A stretch of DNA of 37,709 nt from a virus: the IMG/VR virus record IMGVR_UViG_3300006737_000071, positions 1-37,709 of that record; one strand, written 5' to 3'. Both the position numbers and the translations under genes were made by a program. The notes beneath the pieces were generated by a model that saw nothing but the letters and a program-made list of their open reading frames with translations, made no database searches and was not told where the DNA came from. Of the stretch, positions 1 through 37,709 are shown in pieces; position 1 is the first letter of the stretch, and every line of letters starts with the position of its first letter.

Positions 1-1
1 A

Positions 2-1135
2 ATTAAAATTATTAATAATTCTATGTATGGTTCACTAACAGCACCACAAGTTTTTAACTGGGGAGATGTTATGAAAGGAGAAGAAGTTACTTGTACTGCT
101 AGGATGTATCTTAGATTATTAGTTAGGTTTTTTGAAAATAGGGGGTTTATACCTCTTGTATTAGATACTGATGGATGTAATTTTAGTGTACCGGAGTCAA
201 CAAAAAAATATACTTATGTAGGAAAAGGAATACATCATTTTGTAAAAGAGGGTAAGGAGTATAGTGGTACACCCGCAGTGGTTGCTGAGTTTAATGACAC
301 ATATATGAGAGGTGTTATGGGGTTAGACATAGATGGTTTTTGGAAATCCTCAATAAACGTATCTCGTAAAAATTACGCTGATTTAACAGAGGATGGTAAA
401 GTAGATATTGTTGGAAACACAATTAAATCTAAGGCCCTACCAGATTACATTAAGGAGTTTATTGATAATGGTTTGGAGATGTTATTAAATGGTAAAGGAC
501 CAGAGTTTATAGAATACTACTATGAACATTTACAAAATATCTATGATTGTAAAATACCACTTAGTAAGATAGCATCTAAATCCAGAGTTAAAAGAACAGT
601 TAAATCCTACATTAATAGAGGTAACAATAAAGCCGGAAATCCTCTTCCTTCACAAGCACATATGGAATTAATTATAAAGAACAATCTTAGAGTTAGTTTA
701 GGTGATACGATTTTCTATGTAAACAATGGTACTAGGGCGTCTCATGGGGACATACAAAAGAAAAAAGGAGAATTAACTTTTAATTGTTATCTGTTAGATA
801 AAGACCAAATGGAAAAAAATCCCACATTATTAGGAGAGTATAATAAAGCTAGATACATATCCAATTTTAATAAAAGAGTTAAACCGTTGTTGGTTTCTTT
901 TGAACCAGCGATAAGAGATAATGTATTAAAGGCGGTAGATAAAAAAGGTTTATTAGAACCAAGAGAATATTATACCAAAACACAAATGTCACTAATATCT
1001 GGAATTCCTTTTGCAGAAAAAGACCAAGATACTATGGAGGATTTGATGAAAATGGATGAAAGAGAAGTAGTGTTTTGGTCAGATATTAAAAGTTCCCCTA
1101 AAGAACACCTAATGTCGGTTTTAGAGATAAAATAG
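2..1135 (+). CDS. 43: Family B DNA polymerase, C-terminal part (5' end outside window)
   Basis: This is the C-terminal 377 residues of a replicative family B DNA polymerase; the frame is open to the left edge, so the visible ATG at 23 is internal. Motif B is readable at the very start (KIINNSMYG, bases 5-31, matching KxxxNSxYG), followed by motif C as LDTDG (bases 161-175), which holds the metal-binding aspartates of the palm. A KxY-type element follows (RKNYADLTEDGK), then a thumb-like region ending in a Glu/Lys-rich tail. The usual motif C is DTDS; here the last residue is Gly, a variant seen in some phage and archaeal polymerases. It would copy the phage genome together with the gp32-like protein encoded at the right end. 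Identification is firm; the gp43 equivalence is inferred from the T4-like context. Confidence 0.9.
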   Translation: MKIINNSMYGSLTAPQVFNWGDVMKGEEVTCTARMYLRLLVRFFENRGFIPLVLDTDGCNFSVPESTKKYTYVGKGIHHFVKEGKEYSGTPAVVAEFNDTYMRGVMGLDIDGFWKSSINVSRKNYADLTEDGKVDIVGNTIKSKALPDYIKEFIDNGLEMLLNGKGPEFIEYYYEHLQNIYDCKIPLSKIASKSRVKRTVKSYINRGNNKAGNPLPSQAHMELIIKNNLRVSLGDTIFYVNNGTRASHGDIQKKKGELTFNCYLLDKDQMEKNPTLLGEYNKARYISNFNKRVKPLLVSFEPAIRDNVLKAVDKKGLLEPREYYTKTQMSLISGIPFAEKDQDTMEDLMKMDEREVVFWSDIKSSPKEHLMSVLEIK

Positions 1136-1176
1136 ACAATTCAAGATAAAATCCTAAACGTTTTATTATGGTTTGA

Positions 1177-1184
1177 TATTTATA
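1177..1184 (+). promoter_or_regulatory. Late promoter TATTTATA
   Basis: TATTTATAGTA stands 16 bases before the ATG at 1201. The same octamer precedes eight other genes or operons here, at short distance. By analogy with T4 late promoters (TATAAATA about 10 bases before the start point), transcription would begin near 1190 and leave a leader of about 10 bases. Confidence 0.7.
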
Positions 1185-1200
1185 GTATAAAACAGATACT

Positions 1201-1785
1201 ATGAAAAAGAAAAACTTAGAGGAGTTGATAGATTCGACTGGAAGTATAATTTCAGGTGACTACACTATTAATCATGATTTTGGTAGTGACAAAACTTCTG
1301 ATCAATACGAAAAACTTACTAGACAAGGAGCTTCTAATTTTTATGGTTATCGTAGATGGTGGGGAGAAGATGATGAAAACAAACCGTATTCAAAACTAGC
1401 AGATAAACTACAACACAATCCAAGAAAATTTTATGAAATTCTAAAAAAGAACAATAAACAAAGTTCTTTTGAGGATTATTTTGCTAAAGATAAGATGCAG
1501 GAATCTGAAGAACTAATGAAAGATATGTTGGAGGATATAGTTAAAAGTGGTCCATATAATGATATTATTCCTAATAATGAAGAAACTAATATAATGAGTT
1601 TATCAGAATATTCGGATGAGGACCCTATATTAGTTAAGTGGGTAATGTTAGTTAAAGAATTATGGAATGAAAGAGAAAACAATGAAAGGTTAATAATTTT
1701 TAATGATTTAATTAATGATATTGATTTTACTTCGGTTCCACAAAATATAAAAGATGAGTTAACAAGAATGATAAATGGCGAATAG
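1201..1785 (+). CDS. Hypothetical late protein, first gene of a small-gene operon
   Basis: A 194-residue acidic protein that I do not recognise. It is soluble, with no signal peptide or membrane segment. An aromatic patch near residue 50 (YGYRRWWGEDD) is followed by a helical, Glu/Lys/Asn-rich remainder, with many acidic residues between 95 and 160. The start is set by a late promoter 16 bases upstream. The 3' end overlaps the next gene by 11 bases, so translation of the two is probably coupled. Late expression and co-transcription with the following genes suggest a virion or assembly role, but no function can be assigned. Confidence 0.75.
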   Translation: MKKKNLEELIDSTGSIISGDYTINHDFGSDKTSDQYEKLTRQGASNFYGYRRWWGEDDENKPYSKLADKLQHNPRKFYEILKKNNKQSSFEDYFAKDKMQESEELMKDMLEDIVKSGPYNDIIPNNEETNIMSLSEYSDEDPILVKWVMLVKELWNERENNERLIIFNDLINDIDFTSVPQNIKDELTRMINGE

Positions 1786-2251
1786 TGATCTTTATGGAAA
1801 TAAATGGACTGTACCTAATAATGTCATTAATTCATTAAACTCGGAATTAAAAAGAAATGATAAAAATATAAAGGGTTATAAAAGAGCTCAAAATATTGTT
1901 TCGGATAAAACTATGACTTATTCTATGTTAAAAAGGATGAAAAATTTTTTTGATTCTTTTTCTGGAAATAAAACCGATAGAGAATATTTAATAGCGGGGG
2001 GTGAGTCAATGGAAAAGTGGGTAAACTCAACTCTAGAAAAATCTAGAGGAAGTGTTACCAGAGAAAAAAGGTCTAAGGCCGACGCTGGTATGAAAAATCA
2101 ATTCAAAAAAACCCACACCAAAGACAGAGACAATAAAAATGTAACAAAAAGTAATGTGGCGAGAATAACTGGTAATTCTCGTGATATAATGAATAATAGG
2201 GCAATATATAAAGAAATGACCACAATAATAAATAAATTAATTAAAGAATAG
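1775..2251 (+). CDS. Hypothetical basic protein
   Basis: A 158-residue, strongly basic protein (Lys/Arg/Asn-rich). Features are an N-terminal stretch with GYKRAQNIVSDKTMTYSMLK, then KRMKNFFDSF, a glycine turn (IAGGESMEKWVNSTL) and a C-terminal basic tail. This arrangement resembles a conserved family of small proteins in marine myoviruses whose function I cannot name. The start overlaps the end of the upstream gene by 11 bases, which suggests translational coupling; it is followed after 4 bases by the next gene. The charge could suit nucleic acid contact, for example in head or packaging, but that is only a guess. Confidence 0.75.
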   Translation: MANSDLYGNKWTVPNNVINSLNSELKRNDKNIKGYKRAQNIVSDKTMTYSMLKRMKNFFDSFSGNKTDREYLIAGGESMEKWVNSTLEKSRGSVTREKRSKADAGMKNQFKKTHTKDRDNKNVTKSNVARITGNSRDIMNNRAIYKEMTTIINKLIKE

Positions 2252-2255
2252 AATT

Positions 2256-2591
2256 ATGGCACAAACATTAGATGAAGTAGCAAACGCAAAAAGAGACGAA
2301 GCGTTCGCATTAAATCAAAGTAAATTTGGTTACGACGAAACAGTAGCTTATAGCTACAACCACCCAAATGCACAAGCAGATGGAGATGCGAAAGGTAGAG
2401 GAAACTCTAATTTTGCAGGTGGTGCGGTTGGTGGATATGCAGCACCTTCAGATGCACAAGTTGGTACAAGTATAGATGTAGAAAAAAGAGATGAGGCTAT
2501 CTCATACAATGGAACATTAACTGGAATGTCTCCTGAAACACCTTATACTGGTCCAGAATTATCTGAATATCCATATCAGTCTAACCCTTAA
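2256..2591 (+). CDS. Hypothetical Gly/Ala/Asn-rich small protein
   Basis: A 111-residue protein of low complexity, rich in Ala, Gly, Asn, Tyr and acidic residues, without Cys or hydrophobic segments. It contains a diverged internal duplication: AKRDEAFALNQ near residue 12 and EKRDEAISYNG near residue 78, each followed by a Tyr/Pro-rich run. It starts 4 bases after the preceding stop with no Shine-Dalgarno sequence. Composition suggests an unstructured or surface-exposed virion protein. No family recognised. Confidence 0.65.
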   Translation: MAQTLDEVANAKRDEAFALNQSKFGYDETVAYSYNHPNAQADGDAKGRGNSNFAGGAVGGYAAPSDAQVGTSIDVEKRDEAISYNGTLTGMSPETPYTGPELSEYPYQSNP

Positions 2592-2603
2592 AACTAATAA
2601 ATA

Positions 2604-2972
2604 ATGAAGTTAACTTCTGTATTTAAGGATATAATCTTAGAGGCGGTAAATAGAAATCAAATAATTTCCGCAATAAACAATCGTAATGTGTGTACAATAT
2701 ATTATGAGGGGGACACAATTTCCAATCCTGGTTATAGAGAAATAGAACCTTACGTTTACGGATTATCAAAAAGAGAAAATCCGGTAGTTAGGGCGTATCA
2801 GTTAGAGGGTAAAACAGATTCCCCAGAAAATATGCCTGGTTGGAGATTATTTAGAGTGGACAGAATGGTTGACTTTGTGAATAGTGGTGATATATTTAAT
2901 GAAGCAAAACCTTTATATAACCCTAGTGGAGATAAGGATATGACAAGAATATACGCACAAGCAAAATTTTAA
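2604..2972 (+). CDS. WYL-domain-like protein
   Basis: A 122-residue protein whose central part (residues 22-98) reads like a compact WYL domain: a strand with CTIYYEGD, then GYREIEPYVYGLSK, VRAYQLEGK and GWRLFRVDRM. WYL domains bind ligands or nucleic acid in bacterial regulators and phage-defence repressors; stand-alone versions without a helix-turn-helix occur in phages. The N-terminus (MKLTSVFKDIILEAVNRNQI) is a predicted amphipathic helix. It sits 2 bases before the next gene in a late operon, so it is made with the virion genes, which is odd for a regulator. The domain call is by eye from the strand pattern and the EPY/GWRLFRVDR signature; role unknown. Confidence 0.65.
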   Translation: MKLTSVFKDIILEAVNRNQIISAINNRNVCTIYYEGDTISNPGYREIEPYVYGLSKRENPVVRAYQLEGKTDSPENMPGWRLFRVDRMVDFVNSGDIFNEAKPLYNPSGDKDMTRIYAQAKF

Positions 2973-2974
2973 TT

Positions 2975-3562
2975 ATGGCAGAAGCACCAGTAGATATAAG
3001 ACAATTAGCAGGAATTCTAAATAAATCTAAATCAGTATTAGATAAAGTAGAATCACAAATGGGCCCAAGTGGAAACGGAGGAGAGTATTCCCAAAGGGGT
3101 ATTAATGAAAATAATGCACCTTTACCATCAGGTATGATTGACTCTTCACAAATGTTAACAAGTTTACCTCCAGGAGCCGCTCCTAAAATGACAAGTGACC
3201 CAACACAACCTATAAGAAGAACTCTTAAAAACGCAAAAACAACTAGAATGCCAAAAGAGATAGTAGAGGCTATGATTAATAACACTGTGGCTGACCCAAC
3301 TAATAACACCGCTGATTTAGATCCAGAATTAGTAAAAATGATTAATCCAAACTCTGGAAATAAAAAAGAAGTTATACAAGAAAGGGTTGAGCAACCTCAA
3401 ATTAATACATCAAATACACAAGAACTTAAAACTTTAATTAGAGAAGTTGTTGAAGAAATTATTGTTGAAAGGAAAGTTGATGAACAGGTACAAATACGTG
3501 TCGGTGATACTATCTTCACGGGAAAAATAACAAAATCTAAATCTATAAACAAAAAATCTTAA
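2975..3562 (+). CDS. Hypothetical late protein with helical C-terminus
   Basis: A 195-residue protein of unknown function. Residues 1-30 are helical (DIRQLAGILNKSKSVLDKV), residues 30-110 are Pro/Gly/Asn/Ser-rich and probably disordered, residues 145-170 form an acidic helix (LKTLIREVVEEIIVERK), and the last 25 residues are strand-like and basic (VQIRVGDTIFTGKITK). Two structured ends joined by a flexible linker would suit an assembly or connector protein, but this is inference. It starts 2 bases after the WYL-like gene, and the next mini-gene starts 2 bases after its stop, each with the same junction (AATTATGG). Confidence 0.7.
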   Translation: MAEAPVDIRQLAGILNKSKSVLDKVESQMGPSGNGGEYSQRGINENNAPLPSGMIDSSQMLTSLPPGAAPKMTSDPTQPIRRTLKNAKTTRMPKEIVEAMINNTVADPTNNTADLDPELVKMINPNSGNKKEVIQERVEQPQINTSNTQELKTLIREVVEEIIVERKVDEQVQIRVGDTIFTGKITKSKSINKKS

Positions 3563-3564
3563 TT

Positions 3565-3642
3565 ATGGAAAATTCTTGTAAAGGAAAAAAAGGTGGATGT
3601 TTGGCAACTAGTGATACAGGTAGTACCGCTTCAGAAAAATAG
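3565..3642 (+). CDS. 25-residue Cys-containing mini-protein
   Basis: A short frame encoding MENSCKGKKGGCLATSDTG and six further residues. It starts 2 bases after the preceding stop with the junction AATTATGG, the same arrangement as at 2975 and close to that at 2256, which is the main argument that it is translated. The CxxxxxxC pair and the Ser/Thr/Gly-rich tail recall Cys-containing segments elsewhere in this window. It is the last frame before the next late promoter. Such a short frame could be chance. Confidence 0.4.
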   Translation: MENSCKGKKGGCLATSDTGSTASEK

Positions 3643-3681
3643 AAAACCCTAACTTATACATCCGTTTTATTATATTCTTAA

Positions 3682-3689
3682 TATTTATA
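3682..3689 (+). promoter_or_regulatory. Late promoter TATTTATA
   Basis: TATTTATA followed by TAAAAAG, 18 bases before the ATG of the neck gene at 3708. It opens the neck/fibre transcription unit. Confidence 0.65.
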
Positions 3690-3707
3690 TAAAAAGAATA
3701 TACCACT

Positions 3708-4829
3708 ATGGCAACAAATATTACTCCGGATGATAGAACCGACTTATTTACTAAAACTAGACATAGATTAGGGGCTCCAGTTAGAAAAGTAGAAGTAACT
3801 AATGACCAATTGGACACACTCCTCTCAATTGCAGTTGAAGACTATGTACAGTACCAATACGAGTGGTTAGTGGACAATCAATGGCCGTCATTAATTGGTT
3901 TAGATGTTAGTGAAACTGATACCGCGATAAACTTAACAACAAGAGATTTCGATTACGAAACTCAATTTACATACGCTTACTCCAAAGCGGTAGGATTACA
4001 ATCAAGAGGTCCTTGGGAACTTAAAACTGATTTTGTCGAATTAGTATCCAATCAACAACAATACTTAATACCAGCAAATCGAGAACTTAATGAAGTTTTA
4101 TGGTTTACACCACCTAGTTTGGACCAAGCGGTTATCGACCCATTTATGGGAATTGGTGGGGCTTTTGGTGCAGGATTTGGTGGAGAAGGTGGTTTGGCAC
4201 AATTTGGTATGGGTTCTTATTACGTAATGCCAGCTTTTGATGTGTTATTAAGACAGTCTGATAGAAATCTAAAAAATAGACTTATTAGAGGTGATTTAAC
4301 TTATAAGGTTACTGCAGCTCCAAGTGGACAACGATATCTTTGGATCATGCCAGTTCCTGGGGGGTCTTATGATTATGGAAACACTTCATTATATAAAGGA
4401 AAAGTATGGTATAGATATTATGAGATTGTACCAGAAAATGAGGAACAGGACAGGGAAGCTTGTTTACAAGCAAACACTGATGTAATTAAACTACCATCAG
4501 ATGTTCCATTAGATTCAATTGATTATTCGTCATTAAACTTACCTTCTAAGATTTGGGTTCGTAGATATCTTTTAGGGTTAGCAAAAGAAACCTTAGGACG
4601 TATTAGAGGTAAATTTTCAGGATCATTAAACGTACCAGGTGCAGAAGTTTCTATGGATTACCAATCTTTATTAGATGAAGGTAAGGATGAACAGTCTAAA
4701 CTTATTGAGGAACTTGGGGAAAGATTAACAAGTATGAGTAACTTTGGACAAACGGAACAAAGAGCAAGTGAGGCTGAATCGATAAATAAATCTCTACAAT
4801 ACAGACCACTGGGTATGTATGTAATATAG
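3708..4829 (+). CDS. 13: Neck / head-completion protein (gp13-like)
   Basis: A 373-residue protein resembling the gp13 neck subunit of T4-like phages, which with gp14 closes the filled head and forms the platform for the tail. The N-terminal helical segment (residues 5-60, with RHRLGAPVRKVEVTNDQLD and a YVQYQYEWL helix) and the C-terminal RYLLGLAKETLGRIRGKFSG region with a long helix are typical of the family. T4 gp13 has 309 residues; a glycine-rich loop near residues 147-170 (GIGGAFGAGFGGEGG) accounts for part of the excess. It lies first in its operon, directly before a fibre gene. Its usual partner, the gp14-like gene, is separated from it by the fibre and the opposite-strand helicase. 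Confidence 0.75.
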   Translation: MATNITPDDRTDLFTKTRHRLGAPVRKVEVTNDQLDTLLSIAVEDYVQYQYEWLVDNQWPSLIGLDVSETDTAINLTTRDFDYETQFTYAYSKAVGLQSRGPWELKTDFVELVSNQQQYLIPANRELNEVLWFTPPSLDQAVIDPFMGIGGAFGAGFGGEGGLAQFGMGSYYVMPAFDVLLRQSDRNLKNRLIRGDLTYKVTAAPSGQRYLWIMPVPGGSYDYGNTSLYKGKVWYRYYEIVPENEEQDREACLQANTDVIKLPSDVPLDSIDYSSLNLPSKIWVRRYLLGLAKETLGRIRGKFSGSLNVPGAEVSMDYQSLLDEGKDEQSKLIEELGERLTSMSNFGQTEQRASEAESINKSLQYRPLGMYVI

Positions 4830-4835
4830 TTTCTT

Positions 4836-6050
4836 ATGGCATTTACAACATTAGTTGATTATTCTAGACAGTTAAGACAATTCCAAGATACAAGTGCTGA
4901 GTTTTCTGGTAATACAAAAATTTTAGGTACTCTTGAGTTGGGGGCTGTAATTACCGATGGGGACATTGTTGGTTATCCTTATTATTCTAAATTTTATATG
5001 AGTTCTAGTACTGTCACTACAACTCCTTATATGAGATATAGTCCAGTTACAAGGGCTTGGGAATTTACAATGCCGTATCCTAATAACAGTAGTTCTGTTT
5101 ACGAAGTTAATAGAATGAAATTTAATCTTAACGATAATGGATTAAACGGTCAGTACGGAGTGTTTTCACAACAAACAGTTTTTAGGTATAAATCCAGTGA
5201 TTGGACAAATATCGAAAATGGGGGTTATCATAATCCAGCCACTGTTATGATTATAGGTAGTGGTACTACAAGTGCTAGTACCGCATTTACAGTTTCAAAT
5301 TACGACGCATCTACCGGTATTGGGATGACTGGTTTAACTATTGACGATGGAATGAATATTAGAATTGGTGATCGAAGACCATATGCTAATGTTGACTCAA
5401 ACACATGTCAAGTTTTTCTAGGTCCAGGGGGAGTGTTAAATAACGTAGAACTTTTTGATACTTTGAAAATTGGTTCCGAAGGACTTGTTGGTACAACCGC
5501 TTCCTTAAGGCACTTAAAAATGAACATTGATTATGAATACGATAGTTCTTGGGTTTATAATCTAAAACCGGCACAATTTGAGTTTAAGAAGTTTCCAGGA
5601 AATGTACAATATGGTCTTATAGCGGAAGATGTTAACGACATTAATCCTAATTTCGCTAAATTTAATAGTGATGGTACATTAAGAGGGGTAAAAGATGAAC
5701 TATTATCTTCTGTTATTCTTAAAGAATTAATTGAGTTAAGAAAAAAAGTTGATCCGGATTTCAGAAAAGATTATGAAGAAGATAAAGTAAAAGTGATATC
5801 AAGCGACTATGATATTATTCATGATGGTACAATAATTGCTCGTGGTGGTAATGAAATTAAATTAAATATTTCTGAGTCTTTATCAGGAATAGTTAGGATT
5901 AAATCTTTGGCGAATGTTACAGTAAGTTCTAGTAGATTAATAGATGAAAAGTGGGAAGAAATGCAATTAGAAAACGGTAGTAGTATTAGTTTATTGTGTC
6001 ATGAAGAATTTATTTACATACTTTCTTCAGACGGAGACAAGATTAAATAA
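4836..6050 (+). CDS. Fibre/appendage protein with S74 intramolecular chaperone domain
   Basis: A 404-residue protein. Residues 1-215 are rich in Ser, Thr, Asn and Gly with beta-repeat character, as in trimeric fibres. From about residue 220 comes a peptidase S74 type chaperone domain: SLRHLKMNI has Ser223 and Lys228 at the five-residue spacing of the catalytic Ser-Lys pair, followed by YNLKPAQFEFKK, YGLIAEDVNDINP and a long C-terminal helix (LSSVILKELIELRKK). In this family the domain folds the trimer and then cuts itself off before the serine. Unusually, about 90 further residues of strand-rich sequence follow the helix. The gene starts 6 bases after the gp13-like gene, so it may form a neck-attached fibre as fibritin does beside gp13 in T4; this is inference. 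Confidence 0.8.
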   Translation: MAFTTLVDYSRQLRQFQDTSAEFSGNTKILGTLELGAVITDGDIVGYPYYSKFYMSSSTVTTTPYMRYSPVTRAWEFTMPYPNNSSSVYEVNRMKFNLNDNGLNGQYGVFSQQTVFRYKSSDWTNIENGGYHNPATVMIIGSGTTSASTAFTVSNYDASTGIGMTGLTIDDGMNIRIGDRRPYANVDSNTCQVFLGPGGVLNNVELFDTLKIGSEGLVGTTASLRHLKMNIDYEYDSSWVYNLKPAQFEFKKFPGNVQYGLIAEDVNDINPNFAKFNSDGTLRGVKDELLSSVILKELIELRKKVDPDFRKDYEEDKVKVISSDYDIIHDGTIIARGGNEIKLNISESLSGIVRIKSLANVTVSSSRLIDEKWEEMQLENGSSISLLCHEEFIYILSSDGDKIK

Positions 6051-7818
6051 AACTTAACTGGTCAATTAAACTCTCCACAATATCATCTTGGGAGTACTCA
6101 CCCATTATAGTGTCGATATTTTTTTGTTTACTCTTAAGTGATTTATATATAATTTCTTCAACTGTCTTATCAAAAATAGGGTAGTAAACATTAACTTTTT
6201 TATTTTGTCCAATTCTATAAGCTCTGTCTTCGGCTTGAGAGTGAGATTTTGGTACCCAATCTAAACTATTCATTATAACTACTTCTCCTTCTGTTAGAGT
6301 AATACCAACACCAGCGGACATTATATTACCAATAAAAACTCTTACTTTGTTGTTTGTTTGAAATGACTCAACACTTTTTTCTTTTTCTTCTAATGACATA
6401 GAACCATTATGTCTAACAGCAACTTTTTTGAATTGGTCAAATATAATTTGTTGTTCATTGTTAAAATTTGTAAAAACTATTACTTTTTTACCTTGTTCGA
6501 CTAAATCTTTTATAAATGGAATTGTGTGTCTTGTTTTCTCTTCTGCTAAAAACTTTCTAAGAGTTACTAATTTAGTCATGTGTTGTGCTAAATTGGCATG
6601 ACCGTGTTTAAGAGACCAGGATTTGTATTCTCCCATTATTTCTTGATATCCTGAAGCGTTTTCGAGTTGGTGATATATTGGTGATACTATTTTTGGTGGT
6701 AAATCTATAATATCTTCTTTTTTTCTCCTAAGGATACAATCTTGAGTATATTCATGAAGTTCTTGTAAATTTGAGGCCCCTTTTGTGTCCCATATTAATC
6801 TTCCTCCCTGTCCTCTAAATCTTTTAGCATCACAATACCTTTTAACAAAATGTACCCAATCCTGACTAATTGTAGTTCTACATATTTTTAATAAGTTATA
6901 AAAATCTATAGGTCGATTTGCAACTGGGGTACCAGTCAATAACCACACTTTTTTAATTTTTTTAACAAAATCCATAACAATTTTAGTTCTTTTAGATGTT
7001 GTGTTCTTAATAGCGTGAGCTTCATCAACTATAACAAGATCAAAATCAGAATTTGTAATTACACTTTTTGTTGTTTGTGACACCCCCTTATTTTTTGTAG
7101 GTAAAAAGTGAAAGTTTTTAAGAATATCAAAATTAATTATATTCCATTTTTTTGTTTCCCCCCATTTTTTTCCATTTATAATATTAATATCTTCTTCACT
7201 ATCATAGTTACCAATTTCTTTTTTCCAATTTAACTTTAAGGAAGAGGGACATACCACTAATATTCTTTTTGCCCCACTTAATTTAGCACCTATTACTGCG
7301 GATGTAGTTTTACCTAATCCCATGTCATCAGATAATATAAACCTATCGTACTCTAATAATTTTATAATAGCTTCTCTTTGATGAACCATTGGTGGACGAT
7401 GTGAATACTCCTTATAATCTATTACACCTACTTCATTTTTTACCCTTTCTTTAACAATGTGTTTTTTAGGTATCCATACCATAGTTGGGGAATTTTGGTT
7501 TTTACTAAATTTAACCATTACATGTAAGGTATCCTTCATATTTGATAGGATTTTAACTATGTTAAATTTTAATGGGGTTTTAACTAAAAGGTGTTCTTCT
7601 TGTAGTCTTGTGGCAAAGTAATTACTGACACATATCTCTTTATCCACCTCTACAGGAATTTTTCTATAGTTATGTTGGATATACTCAATTTGTTTTTGGG
7701 TAGGTTTAATACTACTTGAATTCTTAAATCTGGCTTTAAGAGTTAGTAAATAGTCGTTCTTACCTTCGTAAGTCTTAACTAAAGATATGTAATCTTTTAT
7801 ACGGTTTGGATCCAGCAT
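6043..7818 (-). CDS. SNF2-family DNA helicase/translocase
   Basis: A 591-residue superfamily 2 ATPase of the SNF2 type, related in layout to SMARCAL1-like and bacterial SNF2 proteins. Motifs are complete: Q-motif region VHQREAI (145-151), Walker A DDMGLGKT (164-171), DEAH (265-268), LTGTP (294-298), a second RecA lobe with VIVFTNF and, near 528-538, QAEDRAYRIGQ. The first 140 residues form a separate N-terminal region that may bind DNA. It probably remodels replication or recombination forks, a job that UvsW does in T4. It is the only large minus-strand gene and lies between the gp13/fibre and gp14/gp15 units; its stop overlaps the fibre stop by 8 bases. Opposite orientation suggests early or middle expression apart from the late genes. 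Confidence 0.93.
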   Translation of the reverse strand: MLDPNRIKDYISLVKTYEGKNDYLLTLKARFKNSSSIKPTQKQIEYIQHNYRKIPVEVDKEICVSNYFATRLQEEHLLVKTPLKFNIVKILSNMKDTLHVMVKFSKNQNSPTMVWIPKKHIVKERVKNEVGVIDYKEYSHRPPMVHQREAIIKLLEYDRFILSDDMGLGKTTSAVIGAKLSGAKRILVVCPSSLKLNWKKEIGNYDSEEDINIINGKKWGETKKWNIINFDILKNFHFLPTKNKGVSQTTKSVITNSDFDLVIVDEAHAIKNTTSKRTKIVMDFVKKIKKVWLLTGTPVANRPIDFYNLLKICRTTISQDWVHFVKRYCDAKRFRGQGGRLIWDTKGASNLQELHEYTQDCILRRKKEDIIDLPPKIVSPIYHQLENASGYQEIMGEYKSWSLKHGHANLAQHMTKLVTLRKFLAEEKTRHTIPFIKDLVEQGKKVIVFTNFNNEQQIIFDQFKKVAVRHNGSMSLEEKEKSVESFQTNNKVRVFIGNIMSAGVGITLTEGEVVIMNSLDWVPKSHSQAEDRAYRIGQNKKVNVYYPIFDKTVEEIIYKSLKSKQKNIDTIMGEYSQDDIVESLIDQLSFI

Positions 7819-7930
7819 GCATTAATTATATTATATTGATCAATTAAATAATTATTAGTTATTAATAGTTATTAGTGGCGTGCTTAATGCTAAAGATTAA
7901 TTATAACTAAGTCAAGAGTATTTATAGTAT
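7819..7930. promoter_or_regulatory. Divergent intergenic region between helicase and gp14-like gene
   Basis: 112 very AT-rich bases between two divergent starts. On the plus side it ends with the late promoter at 7919. The minus side must hold the helicase promoter; a TTGACT hexamer and TAGCAT 17 bases further on are readable on the minus strand (around 7902 and 7880), but this bacterial sigma-70-like reading is weak. AGTTATTA occurs twice, 10 bases apart (7857 and 7867). Confidence 0.4.
7919..7926 (+). promoter_or_regulatory. Late promoter TATTTATA, close to a start codon
   Basis: TATTTATAGTATATG: the octamer ends only 4 bases before the ATG at 7931. If transcription starts 6-7 bases after the octamer as in T4, the mRNA would begin at or just after the A of the start codon, so this gene may be translated from a leaderless message. 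Confidence 0.6.
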
Positions 7931-8464
7931 ATGGAAAATAAACAAAACCAGCAGACTAAAGTACCTATTACCAGATTAAATAAATTCTTTGATGATCAAG
8001 ATTTTGATTTAGAAGTTGATTTTGGTAGGGAATATATGGAGGGAGACCTTCATATGTCCGTTGTATTATTTAGTATAGACATTGAAGAAACAGATACTGA
8101 TGATGTCTACAAAGAAGTTAATGCAGAGAATGTTAGATTTTTTCCACCTGTAGAATTATTAGTTAATTTAGAATTAGCGGTCGGTGAAAATGCAACTTAT
8201 AACCCTAATGGGTCATTAAGATATAGAGATTTTGGTAATTTAACATTTAATGTATATGAAAAACAATTACAAGAAAAAGAAGTTGATATTAAATATGGTG
8301 ATTATATTGGATATCGATATACTGAAAGTGATATGAAGTTTTGGGTTGTTGTTAATGATGGTAAAATTAATGCGGACAATGAACATACTATATTTGGTTA
8401 TAAAGGAGCGGTTAGAACAATTGAATGTACTGTTGCCGACCCTAATGAATTTACAGCAATTTAA
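7931..8464 (+). CDS. 14: Neck protein (gp14-like)
   Basis: A 177-residue protein. The pattern FGREYMEGDLHMSVVLFSI near the N-terminus, a middle with FFPPVELLVNLEL, and the C-terminal module IKYGDYIGYRYTESDMKFWVVV match the gp14 neck family, where a small beta-barrel domain follows a GD(Y/I)I strand. T4 gp14 has 256 residues, so this is a shorter version. Together with the gp13-like product it should seal the portal and dock the tail. It is followed after 2 bases by the gp15-like sheath terminator, as in T4, which strengthens the call. The start lies immediately behind a late promoter; no alternative Met occurs before residue 36. Confidence 0.7.
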   Translation: MENKQNQQTKVPITRLNKFFDDQDFDLEVDFGREYMEGDLHMSVVLFSIDIEETDTDDVYKEVNAENVRFFPPVELLVNLELAVGENATYNPNGSLRYRDFGNLTFNVYEKQLQEKEVDIKYGDYIGYRYTESDMKFWVVVNDGKINADNEHTIFGYKGAVRTIECTVADPNEFTAI

Positions 8465-8466
8465 TA

Positions 8467-9597
8467 ATGGGAATACCTAAGAAATTTTTGAAAAACGTAA
8501 AACTAAAGGAACGAGCTCGTAATCACGAGAGGAGATTAGAATTATGGGAAGAAGGATGGAATGCTAGTGGTACTTTTGTACCTAAAGGTGTTTTATATGA
8601 AGATATGGATAGGGATTTTATTAAATTCGTGGAAGAAGACCTAATTTTAACTTTAGATGGTAAAAGAGTTCCTGTATTTTTTTTAACAATACAAAGATGG
8701 GCTGAATTTGCAAGAACGTGGCAATTTACAGATAAGGATAGAAATGTACAAATTCCATTTGTTACGATAGTTAGACAACCAGACATACAATTTGGAACAA
8801 ATCCAGTTACTCAATATACAATACCACAAAAACAAAGATTTGACTATATGAAAGTTCCCAACTACGATGGTGACTCAGTAGGTGTTGATGTTTATAAAAT
8901 TCCCCAACCTATAGCTGTTAATCTAACATATGAAGTTAGATTCTTTTCGTATAGAATGAGAGAGATAAACAAGTTTAATAAAATTGTAATGCAAGCTTTC
9001 CAGTCAAGACAAAAATACATTAATTGTAACGGACACTATTTTCCAATTATATTAGAAAGTATTGGAGATGAAAGTACAATAGATCAGTTTGAACAAAAAA
9101 GATTCTATGTCCAAAGTTTTGAAATGCAACTATTAGGTTATATTATGGATGAAGATGATTATGAAGTTACACCGGCTATTAAAAGAGTTGTTACTTTATT
9201 TGAAACAGAACCACAAGTAGTACCTAGTCTTAATGTAACAGACGGATTAGATTCTGGAAGAAATACAGAAGAATATGACATAACAATGTTTTGGGAAGTT
9301 GGTATGTCAGACAATTTCCCTGGTATAACCACACTATCAAATCCAGTTAAAGTAACAAGTAGTGCTTTACTTACCACAGCCACTCTTCAAAATGTCAGAG
9401 ATTGTGAAACGATAAATAGTGATTGTAGTGCTCATAGTCCTAAAATTTACATTAGTACGGATAATGGGGTTAGTTTTATGGGTCAACCATTACCAATACA
9501 AGTATTACCAGATTATCTACTTTATTTTAATGGATTAGTAATAGATGAAGAACAGGACGCTAGTGTAACTCTACGTGGTTACATAAATAAAATCTAA
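8467..9597 (+). CDS. 15: Tail sheath terminator/stabiliser (gp15-like)
   Basis: A 376-residue protein. Residues 75-225 fit the gp15 family: a strand with RVPVFFLTIQRWAEFARTW, a VPNYDG-type loop, then PQPIAVNLTYEVRFFSYRMR and a helix with NKFNKIVMQAFQSRQ, followed by YFPIILESIGD. gp15 forms a hexameric ring that caps tube and sheath and binds the neck. T4 gp15 has 272 residues; here residues 240-376 form an extra strand-rich C-terminal domain with two Cys (residues about 310-318), possibly an Ig-like decoration. It follows the gp14-like gene by 2 bases. Its stop overlaps by 3 bases the stop of the small minus-strand gene behind it. Confidence 0.75.
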   Translation: MGIPKKFLKNVKLKERARNHERRLELWEEGWNASGTFVPKGVLYEDMDRDFIKFVEEDLILTLDGKRVPVFFLTIQRWAEFARTWQFTDKDRNVQIPFVTIVRQPDIQFGTNPVTQYTIPQKQRFDYMKVPNYDGDSVGVDVYKIPQPIAVNLTYEVRFFSYRMREINKFNKIVMQAFQSRQKYINCNGHYFPIILESIGDESTIDQFEQKRFYVQSFEMQLLGYIMDEDDYEVTPAIKRVVTLFETEPQVVPSLNVTDGLDSGRNTEEYDITMFWEVGMSDNFPGITTLSNPVKVTSSALLTTATLQNVRDCETINSDCSAHSPKIYISTDNGVSFMGQPLPIQVLPDYLLYFNGLVIDEEQDASVTLRGYINKI

Positions 9598-9767
9598 TCA
9601 TCATATAAGTCATCTTTTTTATTGTAACGAATATTAGAACAAGTTTGTCTAATTAACTTTTCTACAAAGGCAAACATTTTTAGACCATTCTTTTCACAAT
9701 AACTTTTTAATATAGAATGAGTCTTAGTGTCGATTTTAAGGTTTTTATTACGTTTTAGTTTATCCAT
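9594..9767 (-). CDS. Small ribbon-helix-helix-like protein, probable DNA-binding regulator
   Basis: A 57-residue frame on the minus strand, starting MDKLKRNKNLKIDTKTHS. The pattern is a basic N-terminal arm, a short strand (NLKIDT, residues 9-14), helix A (KTHSILKSYCEKNG, 15-28) and helix B (KMFAFVEKLIRQTC, 30-43), then a charged tail. This is the layout of dimeric ribbon-helix-helix repressors such as Arc or CopG, in which the strand pair enters the DNA major groove. Three copies of a half-site lie just before its start (9777-9807), as expected for an autoregulated repressor. The stop overlaps the gp15-like stop, and the gene points away from the sheath operon. Structure call is by eye; size and context support it. 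Confidence 0.7.
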   Translation of the reverse strand: MDKLKRNKNLKIDTKTHSILKSYCEKNGLKMFAFVEKLIRQTCSNIRYNKKDDLYDD

Positions 9768-9776
9768 ATATAAATA

Positions 9777-9807
9777 AGTATGAAAAAAGTATGATTCTTT
9801 TCATACT
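9777..9807. promoter_or_regulatory. Operator-like array of AGTATGA half-sites
   Basis: Three half-sites in 31 bases: AGTATGAA at 9777, AGTATGAT at 9788 (11 bases on, one helical turn), and inverted TTTTCATACT at 9798-9807. Site 1 and site 3 make a perfect 10-base inverted repeat with an 11-base spacer; sites 2 and 3 make a 7-base one. The array lies between the ribbon-helix-helix-like gene and the sheath promoter. Confidence 0.55.
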
Positions 9808-9845
9808 AGACATAAAAACCCTTCGTACTTTGCTAAAAGCAAGAG

Positions 9846-9853
9846 TATTTATT
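9846..9853 (+). promoter_or_regulatory. Late promoter TATTTATT of the sheath operon
   Basis: TATTTATTATAAA lies 43 bases before the first sheath ATG, leaving an unusually long, A-rich leader of about 37 bases. A short hairpin (stem TTTGCT / AGCAAG around loop AAA, 9831-9845) stands just before it. Confidence 0.6.
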
Positions 9854-9896
9854 ATAAAACCAAAGAATAATAAAAAATTATAAAAAAGAGTAAAAC

Positions 9897-12728
9897 ATGG
9901 CAAATCAAGTAGTAGTATCACCAGGAGTTTATACATCAGAGAAGGACCTTTCGTTTGTTGCTTCTAGTGTTGGTATAACACGTTTAGGTATGGCGGGTGA
10001 AACATATAGAGGACCTGCGAACCAACCAATATTCGTAGGAGACTATGATACATATAAAACATATTTTGGACCACAAAAAACAGAACAATATTGTTTATCA
10101 CAACCTTGTGCAGCGGGTTCAACAAAACACCCAAGATATGAAGCAACATATATAGCTAGAGCTTATTTAAGTGAGTCAAATAATTTATGGACTACACGTA
10201 TATTAGGTAGTACAGGTTATGATGCAACAGAGGGTTTAGTAATTAATTTAGGTATTGGTACAACTAATACTGGTGCGGCAGGACAACAAGTACAGTCAAC
10301 AAGAAGACTGTCAGCAACAACGGCTTGTGTAATTAGAGCTAGAAAATATTACGGGGCGTCAACATTCAATCAACCAAATATTCATATTGGTGTAGTACCA
10401 ACACAAGGTTTTGACACTTACGCTAATAACGCAGCTTCACCTACATACGCAGCTAATGGATTTATGATTGGTGGTAGTGGTACGGCAGGAGCATTAATCG
10501 CAGGAGGTGCGTGGGCAAATGCAACAGGAGACTTTACAATCGCAGCTAAAAGACAAGCTTTCGCAGGTGTAGGTGCAGCAGACGATAGATACTTAGTTAG
10601 TTTTAACCCAAATAGTAATAACTATATTACAAAAGTTCTTGGAACTAATCCTTACTATGACCAAAACAACCCAGACCAAAGACTTTACGTTGAACAAATT
10701 TATATTAACGCAGTTAAACAAATGGGTAAAGAATGGGGTGGTTCAGCGGCTAACAACTATTTAGATGTTATTGAAGATATGTCGTTCTTTAATCTACAAA
10801 CTACTTGGAAAAACTATACGGACACTTGGCAACCAACAGCAACACCAGATGGACCACAAACTCCGTGGATTTATTCTGAGGTTAGAGGTACTGAAATAGT
10901 TAAATTATTTAGACTTATTCTAATATCAGATGGTGATACAGCTAACGACTTCTTAAAATTCTCAATTCTTAACATAGACATTGATAATAAAACATTTGAT
11001 ATTGCGATTAGAGCTTATGGAGATTCTGACGCTAAACAAGTGATATACGAACAATATAAAAATATAAGTCTTAACCCTATCAGTCAAAATTATATAGGTA
11101 AGAAAATTGGTACATTAAACGGAGAGTACGCATTAAGATCACGTTATATAATGGTTGATATTGATGAAAATTGTCCAGTAGATGCAGTACCTGCGGGTTA
11201 TGAAGGATATCCAACAACAAATTCTTCAGGTAACTTTGGTAACTTAAGTGGAAGAACTCAATCTCAAGGAACAGGTGCGGCTGACGGATTAGCACTTCAC
11301 TCAAGAGTAGAACCTTTTGCTTATTATAATGTTTCTTATGATTTAGTTGCTGATAATATCAGAAAGACTTATCTAGGTTTAGGAAGTAAAATGGGTTGGG
11401 ACCAAGATATGTTCGATTATCATGGGTGTGCGACTAACGGTACAAACTCAGGTGGAGACAGAACATTATGTGCGGCGGCTTGGTCAGGTAAAACTTATGG
11501 TTTCCATATGGATACTAGAGCTTCTGGTAGCACATTCTTACAAAATACAAATGCTGGAGATTACAGAGTATGGTTCTCAGGTTCTGTTGGAACTTTCCCA
11601 TTCTATGCAACTTCATCACAATATACTGTAAACGGATATTACGGACCTAATAGTTCAAATTCAGCAACATCGGCTAAAAATGTTTACTATAATAAAAAAT
11701 ATAGAAAATTCACTGTATTCCCTTATGGGGGACATGATGGATGGGAACCATATAGGTCAGTACGTAGTAATACGGATTTATGGAAAGAAAACGCAACTTA
11801 TTACACTGCGGGATACGGTTCAGGAGCAACAGCAGTAGCGGCTTCAGGAGACTTCCAGTTTAATAAAACTTCTGATTGGTACGCTTTCCAAACAGCTATT
11901 CATAAATTTGCTAATCCAGAAGAAACTGATATAAATCTATTTGCAAGCCCAGGTATTGATTATACTAATAACTTAACTTTAGTTAACGATACTATTGAAA
12001 TGGTTGAAGATGATAGAGCAGATTCTTTATATATTGTTACATCACAAAACTATAAAGACCAAGGAGTTGAAAATGCAGTTGACGCTTTAGATGACGCAGA
12101 CATTAATAGTAATTATGTGGCAACATATTGGCCTTGGATACAATACAATGATACAGAAAATAACGTTAGACTATATTTACCACCAACTTGTGAAGTATTA
12201 AGAAATATGGCAATTACTGATAATGTTGCTTTCCCATGGTTTGCGACAGCAGGTTATAACAGAGGAATTGTTAAGGCTAACAAGGTAAGAAAAAATCTGA
12301 CACAAGATGATAGAGATGATTTATATGAAGCTAGGATTAATCCAATTGCGACATTTACAGCAACAGGACCTGTTATTTGGGGTAATAAGACCTTACAAAC
12401 AGCAATGTCTGCACTTGATAGAATTAATGTTAGAAGATTACTTCTTAGAGCAAGAAAATTAGTATCAGCAGTTGCGGTTAGATTAATATTTGAACAAAAT
12501 GACGAAATAGTAAGACAAGAATTCTTAAGTTTAGTTAATCCGATTCTTGAAGATATCAGAAGAGATAGAGGTTTAACAGACTTTAAGGTGGTTCTTTCTA
12601 ACGACCCAGAAGAAATTGATCAAAACAAGTTGACAGGTAAGATTTTTATTAAACCAACTCGTTCATTAGAGTTTATTGAAATAGAATTTAATATTACACC
12701 TACCGCTACAAGTTTTGATGATATATAA
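9897..12728 (+). CDS. 18: Tail sheath protein A (gp18-like)
   Basis: A 943-residue contractile sheath subunit. The N-terminus (VSPGVYTSEKDLSF, then RGPANQPIFVGDYDTYKTYFG) is the linker arm and first domain of the gp18 family. The last 259 residues, from PGIDYTNNLTLVN (residue 685) onward, hold the conserved core, including TYWPW, FPWFATAGYNRG, LNPIA-type NPIATF, RRLLL and the final LTGKIFIKPTRSLEFIE strand. The polymer surrounds the tube and shortens on infection. T4 gp18 has 659 residues; the excess lies in the surface-exposed middle. It is followed after 24 bases by a longer paralogue with the same ends. The start is preceded by a late promoter and an A-rich leader. Confidence 0.95.
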   Translation: MANQVVVSPGVYTSEKDLSFVASSVGITRLGMAGETYRGPANQPIFVGDYDTYKTYFGPQKTEQYCLSQPCAAGSTKHPRYEATYIARAYLSESNNLWTTRILGSTGYDATEGLVINLGIGTTNTGAAGQQVQSTRRLSATTACVIRARKYYGASTFNQPNIHIGVVPTQGFDTYANNAASPTYAANGFMIGGSGTAGALIAGGAWANATGDFTIAAKRQAFAGVGAADDRYLVSFNPNSNNYITKVLGTNPYYDQNNPDQRLYVEQIYINAVKQMGKEWGGSAANNYLDVIEDMSFFNLQTTWKNYTDTWQPTATPDGPQTPWIYSEVRGTEIVKLFRLILISDGDTANDFLKFSILNIDIDNKTFDIAIRAYGDSDAKQVIYEQYKNISLNPISQNYIGKKIGTLNGEYALRSRYIMVDIDENCPVDAVPAGYEGYPTTNSSGNFGNLSGRTQSQGTGAADGLALHSRVEPFAYYNVSYDLVADNIRKTYLGLGSKMGWDQDMFDYHGCATNGTNSGGDRTLCAAAWSGKTYGFHMDTRASGSTFLQNTNAGDYRVWFSGSVGTFPFYATSSQYTVNGYYGPNSSNSATSAKNVYYNKKYRKFTVFPYGGHDGWEPYRSVRSNTDLWKENATYYTAGYGSGATAVAASGDFQFNKTSDWYAFQTAIHKFANPEETDINLFASPGIDYTNNLTLVNDTIEMVEDDRADSLYIVTSQNYKDQGVENAVDALDDADINSNYVATYWPWIQYNDTENNVRLYLPPTCEVLRNMAITDNVAFPWFATAGYNRGIVKANKVRKNLTQDDRDDLYEARINPIATFTATGPVIWGNKTLQTAMSALDRINVRRLLLRARKLVSAVAVRLIFEQNDEIVRQEFLSLVNPILEDIRRDRGLTDFKVVLSNDPEEIDQNKLTGKIFIKPTRSLEFIEIEFNITPTATSFDDI

Positions 12729-12752
12729 CATAGATTAAAACTTTTAATATAA

Positions 12753-15700
12753 ATGGCGAATCAAGTTTCATTGTCTCCAGGAGTATATATTTCTGAAAGA
12801 GAACTTACATTTAGTACACCAACTGTAGGAGCTACAACTTTAGCTACTGTGGGTGAGACCTTAAGAGGTCCGGCTCAACAACCTATTTTTGTACAATCAT
12901 ATGATGAATATAAAACCTATTTTGGTGGACTAGACACAACAATCTTTTCAGGGACATCAATCCCAAAATACGAACAATCTTATATTGCTAAAGGATTCCT
13001 AAGTGAATCCAACTCCCTATTTGCGGTTAGACCTTTAGGTTACGCCGGATATAACGCAGGTAACGCTTGGAACCTAATTGTAAGTTATGTACCAAATTAT
13101 GATAATGTAATGAGGGCATATGGAGGTGGATGTACGGCTGGACAATGTGGTGAAGTAAGTGCCAATCAATTTGGGGGAACAGGAATACCAATGTTAGATC
13201 CAGATGGTAATGCAATAAGTTCAACAGTACCATCAATATATGCAGGGGCTGGACCAGCCGCTCAACCAGGTATGTTAAGTGGAGGAACTTGGGGTTATTT
13301 AATGTCTGATAACAATGAAGGATATGTAAATGGGGCACAATTTACAAATGCAGATGCGGCAGGTGCCGGTCAAGGATATATGTTCGATTATCCTTCATCA
13401 CAATCAATGATGATAATTTATTCTGCTGACACTTATGGTGGACCAGGAAGAATGGTTTTAACTGGTAGTACTGGAGGTAACTGGCACACACAAGGAGGTA
13501 AACCTTGGGTATCAGGTATATTACCTTACCCAATGAATTTAATGAGTGGACAAACATTTGTTATCACATCAAATGAATCTACAGGAGGTGCTAGAAGTAT
13601 TGCAGGTACATTACAAACAAATGGTCAAAATGGTTTTGAAGTACCAAGAGTTATGTCTCAAACAAATGCAACAACTTACCCGAATATTAATTGGGGACCA
13701 GCAGTTTCTGTATATGACCCAGCAGATACTTCAGAATCACCTTTATCACCAACTAAATTAATACATGCGGGAGATGACGGAACCAGAGACATACAACCAA
13801 TAGGTTACCCAGCTACAGGATACACAGTAGAATTTAACTGGAAATTTGGTAATCATATTGGATACCATACTGGGGGTACTACAGGTTGGACTGCACAAAC
13901 CTCTGGTACAGTTTACACTTGGAGTGGAAAAACTCAAGAAATGGTAGTTGCCACATTAAGAAGTAGAGGAAAATATGCAGGAGATGTATTCTCTGCAAAT
14001 GTTGCGGGAGATCTAAATCCTCCAGGTGTTACAGATTTCCAATCACCTTCATTTGGTGTTAGAAATACTGTATGTGACGGTACTGTGGCTACATGTCCGG
14101 AACCAAGAATTGTTGATATTAATACAACTAACTATAAACAAGATTTTTATCTTTCTGGTTATACTAACACAACAGGGGGTAATTTTAATTATGAAGTTAA
14201 TTTAGACGCCAATTCACAAAAATATATAACAAAAGTTTTAGGTACCAAAAAATTTGATAAAAACACTCATATGTGGGTGGAAGAAAATTATCCTAATACT
14301 TTAAGCCAATTAGCAGCGTCTGCTGTTACGGTTTCTAATCTTAGATTTGGACAGGTAGGTAGTAATATATCAGCAGGGGCATCCTTTTCAGATTATACTG
14401 AAGATTGGCAACCATTAGGTGCAGTTGAGGGACCAGCTACACCTTATATTGTTTCAGAAATAAGAGGTGAAAATATATTTAGATTATTTAGATGTATTTT
14501 AATAGCTGATGGAAACACAGCAAATAACTCAGTTAAAATATCAATCCAAGATATTGATGTTAATAATAAAACTTTTACATTAACAGTAAGAGAATTTTCT
14601 GACACAGATACAAATCAAAGAATAATAGAAGCTTATACCCAATGTACCCTTAATCCAGAAAGTCAAAATTATATAGGTAAGAAAATTGGTACAGAAAACG
14701 GAGAATATGCGGTTAGGTCAAAATACATAATGTTAGAGTTTGATGAAAACTGTCCATTAGATGCTTTACCAGCAGGGTTTGAAGGTTATTTAATTAGAAA
14801 TTACAGTGGGTCTACATATGCAGACACTACATATATGAATCCACCACTAGAGGCAACTATAACAGAACCATCTGGTTGGTATGGTAATATTGCAGCTAAA
14901 CCATTTTATAACTTAAAATATGATATTGTTGCGGATGATATAAAAAAGACATATTTAGGATGGTCCTCAAAAACAGGTATTGACCAAGACTATGTGGACT
15001 ATAAAGGTTTGAATGGTACTTTAACACAAACATCACCATATAAATGTAGTGCAAACGGTACGTTATGGACCGGTAAAACAAAAGGTTTCCACTTTGATAA
15101 AAGAGTTTCAGGTTTAACATCTAGTGATGTCGTACAATACAATGTAGGTTCTTATAATTTCTATACTAGTGGAAATACACTACTTGGAGATGTTGGTAAT
15201 TATTATACAAATAAAGATTATCTTAAGTTTACAGTATTACCTTATGGAGGACATGATGGATGGGACGAATACAGAATAACTAGAACCAACAGTGATTTAT
15301 ATGTAATAGGTAAAACAAATTATAATACATTTTGGTATAACCAAAGTTTCACCAATATAAGTTGTGAGGTCACAGATTACTATGCTTATTTTGATGCAAT
15401 GAGAAAGTTATCTAATCCTGAGGAAACACCTAGTAGTTTATTTACTACTCCAGGTATTGATTATACCAATAACTTAACTCTAGTCAATAAAGCTATTCAA
15501 ATGATAGAAAATGATAAAGGAGACTCACTTTATGTAGTAACCTCATCTAACCCAGCTAATCAAACTGTTGACGGGGCAATAACAAATTTAGAAAATGCAG
15601 CGTTAAGTAGTAATTATGTAGCAACATATTGGCCTTGGACTAGATATAAAGATACTGAGAATAATGTTAGACTTTATATGCCACCAACAACAGATGTGGT

Positions 15701-16232
15701 AAGAAATATGGCAAGAACAGATAATATTTCTTTCCCATGGTTTGCAACAGCTGGTTACAGTAGAGGTATGATGAATGTGGATAGAGCTAGAATTAAACTA
15801 ACACAAATAAACAGAGACGATTTATACGAATCAAGACTTAACCCAATCGCAACATTTAATGGGGTAGGTGTTGTTATATGGGGACAAAAAACCTTACAAA
15901 CAACAACTTCAGCTTTAGATAGAGTTAATGTTAGAAGATTATTATTGTACTTAAAAACTAGAATTAAAGATGTTGCAATACAACTATTATTCGAACAAAA
16001 TGACGATATAGTAAGACAACAATTCCTAACTCTAATCAACCCAATTTTAGAAGATGTAAGAAGAGATAGAGGTTTGAACGATTTCCAAGTTAGACTTAGT
16101 GATACGGCAACAGAACTAGATACTAATAAGTTAACAGGTAAAATATTCATAAAACCAACTAAAACACTAGAATTTATCGAAGTAGAATTTAACATTACAC
16201 CATCTAGTGTTTCATTTAATGATATAGGTTAA
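12753..16232 (+). CDS. 18: Tail sheath protein B (gp18-like, enlarged paralogue)
   Basis: A second complete sheath subunit of 1159 residues. It shares the N-terminal arm (SPGVYISERELTF) and a C-terminal core of equal length (259 residues from PGIDYTNNLTLVN, residue 901) with its neighbour, and both share YITKVLGT and IGKKIGT blocks in the middle. The YITKVLGT block is near residue 242 in A but near 489 in B, so B carries about 245 additional residues between roughly residues 120 and 489, rich in Gly, Ala, Ser, Thr, Tyr and Trp. That suggests an extra domain on the tail surface. The gene is intact, with no frameshift, and has no promoter of its own visible, so it is probably co-transcribed with A. 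Whether both enter the same sheath is unknown. Confidence 0.95.
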   Translation: MANQVSLSPGVYISERELTFSTPTVGATTLATVGETLRGPAQQPIFVQSYDEYKTYFGGLDTTIFSGTSIPKYEQSYIAKGFLSESNSLFAVRPLGYAGYNAGNAWNLIVSYVPNYDNVMRAYGGGCTAGQCGEVSANQFGGTGIPMLDPDGNAISSTVPSIYAGAGPAAQPGMLSGGTWGYLMSDNNEGYVNGAQFTNADAAGAGQGYMFDYPSSQSMMIIYSADTYGGPGRMVLTGSTGGNWHTQGGKPWVSGILPYPMNLMSGQTFVITSNESTGGARSIAGTLQTNGQNGFEVPRVMSQTNATTYPNINWGPAVSVYDPADTSESPLSPTKLIHAGDDGTRDIQPIGYPATGYTVEFNWKFGNHIGYHTGGTTGWTAQTSGTVYTWSGKTQEMVVATLRSRGKYAGDVFSANVAGDLNPPGVTDFQSPSFGVRNTVCDGTVATCPEPRIVDINTTNYKQDFYLSGYTNTTGGNFNYEVNLDANSQKYITKVLGTKKFDKNTHMWVEENYPNTLSQLAASAVTVSNLRFGQVGSNISAGASFSDYTEDWQPLGAVEGPATPYIVSEIRGENIFRLFRCILIADGNTANNSVKISIQDIDVNNKTFTLTVREFSDTDTNQRIIEAYTQCTLNPESQNYIGKKIGTENGEYAVRSKYIMLEFDENCPLDALPAGFEGYLIRNYSGSTYADTTYMNPPLEATITEPSGWYGNIAAKPFYNLKYDIVADDIKKTYLGWSSKTGIDQDYVDYKGLNGTLTQTSPYKCSANGTLWTGKTKGFHFDKRVSGLTSSDVVQYNVGSYNFYTSGNTLLGDVGNYYTNKDYLKFTVLPYGGHDGWDEYRITRTNSDLYVIGKTNYNTFWYNQSFTNISCEVTDYYAYFDAMRKLSNPEETPSSLFTTPGIDYTNNLTLVNKAIQMIENDKGDSLYVVTSSNPANQTVDGAITNLENAALSSNYVATYWPWTRYKDTENNVRLYMPPTTDVVRNMARTDNISFPWFATAGYSRGMMNVDRARIKLTQINRDDLYESRLNPIATFNGVGVVIWGQKTLQTTTSALDRVNVRRLLLYLKTRIKDVAIQLLFEQNDDIVRQQFLTLINPILEDVRRDRGLNDFQVRLSDTATELDTNKLTGKIFIKPTKTLEFIEVEFNITPSSVSFNDIG

Positions 16233-16237
16233 AGATT

Positions 16238-17014
16238 ATGAGTAGGAGATTATTATTTGAAATAACAATGAGGGCCTACAGTTTTGACTGGGATGACAAT
16301 ATTCTACATATGCCAACTATGGTACATATGGAAAAAAAAGTTGGTAATAATTGGGAAAAAATAAAAATTACCACATCTGAATACGCTGAAGTTAAGGGGG
16401 AACCAAATTATAGATACCCAGATGAGGATATAAGAAAGGCTTTTGTTGAGTTTGATGACAATGATTTATTTTTAGACAATGTTAGTGAAAGTTTAAGGAA
16501 TAAAGACTTTGCGCCGAGTTTTGAAGATTTTAAGGAAGCTTTAATAGATGCAAAAACAATATCTATCATTACGGCACGACCAACATCGCCAGAGACCATT
16601 AAAAAAGGTATTTTAATGGTAATTGACGAAGTATTTACTCCAGAAGAAAAGGAGGAAATGATAGAAAATATAGAAGATAACTTTGATTTTGAGGGAGAGG
16701 ATGTCATAAAAAAGTATATAGATTCTAATTATTATTATCCAGTGTCTTTTAGAAATAGAACTACTGACATTAAGAAAGGTAAAACAAATGCATTAGATAA
16801 TTTTGTTATGAATGTTAAAAAATCTTTTGAAAAAATGGATAAAACTAAATATAATAAAATGGCTATAGGTTATAGTGATGACGATCTTGAAAACATTGAG
16901 GGAGTGATAGAAAAAATAGAAAAAGAACTTTCTAAAGAGTATCCAGACATTAAGTTTTATGTTTATGATACTTCTGAAAAGGGTAAAAATAAATTAATAG
17001 TACATACTACTTAA
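16238..17014 (+). CDS. HAD-superfamily hydrolase (phosphatase-like)
   Basis: A 258-residue protein with haloacid-dehalogenase signatures: motif I YSFDWDDNIL (nucleophile Asp17 and Asp19), motif II IITARPTSPET (Thr112), and a late acidic motif IGYSDDDLENIEG (Asp214-216) that would bind magnesium. HAD enzymes of this sort remove phosphate from nucleotides, nucleic acid ends or small molecules; the substrate here cannot be told. It starts 5 bases after sheath B and is followed by a new late promoter, so it is a late gene. An alternative start at 16268 (MRAYSFDW) would put motif I at the extreme N-terminus, as is common in the family, and may be the true one. Confidence 0.85.
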   Translation: MSRRLLFEITMRAYSFDWDDNILHMPTMVHMEKKVGNNWEKIKITTSEYAEVKGEPNYRYPDEDIRKAFVEFDDNDLFLDNVSESLRNKDFAPSFEDFKEALIDAKTISIITARPTSPETIKKGILMVIDEVFTPEEKEEMIENIEDNFDFEGEDVIKKYIDSNYYYPVSFRNRTTDIKKGKTNALDNFVMNVKKSFEKMDKTKYNKMAIGYSDDDLENIEGVIEKIEKELSKEYPDIKFYVYDTSEKGKNKLIVHTT

Positions 17015-17033
17015 ATAATTTTATATTTCGATA

Positions 17034-17041
17034 TATTTATA
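17034..17041 (+). promoter_or_regulatory. Late promoter TATTTATA of the tail tube gene
   Basis: TATTTATAGATG, 41 bases before the ATG at 17083, giving an A-rich leader of about 35 bases, similar to the arrangement before sheath A. Long leaders seem to mark the two most abundant tail proteins. Confidence 0.65.
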
Positions 17042-17082
17042 GATGTATTCAAAATATAATACAAACTAAAAAAAAATAGAAA

Positions 17083-17571
17083 ATGGCAGATTTACTAATG
17101 AAAATGCCGGTTCCTTACGAACCAAAGAGAAAGAATCGGTTTATAATGAAATTTCCATCTGACTTAGGTATAGCAGAGTGGATAGTATCTAGTGCGGCTA
17201 GACCATCAATAACAATTAATGAAGTTGAAATTCCGTTTCTTAATACTAAAACATTTGTTGCTGGTCAGTTCCAGTGGGAGACTATTGACGTAACATTCAG
17301 AGACCCTATTGCTCCATCATCATCTCAAGCATTAATGGAATGGGTAAGACTACACGCAGAGTCAGTAACTGGTAGAATGGGTTACGCTGCAGGTTACAAG
17401 AAAAAAGTAGACCTATTTATGCTAGACCCAACAGGTGCGATTGTTGAAAACTGGGAATTAAGAGGAACTATGTTAACTAACGTTAATTTTGGTGACTTAG
17501 ATTACAGTGGAGATGATTTAGCAGATGTGTCAGCTACTTTAAGATTTGATAGAGCAATCTTAAAATACTAA
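17083..17571 (+). CDS. 19: Tail tube protein (gp19-like)
   Basis: A 162-residue protein, almost exactly the length of T4 gp19 (163). The pattern YEPKRKNRFIMKFPSDLGI at the N-terminus, IPFLNTKTFVAGQFQWETID (residues 60-80), VTFRDP, then LFMLDPTGAIVENWEL and the final DVSATLRFDRAIL strand are diagnostic of contractile-tail tube subunits, which stack as hexameric rings round the tape measure. It has its own late promoter and is followed by a terminator, so it can be expressed at a higher level than the downstream chaperone gene. Identification is firm. Confidence 0.95.
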   Translation: MADLLMKMPVPYEPKRKNRFIMKFPSDLGIAEWIVSSAARPSITINEVEIPFLNTKTFVAGQFQWETIDVTFRDPIAPSSSQALMEWVRLHAESVTGRMGYAAGYKKKVDLFMLDPTGAIVENWELRGTMLTNVNFGDLDYSGDDLADVSATLRFDRAILKY

Positions 17572-17598
17572 TTCATTATAAAAGAAAATATTAAATTT

Positions 17599-17629
17599 AT
17601 TAAGGGCCTATTTAGGTCCTTAATTGTTT
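17599..17629 (+). terminator. Terminator behind the tail tube gene
   Basis: ATTAAGGGCC pairs with GGTCCTTAAT (one G-U pair) around loop TATTTA, followed by TTGTTT. The U-tract is interrupted, so read-through into the next gene, which has no promoter of its own visible, is likely. Confidence 0.75.
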
Positions 17630-17690
17630 ACAATGGCGAATGTTGTACTATTTTTAGTAAATAAACTGCATTAAAAAAAGAAAAAAAGTT

Positions 17691-18470
17691 ATGTCAGAAC
17701 AACCTAAAACAACCAAACAAGACACAAGTGTCTTTACAGTCCCTTTTGATGTTATAGAACTACCTTCTAAAGGATTACTATATCCTAGTTCGGACGGTAA
17801 TCTAAAAGTTGAATATATGACCGCAGAGGATGAAAATATCCTAACCTCACCAAACCTAGTACAATCAGGAAAAGTTTTAGATGTTTTAATTGAACGTAAA
17901 ATTAAAGACGATCAATTAAAAGCTAAAGACTTATTGGTAGGTGATAGAAACGCAATTATGGTATTTTTAAGGTCTACTTCTTATGGAGAAATGTATCCAG
18001 TTAAACTAACAGATCCTGAAACAGGTGAAGAGTTTGAAACAGAAGTCGACTTATCAAAATTACCAGTTAAATCAATAGGAGCTTCACCAAACGAAGAGGG
18101 ATTATTTGAATTCAACCTAAAAAGGATGAAAAAAGATATTAAATTTAGATTATTAACTTCACAAGACGAGGAAAATCTAATTAAAGCCGAAGAAAAAAGA
18201 AAAAAACTACTAAAGACACAAGTTTCTAAACTATTAACTAATAGATTAGTTACTCAAATTGTCGAGGTAGACGGTAATAGAGATAAAAGTTATATCGAAC
18301 AATTCGTTAACTACCTTCCAGCGGGAGATTCACTAGACTTGAGAAAGTATATAGATGATATCGAACCTGGTATAGACCTGAGGGCAGACGTGGAGTCACC
18401 TTCAGGTGCCGTGTTTCGCAGTCTCGTTCCAATTACAGTCCAATTTTTTTGGCCTAACGTCAGACTATAA
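17691..18470 (+). CDS. Baseplate hub / tail-assembly chaperone-like protein (gp26/gp51 family)
   Basis: A 259-residue protein of the T4-type baseplate protein family: FDVIELPSKGLLYP (residues 20-33), EYMTAEDENILTSPNL, a helix with VLDVLIERKI, and MVFLRSTSYGEMYPVKLTDP, ending in a conserved VQFFWP. Family members assist assembly of the hub or tail core. It lies between tube and tape measure, exactly where P2 E/E' and lambda G/GT chaperones lie. The zero frame ends 6 codons after FFWP, while the +1 frame stays open for another 178 bases. The junction has a run of seven T (18444-18450), so a fraction of ribosomes may shift and add 65 residues. It depends on read-through of the upstream terminator or an unseen promoter. 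Confidence 0.8.
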   Translation: MSEQPKTTKQDTSVFTVPFDVIELPSKGLLYPSSDGNLKVEYMTAEDENILTSPNLVQSGKVLDVLIERKIKDDQLKAKDLLVGDRNAIMVFLRSTSYGEMYPVKLTDPETGEEFETEVDLSKLPVKSIGASPNEEGLFEFNLKRMKKDIKFRLLTSQDEENLIKAEEKRKKLLKTQVSKLLTNRLVTQIVEVDGNRDKSYIEQFVNYLPAGDSLDLRKYIDDIEPGIDLRADVESPSGAVFRSLVPITVQFFWPNVRL

Positions 18471-18648
18471 AACAGAGTTATATAAACAAATATATATCTT
18501 AGTTAAGCATTGTGGTTTTACGAGAGCAGACGTGATGGTCATGCCAATATATGAAAGAACTATTTATATTGGTGAATTAGAAAGAGAATTAGAAGAAAAA
18601 CAAAAAGCCCATAAGGCCGCAGAAAGAAAAGCTAAATCAAAGAGGTGA
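18406..18648 (+). CDS. Out-of-frame extension of the chaperone-like gene (frameshift product or overlapping gene)
   Basis: Reading in the +1 frame relative to the preceding gene. From 18451, right after the seven-T run, it encodes GLTSDYKTELYKQIYILVKH followed by GFTRADVMVMPIYERTIYI and a Lys/Glu coiled tail. The stop TGA lies inside the terminator stem that closes the unit, as expected of a real gene end. Shifting +1 or -2 on TTTTTTT would fuse it to the first 253 residues, giving about 318 residues. Alternatively it starts on its own at GTG 18406, with GGAG 10 bases upstream; the first 15 residues would then be mere overlap. No ATG is available in the non-overlapping part. I favour the frameshift. 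Confidence 0.7.
   Translation: MPCFAVSFQLQSNFFGLTSDYKTELYKQIYILVKHCGFTRADVMVMPIYERTIYIGELERELEEKQKAHKAAERKAKSKR
18444..18450 (+). other. Candidate slippery site, run of seven T
   Basis: CAA TTT TTT TGG in the zero frame. Phe-tRNA on TTT can re-pair after moving +1 or -2, and both enter the open downstream frame (GGC CTA ACG). A -1 shift would meet TAA after two codons. The zero-frame stop is at 18468. Confidence 0.6.
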
Positions 18649-18665
18649 TAACACCTCTTTTTTTT
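18640..18665 (+). terminator. Strong rho-independent terminator
   Basis: AAGAGGTG pairs perfectly with CACCTCTT around loop ATAA, followed by six T. The stop codon of the extended chaperone frame (18646-18648) lies in the stem. Confidence 0.92.
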
Positions 18666-18673
18666 ATGTTAGA

Positions 18674-18681
18674 TATTTATA
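18674..18681 (+). promoter_or_regulatory. Late promoter TATTTATA
   Basis: TATTTATAGTAAAAC, 16 bases before the TTG start at 18698. The distance is identical to that before the gene at 1201, which supports both the promoter and the TTG start. Confidence 0.7.
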
Positions 18682-18697
18682 GTAAAACAATAGTATC

Positions 18698-20344
18698 TTG
18701 AAAACTGAAGAAAGACGACATAAACGTATTAAAGAATTAATGGGCATTAAACCTAAATTGATTTCTGAACAAGGATATGATGATAGTGTGGCCGACTATT
18801 TAGCCACTGGACTTGAAACTGGTGAAACAATTGGAAGAAGTTTATTTGGTAGAACATCCAGCCCCAACGATTGGAAATTAGACCCTAGTGATGGGGTAAC
18901 ACCCGGTGGGATTGATGTAACAGATGCAGCAACAAGTGCAGTAGATGCAAGATTAGCAACACAAGCCGCTAGAGACCTACTAGGTAATACACCAATATCA
19001 CAAGGATTTGTAAATCATGTAGTTTGGAAATACTTTGACGATACAGGACCTTTTGGGTTTACTTATTCCTTCACAGAAGATGTAGTTATTGGTGAGACCA
19101 GAATATTAGCCGATAAAAGTCACACAACCAAAAATGCGGAGTATATTAAATCAACAAATACTATTGTAATAGATGATATTGAGGTAGATAAAACTGAAAA
19201 TGATGAAACAGTAACAGGAGACACAACTACAGTTAAAAATAGAAACCAAAAAATAGTAGATCTTTTTAATAAAGTGGGGATAAAATTAGACACTAAACAT
19301 CCTTTGGTTATATATTTTAGGAAAAATATACGTCCAGTGTTGAGAAGAATGAAAAAAGAATTTCCTGAGTATAAAATAAATTTTACTGACCAAGCAACTA
19401 AATGGGAAGGTGAAGAAGTTGTGGTAGACCATTTTTTAACAACCAAAGACATATTACTAGAAGGGTATAAGGAAACATTAACTCAACTCATGAAATTAAA
19501 AGCGGCCAAAAAAGCACAGAAAAAAGATAGTAAAATGATTGGTGTGCTAGATAAAGAAATAAAAAAAGAAACACAAAACCTACTAAAAATAATAAAACCT
19601 AAAATACAAAACATTTTCAAAGAATCGAGTAAATCGATTAAAGATATAGAAATGGTTAGGTTTGTTATATACCTAAATGCCTTTCTATCACAATTAAAAA
19701 AGGACTATCCACAATATAGTATAACTTATGGTGATTTAGTCTTAAAAGAACAGGAAGAAACTAAAGAAAAAATAGGAATATCAATAACTTTAGCAAAAGG
19801 ACAGGATGAGGTATACATTGGTAGAACCTATCCATGTACAGTTAAAGTTGGTGGAAAAGAAGCTGGTAGTAATAATGTAACAATACTTGATGTCGATTCT
19901 AAATTTGTAAATAAAGGTAATAAGGGTAGTGGTCCAGTAAAATCTAATATAGATGGTAAGGAAGACAAAGTTGAAGAAGAAAATTCATACACATTCCCAA
20001 AAGCTGGTTCAAATTATGGAGATAAAGGTAAAAGATTTTGGGTAACAATGACAATAGATGTAGAACCTGTGAATTATTTATTAAATAATGCGGCGACAAA
20101 TAAACTAAAAGCTTATAAAGAATATGTTTATGTTGTTGAAATGTTATTTAATGGTTTTAGAATACAAAGAATAAATAGTAGTGACTTTTTAGACCAAAAT
20201 TTTGGGGCAGAAGATATAAAATTCTTATTCGACGATGATGTAAACACAGTAACATTCCAAAAACCTTATCAAATAGAGGTTCTTGCTGGTGATAAGTCAT
20301 TAGGTAAGTTAAACATAACAGTAGATAACATAGAAAGAAAATAA
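18698..20344 (+). CDS. Hypothetical 548-residue late protein before the tape measure
   Basis: I do not recognise this protein. The TTG start gives a basic N-terminal helix (KTEERRHKRIKELMGIKPK) followed by LISEQG; an ATG at 18740 would begin at MGIKPK. The TTG is preferred because of its spacing from the promoter and because the helix looks like real sequence. Residues 30-130 are acidic and Gly/Thr-rich, 150-300 hold Lys-rich helices (KLKAAKKAQKKDSK), and 340-548 are strand-rich, like Ig or carbohydrate-binding modules (VYIGRTYPCTVKVGG; PYQIEVLAGDKSLGKLNI). It lies between chaperone and tape measure and is separated from the latter by 6 bases, so a tail-core or baseplate role is likely, but unproved. 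Confidence 0.7.
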   Translation: MKTEERRHKRIKELMGIKPKLISEQGYDDSVADYLATGLETGETIGRSLFGRTSSPNDWKLDPSDGVTPGGIDVTDAATSAVDARLATQAARDLLGNTPISQGFVNHVVWKYFDDTGPFGFTYSFTEDVVIGETRILADKSHTTKNAEYIKSTNTIVIDDIEVDKTENDETVTGDTTTVKNRNQKIVDLFNKVGIKLDTKHPLVIYFRKNIRPVLRRMKKEFPEYKINFTDQATKWEGEEVVVDHFLTTKDILLEGYKETLTQLMKLKAAKKAQKKDSKMIGVLDKEIKKETQNLLKIIKPKIQNIFKESSKSIKDIEMVRFVIYLNAFLSQLKKDYPQYSITYGDLVLKEQEETKEKIGISITLAKGQDEVYIGRTYPCTVKVGGKEAGSNNVTILDVDSKFVNKGNKGSGPVKSNIDGKEDKVEEENSYTFPKAGSNYGDKGKRFWVTMTIDVEPVNYLLNNAATNKLKAYKEYVYVVEMLFNGFRIQRINSSDFLDQNFGAEDIKFLFDDDVNTVTFQKPYQIEVLAGDKSLGKLNITVDNIERK

Positions 20345-20350
20345 TAAACT

Positions 20351-22960
20351 ATGGCAGAAGGAGCTACAGGTGCGGAAAGAATAAAAGAACTCGAACAACA
20401 ACGAGCCCTACTTCAATGGATGATAGACAACCAAAGAAGGGTTAACAATGGGGTAAAAGAACATCTTAAAGCTAGACAACAATTACTGGCGGTTGAAGAA
20501 CAAATTGCTTCAGCCGAAAAACTTGTTATCGAAACCAAAAAAGAAATTGCCAAATTAGAAAAAGAAAAAGAAACAGCTAATAAAAAGAGACAAAGGGCGA
20601 TTAAGAAAGAAATTCGTTTTCTAAAAGAATTTAATGCAGAAAATGAACGTACCGTTGATATACAAAAAAAGGAGAGAGACGAATTAAAAAAGACACTCAG
20701 TCTTAAAAAGGCAATAGGTAATGAAGTTAAGAAACAAGTTATTGCCCTCAACAAAGAATTATTCAATGTTAAAAAACTTAAATCATTTTATCTAGAAATA
20801 GATAAAGGAGTTAGGTTAACCACAGAATCCTTAGGTTTATCGGCAGGTTCTTCAGACATTCTTAGACAAAATTTATTAGATGCTTCACAATACGCGGCTA
20901 GATTTGGTGTTACCGTTGCTGAAATGGCTAAAGTACAAAAAGATATTGCTAGAGTAACAGGAAGAAATTTATTAGCTTCTAGAAAGAATTTTGAAGCAAT
21001 ATCAGGTATGGTAAAATTAATACCAGATATTGGTGATATTATAGGTGAATTAAATAAATTTGGTTATAACATGGAAGACTCCATGAAATTAGTTGAAGAA
21101 GTTTATAACTACGCAGGTAAGATAGGGTTAAATGCCGAAGAATTTAGTAAAAACTTTAGAAAAAACTACCAACTAGCGTCTAGATTTAGATTCAAAAATG
21201 GTATCGCTGACCTTAAGAAAATAACTGGGGAAGCCCAAAGGTTAATGACAAATATGGAATCTATTGCTGGATTCGCAGATAAAGTTTTTAGACCAGAGGG
21301 GGCAATTGAGGCAGCTGCTCAATTACAAGTATTAGGGGGTCAATTTGGGAAACTAGGAGACCCTTTCAAACTAATGCATATGGCCAGAAATGATATGGCA
21401 GGTTTTGTTGATGAAGTAATGAATGCAACCAAATTTACAGCATTTTTTAATAAACAAACAGGAGAATTTGATTTGGCGGCCTCAGATTTAGATCGACTAA
21501 GAGAATTGGCTAAGATTACCGGTGAGGACTTCAAAACTTTAGCAGATAGGGCACTTCTACAATCCCAGTTCGGAATGATTGACCAACAAATACGAGCAAG
21601 AGTTAGTGCTGAAGATAGGTTAATGATACAAAATATGGCTAAGGTTGGTAAAGATGGTAGATTTACAATGGAGATTAAAGATGCATACGGACACGTACAA
21701 AAAGTAGTAGACGTTTCTAAACTAACTCCAGAAATGATTAAAGAAATGAGAGAAAATCAAAAAGCTCTAGAGGCCCGTTCTAAAGATTTAATGACATTCC
21801 AAGAAAACTTTGACGCAGTTGCTAATATGTTAAGATTAACACTTTTACCAGTAATGGAACTTCTTGGTGGTCTTGCACGTGATTTATCAGAATGGTTGGC
21901 AAATCTTAGCGATAGGATGAAAACAGTAATTTCTGTTGGTGTTATAGCATTGGGTGCTTTTTTCGCCTATAAATCTATGACAATTGCTGGAGGAATTTTT
22001 GGAGCCGCAGCTGGAAGAGCGATGGCAATGACTGGAGGAATGGCAGGTGGTGCGGGAATGGCGAGTGGTTCTCAAATGTTAGGTGCTGGTAAGATGCAAA
22101 AAGCTAGATTACTTGGTACTGCTGCGGTTATCGCAGCCATTGGGGCGGCGGTTATGATGGTAGGTGCTGGTGTTAATTTTGCAACTAAAGGATTTGCTAG
22201 ATTGGCCGAGAGTATGGCTTCATTACCAGTTACACACTTACAAGCTTTTAGTGATATAGTTAGTACTATTATGTGGTCAATGACCGCAATGATTGGAATA
22301 TTAGCTTTAACCGCTGCTGGTTTAATGGCGTTTGGTGCGATGGCTACAACTCCAGTAATGTGGGCGGCTGTTGGAGTGTTACTTGCAATAGGAGGTGCCG
22401 CGTTAATGTTAGGAGGTGGTATTGCTTTGGCGAGTTATGGTATGTCTCTTCTAGTCGCAGAAATGGCTAAATTGGGAGATTTTGCTGGAATAGGAATGGA
22501 AATGTTATTAATGTCCGCAGCAATAGCGACTTTAGGTTTATCTTTGGCGGCGTTAGGTTATACTTTAATGAACCCATTCGGTGCTGTTGGTGCAGTTGCT
22601 GGAATGGGAATATTATGGGCGTTTAGTGAAATGGGACCAAACCTACAAAAAGCAGGTGAAGGGGCAAAACTATTAACTACAAATTTATATAAATTAGGTG
22701 GTGCAGTATCATCTTTAGGAGATGATAATATGGGAGGGGCTCTAGGAAAACTAGAAAGAATTTCAAATTTAGTACAGAACACCAAAACAAACCCTATAAG
22801 AGTACTAGTTGAAGGAGATTTAGGAGGTAAGTTAGATCTAGATGTTGTTGGAGATTCAGGACTAAGAAAAATATTATTAAATGATGGTAGATTCCTAAGA
22901 GACCTAACAGAAGAAATAGAAGAAAGATTAAATCTTGACGCTAAAATAAGTGGAAAATAA
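20351..22960 (+). CDS. 29: Tail tape measure protein (gp29-like)
   Basis: An 869-residue protein with the layout of a tape measure. Residues 1-150 are coiled coil, rich in Lys, Glu and Gln (RIKELEQQRALLQWM onward); 150-520 are helical (phage-tail measure core, with QLQVLGGQFG near 325); 525-765 contain several long hydrophobic Gly/Ala-rich segments (VIALGAFFAY, AAVIAAIGAAVMMVGAG, AAVGVLLAIGGAALML) that could insert in the host inner membrane on ejection; the last 70 residues are polar. Such proteins fill the tube and set its length. At the usual 0.15 nm per residue the tail would be roughly 130 nm, longer than T4's. It follows the unknown gene by 6 bases. Confidence 0.88.
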   Translation: MAEGATGAERIKELEQQRALLQWMIDNQRRVNNGVKEHLKARQQLLAVEEQIASAEKLVIETKKEIAKLEKEKETANKKRQRAIKKEIRFLKEFNAENERTVDIQKKERDELKKTLSLKKAIGNEVKKQVIALNKELFNVKKLKSFYLEIDKGVRLTTESLGLSAGSSDILRQNLLDASQYAARFGVTVAEMAKVQKDIARVTGRNLLASRKNFEAISGMVKLIPDIGDIIGELNKFGYNMEDSMKLVEEVYNYAGKIGLNAEEFSKNFRKNYQLASRFRFKNGIADLKKITGEAQRLMTNMESIAGFADKVFRPEGAIEAAAQLQVLGGQFGKLGDPFKLMHMARNDMAGFVDEVMNATKFTAFFNKQTGEFDLAASDLDRLRELAKITGEDFKTLADRALLQSQFGMIDQQIRARVSAEDRLMIQNMAKVGKDGRFTMEIKDAYGHVQKVVDVSKLTPEMIKEMRENQKALEARSKDLMTFQENFDAVANMLRLTLLPVMELLGGLARDLSEWLANLSDRMKTVISVGVIALGAFFAYKSMTIAGGIFGAAAGRAMAMTGGMAGGAGMASGSQMLGAGKMQKARLLGTAAVIAAIGAAVMMVGAGVNFATKGFARLAESMASLPVTHLQAFSDIVSTIMWSMTAMIGILALTAAGLMAFGAMATTPVMWAAVGVLLAIGGAALMLGGGIALASYGMSLLVAEMAKLGDFAGIGMEMLLMSAAIATLGLSLAALGYTLMNPFGAVGAVAGMGILWAFSEMGPNLQKAGEGAKLLTTNLYKLGGAVSSLGDDNMGGALGKLERISNLVQNTKTNPIRVLVEGDLGGKLDLDVVGDSGLRKILLNDGRFLRDLTEEIEERLNLDAKISGK

Positions 22961-23010
22961 TTTTATGAAATCATTTGATTCAAAAATTCTCCATAAAAGT
23001 TAATTAAAAA

Positions 23011-23018
23011 TATTTATT
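23011..23018 (+). promoter_or_regulatory. Late promoter TATTTATT of the baseplate unit
   Basis: TATTTATTCTAAAAGGG, 12 bases before the ATG at 23031. The AAAGGG just before the start is one of the few sequences here that could pair weakly with 16S rRNA. Confidence 0.6.
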
Positions 23019-23030
23019 CTAAAAGGGATT

Positions 23031-26000
23031 ATGCCAACAAATATAGATAATGTATTAATTCAAGGAGTACCTACAGTTACAACCACAGAGGAACTAAGAG
23101 AGTGGTTACTTAATAGGAACCTCCCAAATGTAATCACAGAAGACGGATTCCAACAAAATATTGAAATGTTTGAAGAATCTTCTCTCTTGTTTGAGGAGTC
23201 AAACAATGCTCTTTTCCAAAGTAGTATTGTTTCAAATACTTTTTTCCAAACAGGATTTTATTATGATGCGGGTGTAAATTTAGGGGCTAATTCAGGACCT
23301 ATCTATTCTGACACAAACTTAGGTGAACTCAACATAGACACAGTAACTAATGTCGTTGGTGACCAAATGCCACACATTGAATGTGAATTACCACCGTATA
23401 TATTTCCTATTGTAGCTAGTAGTTTATGTGAAATAAATTTATTTAGTAGTGAACAAGAATATACGGCTAATGGTCAAGATTATTATAATGTACCTACTTC
23501 AGATGGTACTCCAGTTTCGGATATGTATAACCCAGATAATTTTACAAAATTACCACCATCACAGGCACGAAATACATACAATAACTTTACGGCATTAAAT
23601 CAGTATGGTTTTAATTCGCTCGATATCATCACTAGAACTCAAGCACAAAATCCTGCAGATAACCCTTATTCATGGTTTATGAATAACCCAACAATGTATG
23701 ACTTGTTTATCTCTCCAGATTTTGATGGTAACTTTATGAGATTTGATGCTACAGCTTTGGAGTTGACCAGATTAGATCAACATTTTTATGGTCTAAAGAT
23801 AGACCAACGTGGTTTTGAGTTTAATAATGCTTCTGCTCCTGACGGTTCAGGTATAAAAACTTTTTACACACCACTACAACCATATAATCAAGGTAGTTCA
23901 GAGGCACCATCAACCCTTATTCAAAATACAAGAATTTTAGAACAGTTTATATTAGGGTCTTACGGTAGTAGAATTACAAGAGACGCTCTTTTATTAAGAA
24001 ATAAATTTGCTTCAGATAATATGTATCTTTCTAATAGGTTTGGTGTAGGAGGGATAGATTCTATTGAAGGTGCTGTTTCCTTAAATAATGATTATTTAAG
24101 TTTAGCCTGGGTACAATCCGGTCCACGTAAACCAAAATCAAATACGAATTATTTTGTTGCTCAATTAAATTTAGCTAACTTAGACCCAACAAGATTAGCG
24201 GGTTCACTTTCAGATCCAGTAATTGATCCTAACTTTGGACAAGATAGGGCACTTGTACAAGAGTTTGATATTTCTGATAGATATAAAAATATAGAAAGTG
24301 CTGAAACATGGGTACCAGACCAATTTAGAGAACCAGGTTCCTACCCTCAAGATATAGGAAATCAGGGGTTATTAAATTACACACAACGAATTGTAAACCT
24401 ATCATCTTCAGGTACAACAGCTACAAACACTAATGTTGGTGATAGTATTAGGCAAGATACATCATATCTTAAAACCGCTAGAGGTACTGTTAGTAGAGGT
24501 TCAGGAATAGATAGTTACAGTAACGATAGTAATCGACCATATGCTAGAAGTTGGGTTAGAACAGATAAGTATGGGGCTAAAAGAGGGGAAAGACCAAGAA
24601 ACTATTCACGTTACGATGCTCTTTTGAGACACCAGAGATTAATTAAAGAAAGTACTGGTTGGAGTAAAGGTGCGAGTGTTATAAGTGATGTAGGAGGGGC
24701 TCATATGGCACCTAATGATAGGACGGACACAAAAAACTTTATGTTTTCCATAGAAAATTTAGCTTGGAAAGACCACGCATTAGAAAACTTAGCTTCTCAT
24801 GAAATAGGACCTAATGGTGGTAGATTGATGTGGTTTCCACCTTATATAGAAAGTTGGACAGAAAACAGTAGTGCAAATTGGACACAGACTGATTTCTTAG
24901 GAAGAATGGAACCTATATTCACATATAAAAATTCTTTTAGACAAGCAAACTTAAACTTTATGATGGTGACTGATTATCCGGAAGTTTTAGATAATATTGT
25001 TCCTGATTTTGAAGGTAGAAACGCCGATATGCAAGCTGCACAATTTTTTGGTGGTGAAGATTTTGATGCAAAATACAGAGATATTATTTTAGAGGGTAAA
25101 CCTTGGGTTGGTAATACAGAGTTTGAGGGACAAATGAATGAAGTTATAAACGCAGGAGAAAAAGATGCTTCGGAATTTCTTCCTGAAATAACAGAGGCGG
25201 TACCAGGCAATTATGATACTATACCTACAACACTATACTATTTTAGTGGTTGTACGGAAATAGGGTCTAGAACTTTTTGGAATTGGCCTTATTCACCCGA
25301 CCAAGAATTTTCTTTTGAGTGTTCGAATTGTGGTTATTTATGGGAAGGACAATATCAGGCAGTCACTGAAGATACGGCATTTAAGTCAAGAGGAGGAACA
25401 GCAAAAATTGGGGCAAAAACAAGAGTAAATGAAATGGCTCAATTTTTAGCAACTGACCATGGAAAAAGATACAAAGTAGTTTTTACATATTATAAAGCTC
25501 CAGTAAGGGACTATATGTCAATGCAAATACAAGACTACCAAGCAAATAATGGACAATGGTTTACCGAGTCATTACCTACAGAGACACCACTTTCAGAAGA
25601 AGCTATTGAGTTGGTTAATAAAGATTACCAAACCTGTGGTCCTATAAGGGCGGCTAGATTATTACAAGGATTTAACCCGTTGGTAGTTGCTGCAGAAAGT
25701 GCGACCACAACAACAGAAACTTGGTACTCTGATGAAGACCCACCAGAAGGTAGATATGAAATAAAATTTGGTGGAGACTCTAGTTATGATGATATATTAT
25801 TAGAAAAACTAGTAACTTCTGGTAGTACAGTTTATCCAGGACACATACACGCTATTCCTGTCACAATTCATTTAGAATTAAATAACGAATTAGTGTCTAC
25901 AGAAGCTGTGGAAGCAGCCACTGCGGAATTTGAACAAAGAAAAACTACAGTAAGGGATAATTATACAGATGCTGGTAACTATAGGATACCAGACGGTACT

Positions 26001-27311
26001 TTTTTTGAGGCTTTAGAACAACAAGATTTATTCGCTTATAATAATTATAAAGACAATATAAAAAACTTTCATCCTGCGTTTCACTCCATTCACCCTTGTG
26101 CTTTTAACTCAAGAATGACATTCCTAAATCAATGTCTTAGGGCGGGACCATCTTTAGAGGGTACTGTTGGACCAAATAACATGTCATTTGGTAGACCACC
26201 AATATGTGTTTTAAGGTTAGGAGATTTTTATCATTGTAAAGTTGTTATTAATAATATAGATTTTAGTTATGAACAACCTTTCTGGGATCTTAATCCTGAG
26301 GGTATTGGAGCACAACCATGGATAGTAAGAGTCTCGATGCAATTTTTTATAGTGGGAGGTATGAGTTTAGCTGGTCCACTTTCACAATTACAAAACGCAG
26401 TTTCATTCAACTATTTTGCAAATACTGAATTATGTGAAATGGATAGGTCAAATCCAAATATTGGTAAAGAGAAAGAAGAGGAAATTGTGATAGAAGAACA
26501 ACCTACTGGTTGTCCTTGTGATGGTACAATAGACGGACATCCGGCTGGTACAACAAATGACGCATGTTGTGTTGAGGACGTTGAGGAATTTGATAGTACT
26601 GGTGGAGATCAATTTGATAGCACAGGTGGAGATCAATTTGATAGCACAGGTGGAGATCAATTTGATAGTACTGGTGGGGATGAATTTGATAGTACTGGGG
26701 CAGACGATATTGAGTATGGTTTGGTTTGGGAAGGTGCAATAGGTAGTGTAAAACTAACAGGAATGTATGATAACGGCCCACAAGACGGGTACTTTACAGA
26801 TAATTCGAATATCCAAGCTGGTAAGCAGTTCTGGATGGCCATTGGACTTGCTAGACTTGAAAATAATACTTGGAAATTAGTATATGGTTTTGAAGGTGGT
26901 GGTTCTATAGCAAGAGGACAAAATGGGGTAACAGTTTCACCTGCGGCGATGCCTCCTCGAGAAATGTTTGAGATAGTAATAAATTCAGATGGTAACGAAT
27001 GTTTAGAAGCACAAACTGCTGGTTGTACAGCGTTAAATGATGCGATTACATACGCTATACAACATAATGAAAGTATAATTAGTGGATGGTTTAATGACCA
27101 AGCACAAACCTATTTTGCTAAATCTGGTTGTGATAATACAGGTGGTAATGAGTGTCCTAGAGTCGTGGTAGATTATTGTGTTGATATGTATACGGGAGAG
27201 CCTTATAATAATAGTACTTTTGAACAATGTCTGACCAATCCAAACGGTACAAATTACACTGAAAGTGATAATAATGGAGGTAGAGAAATCTATTCACTAA
27301 CAGGGAATTAA
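23031..27311 (+). CDS. Large baseplate/hub protein with tandem FDSTGGDQ linker
   Basis: A 1426-residue structural protein. Residues 560-660 contain the most family-like part: FMFSIENLAWKDHAL, GGRLMWFPPYIESWTE and GRMEPIFTYKNSFRQANLNF with a following strand and helix, a pattern I associate with baseplate or tube-initiator proteins of contractile tails. A CSNC pair lies near residue 765. Residues 1020-1130 hold NSRMTFLNQCLRAGPS and a compact FGRPPICVLRLGDFYHCKV motif. Then follow a Cys-rich stretch (GCPCDG ... DACC), five 8-residue repeats (1186-1225) and a separate C-terminal domain with several Cys. Position after the tape measure and before the gp53-like gene supports a hub or central baseplate role; the exact T4 counterpart is not clear. 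Confidence 0.75.
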   Translation: MPTNIDNVLIQGVPTVTTTEELREWLLNRNLPNVITEDGFQQNIEMFEESSLLFEESNNALFQSSIVSNTFFQTGFYYDAGVNLGANSGPIYSDTNLGELNIDTVTNVVGDQMPHIECELPPYIFPIVASSLCEINLFSSEQEYTANGQDYYNVPTSDGTPVSDMYNPDNFTKLPPSQARNTYNNFTALNQYGFNSLDIITRTQAQNPADNPYSWFMNNPTMYDLFISPDFDGNFMRFDATALELTRLDQHFYGLKIDQRGFEFNNASAPDGSGIKTFYTPLQPYNQGSSEAPSTLIQNTRILEQFILGSYGSRITRDALLLRNKFASDNMYLSNRFGVGGIDSIEGAVSLNNDYLSLAWVQSGPRKPKSNTNYFVAQLNLANLDPTRLAGSLSDPVIDPNFGQDRALVQEFDISDRYKNIESAETWVPDQFREPGSYPQDIGNQGLLNYTQRIVNLSSSGTTATNTNVGDSIRQDTSYLKTARGTVSRGSGIDSYSNDSNRPYARSWVRTDKYGAKRGERPRNYSRYDALLRHQRLIKESTGWSKGASVISDVGGAHMAPNDRTDTKNFMFSIENLAWKDHALENLASHEIGPNGGRLMWFPPYIESWTENSSANWTQTDFLGRMEPIFTYKNSFRQANLNFMMVTDYPEVLDNIVPDFEGRNADMQAAQFFGGEDFDAKYRDIILEGKPWVGNTEFEGQMNEVINAGEKDASEFLPEITEAVPGNYDTIPTTLYYFSGCTEIGSRTFWNWPYSPDQEFSFECSNCGYLWEGQYQAVTEDTAFKSRGGTAKIGAKTRVNEMAQFLATDHGKRYKVVFTYYKAPVRDYMSMQIQDYQANNGQWFTESLPTETPLSEEAIELVNKDYQTCGPIRAARLLQGFNPLVVAAESATTTTETWYSDEDPPEGRYEIKFGGDSSYDDILLEKLVTSGSTVYPGHIHAIPVTIHLELNNELVSTEAVEAATAEFEQRKTTVRDNYTDAGNYRIPDGTFFEALEQQDLFAYNNYKDNIKNFHPAFHSIHPCAFNSRMTFLNQCLRAGPSLEGTVGPNNMSFGRPPICVLRLGDFYHCKVVINNIDFSYEQPFWDLNPEGIGAQPWIVRVSMQFFIVGGMSLAGPLSQLQNAVSFNYFANTELCEMDRSNPNIGKEKEEEIVIEEQPTGCPCDGTIDGHPAGTTNDACCVEDVEEFDSTGGDQFDSTGGDQFDSTGGDQFDSTGGDEFDSTGADDIEYGLVWEGAIGSVKLTGMYDNGPQDGYFTDNSNIQAGKQFWMAIGLARLENNTWKLVYGFEGGGSIARGQNGVTVSPAAMPPREMFEIVINSDGNECLEAQTAGCTALNDAITYAIQHNESIISGWFNDQAQTYFAKSGCDNTGGNECPRVVVDYCVDMYTGEPYNNSTFEQCLTNPNGTNYTESDNNGGREIYSLTGN
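26586..26705 (+). repeat. Five in-frame 24-base repeats coding for FDSTGGDQ
   Basis: Copies start at 26586, 26610, 26634, 26658 and 26682; each encodes (E/Q)FDSTGGD, the last one diverged to STGAD. Codons differ between copies (AGTACT versus AGCACA), so the array is not a brand-new expansion. It is an acidic, flexible linker before the C-terminal domain. Confidence 0.95.
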
Positions 27312-27322
27312 AATAAAATAAT

Positions 27323-27643
27323 ATGAGTTTATATTACAATAGATATTACAAAATGACAGGACCAGGAGGTAAGTCTAAACCTATGCCATTCATAAAACTA
27401 CAGATAAAACCAACAGATAAATATGAAACATATAAAATAGGTGTAACTAGATTTGATAAACTGAGTCAAAAATATTATGGAAATTCTCTACACGGATGGT
27501 TAATAATGTTAGCAAATGGAGAAAAAGGTGGATTAGAATTTACTATAAAAGACGGAGATGTGATAAGAATCCCTTTTCCCTTCAAAGAAACTTTACAAGA
27601 ATACGAAGATGCAGTAAATAGGTACATTAAACTAAATGGTTAG
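27323..27643 (+). CDS. 53: Baseplate wedge protein, gp53-like with LysM-type fold
   Basis: A 106-residue protein. The core TRFDKLSQKYYGNSLHGWLIMLANG (residues 43-67), followed by IKDGDVIRIPFPF, is the signature of gp53-type wedge proteins and of tail protein X: a LysM-like fold with a strand, a helix beginning DKLS, a YYG turn and the closing GDVIRIP strand. In T4, gp53 helps join wedges round the hub. T4 gp53 has 196 residues; this one is shorter and nearly all LysM-like domain. It lies 11 bases after the large hub protein and 2 bases before the giant hub gene. Confidence 0.75.
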   Translation: MSLYYNRYYKMTGPGGKSKPMPFIKLQIKPTDKYETYKIGVTRFDKLSQKYYGNSLHGWLIMLANGEKGGLEFTIKDGDVIRIPFPFKETLQEYEDAVNRYIKLNG

Positions 27644-27645
27644 AA

Positions 27646-30600
27646 ATGGGAATACAATTAATAGATCCTAATGAGGAAATAAGAAAATACATTAAAGGAC
27701 AGGCTAATCTACCATATCCTACCGATATTAACAAGGGGCCCGTTATAGTTCCGCCTGAAGATTTAGTTATGTATGTGGATTTAGAGGTAATACTTCCGGG
27801 GAGAAGTGTTATTGTTGATGATTCTGCTTCACAAAATCAAAAAAGATCACATATTGGATTTGTAGTACCAAAAAAAGGACAACTCCCTGGTAGAGACGAA
27901 ACAGAAAGAAATCAAAAACCTTATAGTCCAGATGATAACTATGGAGGATTAGGAACCTCTTGGACAAACATTGGTGGACTTTCAGGATTTATGAAAAATA
28001 AAGACAATAGTTATGTAAATCAGGACGAATTTGGGAGTTTTCAAAAATCAGGAGATTGGAACGAAACCTTTGGAATAACAGATATTTCTATAAAGTTAAA
28101 TGCTTCTTTTGAACCACAAGTTTTTATAAATTTTGTGGACATTAGAGGGGCTACTTTAATGGAACCAGGACTTAATTCTCCTTACGCCGCATTTTTTCAT
28201 ATGCCATACCCTTTATTTACTTTAACAGTTAAAGGATTTTACGGTCAAGGTATTTCATACAAATTACACCTTATGAAGTTTAATTCTAAATTTGATGCAG
28301 AAACTGGTAATTTTAATATATCTTGTGAATTTATTGGTTTCACCTTTACCTATTTAGCTGATATACCAGCAATTTATGCAGATGTCGGTCCTGATATGAT
28401 GGTACATTATCATGGAGTAGGAGGAGGGAAAGACCCAGCTAAGCCATGGCCCGAAGGTTCTATGACTCTAGGTACTTACATTTCCAATATTGCAGATATG
28501 GCAACTAAAATGGATGCTTATGCTGAAGACGCAGAAACCATAGAGTATAATGATATGAATTTTGCTCTAGACTCTCTTAGAGTAATTAGAGGACACTGGA
28601 GTTTAGTAATATCAGATTTATTAGAAAGTGGAGGAGAAAAAACATATACCTATAGTGAAGAAGAAAAAAAGATAACAGTTTCCGCTTGTGTAGTGGAACC
28701 AAGCTCAACAGATCCAACTAAAGACGTTAATGGTGACCCAATACCAACCGGAGAACACCCCGATCTTTTAATTACCTCTGGTACTAAACGTGCAGAAAAT
28801 GCAAATGATGCGTATAGAAAATTATATATAGCTTTTGAAGGACATGACCAAAAAGTACAAGACAATGCAAGAGTTCAAGAGTTAAATGGTACAAACGCAA
28901 TGAAAGTCTACGCAACCGATGTGTTTGATGAAATTGCTGAAACAACAGCAATTAGTAAATTACAAGATAAAAATTACCCAAGTATTAATGACATAAGCAC
29001 TTCTGCTTATGCTGGTTCACTACCTTGTGATAAAAATTTAGATGGTACGATCGCAGACGATGAAAAAACATCTTGTTGGGGATGTGTACAAGTAGACGGT
29101 AAAAAATTCTTATTAGACTTAGATAAAACTATTAAAAAAGCAGAACTTTTACTTGCACAATTAAAAAAGAAAAAATTAGAATCAGAAAATGATATAAAAT
29201 TAGGGGCTTTAGTTATGCCACCTACACTTGAAAATATATTTAAGATGTTATGTAACGGTGTCGGAGGATTTAATTGGTCACTAAATAACGTATCCGAGTT
29301 AGCAGATACACAACATCAAGAAGATCCATATCTAAAAGATCTTTTACTTAAAAATCCTACTACCGGTTCAGATATAAAAGAAAATGCTGAAAGAATTTTT
29401 TCTTGGCCTTTAGTTTATAAAACAAAAGAAGATAGAGTAGATAAAGAGGTTAACACAGGTATTATTAAAAAACAAAATGTAACCAGGTTTGAAAAAGTTT
29501 TTCCAGGGGCTAAAATAAGTCAAGACATATATGAATATCCTGAATATACTACAGATCCTTATTTTTGGCCCGAAATAGGATTTATAGAACTACTAATTAA
29601 TACAATCATTAAAAAAACTAAATTATTGAATGTGGAGTGGAATCCAGACGATAATGAATTTAGTTCACAAGGTGAATCTTACATTCCCGCAATAATTGAA
29701 GAAACACCAGGGGTGACTAATCCTTATAAAGGTTTAGAGGATGTAAAACTACAAATTATTCCCTTAATGGCTTTAAGAACTCTTCTTAGATTAGGACATA
29801 GTAATCATTTTATGATGGAAGATGAGGAGAAAATATCGATACTAGGAGATACACTAGCTTCTTCGATTGAAATCTATGGTCCAAAATTTACTAAAACAAA
29901 AAGAGATGAGGCGATAAAAATATTAGGAGAGGCGGAGGCAGAGGCTTTAATTGTCGGAGTACAAGATTCTAATGAAACTAAAGAAAGATTACGAGAATTA
30001 TTTACAGTTTTAACTGGAGAATTAAGAGAAAGTAATGATGGTTCGGCAAAGGTAGCTAGGAAAAAAGCAATGGAATTATTAAAAAAAGCCGGTTATAAAA
30101 CAGGTGAGGTTACCGGTGAAAAAGTTTACTATACTAGAGGAGGGAGTAACGACGATATAGTACAAAATGAGGATGGTACAGTTGAGAAAGGAACTTATAG
30201 TTTTTATGGAACACAAGGTAAACTTAGTGGTAAGCAAATTACAAGAGATGGAGGATACTACTTACCAAATGTATTGGAAGAACTAAGTACAAACATATTT
30301 TTTCATCCTTGTGGAACAGAGGCAGGAGCCAATACTAATATGACAACATGTCCTGGTTTTTTTATAAGTGATGTTAGTTCATATGAAATTAATGCTAGTG
30401 TTATAAGTCCCGAACAAGAAAAAACACTTGAAAAAGAAAAGTCTGCGATGGAAGATTACTATGAAAGTGGATATGGGGTTTCTGAATACTCACCTTCTAT
30501 AAAGTTATATGTGGGTCCACAAGGTACTTTAGATTATGATTGGAAAAAATGGTTAGGTTGGGATTTTTACTCATTTTGGTCAGCCGATAACTATAAGGAA

Positions 30601-33600
30601 GAAGTTAAAAACGGAAGAAATAATAATGATACCACTGGGAAAAACCACATAACCCCAGACCAATGGATTAGTTTAAGTGTAATATACAGTGATCCTACTA
30701 AAATTATGAATATTGGAGGTGGGGGAGACTATTTACAAACACCATCTGGCCCAACATTCAAAAATTGTTATAATTCCGATTCACAAGTATTATTAATGGA
30801 AGATTCCCTATTCATTAAAAATGACGTTGACTCCAATAATCCAAATTATAATTATGATGCAATTGCCCCATATAGTACTGCCGCAGATACAGACGGATAC
30901 CTTAAGGCTAAGGTAGGTAATGGTAGTGGAGTGGTGGATAAAAAGAAAGCTAGTAATTTAGCTTTAGGATACCTATTCATTAATTCTGTAGGAAAATACT
31001 ACTCGACAAGACCAATGTACCATTTTAGTGATAACCATTACGCAGATATGTGGAACATATTAAAAATGTTCAATCAAGTATCTGGGTACGTTACATTACC
31101 ACAATCAGTTATATTACAAATGGGTTCTTGGATTTATAGATATGAAGAAACAGAAGATATCATTAAATGGCCAAACTACTTTAGTGCTGAAGGAACTAAA
31201 ACCACAACAGGTATCAACTACTATAAAATACCAACAAAAGGGGAAAGACCTATGCCAGAATCTTCATTTTATGCTGAAGGTGATGTAGGTGGTAATATTT
31301 GGGCAGGAACAAAATGGGCACAGAATGGGACCAACGCAGGAAGACAATCATGTCGAGAAGTCAAACATAAATACATAAATAACTGGCATTTAACTAATAA
31401 ATTACATTTTATCCACAAACCTAAGGGATGGAGTCATGACACAGGAGGATCAAGTACTAAGGCAGGTACTGTAAAATATGATGATATAACCAAAGCTATA
31501 GGTAATCTACCAGAATACATAAAAAGCCAACTAAAAGAATTTTTTATACAATGGGCTTTAGGAGAGACCATTATGGAAAATGATGTATATAGTCTTGAAC
31601 CTTCATTCCCTACAATAAAAGAATCTTTATTAGAAGAAACTGTAATTGAAAATTTACATGGTAAAACAGGTAAGTGTGCAGTACAAGGTTTTCCTACTTA
31701 TGGTACTTTAGCTTCTAATAATGATGCACAACCTCTAGGACAAATTTTTCCTACTAACTTATTACCATCAACCAGGTTATGGACAAGTTATTGTGCGAAT
31801 AATACATTAACAGGTTATGGTAAAAGTGATCATGAAACTTTAGGGGGTCACGGAATACAATTTAATAGAGGTATTTGTCCTCTTTATCATGAGGCCCCAG
31901 CCATGTATGGACAAGCTCAAGCTTGGTTACCTGGTAGTGAAAATATAAATGGAAATGGTGTGGTTACTTTTGTTACAAGAGAGTTAACCGAAGAGTACAA
32001 AGATAATAAGGGACGTTATGTTGTTAAACCATTTGCTCTTGCAAATACCTGGACTCAGCCACTTTTATTTAACGGTTACACAAACTGGCAAATAAATCAC
32101 CAAGCTGAACAAACTAAGGTTCAAAAATTTTTTAGAAGAGGATTCGGATGGATGGATAGCATTTTTGGTACTGGAGAATTACTTACAATTGTCGACTATG
32201 ATACCGCTATAAACTACTATTCAAAAATACAACATGAAGACGAAAATGATGACCCAGTTTTAGTAAAAACATTATATGATTATGCTATGGGATTACAAAA
32301 ATACTATTTTGTAAGAAAAGTTAGTCACACAAATGATGTAATAGCATTTGCCTCAAGGGCACCATATAAATCTCAAACAAGAAATGGGGTTACAACCATT
32401 AATAATGCAGTTGATGGTTTTCCTTTAGGTGGAAGTTCTGTTTATAAGAATATACAATATATGAATCCTATATCGGCACAATGGGGTCCAGATAAAAAAG
32501 AAGATGAAGTTTATGCGATTGCAAATTTATACGACTTAGGAGACGGGTTTTGGAATTGGTTTGAACCAGAAGTAACAGCAAAACCAACATTTTATGTTCC
32601 AAAATATTTCCAAGATGCAAATAGTACAGATAAAACAAATGAAGTAATAGAAAATGAACTATGGTTAAATTTAAGAACCATGATGTCAAATAACGTCGTT
32701 GTTAAAAACCCAACTTGGAGAAATTGGATGGGAATGGATGAAAATGCAATGAATGGGGCGGGAGATACCGCTCGTGATCTTGTCTATACAAATGAGGAAT
32801 TATTAGATGTTTTTTATGGTGCTTTAATTAAAAGAATAGAAACATACGTAAATGAAGGAGGTTTAGCACAAACAATTACTGCTAAGGCAAAAATGGAAGA
32901 TATTCTTAATGATAACGATATTAAATTAGATACTTACCTTACAGTTAAAAATTTACACGATAAATGGATGACTCCGAGTGCAAGTGCGATGAAGACCAAT
33001 AATTTATCTTATAGTGGAGAAGATGCCACCAAAATAGATTGGTTATTTAGTCAGTTTAGTTTTGTTGATAGAGCGTATAATTGGATAGGACAAAAATACA
33101 TCGACCCAACGCCACTACTTAACTTAAAAAATAACCCTAAAATAAGTTTATATACCTTAATATATGATTTAATAAGTCATAATTCCTTTGAATTTTTCCC
33201 GTTACCTTCTAATATTGAATTTGCGGACGATAATGCTTTTAGTAAAATGTTTACACCTCATTTAACAGTTGATGGGGACGCCGTTAGTAAAAACCCAAGA
33301 TTCTACATTATGTATATGGGGGGATTCTCAGATAGTTTAGATATTGATTCACCAGATTATCAATTTAATAATGATGGATTTGATATAGATGATGAGTGTA
33401 TTGATTGTCCACCTGATTATTTTGGTGCAAAACAAAGAGTTGCTCATTTAGGTGCATTATCTTCTGGAGTTTTATTAGTTTCAGGACAAGCTAAAAGTGT
33501 GGGAGGTACAGGATACCAACCAGGGGTAATGATAGATGCCCCAGTTATTATTCCACAAGCTGGCACTTGGGAATGTCACAACCCAGCTGGTGGAACGTGT

Positions 33601-35520
33601 GAAATACGACAACAAGAAGTTAGGGCGTTTAAGGTTGCGTTTGGACAAGAAAATCAAAACTTTTTCAAATCAATCAATGTAGACCAAGCTGAGTTTCAAG
33701 AAACACAAGAATCATTATTATTAATAGATGCTTTATCAAAAGAAGAGTCAACAACTAAAGACCCAAGATTAAAAGGGCAAAATCTATATAATGTGTATCA
33801 AAAAAGAAGTTACAGTTGTAGCGTTGAGGCGTTAGGTATGATGAACATTTTACCACTACAATATTTTCAATTAGACCACGTACCAATGTTCCACGGAGCG
33901 TATATAATAACTAATGTAGAACATAGTATCTCACCAGGAGAGATAAATACAACATTCAAAGGAACTAGAATATCTCGTTCAGTTATTCCATATGTTTCTT
34001 CTTTCTTAGCTAAAACATCAGATTACGAAAGTGGAACATCTAGTGGTGGGGTTAATTTTGAATATGACCCTGATAGTACGACGGTTTTAAGTGGAGATGT
34101 GGAAAGAATTGGTGTTTGGATGGATAAATCCGTTGGTGATACACAAGTAAAAACATTACAAAATTATGGTATGAATTCTATAGTTTTTGAATTAAATGCA
34201 AGTTGGCCTGAGGGTAAGTCAAATGAAAAAGACAGATGGAAAGGAGCTGAGTGGAGATGGCAACCAGTAAAATCAGCAAGTAGTCCTAAAACCCACACAC
34301 CAAACGCTAAATATACCTTAGCAGGATTACAAGAAGCTTGTAAAAAGGCCTACGATGCAAATCAAAGAATAACATGGATGTTATACTTTGTACCAACGAA
34401 GGCATACATGGAACCAATGGTAGATGGCACAGGAGTTGAAACATATGATAGTAAAACAGATTGGTATGACTGGGCAGGAGAAGGATTGGATAAACCACCA
34501 ACACTTCCAGAATTAGTACAAAAAGTTAATACATACTGTGGTGGGGTATGTGTACACGCAGTAGAATTTGATTTAGAAGGACACTATAGAAAGACACATT
34601 GGTCAACAACCAAAAGTAAGTATGTATCAGGACCATATCTACTGGGTTATACAAATAATATAAAGAAAAAAGATTTAGCTAGAAAATTAATAGATAAGTT
34701 AAGGGAACAATTTAAGACAAGAGCAGGTAGTACTGAAATTGGAACAACGCCGTATGTTGGTACATCTTATTCTCTTAAAGATACTTCATCAGATACTAAG
34801 ACAGCAAAAGGACAATATTGGCAAGATCCTGCTCATCCTGAATTTGGGGCCATTGTTGACTACATGGCAGTACAATCATATTCTCATCCTAAATTTTTAC
34901 TTGATTATAGAAAAAAAGTTAATGGTAAGGATAATCCAAGATATAAATTAGTTAGACATTGTGAAAATCATTCAGATTGTCCTTACAAAGGTGACGGTGG
35001 CGGAAAACAATACTTCTGTCAAGGAGGAGATGACCCAACAGGAGGTGTTTATGCAGGTGAACCTAGACCAGGTGAGTGGATTACCGTAAAATGTTGTCAA
35101 AGTATAACATACGCTTGGCCTCAACCAGGATATACCGGAGGGGACTTAACAGGGTATCAAGGAAAACCTAGAGACCATGGATATGCTGGACCAGGTGCGA
35201 GGGCTAAATATAGTGGAAAAACAGTAAAAGGAGTTGCAGAATCTGGATTTAATGGAGGTACTGGAACAGGGAAAGACCCTTACTATATTTGTGGGGCCGC
35301 TGGGTATGACCAGAAATTTAATTACCATACAATACAAGAAGCACTAACTGCGTCTTGGAATGGATGTTTACAACCTATTACTGGTAATTCATATAAACCT
35401 AAAGAAATAAGATACTGGTCTTATCAGAACGTTTTTGGAAGGAGAGGTTTCTATAAAAATGGTGAAGGACCAATCGCTACCTTTATAAAAGATCAGGCCT
35501 CAAAAAAGAAAGCAAGTTAG
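27646..35520 (+). CDS. Giant baseplate hub protein with C-terminal GH18-like hydrolase domain
   Basis: A 2624-residue protein, the largest in the window. Residues 150-250 hold a conserved hub-type block (VFINFVDIRGATLMEPG, SPYAAFFHMPYPLFTLTVKG, KLHLMKFNSKFD). Residues 2060-2115 (MFHGAYIITNVEHSISPGEI, NTTFKGTR) resemble the closing domain of gp27/gpD-type hub proteins. After a Ser/Gly linker, residues 2140-2624 look like a TIM-barrel glycoside hydrolase: IGVWMDKSV, ITWMLYFVP, HAVEFDLEGHY (Asp2309, Glu2311), DYMAVQSYSH and IRYWSYQNVF sit where strands 1, 3, 4, 6 and 8 of GH18 would. HAVEFDLE aligns with DGxDxDxE, keeping the last Asp and the acid Glu. It would degrade cell wall or surface glycan during penetration. 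A Cys-rich insert (about 2425-2485) interrupts the barrel. Confidence 0.75.
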   Translation: MGIQLIDPNEEIRKYIKGQANLPYPTDINKGPVIVPPEDLVMYVDLEVILPGRSVIVDDSASQNQKRSHIGFVVPKKGQLPGRDETERNQKPYSPDDNYGGLGTSWTNIGGLSGFMKNKDNSYVNQDEFGSFQKSGDWNETFGITDISIKLNASFEPQVFINFVDIRGATLMEPGLNSPYAAFFHMPYPLFTLTVKGFYGQGISYKLHLMKFNSKFDAETGNFNISCEFIGFTFTYLADIPAIYADVGPDMMVHYHGVGGGKDPAKPWPEGSMTLGTYISNIADMATKMDAYAEDAETIEYNDMNFALDSLRVIRGHWSLVISDLLESGGEKTYTYSEEEKKITVSACVVEPSSTDPTKDVNGDPIPTGEHPDLLITSGTKRAENANDAYRKLYIAFEGHDQKVQDNARVQELNGTNAMKVYATDVFDEIAETTAISKLQDKNYPSINDISTSAYAGSLPCDKNLDGTIADDEKTSCWGCVQVDGKKFLLDLDKTIKKAELLLAQLKKKKLESENDIKLGALVMPPTLENIFKMLCNGVGGFNWSLNNVSELADTQHQEDPYLKDLLLKNPTTGSDIKENAERIFSWPLVYKTKEDRVDKEVNTGIIKKQNVTRFEKVFPGAKISQDIYEYPEYTTDPYFWPEIGFIELLINTIIKKTKLLNVEWNPDDNEFSSQGESYIPAIIEETPGVTNPYKGLEDVKLQIIPLMALRTLLRLGHSNHFMMEDEEKISILGDTLASSIEIYGPKFTKTKRDEAIKILGEAEAEALIVGVQDSNETKERLRELFTVLTGELRESNDGSAKVARKKAMELLKKAGYKTGEVTGEKVYYTRGGSNDDIVQNEDGTVEKGTYSFYGTQGKLSGKQITRDGGYYLPNVLEELSTNIFFHPCGTEAGANTNMTTCPGFFISDVSSYEINASVISPEQEKTLEKEKSAMEDYYESGYGVSEYSPSIKLYVGPQGTLDYDWKKWLGWDFYSFWSADNYKEEVKNGRNNNDTTGKNHITPDQWISLSVIYSDPTKIMNIGGGGDYLQTPSGPTFKNCYNSDSQVLLMEDSLFIKNDVDSNNPNYNYDAIAPYSTAADTDGYLKAKVGNGSGVVDKKKASNLALGYLFINSVGKYYSTRPMYHFSDNHYADMWNILKMFNQVSGYVTLPQSVILQMGSWIYRYEETEDIIKWPNYFSAEGTKTTTGINYYKIPTKGERPMPESSFYAEGDVGGNIWAGTKWAQNGTNAGRQSCREVKHKYINNWHLTNKLHFIHKPKGWSHDTGGSSTKAGTVKYDDITKAIGNLPEYIKSQLKEFFIQWALGETIMENDVYSLEPSFPTIKESLLEETVIENLHGKTGKCAVQGFPTYGTLASNNDAQPLGQIFPTNLLPSTRLWTSYCANNTLTGYGKSDHETLGGHGIQFNRGICPLYHEAPAMYGQAQAWLPGSENINGNGVVTFVTRELTEEYKDNKGRYVVKPFALANTWTQPLLFNGYTNWQINHQAEQTKVQKFFRRGFGWMDSIFGTGELLTIVDYDTAINYYSKIQHEDENDDPVLVKTLYDYAMGLQKYYFVRKVSHTNDVIAFASRAPYKSQTRNGVTTINNAVDGFPLGGSSVYKNIQYMNPISAQWGPDKKEDEVYAIANLYDLGDGFWNWFEPEVTAKPTFYVPKYFQDANSTDKTNEVIENELWLNLRTMMSNNVVVKNPTWRNWMGMDENAMNGAGDTARDLVYTNEELLDVFYGALIKRIETYVNEGGLAQTITAKAKMEDILNDNDIKLDTYLTVKNLHDKWMTPSASAMKTNNLSYSGEDATKIDWLFSQFSFVDRAYNWIGQKYIDPTPLLNLKNNPKISLYTLIYDLISHNSFEFFPLPSNIEFADDNAFSKMFTPHLTVDGDAVSKNPRFYIMYMGGFSDSLDIDSPDYQFNNDGFDIDDECIDCPPDYFGAKQRVAHLGALSSGVLLVSGQAKSVGGTGYQPGVMIDAPVIIPQAGTWECHNPAGGTCEIRQQEVRAFKVAFGQENQNFFKSINVDQAEFQETQESLLLIDALSKEESTTKDPRLKGQNLYNVYQKRSYSCSVEALGMMNILPLQYFQLDHVPMFHGAYIITNVEHSISPGEINTTFKGTRISRSVIPYVSSFLAKTSDYESGTSSGGVNFEYDPDSTTVLSGDVERIGVWMDKSVGDTQVKTLQNYGMNSIVFELNASWPEGKSNEKDRWKGAEWRWQPVKSASSPKTHTPNAKYTLAGLQEACKKAYDANQRITWMLYFVPTKAYMEPMVDGTGVETYDSKTDWYDWAGEGLDKPPTLPELVQKVNTYCGGVCVHAVEFDLEGHYRKTHWSTTKSKYVSGPYLLGYTNNIKKKDLARKLIDKLREQFKTRAGSTEIGTTPYVGTSYSLKDTSSDTKTAKGQYWQDPAHPEFGAIVDYMAVQSYSHPKFLLDYRKKVNGKDNPRYKLVRHCENHSDCPYKGDGGGKQYFCQGGDDPTGGVYAGEPRPGEWITVKCCQSITYAWPQPGYTGGDLTGYQGKPRDHGYAGPGARAKYSGKTVKGVAESGFNGGTGTGKDPYYICGAAGYDQKFNYHTIQEALTASWNGCLQPITGNSYKPKEIRYWSYQNVFGRRGFYKNGEGPIATFIKDQASKKKAS

Positions 35521-35548
35521 TAAAATTAACTTTGTGCTAATACCGATC

Positions 35549-35556
35549 TATTTATA
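35549..35556 (+). promoter_or_regulatory. Late promoter TATTTATA
   Basis: TATTTATAGTAAAAG, 11 bases before the ATG at 35568. Confidence 0.65.
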
Positions 35557-35567
35557 GTAAAAGAAAA

Positions 35568-35999
35568 ATGGACAATAAAAGCATTAAAAAAAGCTATTTA
35601 CTAGGTACTTTTGTAATTAAAAATGAATTAAAAAAAGTATTTAATCTACTAGAAAGAGGTTTTGAGGTGGATAAAAACGGTATATTTGTGCATCAAACTA
35701 ATGAAGAAGATAAATTATTTATCACATATAAAGTTAAAATAACTAATAGTGAAAAAAAAGATTTTAGAAAAAGAATAAAAAATTCACTACCAATACACAA
35801 AAAAGGTAGTTGTTTTTTTACAATAAATGGCTTAAATAAATTAATTGAAAAGGTTTATGATCTTACCCCAGGGAATATTAAACACAGCGAATATCAAATA
35901 AAATGGTCCGATTATAAAGATAAATTCATTATGATAAAAGAAAATGAACTACATATAATACCATTAAATAGAGTTTTCTTAGATAATGAATATTTATAA
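35568..35999 (+). CDS. Hypothetical late protein
   Basis: A 143-residue basic protein, rich in Lys, Asn and Ile, without membrane segments. It has mixed alpha/beta character with a distinctive middle (KKGSCFFTINGLNKLIEK, residues 84-101) and C-terminus (IKWSDYKDKFIMIKENELHI, then IPLNRVF). I do not recognise the family. It follows a late promoter, and its last codons contain the next late promoter (35991-35998), so the two units overlap. Function unknown. Confidence 0.7.
   Translation: MDNKSIKKSYLLGTFVIKNELKKVFNLLERGFEVDKNGIFVHQTNEEDKLFITYKVKITNSEKKDFRKRIKNSLPIHKKGSCFFTINGLNKLIEKVYDLTPGNIKHSEYQIKWSDYKDKFIMIKENELHIIPLNRVFLDNEYL
35991..35998 (+). promoter_or_regulatory. Late promoter TATTTATA inside the end of the preceding gene
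   Basis: TATTTATAATAAAAG; it encodes the last residues and stop of the upstream gene. It stands 17 bases before ATG 36016, the usual distance, and downstream of ATG 35986, which decides the start of the next gene. Confidence 0.65.
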
Positions 36000-36015
36000 T
36001 AAAAGAAACAATATT

Positions 36016-36234
36016 ATGAAAAAAGAACTTAAACAAACAAATGATGCACTAAATGAGTTTTTAGGTGATAGAGGGTCAATTAAAAATAACCCAATCATAG
36101 ACGATTGTGTGGATCAAGAGTGTAAATTAAAGTCAAAAGACGGTTTAATTGAATCGACTAAAGTTATAAATAAAAAAGTCATAGTAGAAGACGGAAGAGA
36201 ATTACTTAGAGAAGTAACATTTAAGCACGAATAA
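36016..36234 (+). CDS. Hypothetical small protein
   Basis: A 72-residue acidic/basic mixed protein (MKKELKQTNDALNEFLGDRG at the start) with a Cys pair (DDCVDQEC, residues 30-37) and a strand-like C-terminus (VIVEDGRELLREVTFK). An upstream in-frame ATG at 35986 would add MNIYNKRNNI, but those codons overlap the late promoter and would lie outside its transcript, so 36016 is chosen. It ends 1 base before the next gene. Not recognised. Confidence 0.65.
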   Translation: MKKELKQTNDALNEFLGDRGSIKNNPIIDDCVDQECKLKSKDGLIESTKVINKKVIVEDGRELLREVTFKHE

Positions 36235-36235
36235 A

Positions 36236-37357
36236 ATGAAAAAAAGATCACAGTTGAGTGAAGAACTTAAAAGACACCTAGAAATAGTAAATTATACTGA
36301 TAGTATAGGGAATCAGTTAAATGAAGCATTAAAGGTAACTTTTCAGGAACAAGAACCTGAAGAGGATGAAAATGTAGATATAGTTGATACTGAAGAAGAA
36401 CCAACTTCACCACAACCAGAACCAACTCCAGGGGCGGCAAAACCTCCCACACCACCTACACCTCCTACACCAGGAGCAACACCTCCAACACCAGCAGGAG
36501 CTACACCACCAAAACCAGGTGCAACACCTCCTACACCACCAACTGCGACACCACCAAAACCAGGGGCAACTCCTACACCACCTACTCCACCACCACCGGC
36601 AGAAGTAGAAGATGAGGTAGAAGAAGTAGATGTAACTGATTTAGTTAATAATCAAGAAGAAGTAGGAGATTCTGTAAATAAATTCGCATCACAATTATCA
36701 GATATTGAGTCAAAATTCTCTGAATTATCAGATAGACTTGGAAAGATGGATATGATATTCCAAAAGATAGATGCTATGGAAGATGAAATACAAAAAATGG
36801 CACCTGTAACACCAGTAGAAAAATTAGAACTTAGGTCTTTAGATAGTTTTCCTTATAACCAAAGATTAGATAATTACTTTGAAGATAAAAAAGCGGAGTA
36901 TAAAAAATTAAGAGGTATAGACCTAGAACCACAATCAAAAGAGAAAGAGTATACTTTAACCGCTGGTGAGGCAGAAGAATGGGATGATAATGAAATAGGA
37001 AATTCATTTAATCCTAACTATAACAATCTAAATGAAGCGGTAAGTGAAGGTAAATTAGTACAAGCTTGGGGTGGTTCACCACAAGGGGGTTGTGTTTGTG
37101 TTTACGCCATGGAAGATGGTTCCTATGACCATGTAACAAATCATAATCCTTGTGAATGTACTATGACAGGTAACTGTTGTTCATCATCAAACGCACCAGT
37201 AGGGGGAGAACTTGTAGGAGTCCAACCTTCAAAAGGAAAAGGAGACTTTATGGATATGGCAGCTATGGATTTTACAAATAGTAATACACTTAAAGGAAAA
37301 AATCTTAAAGGTATGGCTCGAAAAGGAATGAGAGTTAAACCAAGAATGATGAGATAG
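36236..37357 (+). CDS. Pro-rich protein with coiled coil and Cys cluster
   Basis: A 373-residue protein of four parts. Residues 1-35 form a basic helix with LSEELKRHLEIVNYTDSIG; 36-60 are acidic; 60-122 form a Pro/Thr/Gly/Ala linker with repeated GATPP units; 130-195 form a coiled coil (LSDIESKFSELSDRLGKMD). A globular or Asn/Glu-rich region follows, then a Cys cluster (GCVCVYAMEDG, NPCECTMTGNCC; about residues 283-316) and a basic Lys/Met-rich tail (KGMARKGMRVKPRMMR). The Pro-rich spacer and coiled coil suggest an elongated, possibly trimeric, virion or scaffold protein. It ends its transcription unit, with a terminator 34 bases on. Function unknown. Confidence 0.7.
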   Translation: MKKRSQLSEELKRHLEIVNYTDSIGNQLNEALKVTFQEQEPEEDENVDIVDTEEEPTSPQPEPTPGAAKPPTPPTPPTPGATPPTPAGATPPKPGATPPTPPTATPPKPGATPTPPTPPPPAEVEDEVEEVDVTDLVNNQEEVGDSVNKFASQLSDIESKFSELSDRLGKMDMIFQKIDAMEDEIQKMAPVTPVEKLELRSLDSFPYNQRLDNYFEDKKAEYKKLRGIDLEPQSKEKEYTLTAGEAEEWDDNEIGNSFNPNYNNLNEAVSEGKLVQAWGGSPQGGCVCVYAMEDGSYDHVTNHNPCECTMTGNCCSSSNAPVGGELVGVQPSKGKGDFMDMAAMDFTNSNTLKGKNLKGMARKGMRVKPRMMR

Positions 37358-37390
37358 AGTTTGACACTTAAAATAAATAATTATAATATT

Positions 37391-37418
37391 AACCCAACCC
37401 GAATAGAGTTGGGTTTTT
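37391..37418 (+). terminator. Rho-independent terminator
   Basis: AACCCAAC pairs perfectly with GTTGGGTT around a 9-base loop, ending in a run of five T. It separates the late unit from the gp32-like gene. Confidence 0.9.
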
Positions 37419-37426
37419 GTTTATAT

Positions 37427-37510
37427 AAACATGTTTACTTTGCCGTAAATGTTTTATATATTTAATAAGTAAAAAAAATATTAATTAACTAGTTAAAAAA
37501 AAAATTAAAA
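37427..37510 (+). promoter_or_regulatory. Structured leader of the gp32-like gene
   Basis: AAACAT-gt-TTAC pairs with GTAA-ATGTTT around loop TTTGCC (37427-37454), a 10-base-pair hairpin with a two-base bulge. It is followed by about 56 A/T-only or nearly A/T-only bases with a 12-base palindrome TTAACTAGTTAA (37485-37496) and TTAAA repeats up to the ATG. The order of fold, then unstructured TTAAA-rich stretch, then start recalls the autogenous control site of T4 gene 32. No pseudoknot partner for the loop is evident. Confidence 0.45.
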
Positions 37511-37709
37511 ATGAGTAACATATTAGATTCAATTCTTAAACAGTATGAGTCCAACAAGTCTGGAACAGGGACCGAAAAAAAGAAAACAGACCTTAGAAAG
37601 TATTTCGCACCTTTTTTACCAAAAGGAGAAACAAGCGGAGAAAGAACAGTAAGAATTTTACCTCCTGAAGATGGAGCTTCACCATTTACCGAAGCTTGGT
37701 TTCATGAGG
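37511..37709 (+). CDS. 32: Single-stranded DNA-binding protein (gp32-like), N-terminal part
   Basis: The first 66 residues of a gene cut by the right edge. MSNILDSILKQYESNKSG is followed by a Lys-rich piece (TEKKKTDLRKYFAPFLPKG) and ERTVRILPPEDGASPFTEAW, the first strand of the oligonucleotide-binding core as found in gp32 of marine T4-like phages (TVRILPP). gp32 coats single-stranded DNA during replication, recombination and repair, and would work with the polymerase at the other end of this window. The basic N-terminal part is where gp32 makes contact between neighbours. No Shine-Dalgarno sequence; the leader is A-rich. The zinc site and acidic tail, if present, are beyond the window. Confidence 0.88.
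   Translation, partial: MSNILDSILKQYESNKSGTGTEKKKTDLRKYFAPFLPKGETSGERTVRILPPEDGASPFTEAWFHE

Follow-up and report, generated by a model that had tools for sequence, protein, structure and literature searches.

A probable +1 programmed frameshift joining gp26- and gp51-type domains in a T4-type tail assembly chaperone gene

The DNA analysed here, referred to as the window, comprises 37,709 nucleotides (positions 1 to 37,709) of IMG/VR virus record IMGVR_UViG_3300006737_000071. It carries a gp26-type chaperone gene followed by an out-of-frame extension (Table 1). The tail tube gene lies directly upstream of the chaperone, and a tape measure candidate, recognised by composition only, lies two genes downstream. 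This candidate (20351-22960) has no database match, and the genes downstream of the chaperone, the 548-aa ORF included, have no phage match. In Flavobacterium phage immuto, an annotated tape measure is found just downstream of the chaperone pair. Elsewhere in the window are two tandem tail sheath genes, at 9897-12728 (943 aa) and 12753-16232 (1159 aa), both matching phrog_23 (E<1e-54), which is unusual for a single contractile tail. Further, a helicase gene on the minus strand (6043-7818; phrog_62, 1.2e-99) is located on the opposite strand inside the structural gene block.

Read directly, the 0-frame codons at the end of the first ORF are GTC CAA TTT TTT TGG CCT AAC GTC AGA CTA TAA. The run TTTTTTT occupies 18444-18450, six codons follow, and the 0-frame stop lies at 18468-18470, as the initial annotation had described. 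Entered at GGC 18451, the +1 frame remains open for 65 codons and ends at the TGA at 18646-18648, inside a terminator-like stem of 9 pairs with a T tail (18639-18660); this part of the annotation is likewise confirmed. The -1 frame reads TTT TTG GCC TAA, an immediate stop at 18455-18457. A productive -1 shift at the window site, which the annotation had already excluded, is ruled out by this TAA.

Table 1. Features of the chaperone locus and its neighbours (positions within the window).
Feature	Position	Strand	Basis
TAC-N, gp26-type tail assembly chaperone, short form, 259 aa, 0 frame	17691..18470	+	PF12322, phrog_150, AF2 model
Putative shift site TTTTTTTGGCCTAAC; P-site UUU to UUU by +1, next codon GGC	18444..18458	+	identity in relatives
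TAA, -1-frame stop right after the slip site, part of the invariant 15-mer	18455..18457	+	direct reading
TAC-C, +1-frame C-terminal extension, 65 codons + TGA; predicted fusion ~318 aa	18451..18648	+	phrog_634, profile match, pN/pS
Intrinsic-terminator-like hairpin enclosing the TAC-C stop	18639..18660	+	9-pair stem with T tail
Tail tube protein, upstream of chaperone	17083..17571	+	phrog_4542 3.8e-28
Candidate tape measure protein, 869 aa, helix-rich, coiled-coil-like N-terminus	20351..22960	+	composition only
548-aa ORF, TTG start, between chaperone and tape measure candidate	18698-20344		no family above cut-off

The first ORF matches PF12322 (T4_baseplate) at 2.3e-11, above the Pfam cut-off, and the baseplate hub family phrog_150 at 2.5e-13, bearing out its initial assignment as a T4-type baseplate (gp26-type) protein. 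The extension matches phrog_634, 'baseplate hub assembly catalyst' (gp51), at 2.2e-5. Compared directly with T4 gp51 alone, its profile match is weak, and BLASTP of the T4 gp51 C-terminus against the window extension gives no match. The link to T4 gp51 runs instead via phrog_634 and the cyanophage profiles: parts encoded in the +1 frame match the -1-encoded gp51 parts of cyanophages (profile comparison, E=1.8e-10), and these in turn match residues 209-244 of T4 gp51 (profile comparison, E=1e-4). As judged by these profile matches, the first ORF belongs to the gp26 family, and the second part shares homology with the C-terminal domain specific to gp51.

An AF2 model of the short form has a pLDDT of 88.5 and finds gp26-family folds in BFVD, for example those of SP-15 and Vibrio VH7D. 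Foldseek comparison of the same model with the PDB returned nothing meaningful, the HK97 chaperone 2ob9 scoring E=4.1 with a TM of 0.16. The short form was consequently not placed in the lambda G / HK97 gp14 family proper, since the HK97 gp14 fold was not recovered by Foldseek. A sequence search of solved structures identified no relative (the best hit, 1i6z at E=0.08, is regarded as a random match), and bacterial and archaeal genomes, scanned twice, yielded none.

The same two domains (PF12322/phrog_150 and phrog_634) occur in T4 as a short form, gp26 (TAC-N), and a long form, gp51 (TAC-NC). Both proteins are listed as hub assembly chaperones in T4 work (PMC3004832). T4 uses two separate genes for them, whereas the window has one gene and a proposed +1 shift. 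In T4 the two genes lie on opposite strands. Gene 26 encodes 208 aa with the C-terminus EFFELL, and gene 51 encodes 249 aa; in gp51, a gp26-like domain (PF12322 3.9e-52) spans residues 1-201 and precedes the phrog_634 domain. The alignment of homologues proposed in the initial annotation thus finds the second part shifted in the window lineage and fused in one ORF in T4 gp51. The G-T frameshift has been described as conserved except in T4 (Atkins et al. 2016, PMC5009743), and the annotation had also treated T4 as an exception. T4 is no exception to the two-form principle, as its genes 26 and 51 are the short and long forms split into separate genes, which agrees with Vladimirov, Gautam and Davidson (2022). 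Nor do its relatives lack frameshift sites, as many other T4-like phages have a -1 site at this junction.

An IMG/VR scan recovered 59 relatives, with 37-100% identity. We compared 36 distinct sequences, comprising the window, 34 of the 59 relatives, and L160 from a separate scan. The junction layout is kept in the window and in all 35 distinct relatives, and TTTTTTTGGCCTAAC is unchanged in 35 of the 36 sequences, the sole exception being L160, with TTTCTTTGGCCTGAC. In IMG/VR record L014, the first ORF and junction are identical to those of the window. In every examined homologue with a complete junction, the first ORF stops a few codons past an FF-like motif and the second part is out of frame. 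Given this recurrence across sequences, chance is excluded as an explanation of the layout.

Past the 0-frame stop, the second ORF read in +1 has a pN/pS of 0.167, a value close to that of the first ORF (0.18). By this measure the extension shows the evolution of a protein-coding sequence when read in +1, and the first impression that it is sensible protein sequence stands, the phrog_634 match agreeing. The codons of FFWPN show 100% synonymous-codon identity, compared with a median of 54%, and rank first of 205 five-codon windows. Because these codons are synonymously frozen, the junction must be under nucleotide-level selection that exceeds the demands of the first protein.

We consider it very probable that this one gene encodes a short and a long T4-type tail assembly chaperone by means of a +1 programmed frameshift. 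The layout, conservation, coding selection, homology and, in some relatives, lack of start codons all support the initial annotation, by which a tail chaperone gene of T4 type is subject to programmed frameshifting; from them we infer ribosomal shifting itself, its efficiency and its function. Most ribosomes would terminate at 18468 and release the short gp26-like form, TAC-N. A fraction would slip by +1 on UUU UUU U, with the P-site Phe-tRNA re-pairing from one UUU to another before the UGG in the A site is decoded. These shifted ribosomes would produce a long form of about 318 aa, TAC-NC, with a C-terminal domain of the gp51 type. If lambda G/GT serves as the model, the tape measure protein may be coated by many short and a few long forms, which would also bring in tube subunits. 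Downstream of the site, no RNA structure proved to be conserved (shuffle z-scores of +0.2 to -2.1). RNAalifold gave a 6-pair hairpin overlapping the slip site, with no double-sided changes, and no Shine-Dalgarno-like stimulator was seen by eye near the window slip site.

A shift of -2 would reach the same frame, and a -2 slip on TTTTTTT also re-pairs. It would lengthen the junction by one Phe, from QFFG to QFFFG, giving ...VQFFFGLTSDYK in place of the ...VQFFGLTSDYK expected under +1. Mu provides a known example of a -2 chaperone frameshift. Homologous sites point the other way. Read directly, those in L001, L003, L005, L007 and L008 are UUU-C, where a +1 shift re-pairs the Phe-tRNA on UUC, and the +1 sites examined let a slip lead from one Phe codon, UUU, to another, either UUU or UUC. 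Since several of these sites (AAC TTT CTA in L003, TTC TTT CGT in L005 and CTG TTT CGC in L008) allow re-pairing after +1 but none after -2, the +1 shift is favoured and a -2 shift is improbable. L001 and L160 carry TTTCTTTGG, which also argues against -2; their CTT T site resembles the RF2 (prfB) shift codon. Of the two directions offered by the initial annotation, +1 agrees with the homologous sites, and -2 misfits L003, L005 and L008.

Alternatively, TAC-C might be an independent gene, translationally coupled and started internally at GTG 18406, with no fusion protein made. This GTG is in the +1 frame, is preceded at a distance of 10 nt by GGAG and recurs in the closest relatives of the window, and the database entries for nt-1 and Sf-CH11 treat gp51 as a small gene of its own. 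Yet the corresponding GTG is absent in L029-L069. In five relatives (L052, L054, L058, L061 and L067), the +1 frame becomes open no more than 5 codons ahead of the junction, and there is no ATG, GTG or TTG in those 5 codons or the next 30, so the second part cannot start alone from those codons. In some cyanophage-type loci, such as L105-L110, a -1-frame stop lies just upstream of the heptamer. The frozen slip-site codons and the presence of both parts in one chain in T4 gp51 are further evidence against an independent gene, and we regard this reading as very unlikely. The conserved start of its own that the initial annotation named as a counter-indication is thus not shared by the homologues at large. 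In the window, GTG 18406 is a possible extra internal start for TAC-C, and the comparison of start codons shows that it is not a general solution across relatives.

RNA polymerase slippage on the T-run could also place the fusion in frame, through transcripts one base shorter or two bases longer. Seven consecutive T, as in the window, make a weak site for slippage, but the layout is kept where the run is interrupted, as in TTTCTTT (L001, L160), TTTCTATTC (L003) and CTGTTTCGC (L008), leaving little probability for this explanation. The original caveat, that a sequencing or assembly error in the T-run disguises one continuous gene, draws on the site being a homopolymer. It is refuted by the relatives: 35 of the 36 distinct sequences, drawn from many separate assemblies, have the same seven T, and junction sites in other lineages are not homopolymers.

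The layout recurs among annotated phages, where the second part is in the +1 frame in immuto, Mel-JY01, LR756508, GXN1, LIS04, SP-15 and BRock, and in the -1 frame, at T TTT TTT or T TTT TTC, in XacN1, PA5oct and LR756511. We also compared a cyanophage-type set, made up of 80 loci that resemble a T4-like Synechococcus phage, together with two Vibrio phages of KVP40 type; in L129 and L153, the contig ends within the second part. All 47 distinct junctions of the cyanophage/KVP40-type set read NNT TTT TTC, then one codon, then the 0-frame stop, and a -1 shift leads into gp51. A similar -1 heptamer is present in the jumbo phages 121Q, Atu_ph07, Phosso, XaC1 and RAS14. The gp26/gp51 genes of cyanophages, KVP40-type phages and jumbo phages (121Q, Atu_ph07, PA5oct, XacN1) share with the window a homologous first part and the same FF junction, homology of the second part being shown by profile test for cyanophages and KVP40-type phages. 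They differ in the predicted shift, which is -1 at T TTT TTC or T TTT TTT, whereas that of the window lineage is +1 at TTT T or TTT C. Because profile matches join the +1 parts, the -1 parts and T4 gp51, three routes appear to lead to the same C-terminal domain: a +1 shift, a -1 shift and a simple fusion.

An unrooted tree of the first part (42 rows) requires at least two changes of shift direction. In it, well supported branches separate some -1 phages from others, so that these are not a single clade, and a single origin of +1 is compatible with it; BRock and LR756511 have long branches and unsure positions. We lean, by a little, towards the view that shift direction switched between +1 and -1 within one family while the FF junction stayed fixed, that T4 manages without a shift by having two genes, and that the +1 branch (the window, immuto, Mel-JY01, SP-15 and BRock) had not been described before.

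The two-form principle itself is not new, as T4-like tail assembly chaperones were identified by Vladimirov, Gautam and Davidson (2022, Virology 566:9-15), as cited in PMC12846349 and PMC10885494. According to PMC10885494, after that study, some T4-like phages use a short gene and a fused long gene with no frameshifting, and poly-T -1 sites in T4-like TAC-N genes are reported in PMC12846349, again citing Vladimirov 2022. The +1 direction, which is unusual for a locus of this known kind, and the direction switch inside one gene family may be new; no description of the +1 branch was found in titles and abstracts, a coverage that most subscription journals fall outside.

As in G/GT-type pairs, the window has an overlapping second ORF open across the junction and a conserved slippery site. 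Its pair would work like lambda gpG/gpGT by analogy, although the first part has no fold similarity to the HK97 chaperone and the lambda shift is -1 (Levin 1993; Xu 2004; reviewed in PMC5009743), in contrast to +1 in the window. By shift direction alone, the window can be likened to the archaeal myovirus HSTV-2, with its very likely +1 chaperone shift (PMC5009743), and to the forward chaperone shifts in SEA-PHAGES data (PMC10885494). By site and layout alone, it resembles the myoviruses of Andersonviridae and Vandenendeviridae (PMC12846349), which have a poly-T site at the TAC-N end and an out-of-frame extension, but with a GTTTTT -1 site, unlike the +1 of the window.

If this reading is correct, natural +1 and -1 sites performing the same job in one family would represent a comparative system for frameshift direction and efficiency. 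Small 'baseplate hub assembly catalyst' proteins in many T4-like phages would be frameshifted chaperone ends, and their annotations as separate genes would need correction. The features L073:2016-2189, L074:2477-2644, L076:2477-2644 and L164:2043-2252 are annotated as gp51 or 'hypothetical protein', as separate small genes after gp26 despite the joining -1 heptamer, and VH7D has no annotated feature under its gp51 match. In many cyanophage-type loci, a GGAGG-like sequence lies ~10 nt upstream of T TTT TTC (L077, about 2690-2720), for example TTG GAG GGT TTG CAA TCT TTT TTC. This element, absent in some loci such as L102, resembles the dnaX -1 stimulator.
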